A stretch of DNA of 64,000 nucleotides, taken from IMG/VR virus record IMGVR_UViG_3300010413_000010, positions 34,635 through 98,634 of that record; one strand, written 5' to 3'. Within the stretch, counting starts at the first letter, position 1, and every line of letters begins with the position of its first letter. This document shows positions 1 to 64,000 of this stretch, one piece after another. The DNA is from a virus. Below the pieces are notes generated by a model, which did no database searches, was not told the origin of the DNA, and saw nothing but the letters and a program-made list of their open reading frames with translations. The position numbers and the translations under genes are program-made.

Positions 1-1
1 A

Positions 2-3000
2 GGAGTAGCTGGACGGATTACCGGGCTGGTGACTGATGGGGGAGGGCTCGTAACTCAAATATGGGTTGATGAGCAGTTTACCTTCACCGACGGGGAAACT
101 CACCGGTTATTACTCCGGCCGTTAGACCCAACCGAAACTTTTGAGAGTGTTGAAAATTCTCTGATGGTTGAAGTTGTTACTCCAGCGTCCCTTACAAATG
201 AAGTCTATGTTGATGGAGAGACCTATTACAGGTTCGATTTAACAACTCCCACGGATGAAACCAAGTTTGCAATTGATCAGCTCTTCATGCCTGGCATCTC
301 TGGACAGGAGACCTTGGACCTTCTTATTGATTCAATTCAAGTCGTTGATGAGCAGTCCGTTGAAATCACTGCGATACCTTACTCTGAGGCAATTTATTCC
401 ATTGATGAGAGTGGAATACCTGCTTATGTTGCAAACATAACTCTTCCTCCTGCCGGTTTGAACGAACCGAACTTCTCCGGCATCTATGATCTCGCAGCTC
501 AGATGGCTGCTTTAGAAGAAGCCAAAGCCGAATTATATGGCAAAGTCGGGTTTAGTCAGATAGTTGACGGATATATTCCTGCTGGAGATATGTCCACTCT
601 GGACCCTCCTTCTGCAGCGCTTACTTCACAAGGCCGAACCATATCGATGGCGATAGCGTTACCTTCAGGACTAGTTTCTGCAACCTTGGTGACTGAAGCA
701 CAGATATCGGATGATGGTGCGACTTGGTACTCTATGCAGGACGGTAGTGATCCGGCTGGTGATACAAGCTGGATGACTTCTTGGCAAGGCACACTCGATG
801 ATGTAACTGCTTTTACTGGACTGCAGTATGTTTTAAACCGAATACCCTTCGGCGGAACCGAAGGTATTCCGACGGAGAAGACTTACTATTTTAGGTTCCG
901 GTTTGTAACTGGATATTCAGCTAGAGTAGAGACAGCATGGTCGGCTACTTATTCGATAGCTGTGAAACCCCTCACAACGATAGACATCGAAGGGGGGAAG
1001 ATCACTACCGAAAAGATTCAAGCTGACGCGATTACTGCTGATTTGATTGCAACCGGTGCTGTGACTGCAGACGCTATCGATGTTGATGATCTTTTCGCAC
1101 AGACGATAACAATCCCGGCAGGCGGTTCGTTAACGGCCGGTGATGTGGAACTTTCCAGTACAGGACTTACAGGTCCCGGTTTTGCTATTACGGCTTCCGG
1201 TATAGCTGCTGATCAGGGGACTATTGGTGGGTTCAATATTGGAGCAACCAGACTTTTCTCCGGTGCCGCTGCAGGTGACGGCGCACGGATACAGCTCGAT
1301 GTAACTCAGAATCGGTTTGCCATCTATGACGCATCGAACATTGCTAAGGTAGCTTTGGGTTATCTCGGAGGGATCGAGTCTTTCAACAGTAATCAGTACG
1401 GCCTTTATATTGCCGACGGTAACGTCGCACGATTTGAAGGTGGCGCGGAACTCGTAGGTAACGACTACACAATTGCCCAGGATGGTGCCCTCGTTATTGA
1501 GAACGCTGACGGTGCTGCAGTTGCACGGTTCGGTTCTGTAGGCACCGGAGAAATTGGGATGATCCTTGGTTTTGCTGACCAGGGTGGTGGCACGTTAGAC
1601 TCTCCTCAAGATTGTGACCGACGTATTTACATCGATGCGGATGAGTTGGGTTTAGAGCAATGGACAAATGCCGCGTGGTCGACTGTTAACAGTGTTCGGA
1701 TCGGTGGTGCAGATGAGAACGGGAACTTCACACCCTATTTTTTTGGCCGGGGGCTCCGCAGCTCGTTGGCAGATGCCACAATGGGGAATTATATTCCGAC
1801 GGCAGATACTGCGGTATGGAACGCCGAAGACGCCTCGAACCGATTGATATCGAACCAGGGCAAGGAATTAACATACGTGCAGTATTTTCTTACTGGTGAG
1901 AGTTATCAGAAGTTCGGTACAGCTGGATTTCGTATTAACGCAAACGCAATGGACCGGTACGGGTACATTAAAGCACCGCTAGGTATTTCGGTTTTCTCCC
2001 AGTCGTTTCTTGCTGGGGTTTGGATGCGAATCGATAGTGGCTATATAGACGATTCACGTGTGTTCCTGCAAGTTGGGGATACATCCAGTACCGTTGCAGA
2101 TAATTTTTATAGCTTTACTGCATATTACGACACGAATACACTCACATTAAAATCCAGTGTTACTGATCCATTAGCAACGAAGTCTGAACAGTTGCCGTTG
2201 GATACATTTTTCTTTCTTGGGTTGTTTTATGATGAACCAAACTCAAAGATTTATGCAATACAGAATGATACCATATTGTTTGAAGCGGATGCGTCTACTT
2301 TTACGTCGTTAAACTCTGACGGGACCGTGTTCGTGTATGGGAGAGAAGTAGACCTGTATTTTGATGATCTCTTTTATTCTCCGGGTTTCGATTCTATTGA
2401 TGCGGTGCTACAGTATGTTCAGCGGAATGAGGCGTGGGATATATCGGGAACCCTCCGAGATTTGTTTATTACTCCCGCTGCTGGTGGGGTTGTTCGTGTT
2501 ATAGGTGGGATTAGCTTTGAGGGGCCTCTTGGCTTTACCGGTTATGATCCACTTGTACCTGTAGAACGTAATCATCAGATATGGCTGAAAGGTGATGTCA
2601 TTAAGTTTCAGGAGTATACCAACAACGGTTGGACCTCCGTCAACTCGATTATTATCGGCGGGGTAGATGATAATGACATATTCATCCCTCTAGTCGGTAG
2701 TCGCGGTGGCTATAACGTAATGGGTGGACCTCCTGCGGGTGAGCCGTTCCCGAGTGAAGAGTTCAAATTATTTAACTTTGAGAATGGTTTTGTAGACCAG
2801 AATGGCGAAGAAGCCTACTCGATGGCACGGGTAACTACGACAACTACATGGTCGAAGTTCGGCACGTACTCTCTGGCGTGTGATACTACCAACTCGTACG
2901 GTACACTTCACCCCGACTGGCGATCATGGACTTTTGGCGAAGACCAAGCGTTTGCTGCTTATTTTTGGCAGGATAATATTGATGGCGGCGGAGCTACATT

Positions 3001-3544
3001 CTTCCAGATACGTGATGGATCAATAGATAACGTTTTTCTGATCGGCTCCATGAACTCTACTGAAATACAAATCAGAGTTATTAAAGGGGGGGTAACCGAA
3101 TATTCTGCAGCTATTGACGTAGGGGTCTCTACGGATGGAGAACACTTCATTGCAATGAGCTACGACAGTACTGCAGATATTTTGTACTGGTGTTTCGACG
3201 ATCAGGTTTTTAATACGGGGGTTATTGGAGGCACTTGGGATGAGGGTTCTGGATACTGTGAAGTATCGGTTCAAAACCGCCCTACTAGCATAATCACGTA
3301 TGCTGACGAAGTTCTGTTCGCCCCTGACCAGACCGTTCCTGTTGAAGTGTTTCTTCAACATTACCGCTCTGACCTTCCTTGGAACACGTCTTATTCAATT
3401 AAAGATTATGTTTTGCACCCCGCTCCTGGCGGGGTTGCTCGGACTATGGGAACTCACGTAGCTGACGCATATCAGTTCCCGTATACAGATGCTCGAATAG
3501 AATACAACCCCGACACTGAAACCATCGATTTCGTTTTCACTTAA
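2..3544 (+). CDS. Tail tip / host-specificity protein (lambda J-like), 5' truncated
   Basis: The frame is open from base 2 and reads as sensible protein before the first possible start (GTG at 29), so this is the 3' part of a gene that begins outside the window. Around nt 980-1110 it encodes GGKITTEKIQADAITADLI, the alternating ITxxxIxADAI pattern found in C-terminal regions of siphophage tail-tip (protein J) homologues, which contact the host receptor at the tail tip. The C-terminal half holds a duplicated module: RIYIDADELGLEQWTN..VNSVRIGG near nt 1620 and QIWLKGDVIKFQEYTN..VNSIIIGG near nt 2570, each followed by a concanavalin/LamG-like beta-sandwich stretch and an AGGV(V/A)R motif. The LamG fibre gene follows 15 bp downstream. 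Family assignment is by pattern recognition. The duplication is seen directly. Confidence 0.75.
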   Translation, partial: GVAGRITGLVTDGGGLVTQIWVDEQFTFTDGETHRLLLRPLDPTETFESVENSLMVEVVTPASLTNEVYVDGETYYRFDLTTPTDETKFAIDQLFMPGISGQETLDLLIDSIQVVDEQSVEITAIPYSEAIYSIDESGIPAYVANITLPPAGLNEPNFSGIYDLAAQMAALEEAKAELYGKVGFSQIVDGYIPAGDMSTLDPPSAALTSQGRTISMAIALPSGLVSATLVTEAQISDDGATWYSMQDGSDPAGDTSWMTSWQGTLDDVTAFTGLQYVLNRIPFGGTEGIPTEKTYYFRFRFVTGYSARVETAWSATYSIAVKPLTTIDIEGGKITTEKIQADAITADLIATGAVTADAIDVDDLFAQTITIPAGGSLTAGDVELSSTGLTGPGFAITASGIAADQGTIGGFNIGATRLFSGAAAGDGARIQLDVTQNRFAIYDASNIAKVALGYLGGIESFNSNQYGLYIADGNVARFEGGAELVGNDYTIAQDGALVIENADGAAVARFGSVGTGEIGMILGFADQGGGTLDSPQDCDRRIYIDADELGLEQWTNAAWSTVNSVRIGGADENGNFTPYFFGRGLRSSLADATMGNYIPTADTAVWNAEDASNRLISNQGKELTYVQYFLTGESYQKFGTAGFRINANAMDRYGYIKAPLGISVFSQSFLAGVWMRIDSGYIDDSRVFLQVGDTSSTVADNFYSFTAYYDTNTLTLKSSVTDPLATKSEQLPLDTFFFLGLFYDEPNSKIYAIQNDTILFEADASTFTSLNSDGTVFVYGREVDLYFDDLFYSPGFDSIDAVLQYVQRNEAWDISGTLRDLFITPAAGGVVRVIGGISFEGPLGFTGYDPLVPVERNHQIWLKGDVIKFQEYTNNGWTSVNSIIIGGVDDNDIFIPLVGSRGGYNVMGGPPAGEPFPSEEFKLFNFENGFVDQNGEEAYSMARVTTTTTWSKFGTYSLACDTTNSYGTLHPDWRSWTFGEDQAFAAYFWQDNIDGGGATFFQIRDGSIDNVFLIGSMNSTEIQIRVIKGGVTEYSAAIDVGVSTDGEHFIAMSYDSTADILYWCFDDQVFNTGVIGGTWDEGSGYCEVSVQNRPTSIITYADEVLFAPDQTVPVEVFLQHYRSDLPWNTSYSIKDYVLHPAPGGVARTMGTHVADAYQFPYTDARIEYNPDTETIDFVFT

Positions 3545-3559
3545 AAGAAAAGAGTTATT

Positions 3560-6500
3560 ATGTCTTTAATATTTCACCTCCCTTTAAACGGGGATTTCAC
3601 CGAACAGACGGGGGCGGGGCACACTGTTGTCCCGTCCAACGTCTCCTTTACAGAGTCCATATTTGGAGAGAACGCAGTCTTCGCCGGAACCGTCGATTCA
3701 AAGATTGACGTTACTCTGGAATCCCCGACAGATATCAAGTCGATTATGTTCTGGATTAGGACACGGCATGGGGCACGGCAGATTCGATCCACCGAAGATT
3801 CTCAACGTCAGTACTTCCCAACGATATTTCGAGTACCTGCAGTTGCAGGAATGATCTGTCTTAGTGCGTGGGCGGCGGGTTTAACTAACGAAACCGTCCA
3901 TCTTTGGAATAATTCATATGCGACGGCAGTTACTCAAGAAATTGCTGAGGACGAAACTGCACATATCGCTATGATTTGGAATGCAACAGATTCCCGGTAT
4001 GATATTTTCATCAATGGACATTATGTAAATTCACATGACCGATCTGAAACTGGAGCTGCGGGGTTACTTTCTTCGGTCTCAACATTTATCATTGGAACCG
4101 ATAGTGCTGCTTATCACTATGACGGTCAGCTCTCCGACTTCCGAATCTATGACCATTCTCTGACTCCCGCCGAACTCAGGGATATTGCCAAGTATCCGAA
4201 TAACGGACTTCTGGCTCATTATAAGTTTCAAGGGGATGACCGCGATTACTCTGGGAACGGGTACCACGGCTCTGTCTACGCCGGAAAAGAGCAGGCCCAT
4301 TTAGTCAATGAAATAAACATGAATGACTATGGGATGCTGGCTGTTAAGAACACCGCTACAAGTGCCTGGGATTCTGGTGCTCGGGCTTACCAGTCATTCC
4401 CTGCAACCGATGGTTCAGTTAGCTCCCCTGTATTCACAGAGTGGAAATACCATCTGGTTGACCCAACATCTGATGCAGGGTCACATGCAGTTATGGCAGG
4501 AATCAGCAACACAGCCGACGCATCAACGGGAGCGTTCGGCCAGATTCAGTGGGCGCTGTACTGTTACAATATGTCCCTGCATGTTTACTATAGTGGGACT
4601 TCTCAGGGATACACAGGATATCAGCATTATGTTGGTGCCACCTACCGGATGGAGTGGGATGGTACGTATCTCCGTATTTTACAAGATGGCAATGTAATCT
4701 GGACAGATACTCCAACAGTATCTGGTAATCTACGTTTTCGTATTGCTGTTCACAGTTACGGTCACTCGGATGGAGCTTATAATATTTATCAATCTCCCCG
4801 TTCCACGCGGGTCTCTTACTCGGATGTTTGGGACGATACGAAAGCAGTCCAGTTAAGATGGGCTGATGATTCGTGGATTGTTGTTAACCATAACGGGGAA
4901 ATGTCCCGGAAGGTGTTCGGGACAGAGCGATGCCATACTATTTCAGCTTGGATAAACCTAAGTTCTTGGTCTAATTATGGTTCGTTAATAAATAAGATGA
5001 CCGGAGCCTCGTGGTCGAACACAACGAATGGTGTCTGGACCTATAGTGCAGGGATTCGTCACATAGCTGGGACAAATGAAGGAGGAAATCCCACTAACTC
5101 TGTAATAGCTGTAACGGAATCACCAACTCTAAACGAGTGGCATCACTTCTGCGCGGTGTCCCAAGGGAAGTTCGGGTTTTTATATATTGATGGCCAGTTC
5201 ATCTCGATCTGTGATTATGATGTCCTGTACAAAGACCAAAGTGAGAACCAGCGAGAAATCTGCATCGGCCCTAGGTATTTACCATCTTCAGGCAGTGAAG
5301 GGTTCCCTGGCAAAATTTATGATTTGCGAATTTATTCAGAGCCGTTGAGTCCCAACATCATTCGTGCTTTAGCTCATTCTCCGTTCCCGACCAAGAAAAC
5401 AGAGGAAATGATTTCCAACTCTAAATCCCTCATGTTGGATTTCAATTTTGCTGAACGGGCAGAGGTGACATACAACAACTATGTGAACAACGTAAAACGC
5501 GGCGACTATGAGGAGTTGGCGGTTGGTTCTGATGCTAATTTCACAACTGCTCAAGCCGGTGCAGGTAGTTATGTTGGTGTTGTTGACACTTTTGCTCACG
5601 AGGGTGAAAAGTCGTTACGGTTTGTTTCTGGAACTGATAGTTATAAACGGATTTACTACACACTAGGAGGTGTTTCTGCTGGCACCTGGATGTCTATCTC
5701 TGCCTGGGTCTACAATACTGATCCCAGCTTAAACGTGTATCTCCATATGGAAGCTAACGGTGGTGACTACACATGGGGGATACCTCAAGATCGGAATTAC
5801 CACCACGGGACCGGCTGGGAAAGGCTTTGGTGCCGGATCAATCCAGCCACGACATCCGTAACCGACCTCTATATGTACATAAACAACAAGACAAGTGGGA
5901 ATGAAATCTTTATAGATGAATTCCTGTGTGAATCAAACCCAATTGATCATGGTCACACGGTAGGATACTTTTCAAACAACGTAAGGGATTCCTCCGGCTG
6001 GCCGTTTAGTTTGAAAAACGATGACGGACTCGGGCGGCGTTCCCCTAAGTGGGTAGAAGAAGGCTACAACTCGGTGGGAGCTATTGAGTTTCCGGCCTCA
6101 AATGCGACAGCTCAGACAAAGTGGAATAGCAGTAAGATTTCATTCGGTCCTGACCCAATTCTTACGGTAGCTTATGCTATAAAACGAACCGGCGACATCT
6201 CGTCAGGAAAGGCTACATGGGGTCTGGGCTCCCCAGGTTCTCGGTGTGCTCTCTCCAGCTATGTTAATGCAGTGAACTCCATCGGGATTGATTACTACGG
6301 ATCACCAACTTACAAAGCTGATTACACATGGCCTGTAAATGAGTGGATATATGTGGTGGTGGTCAAGAACCAGACGGGGCTCACCCACAAAGATGGGCAC
6401 GAGATTTATATCGATGGAGTTAAGCAGGATATTACAGTTCTACGGAGTGGGGCATATCAACCCACCCTTTTAGAAGGGCTCTGCTTTGGGGGAATCCATT

Positions 6501-8143
6501 CAACTGAGACAAATTACTACGCAGAAAACTTCGTCTTAGGCGACTTCAAGGTTTTCCGAAAAGCACTTTCCCATACAGAAATCCAGGAACTGACCGAGAA
6601 AATGGCGGCTGGTACAGCTACGACTCAGGTAGACAGGGAGGGGAACCTTTACATTGATAAACCTATCGTCTCGAAAATGTTCTCACCGGCTCTGGCACTC
6701 AATCACCGAGAGTGGTGTGTATCCGAAAGAGGGTCACACACTTCTTGGGTTCGTAACGGAGATGCTACTGAAAACTCAATTGTTAGAGGCCGGGACCCTT
6801 GGGGTAAGTTCACTCACATATGGGTATGTACACCTGATGCAAATAGTAATGGTGATGGGGGATGGAATACTTTTTTCCCAATAGATAAAGACTACCATCA
6901 TCGATTTTCAGTATGGATTCAGAAAGCGGGTAACGTGTTAGCAGGAAGTACTTACCTGGGCTGTTACAATAATGCAAATTTCACGCAGGACCTTGCAGGG
7001 ACGGGCCAGACAAATCACTACTTTATTGTAGGTGATCCACCGGCTTCAGACCAATGGTATCTCTATGTTGGCTACATTCATAAAGCCGGTGCCACTTCTG
7101 ATGCGTTTGGAGTGTCAGGCTATGTTTACGACACGGCGGGGAATATTGTTCAGACGCATACAAGAACACGGGTACGTACAGTGGATGATATTCAGCGTTT
7201 TCGCTGCTATCTATATTATTGTACAGATACTTCCGTCCGTCAGTATATGTGTTATCCACGAGTCGATAGGATCGACGGGACGGAGCCGGATATATCAGAT
7301 TTGATCAACGGGCTTTCTTCCATGGAAGATGAGTTCATGAGCCGTTACCCTCATATCCTCCGTGATGTCACTTTGGAAGACTCCATCGTTAACTTCGGGA
7401 AATTGAAAAACGAGATAGCAAATCTCGACATGAAGTTCAGTGGTGCCAATGGACTGAAAGGGCATTACCCACTGCAGTATAATACCAACTTGTTTGCAGG
7501 GCAGTATCAACCTACGGTGCATAGTAACATCGCGTATGAGCTAGAAGATGGTTATCCTTGCGCTCATTTCACAACACAGACCACTTCTAAGCTCAGTTTT
7601 GAAGAGATGTCATGTTCTTCCAGTGACCCTTGGTCTGCTTCAATTTGGGTCAAAGAACCGGCTTCAGCTGTAGATACCCAGAGGATTTTCCTTGGGTTAG
7701 AAGACGCATATGGCCCATACTTTCAGCTCTTAGATAATAATAAATTCCTTTTTAGGTTTTGGGAGAGCCCGTATGGTTATTATTATGTGTCGAATGCTAT
7801 TGTTGATAGGACTCAATGGAATCAGTTTACGGTCACTTGGGGAGGTGCCTCTTCTCCAGTATTTAGAATTTACATTAACGGAGAATTAGACAACACACAT
7901 GATGTGACGGGTGATACGCAGTATTATCCAAGCGCTCATTTTGATTGTATTGGCCCTGTCTATAAACGTGCGGAAAATCATCCTGAATACGACTTCACGG
8001 GTTGGGTGAGGGACTTCCGTTTCTATACTGAAGAACTTTCTGCCCTGTATGTAAAACAGCTTCATCATGCCACAGAAAGCCCCTTCTTGGGTCTTAACAA
8101 CACCGGCATTATCACCGACGCTGAGGTCATCAAAGAAGTATAA
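3560..8143 (+). CDS. Giant LamG/concanavalin-repeat tail fibre or adhesin
   Basis: A 1527-residue protein made of repeated beta-sandwich domains. Four copies of the LamG-type closing signature occur: DFRIYDHSLTPAEL (nt ~4138), YDLRIYSEPLSPNI (~5320), GDFKVFRKALSHTEI (~6540) and RDFRFYTEELSALYV (~8010). Each lies about 150-200 residues after a strand-rich start that contains W-x-H-x-A/I and D-G-x-x-I elements. Between them are carbohydrate-binding-like stretches (for example HEGEKSLRFVSG near nt 5600). No enzyme motif is seen. LamG folds usually bind glycans or proteins, so a receptor-binding or decoration role at the virion surface is likely. The gene follows the J-like gene and probably belongs to the same late operon. 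The ribosome site is weak (AAAAGAG). It could also be a lysogen-expressed adhesin, but its position favours a tail fibre. Confidence 0.7.
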   Translation: MSLIFHLPLNGDFTEQTGAGHTVVPSNVSFTESIFGENAVFAGTVDSKIDVTLESPTDIKSIMFWIRTRHGARQIRSTEDSQRQYFPTIFRVPAVAGMICLSAWAAGLTNETVHLWNNSYATAVTQEIAEDETAHIAMIWNATDSRYDIFINGHYVNSHDRSETGAAGLLSSVSTFIIGTDSAAYHYDGQLSDFRIYDHSLTPAELRDIAKYPNNGLLAHYKFQGDDRDYSGNGYHGSVYAGKEQAHLVNEINMNDYGMLAVKNTATSAWDSGARAYQSFPATDGSVSSPVFTEWKYHLVDPTSDAGSHAVMAGISNTADASTGAFGQIQWALYCYNMSLHVYYSGTSQGYTGYQHYVGATYRMEWDGTYLRILQDGNVIWTDTPTVSGNLRFRIAVHSYGHSDGAYNIYQSPRSTRVSYSDVWDDTKAVQLRWADDSWIVVNHNGEMSRKVFGTERCHTISAWINLSSWSNYGSLINKMTGASWSNTTNGVWTYSAGIRHIAGTNEGGNPTNSVIAVTESPTLNEWHHFCAVSQGKFGFLYIDGQFISICDYDVLYKDQSENQREICIGPRYLPSSGSEGFPGKIYDLRIYSEPLSPNIIRALAHSPFPTKKTEEMISNSKSLMLDFNFAERAEVTYNNYVNNVKRGDYEELAVGSDANFTTAQAGAGSYVGVVDTFAHEGEKSLRFVSGTDSYKRIYYTLGGVSAGTWMSISAWVYNTDPSLNVYLHMEANGGDYTWGIPQDRNYHHGTGWERLWCRINPATTSVTDLYMYINNKTSGNEIFIDEFLCESNPIDHGHTVGYFSNNVRDSSGWPFSLKNDDGLGRRSPKWVEEGYNSVGAIEFPASNATAQTKWNSSKISFGPDPILTVAYAIKRTGDISSGKATWGLGSPGSRCALSSYVNAVNSIGIDYYGSPTYKADYTWPVNEWIYVVVVKNQTGLTHKDGHEIYIDGVKQDITVLRSGAYQPTLLEGLCFGGIHSTETNYYAENFVLGDFKVFRKALSHTEIQELTEKMAAGTATTQVDREGNLYIDKPIVSKMFSPALALNHREWCVSERGSHTSWVRNGDATENSIVRGRDPWGKFTHIWVCTPDANSNGDGGWNTFFPIDKDYHHRFSVWIQKAGNVLAGSTYLGCYNNANFTQDLAGTGQTNHYFIVGDPPASDQWYLYVGYIHKAGATSDAFGVSGYVYDTAGNIVQTHTRTRVRTVDDIQRFRCYLYYCTDTSVRQYMCYPRVDRIDGTEPDISDLINGLSSMEDEFMSRYPHILRDVTLEDSIVNFGKLKNEIANLDMKFSGANGLKGHYPLQYNTNLFAGQYQPTVHSNIAYELEDGYPCAHFTTQTTSKLSFEEMSCSSSDPWSASIWVKEPASAVDTQRIFLGLEDAYGPYFQLLDNNKFLFRFWESPYGYYYVSNAIVDRTQWNQFTVTWGGASSPVFRIYINGELDNTHDVTGDTQYYPSAHFDCIGPVYKRAENHPEYDFTGWVRDFRFYTEELSALYVKQLHHATESPFLGLNNTGIITDAEVIKEV

Positions 8144-8148
8144 TCAAT

Positions 8149-8170
8149 AGGCGGGGGTCTCCCGCCTTAA
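8149..8170 (+). terminator. Intergenic hairpin after fibre gene
   Basis: AGGCGGG (8149-8155) pairs with CCCGCCT (8161-8167) around a 5-nt loop, followed by only TTAAAT. This may be a weak terminator or an RNA stability element between the fibre and lysis genes. Confidence 0.4.
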
Positions 8171-8184
8171 ATAAGGAACAGCAA

Positions 8185-8436
8185 ATGAAACTCACAAAAA
8201 ACATAGCAGCGGTAGCGCTGCTGGTGCTCCTGTTGTCTATGGGGATTGTCTTCATGGTCCAGGACGCAGAGGGTGCAATCTGGAATGACTACTTTAATTT
8301 TGCAAAGTGGTATATCGGTGTCTTCTTCAGTGTGAAACTCTTGGGCGATACCGTAAAGTCTGTCTGGTATAGACCAGAACTTGACCCGAATAACACGAAG
8401 GCGCCGGACAAAGAAGCCAATGAAGAAGTTTGTTAA
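8185..8436 (+). CDS. Small membrane protein, holin candidate
   Basis: An 83-residue protein with an N-terminal hydrophobic segment (about residues 8-26), a second moderately hydrophobic segment (about 42-58) and a charged C-terminal tail. It is the first gene of the cassette that ends in the endolysin, which is where holins usually sit. Two-segment small proteins are consistent with a class II-type holin, but holins share no sequence signature, so this is inference from position and topology. Its end overlaps the start of the next gene by 17 bp. A ribosome site AATAAGGAACAG precedes the ATG. Confidence 0.5.
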   Translation: MKLTKNIAAVALLVLLLSMGIVFMVQDAEGAIWNDYFNFAKWYIGVFFSVKLLGDTVKSVWYRPELDPNNTKAPDKEANEEVC

Positions 8437-9259
8437 CTGGATAAAGAAGTACGCGACTATCATCCTGCTCGGTATCATCTCGATACTGGGCGGGATAATC
8501 GCAATCATGAGTAGAGGAAGTAGAGATGAAGAAGATAGTACTGATCATAATGATCCTGACCTTATCAACCGCGATATTGCCAGCCATCGATCTACCGAAT
8601 TACGGGATCGAACCAGACAGGTGGTACGAAGGATTTTTAATAATCGAGGCGTTGAACGAAATCCAGACGCTGACGGAGACGGCAATAGAACAGGCAGTGG
8701 AGGAGACCAGCCAGGAGTACCTGGAGCGGCTGGAGAAAGCACTGCAAGCGGAACAGGAAGCAAAGCAGAAGGAACGAATGTGGATGGGTCTCGGTATCGG
8801 ATCAGCGGTGACGGCAGTAGCCTCAATTCTAACATTGATCCTATCACAGTAGATGATGTAGGGTTTCTGGATTACCTGGAAGGCCCTACCATCAAACGCT
8901 ACGGTGAGAAGCTCCTCACACTTCTGGCTCCGCTTCAGCTCCATTCGAGGAAACTCACCGCAAAAGAAATTGTTGAAATTTATAACCAGGGGAGGAAAGA
9001 CCCATCCATTATGGATCGGCAGTGCCGTCTTGGTAAAAACGGATATTTAGTAACCTACCATGCCCGAAAGATTCTGGGCTTGTCCCACTACCTCACCGAT
9101 GCTGGTGATAACTCAGACTTCCTCTTGCAAGGGTACAACTATGGGTCACGGTGCGGTTACATCATCAAGGATAAAGAGGGAAGGGTACTCTATGTCTCTT
9201 CCCCCTTACGAAAAACTGACACTTTATTTTCGGTAGACTGCTACCGGTGGGAGGAGTAA
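8420..9259 (+). CDS. Membrane-anchored protein with disordered linker; host frame of an overprinted gene
   Basis: 279 residues from ATG 8420; a longer TTG form at 8381 is possible. It has an N-terminal transmembrane helix (about residues 10-30), then a roughly 110-residue Gly/Ser/Asp/Arg-rich low-complexity linker, then a compact C-terminal domain of about 130 residues (from about VDDVGFLDYLEG) with no family I recognise. The linker is exactly the part overlapped by the 108-residue gene in another frame (8526-8852). That suggests the linker is under little sequence constraint and acts as a spacer across the periplasm. Its place between the holin candidate and the amidase suggests a lysis role such as a spanin-like or endolysin-regulating function. 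It overlaps the amidase start by one base (TAATG). Confidence 0.6.
   Translation: MKKFVNWIKKYATIILLGIISILGGIIAIMSRGSRDEEDSTDHNDPDLINRDIASHRSTELRDRTRQVVRRIFNNRGVERNPDADGDGNRTGSGGDQPGVPGAAGESTASGTGSKAEGTNVDGSRYRISGDGSSLNSNIDPITVDDVGFLDYLEGPTIKRYGEKLLTLLAPLQLHSRKLTAKEIVEIYNQGRKDPSIMDRQCRLGKNGYLVTYHARKILGLSHYLTDAGDNSDFLLQGYNYGSRCGYIIKDKEGRVLYVSSPLRKTDTLFSVDCYRWEE
8526..8852 (+). CDS. Overprinted coiled-coil membrane protein in lysis cassette
   Basis: 108 residues in a different frame, wholly inside the 8420-9259 gene. It has a good ribosome site (AGAGGAAG, then ATG), an N-terminal signal/anchor segment (about residues 3-20), a Glu/Gln/Ala-rich coiled-coil-prone region (about 43-85) and a C-terminal hydrophobic helix (about 86-106, beginning MWMGLGIGSAV). 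This organisation is more protein-like than the Gly/Ser-rich product of the overlapping frame in the same stretch, so I consider it real. It recalls nested Rz/Rz1 spanin genes in architecture, but there is no lipobox cysteine, so it is not a typical outer-membrane spanin. Confidence 0.65.
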   Translation: MKKIVLIIMILTLSTAILPAIDLPNYGIEPDRWYEGFLIIEALNEIQTLTETAIEQAVEETSQEYLERLEKALQAEQEAKQKERMWMGLGIGSAVTAVASILTLILSQ

Positions 9260-9798
9260 TGCTCCACATAAACAAAAAGAGCCGCCCCGGAAAGAAGCGA
9301 CTCTCTACTAAGAAAATTATCATTCATTATACTGGAGGGAATTACCGTAGCCTCGATGAGCTGGAAAAGTACCTGGCCGGAGAGCATAGATTTGGCGGTT
9401 ATACCCTGGCGGTGGACGATGTAGGAATCCGGTTGTTTGCTCCGCTGGATGAGATGACTCCCCACGTTGGTGGGGAACTACTCGATGACTATGAGCGAAT
9501 CTTCGGTCCTACCAAGATGATCGACGGCTACAGTATCCAGAACTGGCACACCCTCGGGATTTGTTACATCCACCAGAACTGGACCGGTGAGCCCTCGAAG
9601 GAAACCTACGATGTTCTGGTCAATGTGGTTGCTTCGCTCTGCAGACAGTATGGCTTGTCGGAAAACGATGTAGACCGGCATTTTGATGTAACCGGTAAGA
9701 AATGCCCGAAGTACTATTCAGAGTCTGGAGCTCTTTGGACACGGTTCCGTCAGGATGTACGAAAAGCCATCTTTGAAAGACGGCACTATGTGATATAA
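9259..9798 (+). CDS. Endolysin: N-acetylmuramoyl-L-alanine amidase (Amidase_2/PGRP fold)
   Basis: 179 residues from ATG 9259, which is preceded by GGGAGGAG; a GTG at 9247 is less likely because it lies inside the upstream gene. The amidase_2 zinc ligands are visible: His23 in IIIHYTGG, His141 and Cys149 in HFDVTGKKCP, with Lys147 in the catalytic position. The enzyme would cut the lactyl-Ala bond between glycan and stem peptide at the end of the lytic cycle. No signal peptide or separate cell-wall-binding domain is present, so release would depend on the holin candidate upstream. It is the last gene of the rightward late operon, with a strong terminator directly behind it. Confidence 0.9.
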   Translation: MLHINKKSRPGKKRLSTKKIIIHYTGGNYRSLDELEKYLAGEHRFGGYTLAVDDVGIRLFAPLDEMTPHVGGELLDDYERIFGPTKMIDGYSIQNWHTLGICYIHQNWTGEPSKETYDVLVNVVASLCRQYGLSENDVDRHFDVTGKKCPKYYSESGALWTRFRQDVRKAIFERRHYVI

Positions 9799-9803
9799 AA
9801 GTG

Positions 9804-9828
9804 AAGCCTCCCTTTCGGGAGGCTTTTT
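9804..9828 (+). terminator. Rho-independent terminator of late operon
   Basis: AAGCCTCCC (9804-9812) pairs with GGGAGGCTT (9817-9825) around a TTTC loop and runs into TTTTT. It lies between the converging lysis and lipoprotein genes. Confidence 0.9.
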
Positions 9829-9832
9829 GTAT

Positions 9833-10462
9833 TTATGCACCGCCAAGTCGTCTTCGGCGTTCCTCTTTAAGTTTCTCGTAAGTTGTATCTCTGTATTCAG
9901 AGAGGAAGGCTTTTAATTGTGCGAACTGCTCAGGTTCAAGTGTAATAGGGTCGTTGTAATATTGTAAAGTCAACTGACTGGAGTTCACAACGCTTTCGAT
10001 AAAGCCGTCTGTATTTATAGGATACAGCCCAATCTGCTCCATCACTTCCCCGCCATATATGACATCTCGGGAAGGATTGTCATCAGTGAGTGTGGCAAGA
10101 CCGCTGTCTGTTTTAAACTTCACTTCCCCACTCATAAATCGCCATCTAGGGCCTTTATAGATAATGCGGAGTGCAAGCATTTTACCGATCCCCTGCACTG
10201 GGGTTTCAAGCGTTACAATAGAGGCTTCAAGTTCAACATTCCAAGGAGCGCCCCAGTACCCACCTTCGAGCGTGAGTTCGTCCAATCTGACAATGTAAGA
10301 TGACCGTTCAATGTCATCATTGAATTGGATGTAGGTCCGATACTCATACTTTGTTCCCGGCACCGGTTTTGTTTCATAACCGGTCGGCCCAATAAGCATC
10401 GACATGCAACCAGTTAAACTGATGATACACAGCACCAGACTTGCAATAAAAGGTCTTTTCAT
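9833..10462 (-). CDS. Predicted lipoprotein
   Basis: 209 residues with a classical lipoprotein signal: Lys-Arg start, hydrophobic core, lipobox LTGC with Cys19. The mature part is beta-rich with no family I recognise. It is the last gene of the leftward operon that starts at the 14.5 kb promoter. A membrane-anchored phage lipoprotein expressed from an accessory operon could serve in superinfection exclusion or lysogenic conversion. That is inference. Confidence 0.75.
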   Translation of the reverse strand: MKRPFIASLVLCIISLTGCMSMLIGPTGYETKPVPGTKYEYRTYIQFNDDIERSSYIVRLDELTLEGGYWGAPWNVELEASIVTLETPVQGIGKMLALRIIYKGPRWRFMSGEVKFKTDSGLATLTDDNPSRDVIYGGEVMEQIGLYPINTDGFIESVVNSSQLTLQYYNDPITLEPEQFAQLKAFLSEYRDTTYEKLKEERRRRLGGA

Positions 10463-10500
10463 ACTTCACTCTCCTCTTGAAATGCTCTATCTACAATTTT

Positions 10501-10923
10501 TCAGTTCAATGCTTCCTTAATCCCTTCTTCTAAATCAATTAACTTAGAACGTGCGTATCCGTAAATCCAGCAGAGAGCTTCGGTAAGGAAAGAGTCATAG
10601 TAGTCATGTTCTACTGCTGTAATCCGATATATTATTCGGTGTATAGCTACTTTTTTAGTATCAGGCCAAAGGACCACAAAGTCCAGTCCCTTATGTAACG
10701 CAAACCCAGCAAGTAAACAAAAAGCATAAGAAAGCTTTCTTTTAACTCCTGCTTTAGCTTCTGCACCGGCCATCGAACTTAAAACATGAGCGCCGACAAG
10801 AGCATCTACGGCTCTCATTACAATCTCATCGGGGTCAGGAGACGTTGATCCTCCCGCAGTGTTTTGGTGAAGCCATCTTTCATAAAGCTTTTCCTTCGGA
10901 AACTGAAGGCTTTTAATATCCAT
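10501..10923 (-). CDS. Hypothetical alpha-helical protein, paralogue of the next upstream gene
   Basis: 140 residues, mostly helical. Its C-terminal third (IIYRITAVEHDYYDSFLTEA, then WIYGYARSKLIDLEEGIKEAL) aligns well with the C-terminus of the product of 10956-11375 (VIYRVAGVHEANHAYLIGEA, then FLYGFAIKRKVDIEAGIREL). The two genes are adjacent and in the same direction, so a tandem duplication followed by divergence is the simplest reading. Function is unknown. Confidence 0.65.
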   Translation of the reverse strand: MDIKSLQFPKEKLYERWLHQNTAGGSTSPDPDEIVMRAVDALVGAHVLSSMAGAEAKAGVKRKLSYAFCLLAGFALHKGLDFVVLWPDTKKVAIHRIIYRITAVEHDYYDSFLTEALCWIYGYARSKLIDLEEGIKEALN

Positions 10924-10955
10924 CTATTTTCCCTTTTAAAATAAGACCAAAGGTC

Positions 10956-11375
10956 TTATTTTTTAATCAGTTCCCGGATTCCGGCTTCTATATCTACTTT
11001 ACGCTTGATGGCAAACCCGTAAAGAAAGTTTAAGGCTTCGCCTATAAGATAGGCGTGATTTGCTTCATGTACTCCTGCGACCCTATAGATAACCTGTAGT
11101 ATTTCTACTTCTTTTCCGGTCAACCAGTTAACTTTATCACTGATTCCGTATTCTCGCTGGACACCTATTAAGAGGGCTACGGCCTGAGACAGCTCCCTGT
11201 ACAGCATCCGCTCTGAATGGTCGCTCTCTACAGAGGAGAGTATACTCACTTTTGTCAGCCGCATAATAACATCCATGAGTGTTTCGTTTATCATGGGTTT
11301 GTCATCACGGACAGTGGTGTAGTTTATACGCCACCAAGTATGAACTTTTTCATATGGAACATCTAGAGTATACAT
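10956..11375 (-). CDS. Hypothetical alpha-helical protein, paralogue of 10501-10923
   Basis: 139 residues from the ATG at 11375, chosen because GGTGGG lies just upstream and the start overlaps the stop of the preceding gene by one base (TAATG). Residues near the N-terminus contain aromatic pairs (TWWRINY). The C-terminal half shares the IYRxxxVxxxxxxxLxxEALxxxYGxA pattern with its downstream neighbour. No known domain recognised. Confidence 0.65.
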   Translation of the reverse strand: MYTLDVPYEKVHTWWRINYTTVRDDKPMINETLMDVIMRLTKVSILSSVESDHSERMLYRELSQAVALLIGVQREYGISDKVNWLTGKEVEILQVIYRVAGVHEANHAYLIGEALNFLYGFAIKRKVDIEAGIRELIKK

Positions 11376-11554
11376 TATCCCACCTTCGGTATGTGAACTC
11401 TGCAGACACTGATCCACCGATCACAGCGTTGGCACTGCCTCTGCAGAGTTCCATGCTGACGGCCAATCCCGTCGACTTCATTAGGTTCTATTCTACCATA
11501 ATCATACTGATCGTAGGCATGGCCGAGTAGGGTACAGACTATTCTTTTTTTCAT
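11375..11554 (-). CDS. Small zinc-ribbon-like protein
   Basis: 59 residues from ATG (MKKRIVCTLLGHAYDQ) with ATGA overlap to the upstream gene. It has one clear CxxC (QRQCQRCDRW) and further Cys and His residues (C7, H11, C-terminal CRVH), which could complete one zinc site. It sits in a chain of overlapping small genes, which implies translational coupling. No function known. Confidence 0.6.
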   Translation of the reverse strand: MKKRIVCTLLGHAYDQYDYGRIEPNEVDGIGRQHGTLQRQCQRCDRWISVCRVHIPKVG

Positions 11555-11727
11555 TCCTTCCCTTCGTAACACTTCGGTGGTGTTTCCCATAATGAAACAG
11601 GTGCGCCTTCTTCTCCCCACCACCTTCGTGCCGCTTGTTTTACTTGATCGGTGTAAGCCTCGGGGCACTTGCTGAACTTACTACACCCCGTGTGAGGGCA
11701 GAAGGTTGTATCTCTGAAACACATCAT
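11551..11727 (-). CDS. Small Cys-rich phage protein
   Basis: 58 residues beginning MMCFRDTTFCPHTGCSKFSK. Four Cys/His residues in CxxxxxxCxHxxCxxxxxC spacing suggest a metal-binding knuckle. This type of TFC-x-x-x-x-C start is familiar from small hypothetical phage proteins. It overlaps both neighbours by four bases (ATGA), which supports reality and coupling. Role unknown. Confidence 0.65.
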   Translation of the reverse strand: MMCFRDTTFCPHTGCSKFSKCPEAYTDQVKQAARRWWGEEGAPVSLWETPPKCYEGKE

Positions 11728-11903
11728 ATCTTTTCTTCGTCCTTGTTTGGGTTTGGATGAGGCGGGAACATCCATAGTTTTTCTTCTGGAATTTTACTTC
11801 GGCAATCTTCACAGTAGCAGGGGTAACCCACCTCGTCACCGAGGAACACACCACAGCGTTCGCAGAGTACACCGCGTAGAAGCATGTCAGCTATTTCACC
11901 CAT
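11724..11903 (-). CDS. Small zinc-ribbon protein
   Basis: 59 residues from ATG 11903. Two CxxC knuckles (CERC at about 15-18 and CEDC at about 31-34) are separated by FLGDEVGYPCY, the layout of a treble-clef or zinc-ribbon mini-protein. The start lies inside the end of the upstream 44-residue gene. Proteins of this type are common in phage early regions but their function is not established. Confidence 0.7.
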   Translation of the reverse strand: MGEIADMLLRGVLCERCGVFLGDEVGYPCYCEDCRSKIPEEKLWMFPPHPNPNKDEEKI

Positions 11904-12030
11904 CAACCCAGTCCTCAGCTAGTAGTGCGTAGCACTTCGGGCATTCGCCGTCGGAAGTCAGTTCAACACCTTCTCCGGTCCAGCCACACTCAGGGCACTC
12001 AAATAGTTCGTGTTCTCTGGCATCTTTCAT
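11896..12030 (-). CDS. 44-residue zinc-ribbon micro-protein
   Basis: A very short gene: MKDAREHELFECPECGWTGE, then CPKC 13 residues after the first knuckle. CPEC-GW...CPKC is a textbook zinc ribbon. Its ATG overlaps the stop of the upstream gene (ATGA) and its end overlaps the next start, so it fits the translationally coupled chain. No function can be assigned beyond metal binding. Confidence 0.7.
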   Translation of the reverse strand: MKDAREHELFECPECGWTGEGVELTSDGECPKCYALLAEDWVDG

Positions 12031-12377
12031 TCCTCTTCCTTCCGAAAGATCACCCCGGTCTTCAGTTCATCGTCAACAATGACATTTGCTTTCTTATAGG
12101 TGATGTCTCTCACTTCTGGGTATCGGGTCTGAGCGGACCCAGTTGTTCTCATCAGTTGCTTATAGTCGGTGGCCCCGAACAGGACCATCTCTTCTCTAGG
12201 TCTTAGGGTAAGGAGCTTTGTTCTAAGAGATGCTCCACGGTTTCTTTTCAGCCTTTTCATCTCCGCATCATGTTCAACTTCGATAGCATCGAGATACTTT
12301 ATCAGTAATAAAGCATCTCTTTCATCTATCTTCATCGCACCGATAGCTTTCCTCATCAGCTTCCCAGCTTTACTCAT
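12027..12377 (-). CDS. Hypothetical basic helical protein
   Basis: 116 residues from ATG 12377 (MSKAGKLMRKAIGAMK), chosen because GGAGGG precedes it and it overlaps the upstream stop. It is rich in Lys/Arg and helix-forming residues, with a middle segment (DALLLIKYLDAIEVEHDAEM) that could form a coiled coil. Possibly nucleic-acid binding. No family recognised. Confidence 0.6.
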   Translation of the reverse strand: MSKAGKLMRKAIGAMKIDERDALLLIKYLDAIEVEHDAEMKRLKRNRGASLRTKLLTLRPREEMVLFGATDYKQLMRTTGSAQTRYPEVRDITYKKANVIVDDELKTGVIFRKEEE

Positions 12378-12762
12378 CTTCGCCCTCCGCATCACTTTCT
12401 TCGGTCTTTGGGCTTTCAATAAGGTTAATCTTCCGTCCACAATACGGACAGTATGTAAAGTCCCACTTTGTTTCAGGCATTATAGAGTCGGGTTTAAAGA
12501 GGCCGAAACCTCTTTTACCTGTTGTTCCAACACATCCGATATTGAAATTCAAATCAAAGACTCTTACCCAGTCACAGGCGCTTTCGTCTTTCTTTAGTGC
12601 ATGGAATTTCCCGTTCAGCTCCCGGAGAATCTTCTGGGCAATTCGATGGTTGAACTGATGACTATTGTCCATTAGTGGGTGCTGATCTCTCGTCACCATC
12701 GAAGACAGGTCTCCAAGAAGTTCTGGGATAGTCTTTTCTTTTAAGTTCTCACTCAACTTCAT
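12370..12762 (-). CDS. Hypothetical protein with C-terminal zinc knuckle
   Basis: 130 residues from ATG 12762 (MKLSENLKEKTIPELLGDLS). The C-terminal region carries CPYCGRKI near residue 112, and Cys residues in ACDW and IGCVG upstream may complete the metal site. The N-terminal half is helical. It belongs to the zinc-ribbon-rich operon and overlaps the next start. Confidence 0.6.
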   Translation of the reverse strand: MKLSENLKEKTIPELLGDLSSMVTRDQHPLMDNSHQFNHRIAQKILRELNGKFHALKKDESACDWVRVFDLNFNIGCVGTTGKRGFGLFKPDSIMPETKWDFTYCPYCGRKINLIESPKTEESDAEGEDE

Positions 12763-12817
12763 TATCTCCTTGAACCGAATCGGTACAAAACACATGCTTT
12801 GTACCCAAAAGGTTCAA

Positions 12818-13117
12818 TTACACTACCGGCATCGGAGTTGGGTAGCGCCAGTAGGAATACACTTGATGTTCACCGGTCGGCCACACATCACAAACCCACT
12901 GATTGTGCATCTCCGGGATACAGACTTCCGTGGTCGTCCCTCTGGGAGGCCGAGCTTTCTTAGTTTTGATCCACCCATTCTCGTCCATGTAGTGTACCGA
13001 TAGAATCGCCTTATAGTGCTCTTTCCAGAGAGGGTCTTCTTCCAACACTGGGGTTTCGTGGTGCTTTTTACAAATCCGTAAGTAATCGTCGCGGTATACG
13101 CTAAATGGTTTTTTCAT
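12818..13117 (-). CDS. Hypothetical protein
   Basis: 99 residues (MKKPFSVYRDDYLRICKKHH...). Aromatic-rich, with no domain I recognise. The start overlaps the stop of the upstream exported protein by four bases (ATGA), so the two are probably co-translated. Confidence 0.55.
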   Translation of the reverse strand: MKKPFSVYRDDYLRICKKHHETPVLEEDPLWKEHYKAILSVHYMDENGWIKTKKARPPRGTTTEVCIPEMHNQWVCDVWPTGEHQVYSYWRYPTPMPVV

Positions 13118-13614
13118 CTTAGCTCCTGTTCGTCTCCGTATTCGTTATGGAATATCTCGAAAGCAGACTTCTGTAAATATTCTTCCAAGGTATATGTATT
13201 CTTGGGGATGTAAGGAGAAGGTATCTCGTTAAATGAAAAACCAATCGTTGGCTCATAAACACGTCCTTCTATAATAGCACACATATGATAGCGCTTAGTT
13301 TCCGTGTTGTAAAGAATTTGGAGATACCCTTCATAATGGAATTGTTCCACAGCAATCCAGAGAAGGAGTGCAGACATATCCTCACAATCCCCGGTTCGCA
13401 GAGTTAAAGTTTCTACGGGGTCTTGCCATTCATCATCCGGTTTTAAATCCCAGTCGCTGCTTCCGATGTCCGAGACGTACTCAACGTTTTCGTAAATCCA
13501 GATATTTGCTTCGATAATCGAATCGAACTCAGGCATAATTACGAAGCCTAAATAAGGGTGACACCCTACATGCAGACCTATCGATAACACGGTAAGTAAT
13601 AACAGTTTTTTCAT
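13114..13614 (-). CDS. Exported transglutaminase-like cysteine protease family protein
   Basis: 166 residues with a hydrophobic signal ending LHVGC (Cys18, a plausible lipobox), so secreted or lipid-anchored. The mature part matches the bacterial transglutaminase-like fold: catalytic Cys77 in RTGDCEDMSALL, His110 in KRYHMCAIIEG, followed by YEPT. Such proteins act as cysteine proteases or protein-modifying enzymes in the envelope. In a phage accessory operon the target is unknown. Effects on the cell envelope or on competing phages are possible. Confidence 0.65.
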   Translation of the reverse strand: MKKLLLLTVLSIGLHVGCHPYLGFVIMPEFDSIIEANIWIYENVEYVSDIGSSDWDLKPDDEWQDPVETLTLRTGDCEDMSALLLWIAVEQFHYEGYLQILYNTETKRYHMCAIIEGRVYEPTIGFSFNEIPSPYIPKNTYTLEEYLQKSAFEIFHNEYGDEQELR

Positions 13615-13678
13615 ATTTACCTCATACGATTTTGTCTTACTGTCAGTCTAACACAGCACGTCGCAATTTACAGCAAAT

Positions 13679-13843
13679 TTATCCTTGGCTACACATTGGA
13701 CAGCTATGCTGCCAACTCCCGTCCCGGCCCTTAAAAGCCTTCCATCCTTCAATCTTCGCTTTATCTTTCACGATAAAGAGAGGTCCTTCATACTTCGTCT
13801 CTACCTTCTTACATACATCACAGAAATATACAGTGGAGACCAT
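13679..13843 (-). CDS. 54-residue zinc-ribbon micro-protein
   Basis: MVSTVYFCDVCKKVETKYEG at the N-terminus and CPMC near the C-terminus: two CxxC knuckles about 40 residues apart. The start overlaps the stop of the upstream coiled-coil gene by one base (TAATG). The arrangement is the same as for the other mini zinc ribbons in this operon. Function unknown. Confidence 0.65.
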   Translation of the reverse strand: MVSTVYFCDVCKKVETKYEGPLFIVKDKAKIEGWKAFKGRDGSWQHSCPMCSQG

Positions 13844-14097
13844 TACGAGGCCTCCTTCATGAAGCCCCAGTCATGGGCTTTTAAGAGAGCGTCTACTTGC
13901 TCTTCTAATGAAGCAGCCGTAGTCTTGTGCAGTTCTGTGAGCTCATCGATCTTGGCCTTGGCCTCCTCCAGGCTCTTAACCCCACGGGCTTCGAGCTGGT
14001 TCATAAGGCCTTGGAGCTCACCTTCAAATCTCGCCTTTGCCTCTCTGGACTGGGCGATCTCTTCTTTCATCTTGAGGAGTTTTTCTTCAGTAGTCAT
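13843..14097 (-). CDS. Small coiled-coil protein
   Basis: 84 residues, almost entirely heptad-like (KMKEEIAQSREAKARFEGEL, QLEARGVKSLEEAKAKIDEL). Probably an oligomeric helical protein. It is coupled to both neighbours by TAATG overlaps. No known family. Confidence 0.6.
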   Translation of the reverse strand: MTTEEKLLKMKEEIAQSREAKARFEGELQGLMNQLEARGVKSLEEAKAKIDELTELHKTTAASLEEQVDALLKAHDWGFMKEAS

Positions 14098-14408
14098 TAA
14101 GCGATCCCCCGCTGCACTTTACGCGCCTGTAAAGCCCGTTTGTTCTTGGCTCGGCGTTTAGCGATCTTCTTCGCCTTCATCACCTCTTTACCGAGATCAA
14201 CGTTCTTGGACTTCATCGCCGCTCTTCTTTGAGCGCGATTAGTACCATCTGCAGAGGGGTAGCCGGTGACTCCTTTTCCCTCAAGGATTTTCCGCTCTCT
14301 CTTTGTGATCTTGCATCCTCGTGCCTGACGGCTCAGGATGACACTCTTCAATTCGTCTGTGTTACTCAATTTTCTGACTCCTTTGGGAGTCAGTCGCTCG
14401 GGATACAT
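14097..14408 (-). CDS. Small highly basic protein
   Basis: 103 residues, first gene behind the promoter at 14519-14547. The C-terminal half is very rich in Lys/Arg (TNRAQRRAAMKSK, KIAKRRAKNKRALQARKVQR), which suggests nucleic-acid binding. No domain recognised. As the promoter-proximal gene it would be the most strongly expressed of the operon. Confidence 0.6.
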   Translation of the reverse strand: MYPERLTPKGVRKLSNTDELKSVILSRQARGCKITKRERKILEGKGVTGYPSADGTNRAQRRAAMKSKNVDLGKEVMKAKKIAKRRAKNKRALQARKVQRGIA

Positions 14409-14518
14409 TATGACCAGTATCTATTGCGGGAAGACTCCCTTAAACACTGGTAAATGTATTGAGCTTAGTTCTTTTTCGGTAGGTATTGCCTAAGCTATTT
14501 GTATTAACGTTCAGAGAT

Positions 14519-14547
14519 ATTTTATCATGGAAACCCCAAAATGTCAA
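14519..14547 (-). promoter_or_regulatory. Strong sigma70-type promoter for the leftward small-protein operon
   Basis: On the minus strand TTGACA (14547-14542), a 17-bp spacer, then TAAAAT (14524-14519). It faces 14408 and the small-protein operon down to 9833. The rest of 14409-14635 has no gene that I can see. Confidence 0.8.
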
Positions 14548-14635
14548 CTATCTCCACTCTAAAAATCCCCTTGTAACATTTTATTTTTAAAGTAACTTTG
14601 ATTTTGTTACAGTGAAATATTTATGTTACATTGCC

Positions 14636-14878
14636 CTATTGTACCCACTCTCTGAACACATCAATGTTCATAGGGCCGGTTTTTCTATCGACTTCTTTCC
14701 CGCCAATAATCTTCACAAAGGTCGGAACGGTTCTTACACCGAACTCTTCCATCATAGCCACGTTGTCCTCTGCATCGATGTAGTGGATAACATGACCTTC
14801 TTCTCGCAGCTTCTCGACTACGAGCTTCATCATTTTACAGGGGTTGCACCACTTGGCCCCAAAGAAATTTATGTGCAT
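14636..14878 (-). CDS. Thioredoxin/glutaredoxin-like protein (WCNPC)
   Basis: 80 residues with redox motif WCNPC at about residues 10-14, the cis-proline segment RTVPTF near 50-55, and a short thioredoxin-fold length typical of NrdH/phage thioredoxins. It lies in the same leftward gene cluster as nrdJ, so its probable job is to re-reduce the ribonucleotide reductase C-terminal cysteines. It is the last gene of that cluster. Confidence 0.8.
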   Translation of the reverse strand: MHINFFGAKWCNPCKMMKLVVEKLREEGHVIHYIDAEDNVAMMEEFGVRTVPTFVKIIGGKEVDRKTGPMNIDVFREWVQ

Positions 14879-15865
14879 TTATGCGCTCCATTTTAGTAGG
14901 TTCTTGTTCTGTTCATACTTAGCGACACTGTTCTGAATGCGAACTTGGTTTTTCAGCCGCTTTTTTAGAAAATCTAACAACTCCATGTTTTTAAAGAAGC
15001 CGGGTTGGTTACACCAGGCGGCAATATCTTTGTAGAAATCTATGTGTTCACTTTCCCAGCAGGAAATATCACGCATGACATAGGGGAGGATTTTCCGGTC
15101 CCGGAGGAATTCAATACGTTGTACAGTATCTGATAATGGCATCGCCGGATTGATGTAGACGAAAAACTTTAACCCCCATGGCTTACACCAGGTGAGAAGT
15201 TCCAATTGCTTTTCGATGAGATTTCTATACTTCCAGTCGTCAAACGCAAACACGTATTCACGAGTGTATCGTATTTGCGATAGAAGAAGAGAATTCTCTT
15301 CATCAAGAAGACGTATGTCCAGCCCTTGATTGAATTCGCACCTTATCTTCGCATCGATGATTTCTTGGAGGATCGCTTTGTGATCTGGGTAAGCAAGGAT
15401 GTTATTGTCAAGGAACTGTACTACCTTGTGTCGGACGATCTCCTGGAGGCTCTTATCTCTTCGTATCATTCCTTCTTTTTGCGGAACAACACAGAAGCTA
15501 CAATTACGGATGCACCCCCGAGTAAGAAACCCATAAGAGGTGTCATTGTCAGGGTACAGTGAATAATCTGGCTCCAGATCATCGATCTCTTGTGGTAACA
15601 CTTTTGTTAGAGAGTATCCGGTGCCGCCGAACTCGATACTGTCACCTTCGATGTAGTTAATTGACTTGTTATAGACAACTGAGCAATACACCTGGTCGTA
15701 CTTCTCCGTGGGGATGTGTTTGATTTCTTTTCTTCTATGTGGAGAGTAGGGGATTTTCAGTTCTAATAGTTCTACTGTATCCCCTTTACTCTTATGGTAA
15801 GTCGCCAATTTCATCAATGCTAAATTCGGAATAACCGAATCTGCATCGACAAGGAGAATACGCAT
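14879..15865 (-). CDS. Radical SAM protein with N-terminal B12-binding-like region
   Basis: 328 residues. The [4Fe-4S]/SAM motif is CIRNCSFC (CxxxCxxC) near residues 118-125, preceded by a Rossmann-like N-terminal region (MRILLVDADSVIPNLALMKL) that resembles the B12-binding region of this class. Later elements EFNQGLDIRLL and FVYINPAMP fit the TIM barrel. Similar proteins occur in phage genomes without assigned substrate. It sits between the thioredoxin gene and the Dcm remnant of the nucleotide cluster, so a role in nucleotide or DNA modification is possible but unproven. Confidence 0.75.
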   Translation of the reverse strand: MRILLVDADSVIPNLALMKLATYHKSKGDTVELLELKIPYSPHRRKEIKHIPTEKYDQVYCSVVYNKSINYIEGDSIEFGGTGYSLTKVLPQEIDDLEPDYSLYPDNDTSYGFLTRGCIRNCSFCVVPQKEGMIRRDKSLQEIVRHKVVQFLDNNILAYPDHKAILQEIIDAKIRCEFNQGLDIRLLDEENSLLLSQIRYTREYVFAFDDWKYRNLIEKQLELLTWCKPWGLKFFVYINPAMPLSDTVQRIEFLRDRKILPYVMRDISCWESEHIDFYKDIAAWCNQPGFFKNMELLDFLKKRLKNQVRIQNSVAKYEQNKNLLKWSA

Positions 15866-15874
15866 TCTGCCCCC

Positions 15875-16078
15875 TCACTTTATCACCGGTGGTTCAATGT
15901 CCCAGGTTTGCCACTGGGTTACATCCCCCAATTGGATCGTATCTGGAAAGTTTTTCTGTGTAATTTGTATTGCGTATTTGTCAATTTCGGAAGCATAGTA
16001 TTTTGTAACTGGAATACCCGCCCGTTGGAGTGCCACCTGACCAGCGGATATCCCGTCAAATAGACTGAGTACTATCAT
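15875..16078 (-). CDS. Truncated C5-cytosine methyltransferase (motif I region only)
   Basis: 67 residues from ATG 16078 (RBS AAAGGAAAAG). MIVLSLFDGISAGQVALQRA is the N-terminus of a Dcm-type enzyme, with motif I FDGISAGQ, then YYASEIDKYAI, then QLGDVTQW. The protein stops (VIK, stop) just where the catalytic PCQ loop would begin, and the next gene starts 9 bp later. It therefore keeps the SAM-binding start but has no catalytic Cys or target-recognition domain. It is either a decayed remnant or a retained SAM-binding mini-protein. The intact start and ribosome site favour expression. Confidence 0.7.
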   Translation of the reverse strand: MIVLSLFDGISAGQVALQRAGIPVTKYYASEIDKYAIQITQKNFPDTIQLGDVTQWQTWDIEPPVIK

Positions 16079-16088
16079 TTCTTTTCCT

Positions 16089-16328
16089 TTATAATTCGTC
16101 GCAGTAGATCGGAGTTCGTTCCCCGTAGTAGGCTCCGGCGATGTTGTAGTCGAAGTAGTCAATCGCGTTATCAATCCCCATGTCTTTCTCAAGCTGGGAG
16201 ATTATTCTGTTGGAGGAGTAGATGAGCCTTTCATTTTGTATATCAACACCAATGATGGCATCGTCGCGCCCAGTAAGAAAAACGAAAGGAATTCCAGGGT
16301 AACGGTCTTTTACATCTTGGATTGTCAT
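16089..16328 (-). CDS. Hypothetical small protein
   Basis: 79 residues (MTIQDVKDRYPGIPFVFLTG...). It has a beta-hairpin-like N-terminus and a C-terminus ending AIDYFDYNIAGAYYGERTPI. Similar small hypothetical proteins occur in other phages. The start overlaps the nrdJ stop (TAATG), so it is translated with the reductase. Confidence 0.55.
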   Translation of the reverse strand: MTIQDVKDRYPGIPFVFLTGRDDAIIGVDIQNERLIYSSNRIISQLEKDMGIDNAIDYFDYNIAGAYYGERTPIYCDEL

Positions 16329-19165
16329 TAGGTTACCTCACACCCCCCGCCACCACAGGCAGCTTCGGCTTGGAGACTGGTTGTATCTGCATCTTCAATC
16401 ACTTGGGTGAGATCAATCTGTTTAAGAACCTCGACGCGTTTTTCGAACTCTTCCTTAGAAATATCTTCAAAAGGAGCCTGAGTGTATGTCCCGCCATCAT
16501 AAGGAAGAACAGAAATAGCAGTGAAGTCTTCCCGGTTATCCCACATCCACTCCGCTACTTCAGCCCACTCGTCAGGCCGAACACTGATTGTGCAGGAGAC
16601 GTTATTCCGGTTGTCACCTTCTACATGACCGGGCTTCACCCACTCCACGTTGAAACGCCGTACCCGGCGTAAGGTGCCCAAAGCGGTCTCAGTTCTCAGA
16701 ACGGCATGATCAGGAGCCTTCTGAGGTACAGTGATGACGGCCATAGTCTCCGGCCGAAACTTCTCATCCTCGACGAGCTCAGGGTGGAGGAGAGATAAGT
16801 AGCTGTAGATAGCTTCGTTCTTCCCGACCCGGATACGTCTGAGATAGTAATCATTGTGCCAAGCATGGACCCCGGAGGAGGTTCCACATACCAACGAAGC
16901 AGTTCCTTCGGGCTTGATCGCTGTAGTTCTGGCAGCAGGATTGATGCCAATAGCATGAGCAGTAAGGGTGTTCATATCCTTTACTTCTTTTGCAACCGTA
17001 GCCAGGTCAAGGTTGTCTACCCGGCCGGAGGCGATGCCAGTCATGGATACGCCGATGAGGGCTTCCTCTTCTGTTGTCTCCTTCCACTTGGCTCCAAGAT
17101 AATGGAAGTCAGTGTAGGATGCTTGAAGGGTCGCAATGAAGGATGCAGCCCGAGCTCGTTTATTGAGATCGTCCTGATCCTCAACATCGGAAGCATTGAT
17201 GGTTACGAGATTGCAAAATTGATGGCTACGGAGAGAAATTTCCCCGCACGGATTAAGCCCCCAGTCCGTGTTGTCAGTGAACATCACACCAGGCTCTCCA
17301 GCACCAGAGGCTTTCACACGATCCCAGACTTTAAGGAATTCTTCCTGGGTGATCTTATTTCTCTCCATCACAACGGTGTTGTTAGCTCGTCCACGGTGGG
17401 AGTGGAGTTCCCACCAGTTGCCGGACTTACAGGTCAACATCTCGTAATCGTCGAGAGAGAAGAGGGAGATCATTGCTGCTCTACGAATCGTTTACCCCTA
17501 CGTTTCCATAGGGAACGGACTATCTCTTAACTCTTCTGAGCCTCGGATTTCTTGGAGAGGTTATTGTGTCGTCTACTCACTCTCTAGTCTCTGAACCTTC
17601 CTGTTACTTTTATGACGTTCACAGGAGTGGTAACGGATTGCCATATCGTTAGACTTAGGTTTCCCGTTTTAACCCGATTAGGTGGCCTTCGTAGTTTAGG
17701 CAGCAGGTTGGAGAGCGGCTTTGTATTCGTTCAGAAACATCGACGCTTTCCTTTGTTTTCTATGATTGAATAATACAGAAGGCTCGGCATAGAGCCATTC
17801 GACAAACGCAGCAACCCGCGCCATGTTACCAAACTTCAAGTCGTAACAGGCTTCATCCCTACGAGGGCGCACGGTCGTAGCAATGTTTAGCTCCTCTTCC
17901 ATAATCCTTTGTATAGAGGATAAGAACTCGAAGCTGCTGTGGGTGAATCCAATATTTGCCCAAAGCCGGTCCCGGTCTTTCCGGTGCCCATAACTTATAT
18001 GACCGTCCGCATCGAAGAACCCACGGAGATAATGCCTCATCAGGTTCCGGGGGATATTCACAATCCTTCGGTCGTTTTTCAAACCCAACACACCATACTT
18101 ATTGAAAAGAGGGGAAAATTTAGAACTAAAGGCTAGTGTTGCAGTTTTTTTCTCCGTCTTAATGTTGTACTTCTTGTTGATCGTTACTTTATAATTAACT
18201 GCTGTGTCGGGGCAGTATAAGCGCTGAAACATTTCAATAAGATATGTATCCACAGAACTCACACTGAGACGGGCTTTGCGTTTATGAGTAGGTTGATTAA
18301 AAATACCATCCCCGGCTAAGTAGCCGATGAGGTAGGCAGACTCTGGGTCGAGTTTGTCGAAAATATTCAATCTGTATTTCTTTGCATTTATAAGATACTC
18401 TTTCATTTCTGATTTTCTCCTGTATTATGTTATTTAGAGCTGACCACCAGCTAAGACGGCATCTGCCAGATGGCACTGGATGTCGTGGACCTCGATGGGT
18501 TTAAGTTTCGTTCCAGAACCTCGCTCCTGAAGGGCCGTCTCGAAAACATTTTTAACCTGAACTAAAGCTTCCCTGAGAGGTTCGGGGCCGGGTGCTTTCC
18601 CTCCCGAGGTTATGAGCTCGGCACCTTTCGGCCGGATAGATCGAAAATCGAAATCGATTTCATTCTTTCCATAAAAGTAGGATTCTACCAGGACACGAAT
18701 AGCTTCGGCCCAGCCTTCAATGGAATCCGGGATGAGGTAACGCTTTCGTCGATTTTTGTTCACACCTTGAACAGTAGGCAGGGCTGCTACATGCTGCCGC
18801 TGTACCGAGTACCCAACGCCGGTTCCAGATAAAAGGAGGAACATCGTCTCCCAAAACACACTGGGGTCATCCGCGTTTCGGAATGAACAGTTATATAACC
18901 GCACAGGGTTAACCTCGATGGCCTGTCCAGCGAACTGGATCGATCTCATAGAAGGGAGGATTTTCTTTGGTCGGACATAGACCTCATAGGCCAAGTCGAT
19001 TTCGTTTTCAAGTTTCGGGAATCGTTTCAAGTGCATCGCCTTGTTGCGATCCACGATTTCATCCCAGGTCTCTCGTCTTTTTTTAATTGGCAGGTATCGG
19101 GCATACTTCATGAATGCGGTTAAACCGCTGAGGATATCCCGAGCAAGCTGCTCCTGTGTAAGCAT
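16328..19165 (-). CDS. nrdJ: Class II (B12-dependent) ribonucleotide reductase, interrupted by a group I intron
   Basis: Joined from exon 1 (19165-18443) and exon 2 (17488-16328), giving 627 residues. The start is ATG 19165 behind AAGGAGCTAAT. Exon 1 carries the N-terminal region with LYNCSF (Cys93) and ends ADAVLAGG. Exon 2 begins IRRAAMISLF, which restores the family sequence across the junction. Exon 2 carries the radical/substrate motif NPCGE (about 320-324), Cys333 in QFCNLV, and the C-terminal redox pair CGGGGCEVT that a thioredoxin reduces. The enzyme makes deoxyribonucleotides without oxygen or an R2 subunit, using adenosylcobalamin. Without splicing, exon 1 ends after three intron codons. 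Confidence 0.9.
17489..18442 (-). other. Group I self-splicing intron in nrdJ (954 nt)
   Basis: The borders follow group I rules: exon 1 ends in U (GGU) and the intron ends in G (AAACG) before AUUCGUAGAGC. Precise removal restores LAGG-IRRAA. The 3' part on the minus strand has core-like elements: AATCGGG..AAACCTAAGTCTAACGATATGGCAATCCG (P4-P6/P3 region, read in pieces), then GTTCAGAGACTAGA and AGAGATAGTCCG, the usual P7/P3/P8 signature. An open reading frame for a homing endonuclease fills the middle. Confidence 0.85.
17696..18406 (-). CDS. LAGLIDADG homing endonuclease, intron-encoded
   Basis: 236 residues with two LAGLIDADG helices: LIGYLAGDG (about 26-34) and LRGFFDADGHIS (about 127-138). 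It is therefore a single-chain two-motif enzyme of usual length. It would cut intron-less nrdJ alleles near the insertion site and drive intron homing into co-infecting phages. It lies inside the intron on the same strand, starting 37 nt after the 5' splice site. Confidence 0.9.
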   Translation of the reverse strand: MKEYLINAKKYRLNIFDKLDPESAYLIGYLAGDGIFNQPTHKRKARLSVSSVDTYLIEMFQRLYCPDTAVNYKVTINKKYNIKTEKKTATLAFSSKFSPLFNKYGVLGLKNDRRIVNIPRNLMRHYLRGFFDADGHISYGHRKDRDRLWANIGFTHSSFEFLSSIQRIMEEELNIATTVRPRRDEACYDLKFGNMARVAAFVEWLYAEPSVLFNHRKQRKASMFLNEYKAALQPAA

Positions 19166-19305
19166 ATTAGCTCCTTGTGAGTAAAATTGTGTATGTGTTT
19201 CCGTGGAATTCCCCGGAACGGGGAGTAGAGGAAAGGCTTGTATTGTATCACGAACGGAGTTCCATCCGTGTCTCCCTGTTTTTTTGGGAAAGGAGAAAAG
19301 AGGGG

Positions 19306-19334
19306 TTGACACCCGCAACGTTACAGGTTATATT
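19306..19334 (+). promoter_or_regulatory. Promoter of higBA
   Basis: TTGACA (19306-19311), 17-bp spacer, TATATT (19329-19334), about 30 bp before the toxin ATG, which has AAGGAGG as ribosome site. HigA-type antitoxins normally repress such a promoter. I do not see a clear operator palindrome. Confidence 0.7.
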
Positions 19335-19366
19335 TACCTTATCGCTGCTGCGAATAAGGAGGCTTA

Positions 19367-19651
19367 ATGATTGGAAACTTCAGCCATAAAGGTCTGAAGG
19401 CTTTCTATGAAAACAGTTCAGTTAAGGGGGTCGCCCCGGAGCATGTAGGTCGGATTGATAGGATTTTATCGATCTTAGATTCCGCGACAAGCCTACATGA
19501 CATTCAAAGCTTCCAGAGTTTAGGGTGTCATAGATTGCAAAAGGGAGAACTGAGAGGTTTTTACGCTGTAAAAGTAACTGGGAGTTGGCGGATTGTCTTC
19601 CGGTTCGAACACGGGAAAGCCATCGACGTGGGGTACGTGCAGTACCACTGA
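19367..19651 (+). CDS. higB: HigB-type toxin (RelE-fold mRNA interferase)
   Basis: 94 residues with the HigB/plasmid-maintenance-killer pattern: LHDIQSFQSLGCHRLQKGEL, then RGFYAVKV, WRIVFRFEHGKAIDVGYVQY. These toxins bind the ribosome and cleave translated mRNA. It is the first gene of the pair, with the antitoxin following, which is the reversed order typical of higBA. On a plasmid-like prophage it would stabilise inheritance or act as anti-phage defence. Confidence 0.85.
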   Translation: MIGNFSHKGLKAFYENSSVKGVAPEHVGRIDRILSILDSATSLHDIQSFQSLGCHRLQKGELRGFYAVKVTGSWRIVFRFEHGKAIDVGYVQYH

Positions 19652-19671
19652 TCCGATTGGGAGAACGGCGC

Positions 19672-19695
19672 GATCCGGGGCTTCGGCCCCGGAGT
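19672..19695 (+). terminator. UUCG-capped hairpin between toxin and antitoxin genes
   Basis: TCCGGGGC (19674-19681), TTCG loop, GCCCCGGA (19686-19693), followed by GTTCTTATCC. A very stable stem without a proper T-run, it may attenuate transcription or protect mRNA between higB and higA and so set the toxin/antitoxin ratio. That regulatory reading is inference. Confidence 0.6.
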
Positions 19696-19743
19696 TCTTA
19701 TCCCGACTGAACTCTATAAGTAAAACTAATTAGGGGGTAAAAC

Positions 19744-20052
19744 ATGGCTAGGAGGAAACCGGAGCATCCCGGTACTATTTTTAGGGAAGAGTTCCTTCAA
19801 CCGCTGAAGATAACCGTCACTTCAGCTGCCGAACAATTGGGAGTTACACGTAAGACTCTCAGTGAATTTCTGAATGAGAGGGCTGGCTGCTCTCCCGATA
19901 TGGCTGTGCGTGTTGGACAGGCTACTGGGACTTCACCCCAGATGTGGCTGAACATGCAAACAAATCTTGACCTTTGGGTCTCTAGTCAAAAAGAAATAAA
20001 TGTGATTCCTTTTGTACCGCATAATGAAAGTAGCATTATGTTAGAGGGATGA
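19744..20052 (+). CDS. higA: HigA-type antitoxin (XRE-family HTH)
   Basis: 102 residues. The start HPGTIFREEFLQPL is the hallmark of HigA/VapI antitoxins, followed by an HTH (TSAAEQLGVTRKTLSEFLNE) and SPDMAVRVGQATGTSPQMWL. It neutralises HigB and represses the operon promoter. Its distance of 92 bp from higB with a hairpin in between is wider than usual for such pairs. Confidence 0.9.
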   Translation: MARRKPEHPGTIFREEFLQPLKITVTSAAEQLGVTRKTLSEFLNERAGCSPDMAVRVGQATGTSPQMWLNMQTNLDLWVSSQKEINVIPFVPHNESSIMLEG

Positions 20053-20075
20053 CCATCTCAGTGTGTGAAAGTTCC

Positions 20076-20109
20076 AACCCCTCGGCGCCGTCCGGGGGGT
20101 TTTCTTTTA
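20076..20109 (+). terminator. Terminator after higA
   Basis: AACCCC (20076-20081) pairs with GGGGTT (20096-20101) around an inner CGGCGCCG palindrome, followed by TTCTTTT. Confidence 0.75.
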
Positions 20110-20149
20110 TAGTAACTCGGATTATAGTAACCCCCGTTACTATAACTGC

Positions 20150-20818
20150 TTATGGGAGAATCTGAAGATTGATAATCTTTGGATCGCAATCCTTGTCCCA
20201 CGGAAACCTGTTGTCTTTATCCGGCCATACCAACTGTAACGCTGGGAACCTTTTTACTCCATCGTAATAGACGTCTGCCTGACAGAGATATTTATCTTTT
20301 GTTTCGTCATTCAGTTTCCTGAAATAGACAGGCACTTCGTTTTGAAGTAAGTCAGTGTACCTGATTTCTGGCCGGAACGTTCGATTATCTTCGGCAATCA
20401 TCTCTACAAGATCACAGATAAAGGTGTGAGCCATTTGAAAACTGATACCGAAAATAATAATCTCTGGGTGACGATAAGTTTCAAATAGTCCAATGGAGTA
20501 GGTAAAGCACGGAGAATCTTCATCTTCTCCAACACCGATACCTGCCCATCCATATTCTGCTATGAGACTTTTAACATCGTCCGGTAGTGATTTACATTTC
20601 CCCTGCGCCTCTTCATAGGCAAGCCAGTGAGTTACTTCATCGACGAGCCAGCCTCGGGTCCCGGAGAAGATGTCGCACTCTTTGTCCATCTCTTCGATGT
20701 ACCTTCGCTCGTAAGTTCCTTCTGAGAATCCGGTATGCTCAAAATAGTAAACGACTTTTTGGCCGTGCGCTGGTTTCCGGTCACTCATCTTGATAAAATC
20801 GTCGAGGTTGTATCCCAT
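20150..20818 (-). CDS. DUF551-DUF4262 fusion protein
   Basis: 222 residues from ATG 20818 with GGAGGAATAGTT upstream. The N-terminal part (SDRKPAHGQKVVYYFEHTGF ... WLVDEVTHWLAYEE) has the DUF551 pattern (W/D-x-P-x-x-x-x-V, ending VTHW). The C-terminal part (SPCFTYSIGLFETYRHPEII, later FPALQLVWPD) is DUF4262-like. Both are uncharacterised families common in phages and bacteria. Here they are joined in one chain. No catalytic residues are known. Last gene of the leftward block 24183-20150. Confidence 0.7.
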   Translation of the reverse strand: MGYNLDDFIKMSDRKPAHGQKVVYYFEHTGFSEGTYERRYIEEMDKECDIFSGTRGWLVDEVTHWLAYEEAQGKCKSLPDDVKSLIAEYGWAGIGVGEDEDSPCFTYSIGLFETYRHPEIIIFGISFQMAHTFICDLVEMIAEDNRTFRPEIRYTDLLQNEVPVYFRKLNDETKDKYLCQADVYYDGVKRFPALQLVWPDKDNRFPWDKDCDPKIINLQILP

Positions 20819-20820
20819 AA

Positions 20821-21003
20821 CTATTCCTCCGTCTTGTTGTATTTCCACGCAGCTTGAAATCCTGACCATTTCGCCTTTATATCTCTGGCTACTTCTTCAA
20901 GTTGCGGGTCCTCTTCATAGTACATGTAATCTTCCCCATCAAAATCCAGGAAGTCGGGAACTTCAAAGAATGTTTCAAAGATACATTGACACTGTGATTT
21001 CAT
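20821..21003 (-). CDS. Hypothetical acidic small protein
   Basis: 60 residues from ATG 21003 (MKSQCQCIFETFFEVPDFLD), with GAGGTG upstream. Acidic and aromatic, no family recognised. It ends 2 bp before the DUF551/DUF4262 start. Confidence 0.5.
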   Translation of the reverse strand: MKSQCQCIFETFFEVPDFLDFDGEDYMYYEEDPQLEEVARDIKAKWSGFQAAWKYNKTEE

Positions 21004-21050
21004 CTCTTGCACACCTCTTAGTAGACAGAATCCTGATTATATGAACCAGT

Positions 21051-21257
21051 TTACAGGTCCTTTCCGGCGTCTTTCCAGCCGTCCTCGGACCGTAGTTTGG
21101 CGCCTCCAATACGTAAGTCCAGTGCAATCTTCAGATAGTAATCTCTTTGGTCCTTATAGAAAAGACCCAGACTTTCGGCATCTTCCAGGGCTTTCGACAT
21201 ATTGTCCATCTTAGAGGATAATTCAACCCGTTTTACCGCTCGTTCGATATCTGTCAT
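21051..21257 (-). CDS. Hypothetical small protein
   Basis: 68 residues, helical and charged (MTDIERAVKRVELSSKMDNM). The start overlaps the stop of the YkgJ-like gene by one base. No domain recognised. Confidence 0.5.
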   Translation of the reverse strand: MTDIERAVKRVELSSKMDNMSKALEDAESLGLFYKDQRDYYLKIALDLRIGGAKLRSEDGWKDAGKDL

Positions 21258-21709
21258 TACGCCTCCTGTATTTTGGTCAAATCTATCGGATGTTTCCGGT
21301 TTACGATTTTCCCTTTCTTAATAATCTCTTTAGCATACAGTTGCTCTCCGGTGAATTTATAATGAAGGTACGCAACCCGGCAGTCAAACGTTTTGCAGAG
21401 CTTTGGTAAATTATCATGGATACCACATTTTCCGTCTTCCAGGTATACGCAGTCTCCGTTTTTGCGCTGTGGAATCAGCCACGTCTCAGGCTCTTCACAG
21501 ATTTTCTTTTTGAGTGGATGGGCTTGAATATCATCGATGGCCGCAAAGATTGTCACAGCAGAGTGACTACAGCAGAGGTTACAGTTCCCACAGAATTTCC
21601 CGTGATATTGGTACTGCAGATACATCGTCGGGTCTTTTGGGATAGACACTGGTAACCCGGTAATTCCTTCCGTAATTAGAATGATATCATCTTGGCTCGT
21701 GTCTATCAT
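21257..21709 (-). CDS. YkgJ-family Cys cluster protein
   Basis: 150 residues with the YkgJ (putative zinc or iron-chelating) pattern: CGNCNLCC at about 40-47, then GDCVYLEDGKCGIHDNLPKL, then CKTFDC. Members bind a metal or Fe-S cluster through eight cysteines and their cellular role is unsettled. It shares short overlaps with both neighbours, so it is part of a coupled operon. Confidence 0.75.
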   Translation of the reverse strand: MIDTSQDDIILITEGITGLPVSIPKDPTMYLQYQYHGKFCGNCNLCCSHSAVTIFAAIDDIQAHPLKKKICEEPETWLIPQRKNGDCVYLEDGKCGIHDNLPKLCKTFDCRVAYLHYKFTGEQLYAKEIIKKGKIVNRKHPIDLTKIQEA

Positions 21710-22011
21710 ACAGTCTCTGTCTCATCCTGATCGATCCAGCCAATAGTCAGGGACTCCCACGTATCGACCGTTTTTTTATACACTAAGTAATCGCTTACTT
21801 TACGCAAAAGGATATAATTTAGGATCGCACTGCATAGTAGAAGAACATGCCAAATTGCAGTTGTTGGGGCGGAGCCTGTTTTTATCAGAAGAAATGCTGC
21901 AACAACTAAACGGCCTCCAGCCACCCCCATCAGTACTAAGCTACATGAAGAAAGGATCGAGGAAACAAGAATTATTCTTCTGGTTTTCTTTGTCATCATC
22001 GTATTTTCCAT
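21706..22011 (-). CDS. Small membrane protein
   Basis: 101 residues with two or three hydrophobic segments (about 11-45 and 52-68) after a basic start (MTKKTRRIILVSSIL), and an acidic C-terminal tail. Topology suggests an inner-membrane protein. Function unknown. Confidence 0.55.
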   Translation of the reverse strand: MENTMMTKKTRRIILVSSILSSCSLVLMGVAGGRLVVAAFLLIKTGSAPTTAIWHVLLLCSAILNYILLRKVSDYLVYKKTVDTWESLTIGWIDQDETETV

Positions 22012-23081
22012 ACCTCCCCAGATTCCCGCTCTGGCAGATGTGGAAGTCTGATTTGTGGTTCAATCCAAACGGGTTTCTTCACTTCACCCTTGATCCGGTT
22101 CCCCGCCTCGTCTTTCCGTTTCCCATACCAGTAGTAATTGAAGTGTCCAGCTACTCTGATCTGGTACTTGTAATCCTTCTTGTACCCGGCTTCGGCAAGC
22201 TGTGCCTGGACGTATTTTTTATATTTTCCGCCGACATAACGAACAACATAATCAGCTTCTTCCTTTAGCTGCCGTTCGGCTCTTCGACGTTTTTTCGGAT
22301 TGGAAATTTTCTTTATGTAATCATGCGTCCAATCAGGACCAACCTTCTCAACATCATCTTGCAGTTCAAGATAAGCTCCCAGTGTAAAAACAAGGTTGAT
22401 AATAACGTCGCGCATCTTGAGGAAAACATCTTTGTATTCCTTAGTATTAAGGGTTTGGTCTTCGCCAACATACTGGTCGTTTCTCCGGTCCCGCAACACT
22501 TCCGCGAGGGCTTCATTGGAGAACTCATGATCCTTTCGAATTGTCATGAAGGTGTACCCACTGCAGTGAATATGTTCTGGCGGTGTCATCTTGTCCGAGG
22601 ACCACTCCTTGACTACTGTCCTTAAATCGGCAATCCGCAACAAGTAGTGATCCCCTTTTTCATGCCATTGAACATGAATGGCTTCGATCCTTTCAACCTG
22701 ATCCATTTCCGGGTGCCCGATATCTGCATGAGAAATATTGGGGTACAAGATAAAAGAATTCGACGGAAAGGCATCTGCAGGGAAGACCCCCCTGTAGCTG
22801 GTATTTACCAAAGCAAGCGCCAGATCGCGCTCCAACATTAAGACAGTCTTGGATTTTTTAAACTCTTTTGCCATGTAAGCATGAACTGCCATGAGGTTGT
22901 CCCGGAGGTCCATCTCCACATCTTTACCGAGGAGAGTATCAGCAAGGGGACCAACCCATTCTGGATGCCCTTGGTTTGCATGTCTAAACGTCTCAATAAG
23001 TTCTTCCCGAGTCTTGGTTTTTGCTTCTTCAAGGAACCCGTCGAGGATTTCGAAGTAGTAGTCATGCAACTGCTTTTTCAT
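21996..23081 (-). CDS. AcrVA2-like phage protein
   Basis: 361 residues. The C-terminal block IRVAGHFNYYWYGKRK, then VKKPVWIEPQIRLP, matches the RxGHWxxYWxG...W-x-P signature that I associate with AcrVA2 and its wide family of phage homologues. A central PADAFPSNSFILYPN segment also resembles that family. AcrVA2 blocks Cas12a production by acting on the nascent Cas12a protein and its mRNA. Most family members are uncharacterised, so a CRISPR-inhibitor role here is a hypothesis. Next to it, on the same strand, is a ParB-like gene. Confidence 0.55.
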   Translation of the reverse strand: MKKQLHDYYFEILDGFLEEAKTKTREELIETFRHANQGHPEWVGPLADTLLGKDVEMDLRDNLMAVHAYMAKEFKKSKTVLMLERDLALALVNTSYRGVFPADAFPSNSFILYPNISHADIGHPEMDQVERIEAIHVQWHEKGDHYLLRIADLRTVVKEWSSDKMTPPEHIHCSGYTFMTIRKDHEFSNEALAEVLRDRRNDQYVGEDQTLNTKEYKDVFLKMRDVIINLVFTLGAYLELQDDVEKVGPDWTHDYIKKISNPKKRRRAERQLKEEADYVVRYVGGKYKKYVQAQLAEAGYKKDYKYQIRVAGHFNYYWYGKRKDEAGNRIKGEVKKPVWIEPQIRLPHLPERESGEVWKIR

Positions 23082-23157
23082 AACTGTCCTTAATTTTTAA
23101 TATTGAACATAGAAAGTTCCGGGGCCAGAGGCGGCCCCGGCATTTAAACAAATTCCT

Positions 23158-24183
23158 TTAACGGTAGGCAGGATTGTTGTACGATTGCTTTCTCTCACGT
23201 TGACGCATTGCAAACTCAATAGCAGGTTTTCGGCGCCAGTACTTTCTTCTCCCCCACTTCACGTCAGGGATTCCGCTGTTTGGTTGAAGGGTTTTCCCTG
23301 ATATACGAATGGTCGCAAGAGAATATGGAGAGAAATCAGCGAACTCTTCCATGTCTACATACTCTTTACGAATGGCATCAGCCTCATCTTGGCACGTAAC
23401 AACAGAACCATCAATAGCAATCTGATAATCAAAAGTAAGAGCTCCTGCTTTCGTCTTATTATAAGTCACAGCCAGGGCAGCAAGGTATTCTTCGCAGGAG
23501 TGGCATTGATCAAGGTCGAGCCCGTGACGCTCAAAGTTGGTCATAAATTTCTCTCGGTCGAATTTTGGATGTAGAATAAACATCAAAATTGCTTCGTTGA
23601 ACGTAGCAGACCGATTATAGCCATCTCTGGTTATTGCGTAGCCTACCTCAAGGTATAGCTTCATGAGTGTATTATGTTCCTTTTCTCTTTCTGGGTTTTT
23701 TGCCCAGCGCCCAGCCTTGAAGTCTTTGTTCGCCCCTTTGTTCTCAACAAGGGCCTTCAGGGGATCAGGTCGCCAGAGATAGATTGATGGTAAAAGATTA
23801 ACAGTATACTCATCCATGAATTCTTCTAAATAGAGGTACTGTTCCAGTTCCATCTTTGCATAGAGCTTTTGGTAATCCATCAGTGTCCAGCGAGACTGAG
23901 TAGTGTTCAATTTTGCGATAGCTGCTGGCAATTGTTTTTTCTGTAGGTCAGGAATCACCACTGCAGGTATTACCATTCCTTCTCGAACACCGGCGATGGC
24001 CCTGTGCTGTCCATCGAAGATTTCCCAACTCCCTCTGTGCTCTCGGACCGCAATAGGCATTAAAAACCCAAACTGTCGTAGCGAATCTCTTAGCTTGTCA
24101 ACCTGGTTTTCATCAATGTCGCGGTTGAACTCAAGGTACTTTAGTCTGTCGTAATCCTTCGGTGCAATTGCAATCAAATTCAT
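23158..24183 (-). CDS. ParB/Srx-fold protein (ParB-like nuclease domain)
   Basis: 341 residues. The N-terminal 90 residues have the ParB/Srx fold with DGQHR at 57-61 (GSWEIFDGQHRAIAGVREG), preceded by the typical QVDKLRDSLRQFGFLMPIAV. The rest is not ParB-like and holds a basic C-terminus (KWGRRKYWRRK). It is not next to ParA, so it is more likely a DGQHR-type phage protein (CTPase or regulatory/nuclease function) than the partition ParB. The start at 24183 has GGGAGAG upstream. Confidence 0.65.
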   Translation of the reverse strand: MNLIAIAPKDYDRLKYLEFNRDIDENQVDKLRDSLRQFGFLMPIAVREHRGSWEIFDGQHRAIAGVREGMVIPAVVIPDLQKKQLPAAIAKLNTTQSRWTLMDYQKLYAKMELEQYLYLEEFMDEYTVNLLPSIYLWRPDPLKALVENKGANKDFKAGRWAKNPEREKEHNTLMKLYLEVGYAITRDGYNRSATFNEAILMFILHPKFDREKFMTNFERHGLDLDQCHSCEEYLAALAVTYNKTKAGALTFDYQIAIDGSVVTCQDEADAIRKEYVDMEEFADFSPYSLATIRISGKTLQPNSGIPDVKWGRRKYWRRKPAIEFAMRQRERKQSYNNPAYR

Positions 24184-24279
24184 TTTAACTCTCCCATAAC
24201 TTTTGCATTTTCTGCGAGGTTATCCTAACATGATATGGCGAATTTGTACACAATTAAAAGTTTTTGATTGATTACTTTC

Positions 24280-24873
24280 CTACGAGTTTATCCCTTTTCG
24301 GTAGATTGCCAAGGCTCTTTCAAACGCAGCAGATTTGTGGTATCCGCACGTCTCATATTCATAGCAATATCCTCGATATATACAATCGGGAACACAGACA
24401 TCATATATATCTGGGTCTACTCGCGCGACTTCATCAAGCACTTTTACCCAAGCTTCTCTTGTCTCTTTTGAAGCTTGATTACACAATCGTTTCCTCGATA
24501 TATTGATTAAAGCTTGAGCGTTAGCTTCAAACTCATGCTCTACAAGAGCCCCTTGAGGAATCGTATCTCGATCAATACCTGTTCTATCTGACCTTTGAGT
24601 TCTGACCCAGTGAACAATTCCGAGCCAATGTCGCACAAAATGGGTCGAGACCCAATAAGGGAGATTTCTCCATTTCACCTTCACAATTAGCTGTCGGATT
24701 GGCGAGTGTTCCGCCAGAAGCATCCGGCGCCGCCACTGTCGGGACGGATCACTCCTCCCCGGTTCCCGGTGGATGGTGGTCCTGGCAGCATCAGCTACAT
24801 CCCGCCAGGACCCTTTCAGTTTTATGGGCTCACAGTAGGTTTGCACTTTTTTATCCACGCACAAACTCCACAT
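24280..24873 (-). CDS. thyX: ThyX-family (flavin-dependent) thymidylate synthase-like protein
   Basis: 197 residues: LLAEHSPIRQL, FVRHWLGIVHWVRTQRSDR, PQGALVEHEFEANAQALINI and SRKRLCNQASKETREAW are typical of phage ThyX proteins. The usual RHRxxS signature is replaced by RTQRSDR. The enzyme makes dTMP from dUMP with FAD and folate. The variant motif is shared by a phage subgroup I have seen annotated as ThyX, but activity is not certain. It complements NrdJ, MazG and the dNTP-PPase in nucleotide supply. Confidence 0.75.
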   Translation of the reverse strand: MWSLCVDKKVQTYCEPIKLKGSWRDVADAARTTIHREPGRSDPSRQWRRRMLLAEHSPIRQLIVKVKWRNLPYWVSTHFVRHWLGIVHWVRTQRSDRTGIDRDTIPQGALVEHEFEANAQALINISRKRLCNQASKETREAWVKVLDEVARVDPDIYDVCVPDCIYRGYCYEYETCGYHKSAAFERALAIYRKGINS

Positions 24874-25060
24874 CTATAGCTCCGAGTTTTCCCTCAGATT
24901 CATTGATAATTACGCTGAGATAGTTCTTGCAGTCTTCATCCAAGGCAATAACAGTTTCATAATTCCCTTGGAGGTACTCTCGCTTGGTGCCATCGATACA
25001 CTCAAACTCAGTGCCAGCGGGAATGACAATATCAGATTTTGTTCTAATCTTCACTCCCAT
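24851..25060 (-). CDS. Hypothetical small protein
   Basis: 69 residues from ATG 25060 (MGVKIRTKSDIVIPAGTEFE). Probably a small beta-barrel (SH3-like) from its alternating pattern. It overlaps the thyX start by 23 bp and the upstream gene by 17 bp. No known function. Confidence 0.5.
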   Translation of the reverse strand: MGVKIRTKSDIVIPAGTEFECIDGTKREYLQGNYETVIALDEDCKNYLSVIINESEGKLGAIDVEFVRG

Positions 25061-25295
25061 CTTGCACCTCCAACGCCGCAATAGTTACAAGAAGCCCTTC
25101 CCCGTCGATATAGAAAAAGTCTCCATCAGTATCAATAAAACTAACGAACAATAATCTCTCGCTTCCTCTAAAAACCGATATCTCGTGCATAAGTTCAGCA
25201 CCATCCTTTGCCTCGGAGAGGATAGTCGTGTCCACAGCAGTTCCGTCGGGCTTCTGTGCGTGGATCAAGTATTCTGTTAAACATTCTGTTTTCAT
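25044..25295 (-). CDS. Hypothetical small acidic protein
   Basis: 83 residues (MKTECLTEYLIHAQKPDGTA...). The strand-helix-strand pattern has no family I recognise. The start overlaps the stop of the SbcC C-terminal-half gene (ATGA). Confidence 0.5.
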   Translation of the reverse strand: MKTECLTEYLIHAQKPDGTAVDTTILSEAKDGAELMHEISVFRGSERLLFVSFIDTDGDFFYIDGEGLLVTIAALEVQDGSED

Positions 25296-25921
25296 TCTTT
25301 AATCACCTTTACCTTTGAAATGTAATCGTCTCCGCGAGAAACCCGGAAGACCTTGTCGGAGTGCTCGATAACATCGCTCTCCTTATTGTGCGTGATCATG
25401 ATGATCTGGAGCTCAAGCTTTTTACTGAGCGTCGAGACCATCTCCATTACTGCTTCCTGAAGGTTTTCAGAAACATGTTTAAAAGGCTCATCCAAGATAA
25501 ACGTTGATCTAGTCAGGGGAGTTGAGATATTCCACAAAGCCAGTCGAAGGGCAAAGGCTGCTACATCGACAACACCAAACCCTGAAGAAGCAAGCGGTGA
25601 GAACCGAACCCCGTTCCGGGTAAAGTAAAGAGAACATTCGGTCTTGCCCCGTTTTACTTCAAAATCAACTTCAAAATCGTAAGCCTCGTGTTGGTATACG
25701 ATATCCAGCGCAGAGGTGACTATTGGCTCGATGGAGAGTTTTAACTTCTCCTGTGTCGCCAGGGCAACCTCTTGGACGACCAACTGCCCCGCCTCTATAT
25801 CCAGATATTCCTCATCGACATCTCCAAGCTGCTGAGTGATCTCCCGCGACTGCCGTCGCAAGATGTCACGCTGTCCTACAAGTTGCGAGATTTCTGTACC
25901 CATGCGTTCCATGCTGAACAC
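25292..25921 (-). CDS. C-terminal half of a split SbcC/gp46-like ATPase
   Basis: 209 residues from GTG 25921, chosen because AGGAGG lies 7 bp upstream. A short helical N-terminus (about 1-60) is followed by the C-terminal ABC-ATPase lobe: SGFGVVDVAAFALRLALW (signature-loop region), Walker B FILDEPFKHVSE and the H-loop IIMITHNKE. It has no Walker A. It would pair with the product of 27182-28384, which has Walker A but no Walker B. The coiled coil here is much too short to reach a full zinc hook. Acts with SbcD in end processing or recombination. Confidence 0.8.
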   Translation of the reverse strand: MFSMERMGTEISQLVGQRDILRRQSREITQQLGDVDEEYLDIEAGQLVVQEVALATQEKLKLSIEPIVTSALDIVYQHEAYDFEVDFEVKRGKTECSLYFTRNGVRFSPLASSGFGVVDVAAFALRLALWNISTPLTRSTFILDEPFKHVSENLQEAVMEMVSTLSKKLELQIIMITHNKESDVIEHSDKVFRVSRGDDYISKVKVIKE

Positions 25922-26073
25922 TCGGTAACCTCCTCATCGTCTTTGAGCAGTTCGCTTAATTGAGAGGCCTGGTTAACGGCACTTTCCATAAGCTGCTGCC
26001 GGGGTATTTTCAGCTCTTCTTTTCGAAGAAGCTCCGCATAAATCAGACCTGTTGCAAGTTCTTTAAATGTCAT
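25876..26073 (-). CDS. Hypothetical small helical protein
   Basis: 65 residues (MTFKELATGLIYAELLRKEE...), helical. It lies between sbcD and the SbcC C-terminal half and overlaps both. It may help the split SbcC assemble, but nothing in the sequence proves this. Confidence 0.5.
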   Translation of the reverse strand: MTFKELATGLIYAELLRKEELKIPRQQLMESAVNQASQLSELLKDDEEVTECSAWNAWVQKSRNL

Positions 26074-26963
26074 TCAAGCCACCCCATAATTAATAGACCG
26101 ATTCCATCGTCAACATCATTCGTTCGGATGTATTTAAGGAGATTGTCTCGATAGTCGAGAGTCAGACCGCGCACCTCTGAAAACTTCTTCCCGAGCGCTT
26201 CCAGCCGTTGATCTCTCGCCTCTTCATATTCAATGTGGGAATCATCAAGGATATCCCACTCTATTGGAACTGAGACGGCTTCAAGCTTCTTTGTAGCCGC
26301 ATCGAAGACGAATACATGCGGACAATGCTCTTTTTGAGCCGCAGTATCGCGCTTGAAGCTCCCTGGGTTGATCAGGACTCTTCCATCCATTTCTTCGACG
26401 AAACACTGGTGATTGTCGCCGGTCAAAATGATGTCGTACTCTGGGAATTCCTTTAGGAGGTCTCTCGCTATTTTGCCGTCCATATGAGGGTCAGGTTCTT
26501 GGGAGACATACCCATGCCAGACAGCGATTTGAGTAATTGTTTTCAGTGCCGGAACATGCTCTATAATTTCTCCGTAGTTGTATCCATAGACACGTACAGG
26601 ATCGACCCCCTCTTCTTCTGTCTCGAAGGTCGTAGGCTTATCAAGTCTCCTGAACCGGCCGGTCTTTTCAAGAAAACCAAGAGTTGTTTTTTTCCAGAGC
26701 TCTATGTTGTGGTGGAGCTCGTCATGGTTACCGTAAACTCCATGTAGTAAGGGGAGCTCGTCATCCAGATACGAGGCGAAGGTGAGAGGTTCAGCCCTTT
26801 CCCTTGAGCGATCCACGATGTCTCCAGCGCAAATCTGAACGTAGTATGGAAAGGTTTCTCTGAGCCACTTAATCAGCTTCCCTTGAGTAGTGAAATAATC
26901 ATCCTTCCGTGCTACTGGGACGGTTGATCGCAAATGAAGGTCTGCAGAAAATACGAACTTCAT
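26070..26963 (-). CDS. sbcD: SbcD/Mre11/gp47-like nuclease subunit
   Basis: 297 residues with calcineurin-type metal ligands: Asp8 and His10 (SADLHL), Asp48 (AGDIVD), Asn79-His80 (YGNHDE), later WHGYVS and TGDNHQ. As in T4 gp47 it forms the nuclease of the SbcCD/Mre11-Rad50 complex for DNA ends and recombination-dependent replication. The two SbcC halves flank it on the same strand. Confidence 0.9.
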   Translation of the reverse strand: MKFVFSADLHLRSTVPVARKDDYFTTQGKLIKWLRETFPYYVQICAGDIVDRSRERAEPLTFASYLDDELPLLHGVYGNHDELHHNIELWKKTTLGFLEKTGRFRRLDKPTTFETEEEGVDPVRVYGYNYGEIIEHVPALKTITQIAVWHGYVSQEPDPHMDGKIARDLLKEFPEYDIILTGDNHQCFVEEMDGRVLINPGSFKRDTAAQKEHCPHVFVFDAATKKLEAVSVPIEWDILDDSHIEYEEARDQRLEALGKKFSEVRGLTLDYRDNLLKYIRTNDVDDGIGLLIMGWLE

Positions 26964-27181
26964 TCATCTTCCTCCATTTTAAATATCTTTTTAGCAGTTA
27001 TAATTCCAACTACATAAAGAACTGTGACAGGCCAAAGGCAAGACATTATTAACGCTATGTCGTAATCGTCTTCAACGTGGTCGTAGTGGGATACCCCGAA
27101 GTCCAGCTTCACGAAGACGCAGAAAGCGAGACCCCCGAGATACGCATACAGGGCGATGTAGAATAGGACTATTAAAAACAT
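26960..27181 (-). CDS. Small membrane protein
   Basis: 73 residues with two hydrophobic segments (about 1-24 and 44-64) and an acidic loop between them. It is wedged between sbcC-N and sbcD with a 4-bp overlap. A membrane protein here is unexpected. Function unknown. Confidence 0.55.
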   Translation of the reverse strand: MFLIVLFYIALYAYLGGLAFCVFVKLDFGVSHYDHVEDDYDIALIMSCLWPVTVLYVVGIITAKKIFKMEEDE

Positions 27182-28384
27182 TTATTCTCCTAGGCGGTGG
27201 CCACAGAGAATGCAGGAGTCTCCCATGGCCTCATCGAATTCTTCTATTAACTGGTTAAGAGTTGCCTCTTCCATCTCAATACCTTCTTGCAGTCCCTTCG
27301 CCTCAACATACAGGTTTTTGAGAGACTCAAGACTGGTGGCCGTTGATGTCAGCCGCCCCTGCTTTCGGTCGATTCTCGCAAAATCAATGTCAGGGAGCAT
27401 TCTGCCGAGAACCCGTTGGATTTCTTCAATATGGCGGACAGCCCCGTCCATTTCTGACTTGTCTATGAAAAGTGCCGATTCTTTAGCACATAGAGAAAGG
27501 GTTGAATCGATCTTTTTCGAGAGCCCCTCGACATTCTTCGGCATCGCATATTGAATTTTCAAAATTTGTGCGTATATATAGAAGATTTCTGCTTTTTCCT
27601 CTATGAGCGGATCAATCTTTGAAAGAGTCTTTTCTGCCCTGGCTATCCGTTTTTCAAGACGGGAGGCATCCGGCAAAGCAGCTATTTTTTCTTGAAGGGT
27701 ATCTATTTTGGTGACAAGGTCCTGTAGAACAGCAATCTCACTGCTGAGTTCCCCTACCCTATTCTCGTACTCTTGAGATTTTTCGTAGAGGTCTATCAGG
27801 GTGTCTAAGTATTCATATTCCTGCTCTTTCTTCTGATTCTCTTCAAGATTTTTGAGTAGCCGTTTCCGTTCAGCCCGGTTCTGCCTGACAGATCGCTCGG
27901 CGTTTACTAATACTTGGTCTATAAGGTCAAGGTTGGTGTATGAGTTGATTCTCCGAATCACCTCCCCCGCACTTTCCCCAAACAGGAAGAAGTTGTCCTC
28001 CTGCTTCTGGACGTTCAATTCTCCAATATTTAGAAACTCTTGCACTTCTGGTACAGAGCCCCTCCCGAATGCTTTATATTCAACCTTCTCACCATCGATT
28101 TCACTGCTATAGCTATTCTCTACACCCTTCGTTCGAGTGACGGTTCCTTCGTCGGTGGTGATATCGACAACTGCATTTTCTGTGGGCTTTTTCTTGGCAT
28201 CCCACGTCCAGGAGGAGACAAAGGCCGTGCCGTCCGGCTTATTCTCGTTGACAAGATTCAGAGCTCTCATCACTGAGGACTTTCCGTGATCACTTGTTCC
28301 TATAAAGACATTCACACCAGGACAGAATTCAACTTCCGTGTCTTTATGACTTTGAAAATTTCTTAATCGCACTTTTCGGATCAT
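27182..28384 (-). CDS. N-terminal half of a split SbcC/Rad50-like ATPase ending at a zinc hook
   Basis: 400 residues. The N-terminal ATPase lobe has Walker A GTSDHGKSS (29-37), followed by about 230 residues of coiled coil. The chain ends in DSCILCGHRLGE, with Cys391 and Cys394, the CxxC of a Rad50 zinc hook. A normal SbcC would continue back along a second coiled coil to Walker B. Here the protein stops six residues after the hook, and the missing lobe is a separate gene at 25292-25921. Confidence 0.85.
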   Translation of the reverse strand: MIRKVRLRNFQSHKDTEVEFCPGVNVFIGTSDHGKSSVMRALNLVNENKPDGTAFVSSWTWDAKKKPTENAVVDITTDEGTVTRTKGVENSYSSEIDGEKVEYKAFGRGSVPEVQEFLNIGELNVQKQEDNFFLFGESAGEVIRRINSYTNLDLIDQVLVNAERSVRQNRAERKRLLKNLEENQKKEQEYEYLDTLIDLYEKSQEYENRVGELSSEIAVLQDLVTKIDTLQEKIAALPDASRLEKRIARAEKTLSKIDPLIEEKAEIFYIYAQILKIQYAMPKNVEGLSKKIDSTLSLCAKESALFIDKSEMDGAVRHIEEIQRVLGRMLPDIDFARIDRKQGRLTSTATSLESLKNLYVEAKGLQEGIEMEEATLNQLIEEFDEAMGDSCILCGHRLGE

Positions 28385-28884
28385 GGCAAACCTCGTCGAT
28401 AATCTTCTATATAAAGGAGCGGATTTACTCTTTCTCCATTTATGAAGATTTCCAGGTGGAGATGTTCCCCGTCAGACTGACCGGTGTTTCCGATCCTGCC
28501 GATGACATCCCCTGCTTTTACAATTGTTCCTTCCCTGATATATGATTCTGAAAGATGAGCGTAGAGTGACTCGACACCGTTTTCGTGCCGGATGATGATT
28601 GCTCCTCCGTAAATAGGGTGTCCCTTGTAGTAATCGTCAGGTGGGGGCCATGAGTCTGTAACGACTCCATCGGCAACCGCTACAACCTGCGCTTTCCACA
28701 CGGATGCAATATCTACTCCAGAGTGGCAGTGGATCGTTTCTGTCAGAGGACTAACTCTGACCCCAAAAGGGGAGGTGTATCTGCAATCCTCTTCAGCTAT
28801 TGGGAATTTCAGTAAGATATGCTGCGCTGTTAAGTTCCACATACTGAGTACAAACAGCACACCTATGATTTTCTTTCGAGTCAC
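28381..28884 (-). CDS. Secreted M23-family metallopeptidase (LytM domain)
   Basis: 167 residues with a signal peptide (MTRKKIIGVLFVLSMWNLTA) and the M23 zinc site: His54 and Asp58 in HSGVD, His110 in YAHLS, His141 and His143 in GEHLHLEI. It would cut peptidoglycan cross-bridges in the periplasm. Its place inside a recombination operon is odd. A second endolysin-like function or a cell-wall function in the lysogen are the options. It shares a 4-bp overlap with sbcC-N. Confidence 0.85.
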   Translation of the reverse strand: MTRKKIIGVLFVLSMWNLTAQHILLKFPIAEEDCRYTSPFGVRVSPLTETIHCHSGVDIASVWKAQVVAVADGVVTDSWPPPDDYYKGHPIYGGAIIIRHENGVESLYAHLSESYIREGTIVKAGDVIGRIGNTGQSDGEHLHLEIFINGERVNPLLYIEDYRRGLP

Positions 28885-28895
28885 TCTCGCTCTCC

Positions 28896-29348
28896 TTAAT
28901 TCTTAAAAAAGTAGGAAAAGAACCGTTTAAGATCGAGGATGGCGATAGGATTCATGCCGTTACGCTTATGAACAACAAGCCAGTCCCTCCCCCCCTCTGT
29001 GTTAGCTTTGGCCTGTTCTATAGTAGATTTCAGGTTAAAGCTCTCAACGTTCTTACATTCGATATCGAAAGGGATTTCATCCCGAGCCGGTCCTATGAGC
29101 AGAACATCTGTCCCGGAACCACCCATCATTCGGGGCTGTATCATTTCACTGTCGTAACCCCAAGCGTAGCCGGTATGGTGGCTCAAGATTTCGCAGACAT
29201 CTTGTTGCAGTTTCCTACCTTTCGATTTTCTTGCTGATACCGAGATTGGTTTCAGCTCTTTGTTAATCTTCTTAACCAGCCGTTGGGCCTCTTTGTCATC
29301 GAGAGGCTCCAACAAGCTGACAAGACTTTTTAGGTCTTTTCTATTCAC
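28896..29348 (-). CDS. PD-(D/E)XK nuclease, resolvase-like
   Basis: 150 residues from GTG 29348, preferred over ATG 29402 because GAGG lies 6 bp upstream and the GTGAATAG overlap couples it to the previous gene. Core motif: GGSGTDVLL with Asp, then FDIECKN with Glu and Lys (D-x(n)-E-x-K). A basic N-terminal helix KGRKLQQDV precedes it. Phage proteins of this sort are proposed Holliday-junction resolvases or VRR-type nucleases. The place beside recA and sbcCD agrees. Confidence 0.7.
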   Translation of the reverse strand: MNRKDLKSLVSLLEPLDDKEAQRLVKKINKELKPISVSARKSKGRKLQQDVCEILSHHTGYAWGYDSEMIQPRMMGGSGTDVLLIGPARDEIPFDIECKNVESFNLKSTIEQAKANTEGGRDWLVVHKRNGMNPIAILDLKRFFSYFFKN

Positions 29349-29643
29349 TGTATTCCTCGAAGTCGAGGTGGTCGCGGTCACCGTCAAAGAACTCTTCTTC
29401 ATCGAAAAGAATAAGCTGCTTCGATGCAGTGATTCGCTTCCTTACCTGGGACGCTGCCTTCCGGCGGAACTTTTCTGGATTCACTTCACAGTCCATAAGA
29501 CGGTAAAGGACCAGTTCTATTCCGTACCGGATGTCAGCATCGATTTCTTCATCTTCAAGAAACGTGATAATTTCATCTGCCATCTCTTCGATGTCTTCAG
29601 TCTCTCGAAGAGTGCGGATGAACGTTTTAAAGCGTTCCCACAT
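29341..29643 (-). CDS. Hypothetical acidic protein
   Basis: 100 residues, helical and acidic (ETEDIEEMADEIITFLEDEE), with a basic middle (EKFRRKAASQVRKRI) and an acidic tail ending DHLDFEEYSE. It sits between recA and the nuclease with short overlaps. No family recognised. Confidence 0.55.
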   Translation of the reverse strand: MWERFKTFIRTLRETEDIEEMADEIITFLEDEEIDADIRYGIELVLYRLMDCEVNPEKFRRKAASQVRKRITASKQLILFDEEEFFDGDRDHLDFEEYSE

Positions 29644-29646
29644 AGG

Positions 29647-30879
29647 CTATCCTCCAAGAGTCTTCCGATTTCGCACCGGGCGAATTCGTTCCTCAATGGC
29701 AAGCCACTTATCAACCGCTTTTTGGGCGTACTCTTCTTCCAGCTCATTACTGATGACGTACTGGATTAGGGACTCCCTGTCGACGATCCCAAAGTGCTCT
29801 ACATAAAGTGACTGCAGCTCTTGATTTTCTTTTATCCAAGCAATCATATTCGCCTGGGTTTTTCTCAGCCCCTGCTCTTTGAAATCTGATTCCATGTCTT
29901 CCAGGTTTCCCCAAGATTCAAGAAACCCTTTAATGGAAGAAGAATTAACTTCTTCAGATTCTTCCTTGAACGGGATGTTGTTGATGACAGCAGGGTCTTT
30001 GAGCTTTCCGTAGTCATCCCGGAGGTCATAGAGGTAGTCGATATTGGTTCCTACGTCGTCAACACCGTACTCGGTGAGAATAGTGAGAAACATCTCTCGT
30101 TTGGGGTACTTACATCGGCTCTTTTCGGCTGTGAACTTGAGAGTCTGACCGATAAGTCGACCCTCCTCTTTGTGTTCCTCGACCACCTTGAGAGCAACCT
30201 GTTGATCTGAATAGAACTCAAGAGCTCGGCCTCCAGACTTAATGTCCTTCTTGCCGAACATCCCGGCATTCAGATTATCTCTGAGCTGGGAGATGGCGAT
30301 CATCAGGACGTTATTGTCCCGAAGGGTCTTGCCCAGATTTCGGAATAACTTAGAAGCATACTTCGCTCTTTCGGCGCCGTAGGTTCCCTTTTTGTATTCC
30401 TTTCCCGCTTCCAGAGCTTTAGCCCTTTCCGCAATTTCCTGCTGCTCCTCTGCAGAACTCAACGAGTCCCAAGAATCAACAACGTAGATACCAATTGTAT
30501 CTTTCTTCTTTTTCGTGGCGAAATTGTAGAGATCGGCCGACAGCTCCTCAACAGTGTCGACATTCTCCACAAAACAGTCTTCCAAGGAAAAGCCGTACAT
30601 CCTTTCGGTGTCGAAGGAGTTTCCCCCCTCTTTATCGAGGTATCTCACCTCAACTTTTCCTTCAAATTTCTTGTATGCTTGATAGATGATCTCATTACAG
30701 AGAACAGTTTTCCCAGCTCCTGACGGGGCCGAGATTCTTACCAGATGGCCTACAGGTCCAGCACCACCACCCATGATTACATCGATGAGGGCGTTCCCGT
30801 AGCTTAGGTAAGTGCGAATTTCGTCCATATCCGTCCTTCCTTCACTGACGTAGTTTTCGAGTTGATCTGTTAATTTCAT
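29647..30879 (-). CDS. RecA/UvsX-family recombinase
   Basis: 410 residues with Walker A APSGAGKT (51-58), Walker B-like IGIYVVDSWDSL, the conserved IAISQLRDNL segment (L2 region, QLRxN) and a long acidic C-terminal domain. Length and pattern resemble phage RecA/UvsX more than bacterial RecA. It drives strand exchange and recombination-dependent replication together with SSB and SbcCD. Confidence 0.85.
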   Translation of the reverse strand: MKLTDQLENYVSEGRTDMDEIRTYLSYGNALIDVIMGGGAGPVGHLVRISAPSGAGKTVLCNEIIYQAYKKFEGKVEVRYLDKEGGNSFDTERMYGFSLEDCFVENVDTVEELSADLYNFATKKKKDTIGIYVVDSWDSLSSAEEQQEIAERAKALEAGKEYKKGTYGAERAKYASKLFRNLGKTLRDNNVLMIAISQLRDNLNAGMFGKKDIKSGGRALEFYSDQQVALKVVEEHKEEGRLIGQTLKFTAEKSRCKYPKREMFLTILTEYGVDDVGTNIDYLYDLRDDYGKLKDPAVINNIPFKEESEEVNSSSIKGFLESWGNLEDMESDFKEQGLRKTQANMIAWIKENQELQSLYVEHFGIVDRESLIQYVISNELEEEYAQKAVDKWLAIEERIRPVRNRKTLGG

Positions 30880-30883
30880 TGAA

Positions 30884-30905
30884 AATGGGCCGGGGTTGCC
30901 CCCGG
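30884..30905 (-). repeat. GC-rich intergenic hairpin between ssb and recA
   Basis: GCCGGGG / CCCCGGC-type inverted repeat around a short loop, with no U-run. It is similar to hairpins at 19674, 23114 and 45644. Possibly an mRNA-stability element that separates the expression levels of SSB and RecA. Confidence 0.5.
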
Positions 30906-30915
30906 CTAAACCAGT

Positions 30916-32007
30916 TTAGAAAACGGTGGACTTGTAGGTCGCTTCACATTTTTCATACAGAGCACAGTCATCACAATCATCAAAACTGTCGATGTCAGTG
31001 CCGAAAGTTCCGCCAGCAGGACAGGTGGGTCCAGCGGCAGCTTCTTTTTCTCGCTGCCTTTTCGCTCTCCGTTCTTCCCGAGTCAGGGAGTCGCTCCCCT
31101 GAGTGGGGGCGTCCGCTACAGGGGCCTGTTCTGCAGGTGACTCAGCTGGTTCACTGGTGACAGTAGTTTCTTCATCTCCGCCGAGGAAATAAGTTCCATC
31201 TAATACGGCAGCGATGTCGTCATAGCTGTACTCCACCAGGTATTCATCAAGAGCGGGAAGGCTTTCAAGGATGTCAGCCGGAATTGCTTCCTCTCTGGTT
31301 TCAAACTCCATCTGTTTGATGGGACCAATGATGGGGTTACCCTTGTTGTCAGTAGCGGTTGAGGGGTCTACCCAGAACCGGAGACTGGTGCCCTTGGGTC
31401 CAGGCTTGGGAAGGATGATCTGCCCGGCACCCCGGTTGGACCGGGAAAGCTTACTCTTCAGATTATCGCCAAAGAAGAAGGTGGAGTACTCCATCACATA
31501 CACATTGCCATCAGCACGGTTTCTTATCAGAAAGAAATCCCTGGCAGTATCGTTCAGAGCTTTAATCTGAGCCTGAAGCCTACCCTTCTCACTGGATTTG
31601 TCGGCATTCTTGTCCCAGGTTCCAATCTCATCGAAGAGTCTGGACTTCTCCTCACAGGCGGGACAGGGCTTACCGAAGTTCTTCTGAGGGCAGAGGTACT
31701 TCTGCTCTCCACTCGGGGTTTTAATCCGATGAAGGGTAATGTTCATCTTCCAATCGGCAGGGTCTTCCCCCTTGAAGGCAGCTAAAAGGGCCTGATATCT
31801 AGGGTGGCTCTTCGTGGCCGGGAAAGGAAGGAAGTCAAAGAGATAGCCGTCGCTGTCTGCAGGGCTTACTTCAAATTTAAACTTCTCGATTCCGTGATCT
31901 TTCTTTAACCGGTTGTAATCGAGAGTCTTCAGGTATTTTTTGCTACCACCAGCCGGGGCTTCCGCAGCGGTGGTATATTCTTCTGTTCCAAAAACGTCAT
32001 AATTCAT
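30916..32007 (-). CDS. Single-stranded DNA-binding protein (T4 gp32-like)
   Basis: 363 residues: ATKSHPRYQALLAAFKG, then KYLCPQKNFGKPCPACEE (about 103-120), which carries the zinc-binding Cys cluster seen in gp32-type proteins, then FFLIRNRADGNVYVMEY for the OB fold. The C-terminal third is Pro/Ala/Glu-rich and ends with a second Cys-rich segment (CPAGG...CDDCALYEKC). It coats ssDNA at the fork. Next to recA and a UvsY-like gene, which is the T4 recombination set. Confidence 0.75.
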   Translation of the reverse strand: MNYDVFGTEEYTTAAEAPAGGSKKYLKTLDYNRLKKDHGIEKFKFEVSPADSDGYLFDFLPFPATKSHPRYQALLAAFKGEDPADWKMNITLHRIKTPSGEQKYLCPQKNFGKPCPACEEKSRLFDEIGTWDKNADKSSEKGRLQAQIKALNDTARDFFLIRNRADGNVYVMEYSTFFFGDNLKSKLSRSNRGAGQIILPKPGPKGTSLRFWVDPSTATDNKGNPIIGPIKQMEFETREEAIPADILESLPALDEYLVEYSYDDIAAVLDGTYFLGGDEETTVTSEPAESPAEQAPVADAPTQGSDSLTREERRAKRQREKEAAAGPTCPAGGTFGTDIDSFDDCDDCALYEKCEATYKSTVF

Positions 32008-32384
32008 TCTTCTTCAGTCTCCATAAACATTGCCATAATGATGTTCGCTTGTCGGATCGTTAGCATAGGATTGGCAACAAGTAGCATGTCAGCAGTTAAA
32101 CCAGTTTCAATTGTGGTGGTCTCTTTCTGGGCGGTATCGATGTAAAACTGATCCATCTCATCCCGTTGTTGTGAAGTGGCCACGGCGCTGTCGTATACGA
32201 ACCCTTTCTTGCCGTTCCATAGAAACAGAATGCGCTCATTAAATTCGTTGATCGCACTTTCTACCTGTATGGCGACTTCGCCTAATAGTATGGCAACGGA
32301 CAAGGGGAACCTGTCATCTTCAAGTTCTTGTAGGAAGGTTCTGTATTGTAGGGCGGTGTAAATGGTGATCGTTTTATCCGGCAT
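32004..32384 (-). CDS. Hypothetical protein
   Basis: 126 residues (MPDKTITIYTALQYRTFLQE...), helical, with a hydrophobic acidic C-terminal half (MLTIRQANIIMAMFMETEEE). It overlaps ssb by 4 bp. No domain recognised; presumably part of the recombination module. Confidence 0.5.
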   Translation of the reverse strand: MPDKTITIYTALQYRTFLQELEDDRFPLSVAILLGEVAIQVESAINEFNERILFLWNGKKGFVYDSAVATSQQRDEMDQFYIDTAQKETTTIETGLTADMLLVANPMLTIRQANIIMAMFMETEEE

Positions 32385-32856
32385 TGATCCCCCGTATTTG
32401 CACCAGGTCGTCTTGCGTCACTGTCTGCCGAGGACTGCCGGCCTTCGGCGCCGACCCTGACGGATTGACGTTGTTGTAGTACCCGTATATCCACAGGTCT
32501 ACAAGCTTCTGCAGCATAGACTTCCGGCTCTGGATTGCGTTAACCGCAGAAGCATGAGTGTCGACTACTCTCTTCTGAGCAATAATTGCTTCCCGCTTCT
32601 CCACCAGCTCGGAGTCTTTGTTAATAAGTTCACCTACGATTCCCTCAGTCAGTTTGGACAGACCGGTCTCGTAGTTCCCACTCCGAATAGAATGGGCTGT
32701 CTTAGCTACGCTCAATTCCAGGTCAAGGTTCAGTTTTGACAGAATCTCTTTTTCACTGTTGAGCGCTTCTTCATAATCAAAAAGGAGAGTAGACTGTTTT
32801 ACCAGTTCGTCCTCCAAGTTCATTTCGTCAATTTCAATATCTTCTCGAAAATTCAT
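32374..32856 (-). CDS. UvsY-like recombination mediator candidate
   Basis: 160 residues, all-helical. The pattern STLLFDYEEALNSEKEILSK, then VAKTAHSIRSG, later KDSELVEKREAI and VNAIQSRKSMLQKLVDLW, resembles the layout of T4 UvsY: helical repeats, a central basic segment and a DAIxxR near the C-terminus, at about the same length. UvsY loads UvsX onto gp32-coated DNA. Neighbouring SSB and RecA genes support the idea, but similarity is weak and I rate this as a hypothesis. Confidence 0.45.
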   Translation of the reverse strand: MNFREDIEIDEMNLEDELVKQSTLLFDYEEALNSEKEILSKLNLDLELSVAKTAHSIRSGNYETGLSKLTEGIVGELINKDSELVEKREAIIAQKRVVDTHASAVNAIQSRKSMLQKLVDLWIYGYYNNVNPSGSAPKAGSPRQTVTQDDLVQIRGINAG

Positions 32857-33098
32857 TCGGTTTCCTTTTCTTTCTCCGGGAAGTACCGGACAGCTTCTTT
32901 ATAGCCGACCCAATTTGCAACTCCACAATCTTGGAGTGCGAGATACTTCGCTGCGTGTTCTTGGAGCTCATCGTAGAGCTTAATTGGAATGGTTATCATT
33001 GGTTCGCTGTTGAACAGCTCTTCTGTAACTCTGCCACTAAGTGGGTACAGAACGTGGTCCCCAGGGAATCCTACTTCTTCTACTGTTTTACCGCTCAT
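32853..33098 (-). CDS. Hypothetical small protein
   Basis: 81 residues from ATG 33098 (MSGKTVEEVGFPGDHVLYPL), chosen because it overlaps the mazG-like stop in the usual manner. Segment ITIPIKLYDELQEHAAKYLA is amphipathic. Function unknown. Confidence 0.5.
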   Translation of the reverse strand: MSGKTVEEVGFPGDHVLYPLSGRVTEELFNSEPMITIPIKLYDELQEHAAKYLALQDCGVANWVGYKEAVRYFPEKEKETE

Positions 33099-33642
33099 CG
33101 CCGTGCCCCCCAATCGCATTCCGTTCAAGCCGGGATTCCAGCTTTTCACGGTTCTCATTCAGAATCTCAAAGACATCAAAGCCGTAGTCACTGGCGTCTT
33201 CAATGAGTCCACCAACGAGTCCAACAAGGAGGCTTACTAGTTCGTTTCGCTTTTTGTAATTCGAGACATCGTAGTGAGTGTCCCGGATCACTTTTTTCAT
33301 GTGCTCTTGAACAGTAAAGATGTCTTTGTAGCTGATACTGAATCTCGGTATCTGGGTAGTCAGTTCTCCAAGGAGGTTCAGCCGATACAAGAGGTGGCCC
33401 AGGTAGTAGAAAACATCCCCAAACTCTTTCCGGGTAAGTCGTCTCCATTCGTCCATTTCCTCTCTCGGGATGTTCCCGAAAATGTAGGGCGAAATCTTAT
33501 CCATGAGCTCATGGTATTCCCCGCCGATCCCGAGGACACAGCAAGCAATGGCATCTTCATGGGTTTTGTGGATACTGGTGGTAACGGTCCAGTTCGCATA
33601 TTCAGTAAATTTCTCAACAAATTCTGGTTTGATTTTCTGCAT
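33088..33642 (-). CDS. MazG-like nucleotide pyrophosphohydrolase
   Basis: 184 residues with the all-alpha NTP-PPase pattern: GIGGEYHELMDK (ExxE), KEFGDVFYYLGHLL (ExxD, here EFGD), and the C-terminal ENREKLESR segment that matches the NxxKLxxR end of phage MazG proteins. It hydrolyses (d)NTPs or ppGpp-like nucleotides to monophosphates, adjusting pools during infection. Confidence 0.75.
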   Translation of the reverse strand: MQKIKPEFVEKFTEYANWTVTTSIHKTHEDAIACCVLGIGGEYHELMDKISPYIFGNIPREEMDEWRRLTRKEFGDVFYYLGHLLYRLNLLGELTTQIPRFSISYKDIFTVQEHMKKVIRDTHYDVSNYKKRNELVSLLVGLVGGLIEDASDYGFDVFEILNENREKLESRLERNAIGGHGDER

Positions 33643-34550
33643 TATTGATTCCTCATGTATGCTTCGTAGCTGGCCTTGACCAGTCCGGGAAGGCCATCAC
33701 CGGGTTTGTACCCTTGGAACGAAAGTAGGACGTTGAACGCTGCGTTATGTTTATTCTTCAGCAAGGTCTTAGCTGTGTATGTTCTGACTGTTTGCACGAC
33801 AACTTCTGGAGGGGCAGTTATCCCGGCCAAAACAGGAGCGATGTCTACCCACGGCGCCGGTCTGACCAAGAGCTTCGCCAGTTGGATGACTTCAGCTTTT
33901 TCTTCTTCTGTGTGGTTGACAATCAGTTCATCCTGGTGAGCGGGGTCTATTCCCCTCATCTGGTTTAATAGAACTAAGCTCTCGCGTGGATTACGGTCTT
34001 TAGCTGTAACTATCTTGCCCAGCATTTGCCGGTCGATCTGAATCTGCTCTTTATCTGCAATATCTTTTAGATATTTAATGAGCTCCCGTTTGTCGGGTGT
34101 TTCAACTCGATACTCGGCTGCCCGTGACCGCACCGTCGCTTTCAGCTTCTGAGGGTCCGTTGTTGCAAAAACAATGTACGCATGAGCCGGTGTCTCCTCC
34201 AGAACGGTCTTCAGGAGGATTTCCTGAGCTTCCGGCGTCAGACGGTGGCACTCATCGAGGATGTACATTTTGTCCCCGCCGAAGCCCCGAAAAACTATAC
34301 GTTTTTCAAGTTCCCTGGCAAAATCCACTCCATTTGCGTTAGCAGCATTTGTCTCTTCGATCTGCTCAATTCCCAGCTCTTGGGCCAACAGCCGAGCGAA
34401 GGTGGTTTTACCCGTCCCCCGCTCTCCGATGAACAGATAGAAATGTGCTCTGTCAGGGTTGCTGATCTGTCCTTGGAGTGAAGCAACTGTGGCTTCATTG
34501 CCCAGTACTTCACTCCAGTTTTTAGGCCGATACTTTAAGTGTAAGCTCAC
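33642..34550 (-). CDS. Clamp-loader AAA+ ATPase (DNA polymerase III gamma/tau- or gp44-like)
   Basis: 302 residues from GTG 34550 (GGAGGT upstream). LKYRPKNWSEVLGN is the classical clamp-loader start. Walker A GERGTGKTT (42-50), Walker B MYILDECHRLT, sensor 1 FATTDPQKL and arginine-finger SRC-like RSRAAE follow. It loads the sliding clamp encoded at 39652-40668. No separate second subunit is seen, so it probably forms a homo-oligomer. Confidence 0.9.
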   Translation of the reverse strand: MSLHLKYRPKNWSEVLGNEATVASLQGQISNPDRAHFYLFIGERGTGKTTFARLLAQELGIEQIEETNAANANGVDFARELEKRIVFRGFGGDKMYILDECHRLTPEAQEILLKTVLEETPAHAYIVFATTDPQKLKATVRSRAAEYRVETPDKRELIKYLKDIADKEQIQIDRQMLGKIVTAKDRNPRESLVLLNQMRGIDPAHQDELIVNHTEEEKAEVIQLAKLLVRPAPWVDIAPVLAGITAPPEVVVQTVRTYTAKTLLKNKHNAAFNVLLSFQGYKPGDGLPGLVKASYEAYMRNQ

Positions 34551-34809
34551 GCACACCTCCGACCCGGACTCTATACTTCCGCGCTTTACAGTCAGCCTGA
34601 ATCCTCTCCCAGACCAACCATTCAGTTGTTGCACGGCGCGGAGAGATCAGGTCTTTATAGACAGCTCTCCAGCCACCGTCGTGCCAATCAAGCACCTTTG
34701 GCACCCATACGTTTCCAACTCTCTGTATCCGAAATCGCACACCTCGGTGTGACATTTCAGATACCTCCTTCTCTGTACCTTTAATTGTGATGGTCTTTCG
34801 TCGCCACAT
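34522..34809 (-). CDS. Hypothetical basic protein
   Basis: 95 residues (MWRRKTITIKGTEKEVSEMS...), basic, Trp-rich in the middle (VWVPKVLDWHDGGWRAVY). GGGAG precedes the start. It is the first gene of the leftward operon below the operator region 34.9-35.0 kb. No family recognised. Confidence 0.5.
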   Translation of the reverse strand: MWRRKTITIKGTEKEVSEMSHRGVRFRIQRVGNVWVPKVLDWHDGGWRAVYKDLISPRRATTEWLVWERIQADCKARKYRVRVGGVRELTLKVSA

Positions 34810-34911
34810 CGTCCGCTCCCTGAATTAGGTAATGACTGTACGCAACGCGCACAGGGGCGGCAGTAAGGGTTCCTCCTTAGTTAATGTGACTAACAGACAT
34901 GTGTGGTGGGA

Positions 34912-34928
34912 CGGACATGTAGTGTCCG
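34912..34928. promoter_or_regulatory. Palindromic operator 1
   Basis: CGGACA-TGTAG-TGTCCG: perfect 6-bp arms, 5-bp spacer. Shares the GGACA/TGTCC half-sites with operator 2 at 34977, 65 bp away. Confidence 0.65.
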
Positions 34929-34935
34929 CTTTGGG

Positions 34936-34957
34936 TTAACAGGGTAACAAGTGTTAA
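34936..34957. promoter_or_regulatory. TTAACA-N10-TGTTAA inverted repeat
   Basis: Perfect inverted half-sites between the two GGACA operators. Probably a second protein-binding site in the same control region. Confidence 0.45.
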
Positions 34958-34976
34958 GCATTTTCCGGGCCAAAAG

Positions 34977-34993
34977 TGGACATTTCGTGTCCA
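34977..34993. promoter_or_regulatory. Palindromic operator 2
   Basis: TGGACA-TTTCG-TGTCCA, same half-sites and spacing as operator 1. The pair controls either the leftward clamp-loader operon or the rightward small RNA promoter at 35032. Confidence 0.65.
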
Positions 34994-35031
34994 TTTATAC
35001 CGGAAATTGTATATATCACGTGTTTCTTTTC

Positions 35032-35060
35032 TTGACATGTAACTTGAAGTGACATATCAT
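35032..35060 (+). promoter_or_regulatory. Promoter of the 35.1 kb small RNA
   Basis: TTGACA (35032-35037), 17-bp spacer, TATCAT (35055-35060), facing right into a region without a gene on that strand. Confidence 0.75.
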
Positions 35061-35066
35061 GCCGTT

Positions 35067-35209
35067 AACAGTAACGACTATCGTTTAGTTGTTCCTTGGT
35101 GTTCTAACAACAGACAATCGATACATCAGGTTTTGGTAGAACCTGTTGCCCACACAAAAACATGTTTGTTAGTTCCTGCCGGTTGAGTTGCCTCTCAACC
35201 GGTTTTTTT
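35067..35209 (+). ncRNA. Candidate small RNA with three hairpins and its own terminator
   Basis: Predicted transcript of about 143 nt from the consensus promoter at 35032-35060 to an intrinsic terminator. Hairpin 1: GTTGTT (35088-35093)/AACAAC (35106-35111). Hairpin 2: CAGGTT (35127-35132)/AACCTG (35140-35145). Hairpin 3: CCGGTTGAG (35179-35187)/CTCAACCGG (35194-35202) followed by seven T. No start codon with a ribosome site opens a useful reading frame, and the next gene (primase) is convergent. A trans-acting regulatory RNA, or an RNA antisense to a phage or host mRNA, is the best guess. Confidence 0.6.
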
Positions 35210-35210
35210 A
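35179..35210 (+). terminator. Intrinsic terminator of the small RNA
   Basis: Nine-bp perfect stem CCGGTTGAG/CTCAACCGG, loop TTGCCT, then TTTTTTT. The T-run is only on the plus-strand side, so it does not serve the leftward primase gene. Confidence 0.9.
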
Positions 35211-35215
35211 TCCCT

Positions 35216-36100
35216 TTAGATCAAATTTAACTCCTTCTTCAGATGCAGTGCATCATCTTGATCTAAGTCTCCGGGGTCCCCGGAGTCCAGTGTGATATTC
35301 CGTACCACTAGCCCCGCCGTCGAAAGGTAGTTGGCCACTTTGATGGCTTTCTCCTGCGCAGCAAGCTCTGAGTCGAATAAGGTATATACTTTTCGGTACT
35401 GCTGGACCAACAGATTCAGTTGGTTGTACGTTACGGCCGTGCCGAACGCTGCTATAGCACCGTCACCTAATCTTATTGCGTCAAATACCCCCTCAACGAG
35501 AATTACAGTATCTCGCGTCGAATTGTCGAGATTAAAGAAGATGTCTTTGTGAAAAATCACCTCATCTTCTGGTTTCGCCGTCATGTATTTCGGCGTGGCG
35601 TCGACATAGCTTCGCCCTTGATAGCTCACGATAGTTTTCTTGTAGGTTATTGGGAATATGATTCGATACGGATAGTAATCCGTAGAGCCGGTTACCCGTA
35701 GATCATACTTACGGATAAGGTAGTCTGCGTCGAAACCGCGCCGGGTGAGGTAGCCCTTATGTTGCGGTTTGAAGTCCGGTGAGCCGGGTGGGGTACATTT
35801 CGATGCCCTCAGACGAGTTCTCGATTCCCCCAGTGGATGGTGTTGAATATCGCCATATTCAGTTACTAGTTTGGAAGCAGAGCTTCCTGTCAGTGCTCGT
35901 ATGAGCTTCGGCCAACTATGGCCCCCACACTTCCAGCAGTAAGGCCTTTTTTTGCCGGTTATTTCAAGGCCCATGTGGTTCAGCGAATCATCGCAAAACG
36001 GGCATTGAATCCCGACATGGCCCCTTGAGACATTGGTACTGCCTGGGGGCCACCACTGGATTCCGTGGTCGTCGAGGAAACGGATAACATCAAATGCCAT
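35216..36100 (-). CDS. DNA primase (DnaG-type, CHC2-like zinc finger plus TOPRIM)
   Basis: 294 residues from ATG 36100; a GTG at 36133 is the alternative and neither has a strong ribosome site. Zinc finger CPFC (33-36) and CWKC (55-58), then a central RNA-polymerase-like part, then TOPRIM with VILVEGVFDAI (catalytic Glu) and TLFDSE plus DPGDLDQDD for the acidic metal site. It is shorter than bacterial DnaG and lacks a helicase-interaction tail. It makes RNA primers and works with the DnaB-like helicase at 40656-42152. Confidence 0.85.
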   Translation of the reverse strand: MAFDVIRFLDDHGIQWWPPGSTNVSRGHVGIQCPFCDDSLNHMGLEITGKKRPYCWKCGGHSWPKLIRALTGSSASKLVTEYGDIQHHPLGESRTRLRASKCTPPGSPDFKPQHKGYLTRRGFDADYLIRKYDLRVTGSTDYYPYRIIFPITYKKTIVSYQGRSYVDATPKYMTAKPEDEVIFHKDIFFNLDNSTRDTVILVEGVFDAIRLGDGAIAAFGTAVTYNQLNLLVQQYRKVYTLFDSELAAQEKAIKVANYLSTAGLVVRNITLDSGDPGDLDQDDALHLKKELNLI

Positions 36101-36201
36101 TGCGAAAACTCGACGGTTCTTTCTGTATATCACGGGTAGTTTTCATCGGTCAACTCTTTTTTTGAAGATTTTGTGAAGATGGGTGAAAAAAGTTATTTCT
36201 C

Positions 36202-36408
36202 TTACATTATTAGCGATATGTCGCTTTTTTGTGTCTTTTTCGGCTGTAGGGAGAGAAACAGTTCTGCAATACAGTCCTCACAAAGATCGTAATTTGCCTC
36301 AGTTTCGATCATTCCTTCCAGATTTTTGGTCAGAATATCTACCTGTTTGATTTCCTCAGAGAAAAGGTCTACGCTCTTCTCACATCGGTCACAGATTATC
36401 GCTTTCAT
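36202..36408 (-). CDS. Small zinc-binding protein
   Basis: 68 residues: MKAIICDRCEKSVDLFSEEI and CEDC near residue 43-46 give two CxxC knuckles. Same type as the mini zinc ribbons at 11-14 kb. Overlaps the upstream gene by 4 bp. Confidence 0.65.
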   Translation of the reverse strand: MKAIICDRCEKSVDLFSEEIKQVDILTKNLEGMIETEANYDLCEDCIAELFLSLQPKKTQKSDISLIM

Positions 36409-36782
36409 ATTTGCTCCTTTATGCTCACCACCCGTAGCCGGGATGGGAGAGCCATATATTCTTCACCCGCTACATCTCGGATTCGCAGCATGGGTTTGCC
36501 GGTCCACTCGTAGCCCACCACGACGTACTGTTCGTGGAGGTCGAATATATCAGCGTACCGAAGGTTCTTAGCCTCGACGACGATCTCCGGTAGCTGCCCA
36601 ACTTTCCTGAAGGTCTCCAGCTTGTTGTTGTAAATGTCAATCAAGAGACCAGTTTCTTCACAGTAGAGCAGTGTTAACCGCCCCATAGTCATTAAAGCTG
36701 TGTATTCAGTTTCGTCCGAGCCGTCCCACCAGAAGCGCTTAAACTCTTCCCGGTACGGCTCGGCTATTTTTGTTTTGTACAT
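36405..36782 (-). CDS. Hypothetical protein
   Basis: 125 residues from ATG 36782 (MYKTKIAEPYREEFKRFWWD) with AGAGGACGG upstream. Mixed alpha/beta, with repeated strand-turn elements. No domain recognised. Confidence 0.5.
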   Translation of the reverse strand: MYKTKIAEPYREEFKRFWWDGSDETEYTALMTMGRLTLLYCEETGLLIDIYNNKLETFRKVGQLPEIVVEAKNLRYADIFDLHEQYVVVGYEWTGKPMLRIRDVAGEEYMALPSRLRVVSIKEQI

Positions 36783-36806
36783 CCGTCCTCTGCTCCTTAG
36801 CATTTC

Positions 36807-37016
36807 TTATTCTGTAAAACCGATCCGGGCCTCTTTAGTCCCGACGACCATTTTATGAAGATCAAGAACACACTCTTTAAGTGACTCGACTTCTTCAACC
36901 GAGTACCCCAGCAGAGAGATGCCTTCTTTGCTGATATGGACGGCTCGGTCAATTGGCTCGTCCTCAATCGTGCTGTCGATTTCCAGAACATCTTCTTTTT
37001 CTTTGTCTTTTTTCAC
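36807..37016 (-). CDS. Hypothetical small acidic protein
   Basis: 69 residues from GTG 37016, which overlaps the polymerase stop (TAGTG). Highly charged N-terminus (MKKDKEKEDVLEIDSTIEDE), helical C-terminus. Function unknown. Confidence 0.5.
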   Translation of the reverse strand: MKKDKEKEDVLEIDSTIEDEPIDRAVHISKEGISLLGYSVEEVESLKECVLDLHKMVVGTKEARIGFTE

Positions 37017-39649
37017 TAAGCTGCTCCAAGCATAAAGTCTTCGTCTTTGTTGTGTTCGTACCAGTTATCCCGGTAAATTTCCCCGGCCAGCATCAGGGGT
37101 AGCTGGACCCACTTATGCTTTTCTTTGATTCTGATACTGAAATGGTATTCGACCATTTTCTTCACTTCCTCGATCTCTTCAAAGGGTACTTCCAGGATGA
37201 TGGCATCGTGGATTTCTCCAACAAACCCGGTCTTCATCCCTCTCTCTTCCAGCTCTTTTGTCATTGTGATTACACCCTCAAGAAGAAGATGGAATGACGG
37301 CCCCTGGATGGGGTAGTTTGTGAGTTGGTTCTTCGTCATCAAGGAGTTGTACATGACTCCAGTGAGACCGTAGATAACTCCGTTGCGCACATACTCTTTC
37401 CACAGCCGGTTCCGCCACGATCCGAGTTCTCCGAACCGGACATTCCAGTAGTCGTCGTAGAACGTATAGCAGTGCTTTTCCCAGTCCTCGAAGTTCATGA
37501 TGCCAACGGTCTGCAGGTACTCCTTCAGCTCGTTGCCCATATGCCCGTGCCACAGGTTGTAGGCAAGCATTCTGGCGCTGGAACCGTATTGGATCGCAAA
37601 ATTTGCAGTTTTACCAACGTTCCTCTTTTTCTTGAAGAGAGGATCATCTTCGGTCATCACACACTTAAACAGAGCTGCTGCTGTATCGGAGTGCATGTCC
37701 GTTGACTCGTCCATGAGATATCGGGTCATGGTCGGGTCTCCGTGGATGTCACAGCCTCGGTAGGCTTCCAAAGACTTGTAGTCTATATCCAGATATACAC
37801 ACCCCGGTCTGGGTTTGAAGACTGACTTAATATAACTCATCATCTTCAGGTCCCGTTTGGGTAGATTCTGGAAATTTGGTGACTGCGAACTTGACCTGTA
37901 TGATCTAATCAAGTTCAGCAAGTAGTTTGGCCGTATTACATTATCCCAAGTCTCTCTCTTGATCCCTGCAAGGAATGTGTCTCTGGATTGCAGAATCGTT
38001 TTGTATTCAGCAATGTCTTTGGCAATCTGCAGTCCGTCCCGTTCAAAGAATCCTTCAAGAACCTCTGCTTTTGTGGACGGCTGCCCTCTGTCCGTTTTTT
38101 CGACAACTGTGTAACCTATCCGTTTGTAAAAAAGCTCGATAAGATCAGCATTTGATCCGGGGTTAAAAGTTGTCCATCCAGCAACTTCCTTGGCTTCCAT
38201 GATCCGCTTGTAGAGAACCTGCGCCTTCCCGTCCAGCTCGATGTAATTTTTCTCAAGAAGGATTGCATCCACGTAGAAACCTCTAAAGGTCATCTTGGAT
38301 AAGGCAATCTGTCCTTCATGAAAAAGCTCATACCCCCGCTGGATAGCTGGTATTTGCTTAATTTCAGATTCCATTTCTTCACAGATGTGAAAAGTGAACC
38401 AAGCGTCCAAGCCGTTGTACACCAGAACTCGTCGTATGGGAGCCTTCTTAATCTGGTTTAATGAGTGACTGGACTTATCTGCAGAATCGAGAAACCCGTC
38501 GATTTCTGCATCATATCCGGCATTTCCATGCCGCACAAAGGTTTGAAATTTGAGACTGGTGATCCCAGGGCGATTGTCAAGGATATGAGTTCCTATCATT
38601 CCGTCGAATCGCCAGTTTTTTATCCAGACACCGAGAAAGTGCTTGATCCATATGTTTTCAAACTGAATATTCCAGCCGTACTTCGGGACATTTGAAGCCA
38701 TCAGACGGCGCAGCATATTCAGTGTGCGTTTGTCTTTGGGATGCCGGAATGCCCAGATACTCTTTCCATCGGAAAATCCCCAGGTGTAAATCTCCTGCTC
38801 TTCCCGGAATGGCTTTAATCCGGTTGTTTCAATGTCGAATGCGAACTTCGGCACCGTCATCAAATACTTTATTACATTTTGTATTTCTTCTTGACCGGTT
38901 AAGACCTTGGTTTCAGGGGGAGTAGTGTTTCTCCATTGTGCCTTTAACCCGGCCCGTAACTGCTTCTTCGTGAACTTTTCACGTATTACAAAACCATCCG
39001 TACCACTCAGATAGTTATCTTCCCATAAGTTCTTTGCAAACCGTGCTTCCGGTTTTCTGGCCTTGATCGAATTACGTCTGTACTCCAGGTCTGCCAGGGT
39101 TTCCCGAGGATTCAGGATCGGGACAACGACTGTCTTGTAGTCTTGGTCAGGGATTACAGCCCCTGGGAATTTAGCGTATGTGGCAAATGAGAACCGTCCA
39201 GAACTCACATGTTGATACAGAGTTTTCATCGCTACGCTGCCGAAAACTAACACCCTTTCCGGCTGTAGTCGTTTGATTGTCGCTTTTAACCTGAGATGAC
39301 ACCCTTGAACAGATTGCGGTGATACCAGTATTTCTTTATTTGCGAATTTAGACTGATAGCACTGAACGGCGTGAGTGATCCACACGTCGTCCTGATCAAT
39401 CCCCATCTTCTCCAGTAGGGAGAAAAGGTACTGATGCTCTGGAGAAGAAAAGGCACGAGAAGTCCTGTCTTCCTTCTCAGTTGGGCTGTCGAATATCAAC
39501 AGAATCCGCTTCTTCCCCTTCCCTACTACAGGGAATTTTGGTGTATTACAATATTTGTAGGCAGCACAGGTTTCACACCCTGTGGCCCTTGCTTCCCGTT
39601 TTAATTTTGGGAGTCCCTTCTCTTTGGGAATATCTAAGAATCCTGTCAT
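37016..39649 (-). CDS. Family A DNA polymerase fused to an N-terminal UDG-like domain
   Basis: 877 residues. Residues 1-215 have a family 4/5 uracil-DNA-glycosylase-like fold with likely [4Fe-4S] ligands Cys25, Cys28, Cys97 and Cys117. The catalytic GExPG loop is replaced by FDSPTE (53-58) and the usual HPS motif reads LNPRE, so glycosylase activity may be lost. Proofreading exonuclease: FDIETTGL (Asp272, Glu274), WNIQFEN, YNGLDAW (Asp415). Polymerase: motif A DIDYKSLEAY (621-630), motif B KRNVGKTANFAIQYGS (675-690), motif C HDAI (His814, Asp815). This is the replicative polymerase, next to the clamp gene. Confidence 0.9.
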   Translation of the reverse strand: MTGFLDIPKEKGLPKLKREARATGCETCAAYKYCNTPKFPVVGKGKKRILLIFDSPTEKEDRTSRAFSSPEHQYLFSLLEKMGIDQDDVWITHAVQCYQSKFANKEILVSPQSVQGCHLRLKATIKRLQPERVLVFGSVAMKTLYQHVSSGRFSFATYAKFPGAVIPDQDYKTVVVPILNPRETLADLEYRRNSIKARKPEARFAKNLWEDNYLSGTDGFVIREKFTKKQLRAGLKAQWRNTTPPETKVLTGQEEIQNVIKYLMTVPKFAFDIETTGLKPFREEQEIYTWGFSDGKSIWAFRHPKDKRTLNMLRRLMASNVPKYGWNIQFENIWIKHFLGVWIKNWRFDGMIGTHILDNRPGITSLKFQTFVRHGNAGYDAEIDGFLDSADKSSHSLNQIKKAPIRRVLVYNGLDAWFTFHICEEMESEIKQIPAIQRGYELFHEGQIALSKMTFRGFYVDAILLEKNYIELDGKAQVLYKRIMEAKEVAGWTTFNPGSNADLIELFYKRIGYTVVEKTDRGQPSTKAEVLEGFFERDGLQIAKDIAEYKTILQSRDTFLAGIKRETWDNVIRPNYLLNLIRSYRSSSQSPNFQNLPKRDLKMMSYIKSVFKPRPGCVYLDIDYKSLEAYRGCDIHGDPTMTRYLMDESTDMHSDTAAALFKCVMTEDDPLFKKKRNVGKTANFAIQYGSSARMLAYNLWHGHMGNELKEYLQTVGIMNFEDWEKHCYTFYDDYWNVRFGELGSWRNRLWKEYVRNGVIYGLTGVMYNSLMTKNQLTNYPIQGPSFHLLLEGVITMTKELEERGMKTGFVGEIHDAIILEVPFEEIEEVKKMVEYHFSIRIKEKHKWVQLPLMLAGEIYRDNWYEHNKDEDFMLGAA

Positions 39650-39651
39650 TA

Positions 39652-40668
39652 CTACCCCCGGTCAACCCAGAGGTACATCGTTTTTTGATCTTGTTCAGCA
39701 GAAATAAAGGATTCTTCGAGGCTGTACTGAATTACTGGAGACACCCCAATAAGGTCTGAGAAAAACGCAGGGTTTACCCGGAATGAAAATGGTTTAGCAA
39801 CAGATTCAGAGAGGGTAAGCCTTTCAGAAAGAGTTGCTCTGATTCCATTGAGCGTCAGTGTGATGACGGCGCCGTCGACTGCAACGTCGACGAAGAGATC
39901 GCGCCGTTTGAACTCAAGATCAAACTTCCGTATCTGTGTGAGTAGACTTTGTGCCTCTTTTACGTCTTCGATGATGAACCGGTACGGAAGGATTGCTTCC
40001 GGGACATACCGAACCACACTACTGGCTTTACCGATGTTCTTCAGGCAGGACAATACTCCGGGGCCGACTTTAAAGGAGACGACATTCCGACTTACCGCTG
40101 CCCCCCGAGGCTCTGCTCTCAGGGATGTAAAAATCTTATCAGTTCCGATAGGAATGCTAGTGTCATCACAGTGTGTCATGTGCATTGCGATCCGATATCC
40201 ATCTGTCGAGTACATAAAACGATCTTTTATGTACACGTTCGAATACTCGATATTGTCTTTGTGGATACACTGAGAACAGAACTTCTGCGCAGCCCCTAAG
40301 TCAGCCACAGGAAGAAAGTCTCCCTGTTCGAGATAGAAAGACCGCATTTGCTCCTCGATGTCAAACGGGAGATCAAACGAACTTTCTGCATTATCGGCAG
40401 CAATCCGGGTGGACGTATCTGTCACAGTGACAGTTAAGCTGTCTTTTTTCACTCGGCCGAGAAACGCAGCCATCTGCGGTGCAGGAAACGCTCCTCTTAT
40501 GCCTTTAAAAGGCTGTGAGTAAAAGAAGTAGCCGTTGAAAACATAGGCCACATCCCCGTCCATGTAGACCCATTCCGGGTACGGGACGGTCCCCCGCTGG
40601 CTCCAGATTGGCTTTGTCGAGGACAGGAGCAGATCAATATCTAATTTGTCAATTGTTACGTGCCCCAT
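39652..40668 (-). CDS. Sliding clamp (DnaN-like)
   Basis: 338 residues with the strand-helix-strand rhythm of a three-domain beta clamp: MYSTDGYRIAMHMTHCD in the middle domain is the typical DGYRxA segment, and the C-terminus has QKTMYLWVDRG in place of the usual YLxMPxR/L end. It lies between polymerase and helicase genes and complements the clamp loader at 33642-34550. The similarity to DnaN is structural in style rather than close in sequence. Confidence 0.65.
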   Translation of the reverse strand: MGHVTIDKLDIDLLLSSTKPIWSQRGTVPYPEWVYMDGDVAYVFNGYFFYSQPFKGIRGAFPAPQMAAFLGRVKKDSLTVTVTDTSTRIAADNAESSFDLPFDIEEQMRSFYLEQGDFLPVADLGAAQKFCSQCIHKDNIEYSNVYIKDRFMYSTDGYRIAMHMTHCDDTSIPIGTDKIFTSLRAEPRGAAVSRNVVSFKVGPGVLSCLKNIGKASSVVRYVPEAILPYRFIIEDVKEAQSLLTQIRKFDLEFKRRDLFVDVAVDGAVITLTLNGIRATLSERLTLSESVAKPFSFRVNPAFFSDLIGVSPVIQYSLEESFISAEQDQKTMYLWVDRG

Positions 40669-42152
40669 CCTTTTTTCTTCCCTTCCGGCTTTATTTCCTG
40701 CCGATTCTGATAACGGTCAATCTCTTCCTGCATATCAGCGATGATGTCATAATAGTTCGGTATGTCTTTCTGCCAACGGGCGTCCAGTATTGGACGAGCC
40801 AGGGCAAGCGATTGGAGACAAACTACTTTTGAGGATTGGAAAAACCCGTCATGTCGACCAACGACTGAAAGTCTCATCAACCCCGCTTTCTTTTCTGCTT
40901 CCGTCTGTAGGATCGAAACCCAGTGTGAAACATAGTCAAACTTCCGGGAGGACCCAGACGCCGATTCAGGACCGACTTCAAACTTGGCACCCTCCTTCCC
41001 GTACTGGGAACCGAAAATAACCAGAGTATTTCTGTCCTGTGCAATTTTTGCCTTTACATCGCGCCAGATTGCGTTCATAGCTTCCCACTGTTCACCGCGA
41101 AACCCAGACTCCGGGGATAGCAAAGCATCATAGTCAATGACTACAACATCGATCTTGATCCCCTCATATTTCTCAATCCGGTCAAGTGCGTCACAGATAT
41201 CTGAAACTTTCCGGCCACAGAGGGTGTGGTCGAAGAGCCGAAGCTCCCCTACCCCACCGTACTTTCCGAAACTTTCCTGAAACTCCCTCGCCTCTTCCAT
41301 CCCGAGACCAGGCGAACTATAGGTCTCGTAGACTATGTTTCCATTCTCATCGAACACCGGTATCTGTAGGTTACTGACCGGTTTCCGAGACTCTCCCAGA
41401 TAATTCTGGAAGGTCCGCATTCCCATGACAGGGCTGTCCATCTCAAAAGAGAATTCAGCTACGTTCAGTCCTTCAAAAAGACTGTACCGTCCGATCTGGC
41501 TCATCAAGAATGATTTGCCTCGTTTGGCCGGTCCCGCCACGGCAAGGATGTCTCCTCGGTATACATCCCGGAAGAGTTCCTGTAATGCAGGGTATGGGAA
41601 CTTAAAGAGCGTCTTTTTCATGCTCTTGAAGATACTGGTGATGAATGTCGAATCTCGAAAGGGATCGATGCCAGTAGAGATAAGAGGCTGTACCCGGTTG
41701 TGATCCAGCAGCACCTTATTGGCAGCATCGATGTCACCGGTTGCCAGATGACCCTTTATAGATTCTGAAAGTTTTTCTAACGAGCGGTGTTCCAGGTATT
41801 TCCTGGTTTTACTCACGTAGTACTGGTCTGAGAAATTCTCAGGATTTTCGATGTAACGGTCATTGAGATGCTCCAGCATCTGACCAACAGCTTGGACAAC
41901 TTCATCGGTCCCAAGTTGCTTCACTTTTGAACTGTAAATGTCATAGATAAGTCGACCCGGTGCTTCTTTGTAATGTTCAAAGTGTTCCAGGCACCAGCGA
42001 AGGACTGTCCTAATAGTCGACTCTTTGATGAGAGAAGTATCACTGAGGAGCGGGGCGGTTTGCTCCAGAAACGGTGTAGATGTTATCGCTCCAGTCAGTA
42101 AATCCTTCTCAGGCGAATTGTCCACCGTTTCCATGGAGAACCGCATCGCCAT
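40656..42152 (-). CDS. Replicative DnaB-like helicase
   Basis: 498 residues. RecA-fold C-terminal domain with Walker A GPAKRGKS (207-214), NVAEFSFEM (H1a-like), Walker B VVVIDYDALLSP and the GSQYGKEGA Q-loop. N-terminal helical domain about 1-160. It unwinds duplex ahead of the polymerase and recruits the primase. The stop overlaps the clamp start by 13 bp. No DnaC-type loader is obvious nearby. Confidence 0.85.
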   Translation of the reverse strand: MAMRFSMETVDNSPEKDLLTGAITSTPFLEQTAPLLSDTSLIKESTIRTVLRWCLEHFEHYKEAPGRLIYDIYSSKVKQLGTDEVVQAVGQMLEHLNDRYIENPENFSDQYYVSKTRKYLEHRSLEKLSESIKGHLATGDIDAANKVLLDHNRVQPLISTGIDPFRDSTFITSIFKSMKKTLFKFPYPALQELFRDVYRGDILAVAGPAKRGKSFLMSQIGRYSLFEGLNVAEFSFEMDSPVMGMRTFQNYLGESRKPVSNLQIPVFDENGNIVYETYSSPGLGMEEAREFQESFGKYGGVGELRLFDHTLCGRKVSDICDALDRIEKYEGIKIDVVVIDYDALLSPESGFRGEQWEAMNAIWRDVKAKIAQDRNTLVIFGSQYGKEGAKFEVGPESASGSSRKFDYVSHWVSILQTEAEKKAGLMRLSVVGRHDGFFQSSKVVCLQSLALARPILDARWQKDIPNYYDIIADMQEEIDRYQNRQEIKPEGKKKGWGT

Positions 42153-42385
42153 TAGCCACTCCGGTTTTTATTCCCTCCTGGTGTAAACCAAGGAAAGATA
42201 AAAATCTTGAATCCTAAAACCAGCCAGTATGTCTGCCAGAACCCAAGATGAACGTAAATGTTCAGTAATGCGAATGCCCAATTGAGAAACCACATTGTGA
42301 ACATATTGAAAATCAGAGCCATTACGATAATGATTCCGATCATAATCAGCGCTCCGATGAGCGCTTCTGAGGTTTGTTTGGTCAT
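42152..42385 (-). CDS. Small membrane protein
   Basis: 77 residues with two hydrophobic segments (about 9-40 and 42-66) and a short basic tail. Overlaps helicase and methyltransferase genes. Function unknown. Confidence 0.5.
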   Translation of the reverse strand: MTKQTSEALIGALIMIGIIIVMALIFNMFTMWFLNWAFALLNIYVHLGFWQTYWLVLGFKIFIFPWFTPGGNKNRSG

Positions 42386-43020
42386 AAATAATTTACTCTT
42401 TTCTTACTCTTTTCAAAGACAAGGAAATATGAGTGAAATTTCCGTGCGTGTTTTTGATTCTTCTTCTGCCAATCAGCAACCAAGCGGTTTTTCTTGGTGA
42501 GAACGAAAAGGTCCTTGGTGTAGAAACCGAGTTTTTCGGCGCCGTTCATTATGAAAACGTGCGAGAAATACTGCTTCCCCGAAGAAACTTTATCTTGACA
42601 TTTGAAGATTACAATTCCGTCGTCTTTCAAAATCCGAAAGAATTCAGCCAGGGAATTGATGTAGAAATTATGGAGCTCTTGCTCCGAACTGAAAACAGAG
42701 AACCGCTTCGCCATGAGATTGCTGCCGTCATCCTTCTGCAGAGATTTCCCTGTAGTTGCAAGGAATGGCGGATCAAAGACGATTGTGTTAACTGAGTTGT
42801 CAGGTAAAGGGAGATCATCTGCAGAGGCTTTTACGATGCTGTCATCTGCCGGGTACAAGTCAGATTTAAACTTGGGTTCCGGTATGCCTGTCCGCTTGTA
42901 GAAATTTCCCTTGGAGTATGTCGGGTCTACATCGACAGTCCCATCAATTGAGTGGAGATCGAGTATCCCTTTAAGTATTTCTGCATCATTGTCGCTGACT
43001 GATTTCACTAGCTCGGCCAT
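42382..43020 (-). CDS. DNA methyltransferase (N4/N6 amino-MTase, DPPF)
   Basis: 212 residues. Catalytic motif IV is DPPF at 83-86 (NTIVFDPPFLAT). FFRILKDDGIVIFKC is the motif VI/VII-like strand. The SAM site must be formed by the N- or C-terminal part, which is compact, as in small phage MTases. Likely protects phage DNA from host restriction. No partner endonuclease is seen. Confidence 0.75.
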   Translation of the reverse strand: MAELVKSVSDNDAEILKGILDLHSIDGTVDVDPTYSKGNFYKRTGIPEPKFKSDLYPADDSIVKASADDLPLPDNSVNTIVFDPPFLATTGKSLQKDDGSNLMAKRFSVFSSEQELHNFYINSLAEFFRILKDDGIVIFKCQDKVSSGKQYFSHVFIMNGAEKLGFYTKDLFVLTKKNRLVADWQKKNQKHARKFHSYFLVFEKSKKRVNYL

Positions 43021-43028
43021 GTGGTGTC

Positions 43029-44759
43029 CTATACGGCCGAACGCTCCTTCTTCCGAGCTTCGGCTTCTTTTCGGTATTTTTCTTTGAGGTAAACCAGAAG
43101 TTCTTCCTCTTCAGCCTCTCGGCCTTTATTGACCGCTTCGGTTACGCTCTTTTTGGTGTCCAGACGCTCGATGAGCTCGTCCTCAATGGTGCCCTCCCCT
43201 ACCAGATAGTAAGAGATGATACCCTTTTCGCCGTTGAACCCATCTCGCCAGAGCCGTGCTTCAGCTTGATCAATTTCCCCAGGAGTCCACGGAAACTCAA
43301 TAAACACCAGAGTACAAGCTCCAGATTCTTGGAGACCATCAACTCCGGTTCCCATCGAGGTGGTGTTTCCGAAGATAAACTGAATCTTATCATCTTCGAT
43401 GAATTTCTGCTTATTCTTTTCCTTCCTTGCACTTGTGATGGTCCCGTTAAAAACCACCGAATTCGGAAACTCTTCATGCAATAACCGGATTGTTTCTTGG
43501 TGCTCGGCGAAAACGACAATCTTGTCCTCGTTTTCCGCAAGGTTGCGGAGGAAAGAATAAACCTGATTCATTTTATGCTTCACTGAGGCCTGTTTCAACC
43601 GCTCAAATACCGTCAATCCGAGAGACGGGTTTTCAGCAATAAGGTCAAGAACAGCGTCTTTCTCATCCAAGTAGGCCTGAAAGTTGTCGAGATCAATAGG
43701 TACGACTGTCCGAATCGGCTCATCCGGGAGATCGGGGAGAATCGTCTTCTTGTCGAAGAAGAGCATTCCGTTGTTGTACAGTTTCCTGTTTAATTCAAGC
43801 AGATTACTGGCACCATCATACTTCGTGATCCTTCTCGATTTCCCAAGATAAATCTGCCTTGGTTCACAGTGGCGGATAAAGAAATCTTCATCGGTTTGCC
43901 AGGTGTAAGGCTTCATTACCTTCCAGTAGGAAAGAAGTTCAGAAGGACGGGAGAGGATCGGCGTACCGGTCATCCCTATCACATACCGAGCGTGGGACGC
44001 GAGAGTCTTCCAAGCGTAGTACACTTTGGTTTCGTTGTTCTTCAGCCGGTGAACCTCATCAGCAATAATTGTTCTGAAGCCAGACCGTAAGAACCGCCGG
44101 AACTGCCGGGACGGAAGACATACATCCCGAACTTGTTTCCTCCCCTTTGCATCGATGTACGGTTTTTGTACAGTCTCGATGGCCCGAGAGAGGAGTTCGT
44201 AGTTGACCACATAGATTTTCTTTTCGGTACATTGGTCGATTGACATATCCCCTTTTAGGATTTCAATCTCTGTTGTATTTCCGAAGAATTTCTTATGGTC
44301 CTTGAGAAATGTTGATTTTACTGGTGCGGGGCTCATCACCAAGGCCGGTAATGAGTCCTCTATGGTTTTGATGAGGGCAAGACTGATCAGGGTTTTACCT
44401 GATCCCATTGGTAGGCCCCAAACTCCACGGTAACCATGCCACTTTATGTATCGTAGCGCATCTAACTGGTATCGCCGTAGTGCGTAGGGTTCTACAAGCT
44501 GAAGATTCGGGAACGGCTCATCTTTCCAGCCGTCTAAGGGTGGTTCAAGAATATCTTTTGCGAGGTCTGGTGTTAGGTTAAACGCTTCTTTGTTCAACAA
44601 CAGCACATTCTCCTCGGTGTAGGGGATCGCCCACTCCTTTGTTTTCCCGTCATAAGTCCGACCCGGAATGCTTTTAATCAGGGCGATATTCTCTTGGAAG
44701 CGAAGGCCTCCAATCTTTAGTATAATACGCCCATCATTACTGAGTCGTGCTTTCTGCAC
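43029..44759 (-). CDS. SNF2-family helicase with HARP-like N-terminus
   Basis: 576 residues. Residues about 10-65 (RTYDGKTKEWAIPYTEENVL) resemble the HARP domain of SMARCAL1-type annealing helicases. The SNF2 core has Walker A PMGSGKT (117-123), DEVH box (234-237) in IIADEVHRLKN, GMTGTP (motif III), and motifs V/VI in the C-lobe (STSMGTGVDGLQ-like region, QAEARLWRDG). It probably remodels forks or promotes strand annealing in replication. Confidence 0.85.
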   Translation of the reverse strand: MQKARLSNDGRIILKIGGLRFQENIALIKSIPGRTYDGKTKEWAIPYTEENVLLLNKEAFNLTPDLAKDILEPPLDGWKDEPFPNLQLVEPYALRRYQLDALRYIKWHGYRGVWGLPMGSGKTLISLALIKTIEDSLPALVMSPAPVKSTFLKDHKKFFGNTTEIEILKGDMSIDQCTEKKIYVVNYELLSRAIETVQKPYIDAKGRKQVRDVCLPSRQFRRFLRSGFRTIIADEVHRLKNNETKVYYAWKTLASHARYVIGMTGTPILSRPSELLSYWKVMKPYTWQTDEDFFIRHCEPRQIYLGKSRRITKYDGASNLLELNRKLYNNGMLFFDKKTILPDLPDEPIRTVVPIDLDNFQAYLDEKDAVLDLIAENPSLGLTVFERLKQASVKHKMNQVYSFLRNLAENEDKIVVFAEHQETIRLLHEEFPNSVVFNGTITSARKEKNKQKFIEDDKIQFIFGNTTSMGTGVDGLQESGACTLVFIEFPWTPGEIDQAEARLWRDGFNGEKGIISYYLVGEGTIEDELIERLDTKKSVTEAVNKGREAEEEELLVYLKEKYRKEAEARKKERSAV

Positions 44760-44977
44760 TACTCAAGCATCATGTCAAGGAATGCGTCGGCCCCTAAGAT
44801 ATCGACGATTCCTTTTGCTACTTCCTTCGCCTCTTCACGGGAGAGAAATATAACATCCTCTCCCCTCGGCGATCTCTCAACCAGAACTATGTTTCCGTTG
44901 TCTCTAATCCCTTGAATGAGGGATAAAGTACGTTCGTCACCCATAATTCTGATCGTCTTTTCTGTTCGTAAGCTCAC
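44759..44977 (-). CDS. Hypothetical small protein
   Basis: 72 residues from GTG 44977 with AGGAGG upstream. Pattern TIRIMGDERTLSLIQGIRDN, then NIVLVERSPRGEDVIFLSRE, reads as a compact alpha/beta domain. No known family. Confidence 0.5.
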   Translation of the reverse strand: MSLRTEKTIRIMGDERTLSLIQGIRDNGNIVLVERSPRGEDVIFLSREEAKEVAKGIVDILGADAFLDMMLE

Positions 44978-45597
44978 ACTACCTCCTGATAGAGTTCAGG
45001 TTTGTAGGCGCCGAGCTTTGCATACTTCTGCACATCGAGAACCTCCATCGTGGTTCCCTGTAGCTTATCGTGATGGTTGTCAAAGACAAACCATCCGGTT
45101 ACCAGCGCACCGACATGAAACAATCCTTCTGGATGTACAGGGCCTCGATAGTCGACCATGCGGTTGAAGACATAAACTTTTTTCAGTTTATCCCACAACC
45201 CGGTCTCATACCGCCCTACACTCCCGAAGTAGTTCAACCGGCCGATGGTAATTACCTTGTCGGCAATGGACAAGGACTTCTTCACCATCTTGTCCCATTC
45301 GGAAAATGGGAAATTCGTTACCACAGCATCCCAATGACCTCGAAGGTCATAGATGTTTGCACGGTCTCCGTAATCTGTGTACCAGTCTGAAGCGTCGATC
45401 TGCATTTCAGGATGTTTTTCCTTGATAGCTTCAACGACGGCTCCGTCCCCGGCACATGGATCAATGATATGAGAATTAGTGTCCACCTCTCCGGTTTTCA
45501 GTAATTCCCACGTCAGTGACTTCGCAGTCGGGTAGAAATCCCCCACGGGTCGTTCCTTCTGGGGAAGACGGTTAGCATACGCCTTACCGCTTTCCAT
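44974..45597 (-). CDS. SAM-dependent (adenine-type) DNA methyltransferase-like protein
   Basis: 207 residues from ATG 45597 (GGAG upstream). Motif I IIDPCAGDGAVV (45-55), motif IV VTNFPFSEW (NFPF at 95-98, in place of NPPF). No target-recognition insert is seen, so it may be a small phage MTase or an inactive relative. First gene behind the strong promoter at 45677-45705. Confidence 0.7.
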   Translation of the reverse strand: MESGKAYANRLPQKERPVGDFYPTAKSLTWELLKTGEVDTNSHIIDPCAGDGAVVEAIKEKHPEMQIDASDWYTDYGDRANIYDLRGHWDAVVTNFPFSEWDKMVKKSLSIADKVITIGRLNYFGSVGRYETGLWDKLKKVYVFNRMVDYRGPVHPEGLFHVGALVTGWFVFDNHHDKLQGTTMEVLDVQKYAKLGAYKPELYQEVV

Positions 45598-45639
45598 TTG
45601 AACTCCGTATCTAAAAATGTCTTGGAATAGTTGATACAG

Positions 45640-45660
45640 CCCCCGGCCCGAAGGCCGGTT
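45640..45660 (-). repeat. GC-rich 5'-UTR hairpin
   Basis: CCGGCC-TTCG-GGCCGG (minus strand) lies just downstream of the predicted transcription start of the 45.7 kb promoter. A 5'-end stabilising stem or processing site is likely. Confidence 0.55.
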
Positions 45661-45676
45661 TGTGCATCTGATACGG

Positions 45677-45705
45677 ATTCTACCACGTTTACGAATAGAT
45701 GTCAA
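45677..45705 (-). promoter_or_regulatory. Strong promoter for the leftward replication operon
   Basis: Minus strand TTGACA (45705-45700), 17-bp spacer, TAGAAT (45682-45677). It can serve the long co-directional run of genes from 45597 down to the primase. Confidence 0.85.
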
Positions 45706-45727
45706 GAGATTTTGGAGAAAATGGAGA

Positions 45728-45940
45728 TTATTTTTTTGTGAACACCTGAGCGATACAAAATTCCTCGTCATGCTGCTGAAACATTGTCAAATCCAGACAG
45801 TCGACATGAACTTGGATAGCCTCCATGATTCCGTCCTGTTCTGTACCAGCAATTTTCACCAGCACAACAGGCTCGTCTTTACTTTCCCCGCAAATAGGAC
45901 ATCTAAAATTGGTCATGTTTGGATGATCGAAAATCTTCAT
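45728..45940 (-). CDS. Small zinc-binding protein
   Basis: 70 residues: CPIC near residue 14-17 and HVDC near 45-48 provide four ligands. Small and compact. The start overlaps the stop of the upstream gene (ATGA). Function unknown. Confidence 0.6.
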   Translation of the reverse strand: MKIFDHPNMTNFRCPICGESKDEPVVLVKIAGTEQDGIMEAIQVHVDCLDLTMFQQHDEEFCIAQVFTKK

Positions 45941-46191
45941 TTCACCTCCTTGGGTCTGCAGACCGGACAGGGTATCTCAAACCCGCCATGTTCAGGGTCA
46001 TTATCTCTAAGGACCCTCTCATTGTTACAGCAGTTACAGTTCCCCTCTTCGTCCACGAAATACTCCGGTTCAGGGCAGTCCATGTTGGCGGGGGGTTCCG
46101 GGTAATCAACACCACTGTCGTACCCCGGTTCGTTACCGGGAATCATTGACTCTGTTACTCCGGGGGGCAGATTACTATTCGCTCTTTTCAT
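45937..46191 (-). CDS. Small Cys-rich, Pro-rich protein
   Basis: 84 residues, Pro-rich N-terminal half and a Cys-rich C-terminal half (CNCCNNE, then CPVC). GAGGAGACG precedes the start. Likely metal binding. No family recognised. Confidence 0.55.
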   Translation of the reverse strand: MKRANSNLPPGVTESMIPGNEPGYDSGVDYPEPPANMDCPEPEYFVDEEGNCNCCNNERVLRDNDPEHGGFEIPCPVCRPKEVK

Positions 46192-46253
46192 CGTCTCCTC
46201 CTTTACGTTCCCAGCGTATATTTGCGCTTGTTTTTATACTTTGGTATCGTATA

Positions 46254-47162
46254 CTACTCAGACTTTATCAGACCAATGCTCTTGAGATACTTCTCAGTAG
46301 CAGTGATTGACTTGTGATTCAGTAACCGACACACTTTGTACAAATCTGTAGTGCGTTTATAAATTTGTACAGCAAAGTAGTGCCGGAAGCTATGGGCATG
46401 GTATCGGTACTCAATCTTGCCAGCCTCTTCCAGAGCGCCCATATACCGAGCAAGGTCGTTTTGAATGGTCTTCTTTTTCAGGTTAGCAAAGGGCTGTTCC
46501 TGAGATAAGTCGTATCCACGGGCTTCAATCGGAGCCCGGCACTTATCGGGGAAGTGACCAGTAACAGTCCGTCCACCCTTCACTATCGTTGTGTAGACAT
46601 CGCCGTTCAGTTTTATCTTCTGTATCTCCGCGACCCGGAGACCGGTATTTATCATTACCAGAGTTGCCACATAGGTGTGATCAGTTTTTATCCCGGCGAG
46701 AATGGTCTCGATTTCGTCTTCCCGAGGAGCGGTTTGTTCACGAACCGTCTCCATCTTGGGGACTTTTTTAGTACCTGAGAAAGGATTAAACCGGAGGTAG
46801 TCGTATCTGATAATCAGGTTGTATAAACCGCTGATAGCTGCCACGTGTAGCCGGACCGTTGAGGGAGACCTTTCTTTGCTCAGAGCAACAAGGTAATTAT
46901 CAGCATCTCTGGCCTTTACATCCAGAACATGATCAAAGGAGTTGAGGAACCGCTTCAGGCCGTAGCTGTAAGTCTCCCAAGTCTGAGGCTTCAGGCTTTC
47001 TTGATACTCTTTTAATACCTCATTGAGATTGAATTGAGCTTTCTTCCTGGCATGTTGCTCCTTTTCAGTAGCTTCCTGCAGATCGGCGTTAACCACTGCT
47101 GCCTTAGCAATTTTCTCATGGTAGTCAGTCAGGTCTTTGGAATTATCAAGAAGTTCAGTCAT
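46254..47162 (-). CDS. Tyrosine recombinase (XerC/D-like)
   Basis: 302 residues. Complete catalytic set: Arg176 (TGLRVAEI), Lys195 (VKGGRT), His257 and Arg260 (HSFRHYF), His283 (LNHKS), Tyr292 (TEKYL). N-terminal SAM-like core-binding domain about 43-125. It can integrate the phage or, since the element has Rep and Par, resolve multimers as Cre does for P1. Own promoter at 47186-47214 and repeats just behind it. Confidence 0.85.
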   Translation of the reverse strand: MTELLDNSKDLTDYHEKIAKAAVVNADLQEATEKEQHARKKAQFNLNEVLKEYQESLKPQTWETYSYGLKRFLNSFDHVLDVKARDADNYLVALSKERSPSTVRLHVAAISGLYNLIIRYDYLRFNPFSGTKKVPKMETVREQTAPREDEIETILAGIKTDHTYVATLVMINTGLRVAEIQKIKLNGDVYTTIVKGGRTVTGHFPDKCRAPIEARGYDLSQEQPFANLKKKTIQNDLARYMGALEEAGKIEYRYHAHSFRHYFAVQIYKRTTDLYKVCRLLNHKSITATEKYLKSIGLIKSE

Positions 47163-47185
47163 GGCTCCCTCCTTATTACAATATA

Positions 47186-47214
47186 ATTATATTATAATTA
47201 TATTCTGAAGTCAA
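47186..47214 (-). promoter_or_regulatory. Promoter of the recombinase
   Basis: Minus strand TTGACT (47214-47209), 17-bp spacer, TATAAT (47191-47186), inside a very AT-rich stretch. Confidence 0.8.
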
Positions 47215-47246
47215 TAGACAAAACATGTATTTAGTCTATTTCATAA

Positions 47247-47385
47247 CTACCATTTGTCGTAGGAAACTCTACCTTTTGTTGTAGTTTTATCCAGAAATTT
47301 AACGCTTTTTGCCCGAAATTGGGGGTATTTTACCGATAAAGTGGTCGTTTTGAGAGGATATTTCAGATGCTACCATTTGTTGTAA
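47247..47385. repeat. Three CTAC-N8-GTAG repeats between recombinase and rep
   Basis: CTACCATTTGTCGTAG (47247-47262), CTACCTTTTGTTGTAG (47269-47284, 22 bp further) and CTACCATTTGTTGTAA (47370-47385). Each is a direct repeat and an imperfect palindrome. They may be recombinase core/arm sites (resolution or attachment site) or binding sites for the Rep protein, whose gene ends 13 bp away. Confidence 0.65.
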
Positions 47386-47397
47386 CTCTGAACTGAT

Positions 47398-48681
47398 CTA
47401 ACTGGGCAGGTCCGGCTGAACAACTTCCCGCTCGTGGGCTTTGGTTTTTGTCTCCATGTATTCTTCTTTGATGAGATAAAAAACGTAATTGTTGAATAGC
47501 TCGTTTTTCTCTTTTCCACTTCCTTTCGATTTCACATTTTTTACAAAAGCTGTAGCTTCTTCTTCAAGTTGTTTGTATAGAGCTTTGTCTTCTTCTTCTA
47601 ACTCCGCTGCTCGGCTTTTAATGGCATCCAGCTCAATTTCCGGGAGTTTTTCAATTTCTGAATTGATGAACTCTTCGGAATTGTAAATCACGATAAAAGT
47701 TTCAAAAAAGTCATTATCATCAAAAGCGTAATCCATGATAATCCGATGCTCTTTTAGTTCATCCAGCGCTTTACGGAATTGGTCTTTTTGACGGGACCGT
47801 TCTTTGTAGATAGGTGCTTGGAGGTACTGGGCAATTACACTGTAGGGCACTCGGAGGTGTGCATGATTGTGTTTATGGGTCCCATACAGCCGTATTTTAA
47901 AGAATTCGTACAGTCGTGCAGCACTTTTAATTTTGAACTCATAATACCGGAGAATTGATAAATAACTATGTGGTTTTTTCAGTAAATTGTGGAAATGGAA
48001 AAGATTAAACATGATATCTATCTCCCCCCCCTTGAAGGCATCATCGACAAGACCTCGATATGAGAGCAATGGGATTGGGCTCTGTACAATATGCTTATTT
48101 CCAAATTTATAAGTTGATCGAAGAGAGATAGTCGTCGCTGCCATAGCTTCCAGGGAATCGCGTACTTTGCGATGATCCATAGAGAAAGTTCGTTTTGCAA
48201 AATAACAGAATTCTTTTACATTCACTGGGCATCGGGTCAAGGTTCTTGCTTTGTCATAAGCGTCCATAATGTGTTTTTGTCGAATTCCTTCAGGGAGATC
48301 ATCAACAGTGAGGAGTTCCCGTTCCCGGCTACTTCTTGCTTTATCCCGTAACCCTTTCAATGCACGATTATCAGAATCAGCAATGGAGTTCTCAATGAAA
48401 CTTCGGAGTTCAACCCGATATGATCTCGTGGACAAGTACCAGTAATACTCCAAAGCTACAAGAACATCCCGGTCTTTACAGGTTAAGGCTCGTCTATTGT
48501 AAATCAGATTTAGCTTGTATTCGATCCCATTAAACACATACCCGTAAGAGTACTCTTTGCCGGTCTCGATATTTTGAGGACGATTTGAAGCTGTAAAGAA
48601 TGGTAAGGTCATAAGATTTTTGTCTGTGGGGAAATTCTCATATAGAACCTTCGTCGGAAGACTGCTTCCTTTCTTACTCAT
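47398..48681 (-). CDS. Plasmid-type replication initiator (Rep/RepA, winged-helix)
   Basis: 427 residues. Centre and C-terminus have the paired winged-helix style of plasmid initiators: CKDRDVLVALEYYW, KVRDSLEAMAATTI, then ARLYEFFKIRLYG and QFRKALDELKEHRIIMDYAF. The C-terminal 100 residues are coiled and charged. It lies directly beside an iteron array and DnaA boxes (48694-49108), and an inverted iteron overlaps its leader, so autorepression is likely. I cannot assign it to a named Rep family with certainty. Confidence 0.75.
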   Translation of the reverse strand: MSKKGSSLPTKVLYENFPTDKNLMTLPFFTASNRPQNIETGKEYSYGYVFNGIEYKLNLIYNRRALTCKDRDVLVALEYYWYLSTRSYRVELRSFIENSIADSDNRALKGLRDKARSSRERELLTVDDLPEGIRQKHIMDAYDKARTLTRCPVNVKEFCYFAKRTFSMDHRKVRDSLEAMAATTISLRSTYKFGNKHIVQSPIPLLSYRGLVDDAFKGGEIDIMFNLFHFHNLLKKPHSYLSILRYYEFKIKSAARLYEFFKIRLYGTHKHNHAHLRVPYSVIAQYLQAPIYKERSRQKDQFRKALDELKEHRIIMDYAFDDNDFFETFIVIYNSEEFINSEIEKLPEIELDAIKSRAAELEEEDKALYKQLEEEATAFVKNVKSKGSGKEKNELFNNYVFYLIKEEYMETKTKAHEREVVQPDLPS

Positions 48682-49346
48682 TATACCCTCCCTCTACATC
48701 AGAGTTCCACTTTTTGCAGAATTCTGTCTTGGTTTGTAGGAAAATAAGGGTCAAATTTGGTGCTATTCTGGTAATCATGCCCATTTTCACCTTTATTTTT
48801 ACACATTTCTCTTTATGTTAAAGAAGTACCGTAAAAAAGTGGAACTCTGATGTAGGTTTCTACTTATTAAAATAGGTTTTCTCCCACTCTACGGCCAGTT
48901 ATCCACAAAATGTGGATAAACGCTCATGTAATTCCACACCTATGCAGAACTCTGCTGTGATTATATGGGAGCCTGATGTAGCCGTCAAGACACAAAATGT
49001 AAAAAAGTGGAAGTCTGCTGTAGACATATGGAACTCTGATGCACAAATCGGGATTTCTGAAGTACAGATTGTAGAACTCTGATGTTTAAATATGGAACTC
49101 TGATGTAAAATAAAGCTGTAAGTTCTTACCCGATAGCAACTTATGTCTCCTAGAAGAGGTTTTTTCCACGATAGCCCCTAAGTTCTCTAGAATTCCTAAG
49201 ACTTTTACACTATTTAGTTAATCTATATTTACTGTTCTGGCCAAACATCCGACAACACTTGTGGATAACTCCATGTATCCATAGCAGAATCCCATGATGT
49301 GAGTGCAGTATACCATGTTTTCTCCTTATTCTTAGACTAAAGAAAA
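48682..49346. other. oriV: Iteron-type plasmid origin of replication
   Basis: A 17-bp iteron, consensus RTGGAACTCTGATGTAG, recurs in direct orientation at 48839, 48944, 48965, 49007, 49028, 49049, 49071 and 49092, with distances that are 21 bp or multiples of it (within 1 bp), so all lie on one helix face. An inverted copy at 48694-48710 faces the rep start and matches the 48839 copy exactly. A degenerate copy lies near 49283. DnaA boxes: TTATCCACA (48899-48907), TGTGGATAA (48911-48919) and a third at about 49260-49268. AT-rich DNA lies on both sides. No gene is present. Confidence 0.85.
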
Positions 49347-49368
49347 AAGGGACTCTATTGAGTCCCTT
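49347..49368 (-). terminator. Terminator of the par operon
   Basis: Minus strand AAGGGACTC, loop AATA, GAGTCCCTT, then TTTTC. It overlaps the stop codon of the small partner gene and shields the origin from par transcription. Confidence 0.85.
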
Positions 49369-49777
49369 CAGGTTCGTTCTCCCACGGTCTAATATCAGGG
49401 AGAAAGTTATTCCCTATGTCGTTTTCATCCATGATGTCATAAAGTTTCTTTTTCAGGAAGGCGGCGAAAGTACTATAGCCTTGAGTACGGGCGTAAACTT
49501 TCAGCATAGCTGTGTGGTTAACCGGAAAATCGAAATTTATCAGATTACGTTTTTCTACAACTTTTCCTGATTTCACCACTTTCTGAGCTTTGCCCGGCTC
49601 ACGGGGAATACAGTTCTTGGTATACGCCGTTCCAAAAGGTTCCCCCTTCACTTTATCTTCAGCCATGGTCGTTGGCGACGCAGATTGCTTTTGCGCCACA
49701 ATCTTCTCGTTCACACCATCCATCGTCTGTTTGAGCTTTTTCTCTTCCTCTTCATTCTGGTAGTCGTCTAACTTCAT
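49355..49777 (-). CDS. Small partition partner (RHH-like, ParB/ParR role)
   Basis: 140 residues: charged, disordered N-terminal half, then NLINFDFPVNHTAMLKVYAR, YSTFAAFLKKKLYDIMDEN, which looks like a ribbon-helix-helix (one strand, two helices). Coupled to parA by ATGA. In type Ib partition systems the second gene encodes such a small RHH protein that binds the centromere repeats and the operon promoter. The 11-bp repeats at 50636-50740 are the obvious target. Confidence 0.6.
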   Translation of the reverse strand: MKLDDYQNEEEEKKLKQTMDGVNEKIVAQKQSASPTTMAEDKVKGEPFGTAYTKNCIPREPGKAQKVVKSGKVVEKRNLINFDFPVNHTAMLKVYARTQGYSTFAAFLKKKLYDIMDENDIGNNFLPDIRPWENEPEGTQ

Positions 49778-50574
49778 TCAGATGCTCCAATGAGAGCACT
49801 ATAAAGTCTGCGAAGTTCTTTAATTGTCCGCTTCGAGGAATCAGTGCTCTTACTTTTTATCGCAAATTCGAAGATGCTCTTTTTGTGAGCCACACACTGA
49901 GAGATTTTAGAATCTGCTCCAAAATAATACCGGTCAATACCCTCAAGTTGACTGATAGCCTCTACATTTTCCATGTGATCTTTCCGGCGTTGGTCGATAT
50001 TATTTACGATTAGCTTCTCCACAATGATGTTCGGAAGCTGGAGATCGTTACGAAGGTTCCGTTGTATTTCAGAACAGTATTCTACAGCCTGAGCAAAACC
50101 CTCGATGGAGAATTCTTCGGGCTTCATCACTGGAATGTATTCGTCTAACGTCAGGACGGTTACGTCGGTTAGGACTGATTCCGAAGGAGGGCAATCGTAA
50201 ACTGCATGATCGAAACCAAGAGCTTCCAATGCACGGTTAACAGAGATCATAAACATCGGTTTCTGACCAACATCCTTTTTTGCAAAATCTCGAAAGCCCT
50301 TGTTATGGGGACGTACAGGAAGGACATATAGGTTCTCTCGAACTTTGTAGATCGCATCTTCAAAACTGGCACCGTTGGCTATAACATCATAGAAGTCAGT
50401 TTTGAGTGCTTTTGCTTCTTTAGTCCCGAGCCACCAGGTAGCCTGATTACCCTGCGGGTCTGTATCAACTATGATGGTTTTATGCCCAGCTTCAGCAAGC
50501 ATAAAAGCGATATGTCCGGCCATGGTAGATTTCCCTTCCCCACCCTTCTTTGTTTGAACTCCTAATTTCCTCAT
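49774..50574 (-). CDS. parA: ParA-family partition ATPase
   Basis: 266 residues from ATG 50574 (GGAGGTACTG upstream). Deviant Walker A KKGGEGKST (9-17), HKTIIVDTDPQGNQATWW (switch region), DHAVYDCPPSESV (Walker B). No N-terminal HTH, so a type Ib ParA. It segregates plasmid copies by gradient on the nucleoid. Followed by its small partner. Confidence 0.9.
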   Translation of the reverse strand: MRKLGVQTKKGGEGKSTMAGHIAFMLAEAGHKTIIVDTDPQGNQATWWLGTKEAKALKTDFYDVIANGASFEDAIYKVRENLYVLPVRPHNKGFRDFAKKDVGQKPMFMISVNRALEALGFDHAVYDCPPSESVLTDVTVLTLDEYIPVMKPEEFSIEGFAQAVEYCSEIQRNLRNDLQLPNIIVEKLIVNNIDQRRKDHMENVEAISQLEGIDRYYFGADSKISQCVAHKKSIFEFAIKSKSTDSSKRTIKELRRLYSALIGASE

Positions 50575-50635
50575 CAGTACCTCCGTATTCTTACTAAGCC
50601 CCACTGATACCGTGTTCGCGCTCTATTACAGGGCC

Positions 50636-50740
50636 TGCAAGAATAATACAAGAAAAAATGAGAATTTGTCAAGAGAAAGGAAAGAAAAAATACGGCAAAG
50701 TTCTTACGAAATGCAAGAAAAGTGCAAGAAGAATGCAAGA
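50636..50740. repeat. 11-bp-spaced TGCAAGA repeats: candidate centromere (parS) and operator
   Basis: TGCAAGA occurs at 50712, 50723 and 50734, exactly 11 bp apart. Related copies are at 50636 (TGCAAGA), 50647 (TACAAGA) and 50668 (GTCAAGA). Each group has one site per helical turn. The right-hand group is upstream of the parA promoter and the left-hand group overlaps it, as in type Ib par loci. Confidence 0.65.
50643..50672 (-). promoter_or_regulatory. Promoter of the par operon
   Basis: Minus strand TTGACA (50672-50667), 18-bp spacer, TATTAT (50648-50643), 70 bp upstream of parA. The rest of 50740-50880 has no gene I can see. Confidence 0.75.
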
Positions 50741-50880
50741 GAAAATAATCACTAAATAATGGCGGTGAGAACGCACTAAATAGCCGTTTCTGGTGTGTAC
50801 GGTCAGCTCTGGCGGGTAAACGTCGTGACGAGCTCTCAGCGAAGCCTGAGAGTAATATAAGAACATGTCTATGTAGCCCC

Positions 50881-52563
50881 TTAAATAGGCAGTTTGATGC
50901 CACATTTTGCTTGGTAATAAGCCAGAAATTCGGTGTGCCAATAACCGAGCACTTTGAAGTGTCCCACGTGAAACCCGTCATGACATCTCTGTTGGAGGAA
51001 CTGACAGAACTCCATCATGTAACCGGAGAAGCTGGACATGTAGGTTACCCAGTTATCACTCTTATGTTCTTTGTTCCGGTTCAGTTCATGGAAGTAGAGG
51101 AGCTGTTCAGTGAGAATATCTTGGAGCCGGTTTACGCTTTTCACTTTGTTACCACTTCGCTCTACCGCTGCCGTAATATGGGCTACTACATTGGAGTGGC
51201 GGTGTAATAGGTTCTGCCTCTCTTTCTGAAGATTGACCAGTTCGGGAACGTAGCTACCCTGGTGAAGAATTTCCCAGAACCAACTCTTGTGATTCAAGAC
51301 TTTCCCGTTCCGGGTACGGACTTCGTTAAGACCAATAAATTCAGTCAGGGTAGTGGGGAGGGATTGTTTGTCCATTACACCCTTGCCTGGGTCAAAGTAC
51401 TCCCGGTAGGTTCGGAAAATCTTCTTGAACATTTCAAGAGAAATTTCCATGGCACACCAGTCCTCTTCGATTTCTACATCAGAGATCGTTTTTATCTCAG
51501 GGTATGTTGCCAGGAGTTTTCCTTTGGAAATCAGAACCAGCTTTTCAAGGATCGCTTTCACTGTCTTACTGGCCCGGCCGGACATATCGTACTTGTGCCT
51601 GGTGAGTTGTTTTAAACCAGCATACTCCGGGGAGTCGGGGAGGGGAGGGAGGCTATTCCACTCTTCAATTACCGGGAGTAACATCACCTCGTCATCCGAC
51701 AGCTTAATACCCCGCTTCGCGGGTGAAACAGGAGGGGAAAGGGAGGTGGAGGTGGGGAAGGGCCTAGACCTACCACTCTTCACATCATAACCATTCTCCT
51801 GAAAAGAAGCAGGGGAAACCCCTGAAGTAGAGGAGGGTGCAGGAGGGGAAATAGGGTCGGGAACCGGCCCGGTCTCCTCCGAACCCTCTTTACCTTTAGG
51901 TAAAGAACTCTCTATGTAAGACTCTATGTAGTTATATATGTATATGGACTTGTCTCTGGGAGCATTTCCACCTGCGTTACTAAACATTTCCATATGCTTA
52001 ATCGAGCAGACCTTTGGGTCGAAATTTATAACATTTTTGGTGTATGCCTGGGCTACAATTGCTTCAAACTTACGAAGATCGCGTCGGAACTTTCGGAGAT
52101 TAAACACCCAGTGAAGAGTCGGGGTCCCCAGGGCTTTTCGGTTCTCGACTTCCAGGTAGCCCATATCACAGAGGAGCTTCCTTACAAGATCAAGTTCACC
52201 CCTAGTGGCTCTCACATCTGCGTACCACTCACTGTAGGATTTAAAGAACTCACCGTGGGATTTACGGTTCTTCTGGTTCGAGGAATTCATGGATAACTCT
52301 GTCCAGAAGGCGATCTTGGCAATAATGTTGGCAAGTTTCCAGGTGTCCGGCCACCGTTTCCTGGACTGGTACTTCTCGGATTTAGCGAAGTACATCTCTT
52401 CTATGTAGAACATGACCGGCCGGATAGCGAAGGCTCCGATAGGTTTACCCTCTTCGGTGTAGAGGTTCAGGTCCATCATCGCCTTCTTGAAATCGAGTTC
52501 TTCCTTGGTAGAGAAATCGTCGAAAGGGTATTCGTTGATGGGTCGTACTTTCTTTTTTTCCAT
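50881..52563 (-). CDS. Large hypothetical protein with winged-helix-like N-terminal part
   Basis: 560 residues from ATG 52563 (GGAG 6 bp upstream, TAATG overlap). Residues about 60-170 look like a winged helix (DLVRKLLCDMGYLEVENRK, TPTLHWVFNLRKF). A Pro/Ser-rich linker (about 225-285) joins it to a helical C-terminal region. The style recalls DnaD- or O-type phage replication/initiation proteins that bridge origin and helicase, but no family can be named. It shares an operon with 52563-52844 under the promoter at 52887-52915. Confidence 0.55.
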   Translation of the reverse strand: MEKKKVRPINEYPFDDFSTKEELDFKKAMMDLNLYTEEGKPIGAFAIRPVMFYIEEMYFAKSEKYQSRKRWPDTWKLANIIAKIAFWTELSMNSSNQKNRKSHGEFFKSYSEWYADVRATRGELDLVRKLLCDMGYLEVENRKALGTPTLHWVFNLRKFRRDLRKFEAIVAQAYTKNVINFDPKVCSIKHMEMFSNAGGNAPRDKSIYIYNYIESYIESSLPKGKEGSEETGPVPDPISPPAPSSTSGVSPASFQENGYDVKSGRSRPFPTSTSLSPPVSPAKRGIKLSDDEVMLLPVIEEWNSLPPLPDSPEYAGLKQLTRHKYDMSGRASKTVKAILEKLVLISKGKLLATYPEIKTISDVEIEEDWCAMEISLEMFKKIFRTYREYFDPGKGVMDKQSLPTTLTEFIGLNEVRTRNGKVLNHKSWFWEILHQGSYVPELVNLQKERQNLLHRHSNVVAHITAAVERSGNKVKSVNRLQDILTEQLLYFHELNRNKEHKSDNWVTYMSSFSGYMMEFCQFLQQRCHDGFHVGHFKVLGYWHTEFLAYYQAKCGIKLPI

Positions 52564-52844
52564 TACGAGCTCCACCGGAACCGAAAAAAGCTGCCGGTCT
52601 TATCTATGGGGTCCAGCCGGTGCTGCACCACATTCTTCTCTATTGCTTCCTGGATGACGGCATCGACCTTCTCTTCACTCCAGAAATCCATTTCTGTTAA
52701 TAACTGTTCACGGTCAAACCAGACGTAGTTGATCCCTTCTATATTATATTTTTGACCGAAAGTTATTACCGGGTCTAAAATAGAACAGAGGATTGCTACG
52801 TCGGGGCCGTGATTCTTCAGCGTTGATTCGCTGATTGTAATCAT
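52563..52844 (-). CDS. Hypothetical protein, probable small wHTH
   Basis: 93 residues: MITISESTLKNHGPDVAILC, then FDREQLLTEMDFWSEEKVDA, EKNVVQHRLD, FFRFRW, which reads as a three-helix plus wing domain. First gene behind the divergent promoter. May help the large protein that follows. Confidence 0.5.
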   Translation of the reverse strand: MITISESTLKNHGPDVAILCSILDPVITFGQKYNIEGINYVWFDREQLLTEMDFWSEEKVDAVIQEAIEKNVVQHRLDPIDKTGSFFRFRWSS

Positions 52845-52877
52845 GGTCTCTCCTTGAGAATCTAATAATGTGTTGGA

Positions 52878-52908
52878 TTTAGAGGAATAATAACATAAAA
52901 TCTCTAAA
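52878..52908. promoter_or_regulatory. TTTAGAG/CTCTAAA operator over the leftward promoter
   Basis: Perfect 7-bp arms (52878-52884 and 52902-52908) flank the -10 and spacer of the leftward promoter. Probably bound by a local regulator such as the HTH protein at 52989. Confidence 0.5.
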
Positions 52909-52915
52909 ATGTCAA
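52887..52915 (-). promoter_or_regulatory. Leftward promoter of the 52.8-50.9 kb operon
   Basis: Minus strand TTGACA (52915-52910), 17-bp spacer, TATTAT (52892-52887). Confidence 0.8.
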
Positions 52916-52922
52916 ATATCTC

Positions 52923-52951
52923 TTGACAACTTTTCTAATTCATGGTATGAT
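52923..52951 (+). promoter_or_regulatory. Rightward promoter of the 53-54.6 kb operon
   Basis: TTGACA (52923-52928), 17-bp spacer, TATGAT (52946-52951). Its -35 box lies 8 bp from that of the leftward promoter, so the two are closely divergent. Confidence 0.8.
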
Positions 52952-52988
52952 TCACTTAATTCCAAGACATTACTTACGGAGTACAAGC

Positions 52989-53381
52989 ATGACGTTGGCA
53001 GAATTGTCACGTAGGCTTGGACGAGGGAGGTCAGAAGTACGACGTATGGCCCGTCTTCATCTACTAGGTGAGGATGAGCCAGGGAAACATAGTAACGGGG
53101 TCATTCGGGTGTATTCCGAGGAGGATTACGATTTCCTACGGGAACAGTTCTCCAGGCCAATAGAGGAGATTGAAAAGGATGTCCTGACAATCATCAAGGC
53201 TTGTCCATTCTCCACAGAAGCGGAAATCGCGGCGATCTTGGGGCGACGCCCTTTGTACATTGGCCGTGCCGTTACAAATCTTACCTACAAGGAAGCAGCT
53301 TTGGCAGAAACTGATGCCGGAGAGCTCTTCCTACTCACCGAAGAGAACATCGAGATTATTGACAGACGTAGCGATCCATAA
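52989..53381 (+). CDS. HTH DNA-binding regulator
   Basis: 130 residues from ATG 52989 (GGAG upstream). N-terminal HTH: MTLAELSRRLGRGRSEVRRM, followed by a MerR-like wing and VYSEEDYDFLREQF. A second helical unit (about 70-110, STEAEIAAILGRRPLYIGRA) also looks HTH-like. It is the first gene of the rightward operon and sits on the divergent control region, so it is the best candidate for a local switch regulator. Confidence 0.65.
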   Translation: MTLAELSRRLGRGRSEVRRMARLHLLGEDEPGKHSNGVIRVYSEEDYDFLREQFSRPIEEIEKDVLTIIKACPFSTEAEIAAILGRRPLYIGRAVTNLTYKEAALAETDAGELFLLTEENIEIIDRRSDP

Positions 53382-53413
53382 TATAATTCCAAGATAATTC
53401 AAAACATTGGAGG

Positions 53414-53776
53414 ATGCTACTGAAATACAATCTCACCGATGATGAACGCCAGTTAGTGAACCGGCACATTGAAGAGTTCACCACAGTAATTAGATCAGAG
53501 AAACGAGCAAAGCTCCTCGATTATGTGACCATCGGCGCCGGTGTATCGGTGTTGGTGGCAGGGACTATAGTTTGGTCTCCAGCCTTTATCTGCTGGATAC
53601 CCTGCTGGATTTACTTTACTGCAAAGAACATGAAAACATTATCAGATTTTTATCGCCGCCGAAAGGTTATGGTGATACGGACTGCGCAGACCGTCTTATC
53701 TGATAATCGCCTCTACTCCGTATTCCGTGAACGGGCGGTGGAGAGAGGTATGGATGGAAAAAAGGCAACAATCTGA
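53414..53776 (+). CDS. Membrane protein
   Basis: 120 residues with a hydrophobic hairpin (about 39-68) between basic soluble ends. The ribosome site GGAGG is very close to the ATG. The end overlaps the start of the dNTP-PPase/HAD fusion. Function unknown. Confidence 0.5.
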   Translation: MLLKYNLTDDERQLVNRHIEEFTTVIRSEKRAKLLDYVTIGAGVSVLVAGTIVWSPAFICWIPCWIYFTAKNMKTLSDFYRRRKVMVIRTAQTVLSDNRLYSVFRERAVERGMDGKKATI

Positions 53777-54584
53777 AGATAAAGGACTACGATTCAACGA
53801 AGGGAAACTGAGATACGATCTCTTCCCACCCTTCGCTATGGAAGAGTTGGCGAAAGTGATGACCTACGGGTCAAATAAATACGCCGAACGCAACTGGGAA
53901 CGAGGTCAGAAGTGGACGACAGTTATTGCGTCCCTCAAGCGCCACCTGGCCGCGTTGGAGCAGGGAGAAGATTTCGATTCCGAATCAACTCTTCTTCATG
54001 CAGCACATGTTCTTGCTAACGCTGCCTTCCTCACTGAATTCTATAAAATATATCCAGAAGGTGATAACCGCCAGCATACTTTCTTTCAACAGAAGAGGGT
54101 AGGGTTGGATATAGACGACGTACTGGCCGACTTTTGTCAGGCCTATGTGGAGCGTTATCCAGACGTTCCATACCCATCATTTTGGAACTTTGATCAGCAA
54201 GGGGAAGCCCGATTCGCAGAGATCGCACAAGATCGTGAATTCTGGTTGAACGTTCCGCCCAAGATCGCCCCGGAGGACTTACCCTTCGAGCCGGTCGTTT
54301 ACATTACCAGTAGAAAACAACCTGTTAAATGGACTGAAGAGTGGCTTGCCAGGCACGGCTTTCCTTCGGTCCCGGTAGTCTCATCTCAAGGAGAGAGCAA
54401 GGCTGATTATGCCAAAGCCTTCTGTGTGGATGTTTTTGTCGATGACAATTACGAAACTTACCTTGATATGAACGCCAATGGCATCCTGACTTACCTCATG
54501 GATGCTGTCCATAACCGGAAGTACGATGTGGGGTATAGACGTCTCTATTCCCTCAAAGAGCTTCCGTTTCTTAAAGTCAAATAA
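53754..54584 (+). CDS. dATP/dGTP pyrophosphohydrolase-like domain fused to a HAD 5'-nucleotidase
   Basis: 276 residues from ATG 53754 (GAGAGAGG upstream). Residues about 10-105 match the dATP/dGTP diphosphohydrolase N-terminal family (LRFNEGKLRYDLFPPFAMEE, YGSNKYAERNW, LHAAHVLANAAFL), an all-alpha NTP-PPase. Residues 116-276 form a HAD phosphatase with VGLDIDDVLADF (nucleophile Asp119, Asp121), YITSRK and VFVDDNYET. Together they could take a dNTP to dNMP and then to deoxynucleoside, biasing the dNTP pool. The fusion is notable. Confidence 0.8.
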   Translation: MEKRQQSEDKGLRFNEGKLRYDLFPPFAMEELAKVMTYGSNKYAERNWERGQKWTTVIASLKRHLAALEQGEDFDSESTLLHAAHVLANAAFLTEFYKIYPEGDNRQHTFFQQKRVGLDIDDVLADFCQAYVERYPDVPYPSFWNFDQQGEARFAEIAQDREFWLNVPPKIAPEDLPFEPVVYITSRKQPVKWTEEWLARHGFPSVPVVSSQGESKADYAKAFCVDVFVDDNYETYLDMNANGILTYLMDAVHNRKYDVGYRRLYSLKELPFLKVK

Positions 54585-54830
54585 CAGTACTCGCCGCGCC
54601 TCTAGAGGACCTAGGCCTCTATGCGTAATGTGGAGGGTCTTCTTCTCCGGCCGATAAAAGCCGGAGTACCAGAGCGATGGAGAAATTCGGGGAAGATAGA
54701 TTCCCACCGGAGCGACGGTTGCCGGAGTATTACCGGCTGGGCAAAACTCAAGTGACAGTAGACAACCTCAAGATAGAGCCCAGGGTCTTGCAAAGCTGCC
54801 ACCGTTTGCGGGTGCGTCAACCCCGCACAT
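54585..54830 (+). other. Non-coding stretch with tRNA-like fragments
   Basis: No gene. GCCGGAGTA, the first nine bases of the tRNA-Thr at 54831, also occurs at 54660-54668 and 54721-54729, followed by divergent sequence without a T-arm. Hairpins: TAGAGG..CCTCTA near 54603-54620 and CCGGC..GCCGG near 54648-54664. Probably remains of duplicated tRNA genes or a structured leader. Confidence 0.45.
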
Positions 54831-54902
54831 GCCGGAGTAGTTCAACGGTAGAACGTCCGCCTTGTAAGCGGATTGTTAGGGGTTCAATTCCCTTGTCCGG
54901 CT
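54831..54902 (+). tRNA. tRNA-Thr (UGU)
   Basis: Acceptor GCCGGAG with GTCCGGC (one mismatch at 7-66), D-stem GTTC/GAAC, anticodon stem TCCGC/GCGGA with loop CTTGTAA (anticodon TGT), T-arm AGGGG-TTCAATT-CCCTT. CCA not encoded. A normal cloverleaf. Confidence 0.9.
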
Positions 54903-54950
54903 CACTAACAGACACGTTGTGTCTGAAGACAATCTTAGCTAGGAGTTATA

Positions 54951-55799
54951 ATGAAAAAAACTCTAATTTTGATGACCATTATGGTCGTAATGTTTGTCGG
55001 GATTTCGGGGTGTACCACCGAAGTACCCGAAGCCACCTTGATTGATGGAGTGTCGAACGAGCTCGTCTACTCAGCCCTGTCTGCTGCAGAGGGCAAGGTT
55101 GCAACAAGAGAACTTAGTTCGGCAATTTCTATCGCTGAAGAGGACCTCTACGGATTCCCTTGGACTGATTCTGCCGGTACTACCGCTGTAGAATTTCTTG
55201 AAGGTGGAGCCATTCGGATGTGGGTTCCCGGTCTGGGATTCCCCGAGACTGACCCTTTTGTTCCTTGTACCTACACTATTCCCACCGAGGGTGAGTTTAC
55301 TATTACCTTCCCCGACGGTTTTGTGAATACCGGTGTGTACTTTATGATCCAGCCGGATGCTTTGGGTTTCTCGGTCTTTTATGAGAATGGTAATGACTAT
55401 CTTGTGACCGTTGGCCCCGACTTCCCTGCTGATCCTGATGACTGGGAGTACTTCTCCCGACCTTCTTATGCTGATGCCGCGTTATTTGTTAGTGCTGATC
55501 CTTGGATTGACATTGATGAGACCAGCATTGGAATGGATGACTCCATCTGGTTCTACGCTGATGGAACAGGCCAGTCCACTTTCAACCCCTGGGTCCCTGA
55601 TCCTGTACCAACGACTTGGAGTATCACCCCGGAATTTGGCTGTGAAATAGTCATCCCGGCTCTGGATAATTACACCTGGACTGGATACTTCTTCACCGTC
55701 GATCTGGTAGGCGCCGACCATCGCTTCCTGATCACTCACACCGGAAATCCTGGTGGAACCTCCGGCGATGATTATTCTATCGCCTATCAGGAAAAATAA
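54951..55799 (+). CDS. Secreted lipoprotein within the tRNA island
   Basis: 282 residues with a lipoprotein signal (MKKTLILMTIMVVMFVGISG, lipobox Cys21). The mature part is acidic, Gly/Asp/aromatic-rich and beta-sandwich-like, with two parallel halves: FYGFP/WTDSAG..AVEFLEGG and DETSIGMDDSIWFYADGTG..STFNPW. RBS AGGAG. It stands alone between tRNA genes, the usual setting of a late-acquired moron gene. A surface lipoprotein expressed in the lysogen (superinfection exclusion or conversion) is the best hypothesis. Confidence 0.7.
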   Translation: MKKTLILMTIMVVMFVGISGCTTEVPEATLIDGVSNELVYSALSAAEGKVATRELSSAISIAEEDLYGFPWTDSAGTTAVEFLEGGAIRMWVPGLGFPETDPFVPCTYTIPTEGEFTITFPDGFVNTGVYFMIQPDALGFSVFYENGNDYLVTVGPDFPADPDDWEYFSRPSYADAALFVSADPWIDIDETSIGMDDSIWFYADGTGQSTFNPWVPDPVPTTWSITPEFGCEIVIPALDNYTWTGYFFTVDLVGADHRFLITHTGNPGGTSGDDYSIAYQEK

Positions 55800-55820
55800 T
55801 CAAAAACAGACTGCAACACC

Positions 55821-55983
55821 GGACAAGGCTTAGGCTGGTAAAACCAGAAATGTCCACTATCAGGCTTGGAAAAGAGGGAGTCGAGAGACGCGAGACCTAA
55901 ATGCCAAGAGTGGTAAATCCAGGTAGGAAGCGAGTGGGTGACCATGCAGTCTTTTACCACTGTAGTTCGCTACAGTGGTTTTA
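55821..55983 (+). ncRNA. Candidate structured RNA with terminator/antiterminator architecture
   Basis: Helices visible: GGACA/TGTCC (55821-55855) enclosing CTGG-TAAAA-CCAG; CTTGG (55865-55869)/CCAAG (55904-55908) enclosing a GTC-GAGA-GAC hairpin; and AGTGGTAAA (55909-55917)/TTTACCACT (55953-55961). The last helix shares bases with the 10-bp terminator stem at 55956-55979, so only one of the two can form, as in riboswitches or attenuators. No coding frame. It lies 3 nt upstream of the tmRNA-like RNA. Confidence 0.5.
55956..55982 (+). terminator. UUCG-capped intrinsic terminator
   Basis: ACCACTGTAG (55956-55965), TTCG, CTACAGTGGT (55970-55979), then TTT. Competes with an upstream pairing (see the structured RNA). 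Confidence 0.75.
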
Positions 55984-55985
55984 CG

Positions 55986-56063
55986 GGGGCCGAGAAGGGT
56001 TCGATCTGGACTAAAGCCTAAAAGGACAGTCCAGGGACGGGGGTTCGATACCCCCCGGCTCCA
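55986..56063 (+). ncRNA. tmRNA tRNA-like domain without mRNA part ('mini-tmRNA')
   Basis: 78 nt. Acceptor GGGGCCG (55986-55992) pairs with CGGCTCC (56056-56062) including a G3-U70 wobble, the alanine identity element, with discriminator A. The next 13 nt contain GGGTTCGAT, the tmRNA D-loop signature, and form no D-stem. A 7-bp P2-like helix CTGGACT (56006-56012)/AGTCCAG (56028-56034) carries only a 15-nt loop where a tmRNA has its tag frame and pseudoknots. GGACGGGGGTTCGATACCCCC forms the T-arm as in tmRNA 3' ends. There is no anticodon. Either a degenerate phage tmRNA or a stand-alone alanyl-accepting RNA. Confidence 0.6.
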
Positions 56064-56126
56064 TACTCCTCCGGGAGCCTCTTAAAGTATGTTTCCGAGG
56101 GTGCTGCGTTGCTCACCTTCGGAGAT

Positions 56127-56198
56127 GCCGAAGTAGCTCAATTGGTAGAGACACGGATCATAGTTCCGGGAACGAGGGTTCGATCCCCTCCTTCGGCG
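56127..56198 (+). tRNA. tRNA with unusual anticodon loop, possibly Met/Ile (CAU)
   Basis: Acceptor GCCGAAG/CTTCGGC perfect, D-arm GCTC..GAGA (one mismatch), T-arm GAGGG-TTCGATC-CCCTC, discriminator G. The anticodon stem CGGA/TCCG closes on loop TCATAGT, so position 33 would be C and the anticodon ATA. If the closing A-T pair opens, T precedes CAT as in tRNA-Met. Either a shifted loop or decay, so decoding is uncertain. Confidence 0.75.
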
Positions 56199-56211
56199 AG
56201 AATCTTATCAC

Positions 56212-56295
56212 GCCACCATGTTGGAACTGGTAGACATCACGGTCTTAAAAACCGTGGGCCGAAAGGCCGTCCGGGTTCGATCCCCGGTGGTGGCA
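56212..56295 (+). tRNA. tRNA-Leu (UAA)
   Basis: Acceptor GCCACCA/TGGTGGC, anticodon stem ACGGT/ACCGT with loop CTTAAAA (anticodon TAA), long variable arm GGGCCGAAAGGCCGT (class II), T-arm CCGGG-TTCGATC-CCCGG, discriminator A. A regular tRNA-Leu reading TTA. Confidence 0.92.
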
Positions 56296-56483
56296 GTTAT
56301 TTTTACCAACCGTTTAAGGCTGGTCTTTTTTCAAAGGCCGGAAAGACTTTCCAGCCTTTATTAAAATCTTCGATACTATAGAGGTTGCCGGTTCCAGGTA
56401 TACCCGAATCCGGTCGGACAAAAACCTGCAGGTTTTGTAGGTCAGTGGGAACACTGGTGTCACCCCTTTGAGGGTGGCTAACG
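56296..56483 (+). other. Structured spacer between tRNAs
   Basis: No gene. Inverted repeats: AAGGCTGG (about 56315)/CCAGCCTT (about 56351); CCGGTTC/GAATCCGG near 56389-56413; AAAACCTGCAGGTTTT near 56421-56437; CAGTG-GGAA-CACTG near 56443; CACCC/GGGTG near 56461. It could be one folded RNA or remains of tRNA genes. Confidence 0.4.
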
Positions 56484-56556
56484 TCAGCGGTAGCTCAGAT
56501 GGTAGAGCACTCAACTGATACATGAGAGGTCAGGGGTTCGATCCCCCTCTGCTGGC
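56484..56556 (+). tRNA. tRNA-Ile (GAU)
   Basis: Acceptor TCAGCGG/CTGCTGG (two wobbles), D-stem GCTC/GAGC, anticodon stem CTCA/TGAG with an A-A mismatch at the loop, loop CTGATAC (anticodon GAT), T-arm AGGGG-TTCGATC-CCCCT. CCA not encoded. Confidence 0.85.
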
Positions 56557-56580
56557 AAATCCTAAAAATTGAGGTAATTT

Positions 56581-56763
56581 ATGACTCCCAGACATCTTAT
56601 GGACCCGCATATGCCGGTCAAACAAAAACATCCAGTAATCTGGAGACTTCACGAAGTGAAGGGCCAGATGCGGGTACACCTCCCGGAACGGCCCGAAAAA
56701 GACATCGCTATGAAAATGATCCAGGATATCATTAACATTTCCAATTCCATTCTGGAAAGGTGA
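56581..56763 (+). CDS. Small hypothetical protein in tRNA island
   Basis: 60 residues (MTPRHLMDPHMPVKQKHPVI...), basic first half, helical second half (KDIAMKMIQDIINISNSILE). GAGGT upstream of the ATG. No family recognised. Confidence 0.5.
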   Translation: MTPRHLMDPHMPVKQKHPVIWRLHEVKGQMRVHLPERPEKDIAMKMIQDIINISNSILER

Positions 56764-56956
56764 GAGACACCCTTAACTCCGAAAAATGATATAATCGCCA
56801 TTAAGTGTTTTTGGTAAGCAGTTGCTTACTTTTCCTACCGGGGAGAGAAATTCCTTCGCAGCCACATATTCCCATGAGCCGCACCCTTTGGATCAAACTC
56901 TCCTTTTCATTCCATATAACCTCCTTTTTCATTTCTCTCCCCGGTTTTTATATCGC
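56764..56956 (+). other. Non-coding leader with long inverted repeat
   Basis: No convincing gene. CCGGGGAGAGAAA (about 56839) and TTTCTCTCCCCGG (about 56932) form a perfect 13-bp inverted repeat enclosing about 80 nt, followed by TTTTTATAT. It can act as a large terminator-like stem in front of the next tRNA-like gene. Confidence 0.55.
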
Positions 56957-57024
56957 ACTGTGTCCATAGGTGGGCCTGATCTTCTAGAGAGGAAGCAGGG
57001 CCGGTTCAATTCCGGCGCATAGTC
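56957..57024 (+). tRNA. Short tRNA-like RNA without a normal D-arm
   Basis: Acceptor ACTGTGT (56957-56963) with GCATAGT (57017-57023), T-arm GCCGG-TTCAATT-CCGGC. The region between, only 36 nt, makes no D-stem but forms a long broken helix CCTG-AT-CTTC / GAAG-CAGG capped by TAGAGAG. That recalls the P2 arrangement of the tmRNA-like RNA nearby. The loop offers no T33, so no anticodon can be named. Confidence 0.5.
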
Positions 57025-57099
57025 AGCATCCCTAATGGCCTACGGGAAGCCCTTGCAAGTGTCTGAGGCTCACCCCCACAGTGCGGTGGACTCGGTGGA

Positions 57100-57163
57100 G
57101 TTGGGTAGGCTTTCGGTGTCGCCCCGTCAAGAACGGTGGACGGGTTCAATTCCCGGCCCGACG
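57100..57163 (+). tRNA. Short tRNA-like RNA with reduced arms
   Basis: Acceptor GTTGGGT (57100-57106) with GCCC GAC (57156-57162), a small GGC/GCC D-like stem, anticodon-like hairpin CCG-TCAAGAA-CGG, T-arm CGGG-TTCAATT-CCCG. T lies at the first loop position before CAA, so the register is shifted by one as in the RNA at 56127. It ends 23 bp before the next gene. Confidence 0.45.
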
Positions 57164-57186
57164 ATATTACAACTTATGGAGAAATG

Positions 57187-58413
57187 ATGAGGCAAAGTTT
57201 TCAGCAATACGCAAAGGAGCTTTACCGTAAGGACGGTAAAGAAGCTCTTTACGGAGCGTATGAAGAGACAAAGCAGAAGGGACTTCACAATATGAACGTT
57301 TCTTCTTATGACCGGCTATGTCGCCGGATACACAGAGAGTTTCAGGGTGTAGACCCGTTTTTGGAGAACTCACATGAGAATATTGCCACCTTGGAGGAGG
57401 CTATTGAATTCCATGAGATTCCCGAAAGCCTCCAGAGAAACATCAAGAAAGTTAGGTTTTCCTCCTGGGAATCTGGAGAAGAAACGAAGAAAGCAGTAAG
57501 GATTGAGGCGACTGCAGGGGAGAGTGAGCTCACCCCGGAAGAAGCGGCTGCGATTTTCCTTAAAATAGCTACGGAAGGGTTTACGCCCCCGAAAGTAAAA
57601 GCTCCCAAAGCAAAAAAGCAAGAGCTTCTCGGCCTCATGATACTGGCCGATCCACACATAGGCCGACAGGTTTGGGGTAATCGGATTAACGGAGAGAGCT
57701 ACACTCTTGAGGACTCCCGGAATGATTACTTAGAGACTGTCGCCGCCCTAATCGATTCCCGGCCGGTAGATAGATACTTATTTGCCATGCTCGGGGATAC
57801 ACTGAATTCAGATATAACAGGCCCTCAAGGGCTTGGGAAAGCCACTAGCAAAGGCACACCTCAACCGGAGACTGCCGACCCTTTTCAGATGTTTGAGTCT
57901 GCATTAAGGATTCTCAAGGATGCCATTTCTCTACTCCTTGACACTGGAAAGCCAGTCGACATTCTCCATGTATCTGGAAACCATGACAGTGCATCGAGTT
58001 ATCTGCTTATCACTGCTTTGAAACAATTTTTCCACTCTTATAAGGGAGTCACTTTTTACGCCGATGCAAATACTTATCAGTGTTATACCTGGGGTAAACA
58101 TGCGGGTTTATTTCTTCACGGCGATGGACCGAAGCCGGATATGTTACTGAATGTATTCGTCCATGATTATAAAGAAGAATACTTTAAAGCCGATTGGCAT
58201 AGCTGTTACATCGGCCACCAACATTACAGAAAAAAGACCATGCCTGACCTGATAGAGGAGCGAGGATTACGAATCCATCTCCATTCCTCCATGGCCGGAC
58301 ACGACACATGGCACCACCATAAAGGGTACAGGAGCATCAAGATGGGATCACTCCATGTGATTGACAAAGAACGCGGGGAGATTGCCGAAGAGATGCACAA
58401 GCTGACCCGGTAG
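57187..58413 (+). CDS. Metallophosphoesterase
   Basis: 408 residues from ATG 57187 (GGAG 6 bp upstream; the frame also runs upstream through the tRNA-like gene, which I exclude). N-terminal helical HTH-like region (about 1-60), linker rich in Lys/Pro/Glu, then calcineurin-type motifs: ADPHIGR (154-160), MLGDTLNSD, VSGNHDS, FLHGDG and IGHQHYRK, SSMAGHDTWH. Phage enzymes of this class are widespread. The substrate is unknown (DNA, RNA or cyclic nucleotides such as CBASS/CRISPR signals are all possible). Confidence 0.8.
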   Translation: MRQSFQQYAKELYRKDGKEALYGAYEETKQKGLHNMNVSSYDRLCRRIHREFQGVDPFLENSHENIATLEEAIEFHEIPESLQRNIKKVRFSSWESGEETKKAVRIEATAGESELTPEEAAAIFLKIATEGFTPPKVKAPKAKKQELLGLMILADPHIGRQVWGNRINGESYTLEDSRNDYLETVAALIDSRPVDRYLFAMLGDTLNSDITGPQGLGKATSKGTPQPETADPFQMFESALRILKDAISLLLDTGKPVDILHVSGNHDSASSYLLITALKQFFHSYKGVTFYADANTYQCYTWGKHAGLFLHGDGPKPDMLLNVFVHDYKEEYFKADWHSCYIGHQHYRKKTMPDLIEERGLRIHLHSSMAGHDTWHHHKGYRSIKMGSLHVIDKERGEIAEEMHKLTR

Positions 58414-58434
58414 AAAAGATTTTCAGGAGAAACT

Positions 58435-58716
58435 ATGGCATTTATTCTCAATGATTCACGAGAGGTGCGTCAACCGATTGACTTGGCTTCATACGGGATG
58501 CGTCTCGATTATTGGGCGCCTACAAACACAACGGATACACCTGATGGGTCTTTACCTGTTTCGGCAGGGACTGCCGAGGGTGAGGCCGTCTGTGTTGTAC
58601 CCCCTGGGACGTTGACCGTAGCTGGAGATTGGCGTCTCCAGGCTGTGTTGATATCGGCTGAAGGGGAAGTTCCAGCTGTAACAAAAACAGTAAATATCGC
58701 GGCTCGTGGTATGTAA
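58435..58716 (+). CDS. Small Ig-like / baseplate-type protein
   Basis: 93 residues, beta-rich: QPIDLASYGMRLDYWAPTNT, TAEGEAVCVVPPGTLTVAGD, WRLQAVLISAEGEVPAV. The pattern (MxLxW..PDG....G....V....L..AGxWxLQAxV) resembles the N-terminal Ig-like domain of baseplate upper protein-type phage proteins. It directly follows the metallophosphoesterase gene. A small virion or decoration protein is possible. Confidence 0.55.
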   Translation: MAFILNDSREVRQPIDLASYGMRLDYWAPTNTTDTPDGSLPVSAGTAEGEAVCVVPPGTLTVAGDWRLQAVLISAEGEVPAVTKTVNIAARGM

Positions 58717-58723
58717 GGAGCCC

Positions 58724-58785
58724 CACGGAGGGGTATACGGAGGGGTATAAGGCCCTTTCTGTAGACATTTTCCGTGGAAATATTA
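58724..58785. repeat. Dispersed regulatory repeat, copy 1
   Basis: GGAGGGGTATA is repeated in tandem 12 bp apart, then GGCCCTTTCTGTAG, then a near-palindrome TTTTCCGTGGAAA. The same block recurs at 63359-63420. It lies just behind the stop of the Ig-like gene. Confidence 0.75.
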
Positions 58786-58844
58786 CTCTAAACCGGTGCC
58801 CTCTGTCCGTAGGTTGGGCTGCCACAGGAGAGTGTGTTTTGAAA

Positions 58845-58889
58845 AAATGCCTAACATTGTCCTCACTTACAGAGGGGTGTTAGGCATTT
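58845..58889 (-). terminator. Long hairpin, probable terminator (mainly leftward)
   Basis: AAATGCCTAACA (58845-58856) pairs with TGTTAGGCATTT (58878-58889), 12 bp perfect. On the minus strand a TTTTTT run follows, so it ends the leftward transcript from the promoter at 59529-59557. It may also stop rightward transcription weakly. Confidence 0.65.
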
Positions 58890-59400
58890 CTTTCCCCCTC
58901 CGCTTTTCGATCTGGGAAAGTCAGATGAAGTTATGAAGTCTCTTCTTCACAGGGAGATAACACCATAGGACAATAAACTCTTGTATTTTTGCGCAACCTT
59001 AAAACAGAGAAGTATGCTACCATAAGCAGTAAGCAGAGCTTGGGAGGTTGCTGACTTCTCCAGTACTTTGCTCATTTTTGTCCAGAGCCTTCCCGGTCGT
59101 TGATCGTGGGGGGCTCTTTTTATTTGTAGAAGCTGTGGGAGAAAGGGAGAAACCATGTAATACAATAATAGGAAGACGGTACAGGTTAACTGCGTTTTAT
59201 TTCCAAGAGGATCGGGAAAAAGATGCCTGGAGGTTACGCAAAAAAGAGCTGCAGTAGCCGAAAAATACTGGAGAATGTGCATTAGGGTGAGTAGAAATGG
59301 GCATTACAAAAGTATTACAAAATCAGAAATCGACTTTGGTCGAAATTCTCTTCAGAAATTTCGCTCGGAAAGTATAGAGAATGCCGAAAATCGACCACTC
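58890..59400. other. Region without convincing gene
   Basis: Short frames exist on both strands (for example 59048-59257 on the plus strand) but lack start sites or protein-like composition. It holds the rightward terminator at 59084-59122 and is crossed by the leftward transcript described at 59529. Confidence 0.5.
59084..59122 (+). terminator. Rightward terminator
   Basis: AGAGCC (59084-59089) pairs with GGCTCT (59112-59117) followed by TTTTATTT. T-run only on the plus strand. Confidence 0.6.
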
Positions 59401-59408
59401 AAAGCGAC

Positions 59409-59483
59409 CTAAAAGTACCGGACTTCCGTGTAGAGATTAGGGCATGGGGTGGCCGCCCCCGTCCCGACTACGACGTTCGACAT
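59409..59483 (-). CDS. 24-residue micro-ORF behind the leftward promoter
   Basis: MSNVVVGTGAATPCPNLYTE then VRYF. AAAGGAA directly precedes the ATG, though rather close. It is the first frame on the transcript from the promoter at 59529-59557. Real translation is possible but unproven; the RNA itself may be the product. Confidence 0.35.
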   Translation of the reverse strand: MSNVVVGTGAATPCPNLYTEVRYF

Positions 59484-59528
59484 TTCCTTTATTTCAGGCT
59501 TTAATGTACTGTAATTATCTATGTATGC

Positions 59529-59557
59529 ATAGTACTCTACAAACAAGAGAATGTCAA
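59529..59557 (-). promoter_or_regulatory. Leftward promoter with AGTACT operator
   Basis: Minus strand TTGACA (59557-59552), 17-bp spacer, TACTAT (59534-59529); AGAGTACTAT overlaps the -10. Same class as the three rightward promoters at 59669, 60298 and 62152. Confidence 0.75.
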
Positions 59558-59668
59558 GCAAAATCGAAGAAAAACACAAAAGTTTCTGCCTGGGCATAGA
59601 CACCTCCAATAGAAGATAATTATCATATAATTATATCAGAAAACAGGCAGCACTTCCACCGATTTCAG

Positions 59669-59702
59669 TTGACAAAGGCAACTTTAGGTTGTATAGTACT
59701 AT
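59669..59702 (+). promoter_or_regulatory. Rightward promoter with ATAGTACTAT operator
   Basis: TTGACA (59669-59674), 17-bp spacer, TATAGT (59692-59697). The perfect palindrome ATAGTACTAT (59693-59702) covers the -10. The leader continues GCAAAACAACAAGGAGG. Confidence 0.8.
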
Positions 59703-59725
59703 GCAAAACAACAAGGAGGCTAACA

Positions 59726-60088
59726 ATGATTAGTACCAAAGTGAAAGAGTACAGTTCTTACGTCGATTATGGTGATTGTGGCGGGACCGGGAGTTATTAC
59801 CGCCATCCCTTCGGTGGAGTCTACTCCGATGGAGTCAAAGAGTTCGCCGAAAAGAATGAAGCATTCTGGTTGATTGACGCAATCTTTTCTCACCGGAATA
59901 ATCTTCCGATAGATGATACCACTATCATCTATTGCCACGTGGAAGACGGAAAAGCTATTCTGTTCCACATGCCGACCGATGACGAGACCAAGGTTCTACA
60001 GAAGATTGACTTCACTACCTTGGAACAGGACGCACGGTTTTACTATTCCGGGTATGAAAAGATTCTCTGTACCCTGAATGAGCGGTAG
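59726..60088 (+). CDS. Hypothetical acidic protein
   Basis: 120 residues from ATG 59726 (AAGGAGG upstream). DYGDCGGTGSYYRHPFGGVY is a Gly/Tyr-rich start; the rest is alpha/beta (FAEKNEAFWLIDAIFSHRNN). Similar small proteins occur in plasmids and phages without known function. First of the right-end small-protein set. Confidence 0.6.
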   Translation: MISTKVKEYSSYVDYGDCGGTGSYYRHPFGGVYSDGVKEFAEKNEAFWLIDAIFSHRNNLPIDDTTIIYCHVEDGKAILFHMPTDDETKVLQKIDFTTLEQDARFYYSGYEKILCTLNER

Positions 60089-60254
60089 AACAGAAGGCCG
60101 ACTGTGCAGGAATTCAGTACTAAATTTTTGTATTACATAATTCCCCGGATTTTTAATACTAAAGTTATATTGAGATTTCCCCCGGCTTTGTCGTAACTTG
60201 ACTATAGCTTATGGGAGACTTCCTACGATAGAAGTCAATAAAGTTATGGGAATA

Positions 60255-60289
60255 GGCGGTCCGTAGAGGTGCGGACCGTCTTTTTTTAA
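60255..60289 (+). terminator. Intrinsic terminator
   Basis: GGCGGTCCG (60255-60263)/CGGACCGTC (60272-60280), then TTTTTTT. Separates the 59.7 kb gene from the next promoter. The stretch 60089-60250 has no gene; it includes a TTGACT..AGTCAA inverted repeat at about 60197-60238. Confidence 0.9.
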
Positions 60290-60297
60290 CATTTAGT

Positions 60298-60326
60298 TTG
60301 ACAAGTAGTTGTAAATAGAGTACTAT
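60298..60326 (+). promoter_or_regulatory. Rightward promoter with AGAGTACTAT operator
   Basis: TTGACA (60298-60303), 17-bp spacer, TACTAT (60321-60326), with AGAGTACTAT over the -10 and an ACAACAA leader before the ribosome site AAGGAG. Confidence 0.85.
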
Positions 60327-60358
60327 ACATACAAGAAACAACAAAAAAGGAGATAGCT

Positions 60359-60988
60359 ATGGGTGTTATCTACAAAGAACTTGAAGGCGAAAATGTCAAA
60401 GTAAGAATCGAGTATGAAGAGTACCCCGAATCCCCCGATTTCTATGACAGGTTGGGGACGATCTATTACACAGAAAACCGGTATTTCGGATTCGGTAAAG
60501 AAGACAAAGGGTTCAACTACAGTGAAGACCTTGCAGAGAAGCACCGGGAACTGGAAAAGGCCGGTGCTATCATTCTCCCGGTCTACGCCCATGTTCATTC
60601 AGGGGTTTCTGTTTCCACCGGCTCCTTTAGCGATCCTTGGGATTCTGGGCAGTGCGGTTTTATCGCCGTTGAGCGGGGAAGGGTGCTGGAAGAATATGGA
60701 AAGAAGATTATCACCAAGAAGGTCCGGGAGACAGTTGTCCGGGTTCTGGAAGGTGAAATCGAAACATGGGACCAGTACTTTACCGGGGAAATCTTCGGGA
60801 TTATCGTAACCGATAATGACGGGGAAGAACTGGAAAGTTGTTGGGGATTCTACGGGTACAAATACACCGAAGAAGAAGCGGACCGCCAGTTGAAAGCTTG
60901 GGACCGTGATGTTGCCAACGAGAAGACCGAAGAGGACGTAATGGGGAACTGTGAATCCATGACCGCCCTTCTTCATGCAACGGTTTAA
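60359..60988 (+). CDS. Hypothetical protein of a phage/plasmid family
   Basis: 209 residues from ATG 60359. VYAHVHSGVSVSTGSF and DPWDSGQCGFIAV are familiar from hypothetical proteins of phages and conjugative plasmids. A later segment LEGEIETWDQYFTGEIFGII, and WGFYGYKYTEEE, complete the pattern. Acidic. Probably cytoplasmic. No biochemical function is known to me. Confidence 0.65.
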   Translation: MGVIYKELEGENVKVRIEYEEYPESPDFYDRLGTIYYTENRYFGFGKEDKGFNYSEDLAEKHRELEKAGAIILPVYAHVHSGVSVSTGSFSDPWDSGQCGFIAVERGRVLEEYGKKIITKKVRETVVRVLEGEIETWDQYFTGEIFGIIVTDNDGEELESCWGFYGYKYTEEEADRQLKAWDRDVANEKTEEDVMGNCESMTALLHATV

Positions 60989-61000
60989 GGAGGGGAAACA

Positions 61001-61273
61001 ATGAACAAAATCACCATGGAATATCAGGAGCTTGCAAGGCTGAACACTTTGCATGACTTCAAAAAACATCGGGCCGATGATGATTTGAAGACCCTTGAAA
61101 TAGCAAAAAAGAACGCTATTGAAGCGATCAACAGGAATGACTTCAAGGATGCAATGCAAGAGATACAGGAATGTATTACCCAAAAGGCAATACAATACGA
61201 ATTGGAAAAGTTCTGTATGGACCTGAAGCGTATCATTGAAGACATAGAGGAGGACCAGAATGCAAATACATAA
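61001..61273 (+). CDS. Small helical protein
   Basis: 90 residues, almost wholly helical (YQELARLNTLHDFKKHRADD, DAMQEIQECITQKAIQYELE). GGAGG upstream. The end overlaps the next start by 14 bp. No family recognised. Confidence 0.55.
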   Translation: MNKITMEYQELARLNTLHDFKKHRADDDLKTLEIAKKNAIEAINRNDFKDAMQEIQECITQKAIQYELEKFCMDLKRIIEDIEEDQNANT

Positions 61274-61559
61274 ACAACTGATAAAGAAGGAAAATAAACT
61301 GCCCGAACAGGTTCGAGCACAGATTATCAGATATGCCGGGGTAAATTTTGAGGTGGTTCACTTCTGGAAGACCGGTACTAGTGATTACTATGTAGTAGTA
61401 CGGACTGAAGACGTAGACGACGGGGATATAGAGGAGTTCTTCTTCTTCCATATCTTCTGGTCCGAACTGACAAAGCGGTGGATGACCAGTGTGGACGGTG
61501 AAGTTGGCCGGAAACTCGAACACAAGAGTAATCCCGCAACATGGTACAAGGTGCAGTAA
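61260..61559 (+). CDS. Hypothetical protein
   Basis: 99 residues: basic start, aromatic beta-rich centre (VHFWKTGTSDYYVVVRTEDV, EEFFFFHIFWSELTKRW). GAGGAGG before ATG. Function unknown. Confidence 0.55.
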   Translation: MQIHKQLIKKENKLPEQVRAQIIRYAGVNFEVVHFWKTGTSDYYVVVRTEDVDDGDIEEFFFFHIFWSELTKRWMTSVDGEVGRKLEHKSNPATWYKVQ

Positions 61560-61571
61560 GGGGGACCAACA

Positions 61572-61841
61572 ATGAATAGATACACTGGAAGAGTGGTAAT
61601 TGAAATTGCATTCGAGATCGAGTTCAGGGATGAGAAGAAGGCCCTGGAAATATACCGGGATATTTTCAATCCCGGTGGAGAACTGAATAATCTGGTAGGT
61701 GATATTGTTGCCGAACGATACCACAATCAGGATGGCCCCTGTCCCTATGCCGATGAAGGAATTGAATACACCATGCACGACTACTGGGACGAAAGAGAAT
61801 CCCCGGCAATCTACCCGAAGGAGGGAAACAATGAAAACTGA
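61572..61841 (+). CDS. Hypothetical protein
   Basis: 89 residues: beta-strand start (MNRYTGRVVIEIAFEIEFRD), helix (EKKALEIYRDIFNPGGELNN), acidic end. The end overlaps the next start by 11 bp. No family recognised. Confidence 0.55.
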   Translation: MNRYTGRVVIEIAFEIEFRDEKKALEIYRDIFNPGGELNNLVGDIVAERYHNQDGPCPYADEGIEYTMHDYWDERESPAIYPKEGNNEN

Positions 61842-62142
61842 AATACCGAGAATCATAATATCAGCGGACAGTCCGGTCTCCATTGATGATCTTTACATGC
61901 TGAACACCAATTATGAAGGCCTGAAGGTGGAACTGTATATTCTGGATTATTCCGCCGATTCCAAAGTGTTGGCCTACCGTATCGATGAACCGGACACCCC
62001 CGAAGCGGACCGGACCGGAGAAAGAATTCCGGTTATCCTTACACAATATACTTTCTGGGAAGACGCCACTCCCGTTGAAAAGATTATCACCGGCGAGTTC
62101 ACCATGGCCGATATCATGGTCGGGAAGTTCACAAGCCCCTGA
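61831..62142 (+). CDS. Hypothetical acidic protein
   Basis: 103 residues from ATG 61831 (AAGGAGGG upstream). Alpha/beta (MKTEIPRIIISADSPVSIDD, YEGLKVELYILDYSADS). Directly followed by a terminator. No family recognised. Confidence 0.55.
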   Translation: MKTEIPRIIISADSPVSIDDLYMLNTNYEGLKVELYILDYSADSKVLAYRIDEPDTPEADRTGERIPVILTQYTFWEDATPVEKIITGEFTMADIMVGKFTSP

Positions 62143-62159
62143 AATCGGGGCTTGTTCTT
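62133..62159 (+). terminator. Terminator overlapping the next promoter
   Basis: AAGCCCC (62133-62139)/GGGGCTT (62147-62153), then GTTCTTTT. The -35 box of the next promoter (62152-62157) lies in its T-tract. Confidence 0.8.
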
Positions 62160-62180
62160 TTAGAAAGCGTATAGTACTAT
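62152..62180 (+). promoter_or_regulatory. Rightward promoter with ATAGTACTAT operator
   Basis: TTGTTC (62152-62157), 17-bp spacer, TACTAT (62175-62180); the perfect palindrome ATAGTACTAT is at 62171-62180. Leader GCGCATACAACAACAA resembles those of the other two promoters. Confidence 0.75.
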
Positions 62181-62210
62181 GCGCATACAACAACAAAAAG
62201 GAAGGAAAAT

Positions 62211-62924
62211 ATGGAACATAAAGGAATAAAAGGAAAGATTCAGGATTTCGATACGGACGCTTTTGTGGTTGTTGCTGAAAACACCTCCAAGCCGATTGAA
62301 GTCACCGGGGAGACCTTGGGGGAAGTCAGAAACAACTTCCAGAAGGCCATTGATACTCATATTGCAGAATGTGAAGCTGAAAAAAAGCCCATTATGGACA
62401 ACTTCCGTTTGGCTGATGAGCTGAAAAGGAAAGCCGAATCATGGGTAGACCGGTCCTTCAACTTCATCCATCTTGACGTGTATGAAAAGATGGCCGATGG
62501 TATGTTGTTTGAGTACATCCGCAACCCGGACCCTACCGCTGATGAAGCGATTGAGTGGTACGATGATCGGGACGACGACGAGAAAGCCGAAATCGAAGAG
62601 GAAAGAGACGGCGAAGACTTGGATGAATTTCTTCTGGAAAACTACCGGGACGAGATCGTCTCCTACCGTGACGAGCAGGGACGGGAAAACTACCCCATGT
62701 GGAATACCCTTTTCGAATTCCGGTGGGACGCAAGCGAAGAATGGTTGGTCAAGGCTGAAAAAGCCGGGTTCGGTGTAATTGAAAGACTGGAAGACTTCAA
62801 CCCGACTCTTTTCGTCGCCGGGTGTGGGTATAGCTTCTACGGTACCCACTGGATTCCCCTGTATCTTTCCATCTTTGAAGCTGAAGCTGAATACTATAAG
62901 AATGTCAAATATGACATGATGTAA
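62211..62924 (+). CDS. Hypothetical acidic protein
   Basis: 237 residues. The N-terminus (DTDAFVVVAENTSKPIEVTG, ETLGEVRNNFQKAIDTH) has a HicB-like antitoxin-fold pattern. The middle is very acidic (DDRDDDEKAEIEEERDGEDL) and the C-terminus aromatic (CGYSFYGTHWIPLYLSIFE). The strong negative charge could mimic DNA. Function unknown. Confidence 0.6.
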   Translation: MEHKGIKGKIQDFDTDAFVVVAENTSKPIEVTGETLGEVRNNFQKAIDTHIAECEAEKKPIMDNFRLADELKRKAESWVDRSFNFIHLDVYEKMADGMLFEYIRNPDPTADEAIEWYDDRDDDEKAEIEEERDGEDLDEFLLENYRDEIVSYRDEQGRENYPMWNTLFEFRWDASEEWLVKAEKAGFGVIERLEDFNPTLFVAGCGYSFYGTHWIPLYLSIFEAEAEYYKNVKYDMM

Positions 62925-62933
62925 GGGGGTTGT

Positions 62934-63374
62934 ATGGCAAAGCATAAGGAAAACGGTATCGGTATTGGAACAGGCTCCAACACCGTCCGCCGGTGGGATA
63001 TCAACAGTAGGTCCGGCAATGGGGCCGTCCTTACATTGGTCTATCAAGCCAACAAGGACGGCCAACAGATAAATGCCTACGAGATCGACCCGAATCCCAG
63101 TGTTTCGGTGCGGGTTCGGAAATTGATTGAAGGCGGTTATTTGAGATCGGAATTTGGTCCTACCGCTGATACCGCCGACCGGCCGAAAAACCAGCAACGT
63201 CAGAGGCGAAATCTTTTCATTACAGAGAAGGGAAAGAAGGAATTGGTCCGTCGTGCGCGTGTAGTCGAAAAGAATGGGACCGTGGACGGACTGACCAAAG
63301 ACCCGGAAGAGGGACGGCCGGACCTACGGCCGATCTTTTTCGAGATTGAGAAAGAGGTCCGTGGAGGGGTATAG
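62934..63374 (+). CDS. Winged-helix-like basic protein
   Basis: 146 residues: VRVRKLIEGGYLRSEFGP and RNLFITEKGKKELVRRARVV read as recognition helix and wing of a winged helix, like small MarR/PadR-type or phage transcription regulators. Basic. Its stop lies inside the second dispersed repeat. A candidate regulator of the AGTACT promoters, but unproven. Confidence 0.55.
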   Translation: MAKHKENGIGIGTGSNTVRRWDINSRSGNGAVLTLVYQANKDGQQINAYEIDPNPSVSVRVRKLIEGGYLRSEFGPTADTADRPKNQQRQRRNLFITEKGKKELVRRARVVEKNGTVDGLTKDPEEGRPDLRPIFFEIEKEVRGGV

Positions 63375-63420
63375 GGAGGGGTATACAGGCCCTTCCGTAG
63401 CATTTTTCCATGGAAAATCA
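63359..63420. repeat. Dispersed regulatory repeat, copy 2
   Basis: GGAGGGGTATA in tandem (12 bp apart), GGCCCTTCCGTAG, then perfect palindrome TTTTCCATGGAAAA. Matches 58724-58785 over about 60 bp with few changes, including inside coding sequence at its 5' end. Confidence 0.75.
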
Positions 63421-63623
63421 TTTTACAAAAGGAGGTAAAAATTAACAGGGTGGAAGAGTAACCAAGCCCCAAAAACAACAAAAGGGGCCGGTCCCCCTTG
63501 GAGCAGGGTATGTATAGTAATATACAGGGTAGGACGTGCCCGAAAATACCCCGTCAGAGCGCTGAGGATTGTCACCAGCGCCTTTTCCAAGGATATCCGG
63601 CTATCTGTAAAGGGAAGGTAAGA
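63421..63623 (+). other. Leader region without firm gene
   Basis: A perfect ribosome site AAAGGAGGTAAAAATTAAC (63428) stands without a start codon. GGGGCC..GGCCCC-like short repeats and ATAGTAATAT at 63513 (a weak relative of the AGTACT palindrome) follow. A frame from 63498 joins the next gene but lacks a ribosome site. Confidence 0.4.
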
Positions 63624-63818
63624 ATGACGAAATCTAAGCTGAAAAAGATGAAAAAGGACGATCTTATTTTACTGGTTCTGGAAGAACATGAGAAGGCAGC
63701 GAAGTATCAGGAGAATGTGCTGGAGCTGATGAAAAGATTGACCCGGATTCTATCTATTTTCAAAAAGTATCCTGCTTTGGAGAAGCAGCTCCCAGCCGAT
63801 TCTAAGATCGAAAACTAA
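63624..63818 (+). CDS. Small coiled-coil basic protein
   Basis: 64 residues from ATG 63624 (GGGAAGG upstream). Very Lys-rich start (MTKSKLKKMKKDDLILLVLE), helical throughout. An in-frame longer form from 63498 (Cys-rich N-terminus) cannot be excluded. No family recognised. Confidence 0.5.
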   Translation: MTKSKLKKMKKDDLILLVLEEHEKAAKYQENVLELMKRLTRILSIFKKYPALEKQLPADSKIEN

Positions 63819-63873
63819 CCTGCTGAAGCTTGGAGTTTCGCTACCAGGTTGAAAAACAAGCTGCGAAGAGAAG

Positions 63874-63926
63874 AAAGCCCCGTATCGGGAAACCTGAAAA
63901 TAGGACTAACCGATACGGGGCTTTTT
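63874..63926 (+). terminator. Strong intrinsic terminator
   Basis: AAAGCCCCGTATCGG (63874-63888) pairs perfectly with CCGATACGGGGCTTT (63910-63924), 15 bp, 21-nt loop, short T-run. An AGCTTG/CAAGCT stem precedes it (63830-63862). Nothing recognisable follows to the window end. Confidence 0.85.
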
Positions 63927-64000
63927 GTGCTTGGGGGCTGCCGTTTTTATCAGTGCTTGGGGTTGAAAAATGTGTCAGAAATTCTTGTCTGAAAATTTCC

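Follow-up and report, generated by a model that had tools for sequence, protein, structure and literature searches.

The window analysed here is a stretch of 64,000 nucleotides from an IMG/VR virus record of 98,634 bases. Judging from its sequence, the unit at positions 55986-56063 of the window is a phage-encoded tmRNA cut down to the tRNA-like domain (TLD), of the type described for phage DS6A (Table 1). All tmRNA-type elements that a preliminary description had assigned to this locus are present: a 7-bp acceptor with the G3-U70 pair, a 7-bp P2 helix, GGAC, a 5-bp T arm and A73. The D region holds TTCGAT, and under the tmRNA model the D stem is absent. A tag reading frame and a resume codon are absent as well, and the 15-nt loop found instead contains a mini-hairpin of 3 bp. 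The MFE fold (-38.3 kcal/mol) retains the acceptor, P2 and the T arm, and its energy was equalled by one of 200 dinucleotide shuffles. CCA is not encoded, A73 being followed by TAC, and the same holds for the adjacent tRNA-Tyr and tRNA-Leu genes.

Table 1. Elements of the TLD-only unit and the neighbouring tRNA cluster, in window coordinates
Feature	Position	Strand	Basis
TLD-only tmRNA-like RNA gene, 78 nt	55986..56063	+	RF00023 match; family model R1
Acceptor 5' strand GGGGCCG, including G3	55986..55992	+	sequence; G3 in 96/96 listed relatives
Stem-less D region AGAAGGGTTCGAT, TTCGAY core	55993..56005	+	sequence; aligns to RF00023 D region
P2 5' strand CTGGACT	56006..56012	+	fold; covariation of P2 among relatives
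15-nt loop AAAG-CCT-AAA-AGG-AC with mini-hairpin, in place of tag frame and pseudoknots	56013..56027	+	fold
P2 3' strand AGTCCAG	56028..56034	+	fold
GGAC linker and T arm GGGGG-TTCGATA-CCCCC	56035..56055	+	RF00023 alignment
Acceptor 3' strand CGGCTCC with U70, discriminator A73	56056..56063	+	sequence
tRNA cluster Tyr, Leu, Ile, same orientation, 3' of the TLD unit	56126..56557	+	ARAGORN, RF00005

The Rfam tmRNA model RF00023 matches the unit with 52.4 bits against a gathering cut-off of 47, and tmRNA is its best match within the RNA clan. The alignment covers model positions 1-374, of which 308 correspond to 15 nt; the part with the tag and the pseudoknots PK1-PK4 is deleted. A match above the cut-off with the mRNA part missing, together with 77.7 bits from the family model R1 described below, upholds the earlier proposal of a stand-alone tmRNA tRNA-like domain. 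It is hardly credible that the unit is an ordinary tRNA, or that it represents part of a split or permuted tmRNA with its partner nearby, even though it sits in a tRNA cluster and permuted tmRNAs, common in other phages, matched parts of our pattern scans. ARAGORN called neither a tRNA nor a tmRNA at 55986-56063, the permuted tmRNA model RF04321 stayed at 19.8 bits, below its cut-off of 47, and the record of 98,634 bases contains no permuted or split tmRNA and no real RF00023 match besides this unit. Moreover, with a short loop closing P2 there is no need for a second strand.

Directly 5' of the unit, the segment 55808-55983 has a fold z-score of -2.4 and no Rfam match. It comprises a closed structured RNA (55808-55957, GACTGCA...TGCAGTC) and, at about 55954-55983, a terminator-like hairpin (10 bp, TTCG) and a short run of U, the end of which lies 3 nt before G1. 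From its predicted fold, this segment is possibly a separate small RNA with its own terminator. Transcription of the TLD unit is not assured, because the terminator-like hairpin lies just 5' of it. We also asked whether the structured RNA at 55808-55957 could be a displaced mRNA module, but discarded this idea, as the TLD is self-closed and Rfam finds nothing there.

Several other elements were noted in the same DNA. The tRNA-Tyr gene (56126-56199) has the odd anticodon ATA and a C where U33 is expected, and is possibly a decayed or odd tRNA. A Group I intron (17496-17782, minus strand; RF00028, 71 bits) adjoins an ORF (16328-17473, minus strand) that by eye resembles ribonucleotide reductase. 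A tyrosine-recombinase domain (PF00589), belonging to an integrase or a similar protein, is encoded on the minus strand at window positions 46281-46724 (record 80915-81358), about 9.3 kb from the TLD unit. The record has no match to an SmpB gene and contains neither an RF-1-domain gene nor an AlaRS gene. Relatives of the window proteins are very distant (about 22% identity), no close relative of the window DNA polymerase is encoded in the viral contigs, and a similarity search of the unit against named phages gave no match covering most of it.

Related units and covariation of their stems

A stricter initial sequence pattern gave no matches. A pattern with 20-50 nt between the D region and GGAC, which excludes full tmRNAs, matched nine viral contigs and yielded the TLD-only units L004, L005, L006/L009, L008, L010 and L012. 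A second scan of the viral contigs and a third one, in which an encoded CCA was required, gave at least 120 matches each, and only a few TLD-only units were present among the listed matches of the genome_contigs scan, which likewise numbered at least 120. Units were selected by the 3' pattern, a complete acceptor (7/7) and at least five of seven P2 pairs; the P2 condition was failed by only 7 of the 156 units listed. The viral contigs, which may be fragments, and the few phage and genome matches together contain at least 156 TLD-only units, of which at least 118 are distinct and at least 96 non-redundant (less than 92% similarity). According to the structural parser, the units listed are 70-95 nt long, with a mode of 79. 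A tip with an A-rich stretch and CC..GG recurs in at least 54 of the 96 listed units. CCA is encoded in 44 of the 96, a figure inflated by the one scan that required it, and the conservation of GGAC and TTCGAY is partly imposed because the scans demanded both motifs. The ATTCGATGAAG matches and many of the genome-scan matches were permuted tmRNA ends or other sequences and were removed by the requirement for a 7-bp acceptor. Three tmRNA calls by ARAGORN near units were likewise set aside, as they look like chance and their tags are implausible.

The stems of these units covary. Of the 672 P2 cells in the 96 listed units, 598 are paired, whereas shuffling leaves 290 on average. In a MAFFT alignment of 91 units the covariation score of P2 and the T stem is 0.985 (0.180 after shuffling), and this signal collapses once the partners are slid by 1-3 columns. 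With D regions of unequal length, the same alignment puts the 5' strand of the acceptor in the wrong place; therefore, acceptor pairing was counted by the structural parser and on a same-length subset. In that subset, from which the window unit was excluded, pairing amounts to 98.3% and the covariation score to 0.842 against 0.157 in shuffled data, and acceptor pairs 4, 5 and 6 compensate through several Watson-Crick types. The covariance model R1, built from the same subset with the window unit left out, assigns this unit 77.7 bits (E 2.3e-15), compared with 21.3 bits for the nearest tRNA, the neighbouring tRNA-Tyr, and about 34 bits or less for recognised full or permuted tmRNA ends. The homologues with compensatory changes sought since the preliminary description thus exist, as a family lacking the mRNA part, with covariation in the stems of the acceptor, P2 and the T arm.

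This covariation appears to have largely refuted already the view that the unit is a decayed tmRNA, an attachment-site remnant or a functionless chance fold. tmRNA genes are common integration sites, and the record does contain one tyrosine-recombinase gene. The integrase is, however, about 9.3 kb away, an integrase gene is found in only 5 of 32 carriers, and both halves of the TLD are retained, unlike in an att site. Over 100 distinct covarying relatives, all compact (70-95 nt) and found in several dozen gene contexts or more (43 clusters, some of them on short contigs), also make this view very improbable.

Carriers and gene contexts

The unit is present and unannotated in several cultured viruses. 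In the Streptomyces phages LuckySocke, GiJojo, pSt2308, BRock and Alone3 it lies in tRNA arrays, with tRNA-Val on one side and tRNA-Ser or tRNA-Cys on the other in those read, and in Streptomyces phage Shaeky it is flanked by tRNA-Phe and tRNA-Leu. In Pontimonas phage phiPsal1 it lies between the genes for the prohead protease and the major capsid protein, and Stenotrophomonas virus Jojan60 is a further cultured carrier. A phiPsal1-like group (L022, L041, L042, L057, L065, L076, L115, L119 and L136) has a shared protein family encoded close to the unit; over these nine loci it is encoded on the strand of the unit, its start being a median distance of about 120 nt away, and at phiPsal1 its annotation is major capsid protein. 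The TLD unit of this group is perhaps placed in a late operon, and mRNA processing may perhaps also be affected. A tRNA occurs within 1 kb of 27 of the 96 listed units, and the flanking proteins form 43 unlinked context clusters, which is a rough upper figure because many contigs are short.

No SmpB gene was found in the 32 carrier records, and the same number, with the record of the window included, contained neither an RF-1-domain protein nor AlaRS (PF01411). Therefore, all partners of the RNA would come from the host.

Two phages carry a full-length tmRNA in addition. Phage G007 (locus L032, 123.6 kb) encodes a TLD-only unit (46486-46564) together with a full-length tmRNA of 392 nt (77588-77979). 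Streptomyces phage Riptide, with an annotated full tmRNA (tag ANSKFAFALAA), also has a diverged TLD-only unit (L339, 1477-1553; 54.3 bits with R1), in which the acceptor with G3-U70 is perfect, GGTTAGAT replaces TTCGAC and TGAA replaces GGAC. Such coexistence speaks against the decay of a single tmRNA. It is also awkward for a plain shut-off of tagging, because the phage's own tmRNA would be harmed too, unless the timing differs.

Other RNA genes were encountered at the scanned loci. L018, L040, L074, L077, L092 and similar loci are probable permuted tmRNA genes, in which the 5' end ATTCGAT is preceded by AAATA or by a sequence resembling TATAAATA (T4 late promoter type). In Streptomyces phage TunaTartare (L015, 754-1532) a tmRNA match extends over 779 bases and encloses an endonuclease VII ORF, as though split by an intron or insertion, and Gordonia phage GMA2 (L144, 1842-1898) has a Pistol ribozyme (RF02679, 56.8 bits) in a tRNA array 3' of its full tmRNA.

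Alanine identity and the possible role of the RNA

G3 is present in all 96 listed units, and the second and third scans did not impose it. U70 and A73 are also found in 96 of 96, but these two were imposed by both scans, and therefore the complement patterns were scanned. The same pattern with a non-U base at position 70 matched no viral contigs, nor did the one with a non-A base at position 73, whereas the matching control, a U70/A73 pattern of the same format, gave at least 120 matches. Charging with alanine seems to be under selection, because G3-U70 and A73 are invariant, the complement scans were empty in comparison with the control, and the other acceptor pairs vary.

We consider it likely, with a probability of about 0.6, that the TLD-only RNA is charged and competes with the tmRNA of the host as a dead end. 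If the unit is expressed, its RNA would be matured by host RNase P and the host CCA-adding enzyme, and charged with alanine by host AlaRS via G3-U70. Host SmpB and EF-Tu would deliver the alanyl-TLD to ribosomes stalled at mRNA ends, where it and host tmRNA would be rivals for SmpB and for the vacant A site. After taking over the nascent chain it would provide no codon to resume on, host tagging would be blocked, and the phage may benefit from this inhibition. The AlaRS, EF-Tu and SmpB features of the TLD and the missing template are sequence characters consistent with these steps, and ribosome entry, alanine transfer and inhibition may be expected from published work on related molecules. TLD and SmpB alone allow ribosome entry, Ala transfer and mRNA-free synthesis of polyalanine in vitro, the nascent chain being handed from TLD to TLD (PMC2481249, PMC3929946). 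A DS6A-like TLD molecule strongly inhibits tmRNA in E. coli, as stated in PMC4131195 and PMC11915505, which cite Mao et al. (2009). The role of a decoy or inhibitor suggested in the preliminary description finds a precedent in experiments on a related TLD-like RNA, while the sequence does not choose among a decoy, a dead-end substrate and an alanine donor.

According to PMC4131195, inhibition by the DS6A-like molecule occurs both when it can be charged and when it cannot, and titration of SmpB is suggested there as a possible cause. It is, however, quite unlikely that the phage RNA is a passive sponge that merely titrates SmpB and needs neither charging nor ribosome entry. Such a sponge would not need G3-U70 and A73, which are invariant while the other acceptor pairs vary freely, and the encoded CCA in 44 of the 96 listed units, a number raised by the CCA-requiring scan, points to use of the 3' end. 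The invariant alanine identity is thus a testable clue against the published guess of simple titration. If inhibition does not depend on chargeability, charging is not needed for inhibition, and the strict conservation needs another reason, such as, perhaps, rivalry in the A site or a function without a tag.

A tag-less use is possible, if improbable: alanyl-TLD with SmpB would take the chain off stalled ribosomes and add one or more alanines free of mRNA, leading to ribosome release or to C-terminal alanine tailing instead of inhibition. The polyalanine formed without mRNA in vitro (PMC2481249, PMC3929946) and the mitochondrial tag-less tmRNAs, conserved along with SmpB (PMC11915505), agree with such a rescue, which would nevertheless lack a stop codon and any known step of release, an RF-1-domain protein being found in none of the 32 phages. 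The invariant alanine identity of the phage units listed and the full-length tmRNA alongside the TLD unit of G007 fit it as well, and the inhibition of tmRNA by a TLD-like RNA in E. coli, given in PMC4131195, argues against it. In its widest form, which is unlikely, phages would widely use TLD-only RNAs to add alanine without mRNA: alanyl-TLD would enter stalled ribosomes with host SmpB and extend or release their chains, as an RNA counterpart of RqcH alanine tailing, and would do more than block tmRNA.

With more than 100 distinct environmental sequences and unannotated cultured carriers, interference with ribosome rescue, or its reuse, looks like a common phage strategy, and the TLD-only RNA seems to be a tool that is common among phages and mostly goes unannotated. 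The cultured carriers (Streptomyces, Pontimonas and Stenotrophomonas phages) put experiments within reach now.

Comparison with known systems

The D stem and the anticodon arm of tRNA (RF00005) are missing from the window unit. With full-length tmRNA (RF00023), including that of phages, it shares the G3-U70 acceptor, A73, the stem-less D region, P2, GGAC and the T arm, and differs in the absence of the tag frame, resume codon and pseudoknots. The permuted two-piece tmRNA RF04321 (Samunavirus, marine phages) has the same acceptor and T-arm sequences and was matched by the same scans, but consists of two strands from a permuted gene that includes a coding piece, unlike the one-piece window unit. 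Tag-less tmRNAs are known from mitochondria and from two plastids (PMC11915505). Like the phage units, the mitochondrial tmRNA and the Mallomonadaceae plastid tmRNA of about 65 bp kept the TLD and lost the tag coding (PMC11915505); the mitochondrial genes are usually permuted, whereas the phage units are of one piece, their P2 being closed at the tip. In the SmpB crystal structure 2CZJ, the TLD used has 25 residues of the 5' part and 34 of the 3' part joined through a UUCG loop (PMC3929946). The design of this TLD, closed by a short loop, is that of the phage units, which are natural rather than man-made and have a longer P2 and a mini-hairpin tip.

The closest known system is mycobacteriophage DS6A, which has a TLD-only tmRNA (tmID 11587; Mao et al., 2009, as cited in PMC4131195 and PMC11915505). 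The preliminary description knew of no such reduced form; DS6A is the same form, as these sources describe it, and the organellar tmRNAs are tag-less too. Like the DS6A type, the window unit is phage-encoded, lacks the tag and pseudoknots and has no SmpB of its own in the record. Both are phage TLD-only RNAs in one piece, a likeness drawn from the published description of DS6A, and the window unit belongs to a different phage and has its own P2 and tip sequence. Thus, going by these same sources, the kind was already known from one phage example, described as a curiosity, and what is new, as far as the literature shows, is the breadth of the family, the unannotated cultured members, a phage with an additional full-length tmRNA and the evidence for selection on alanylation.
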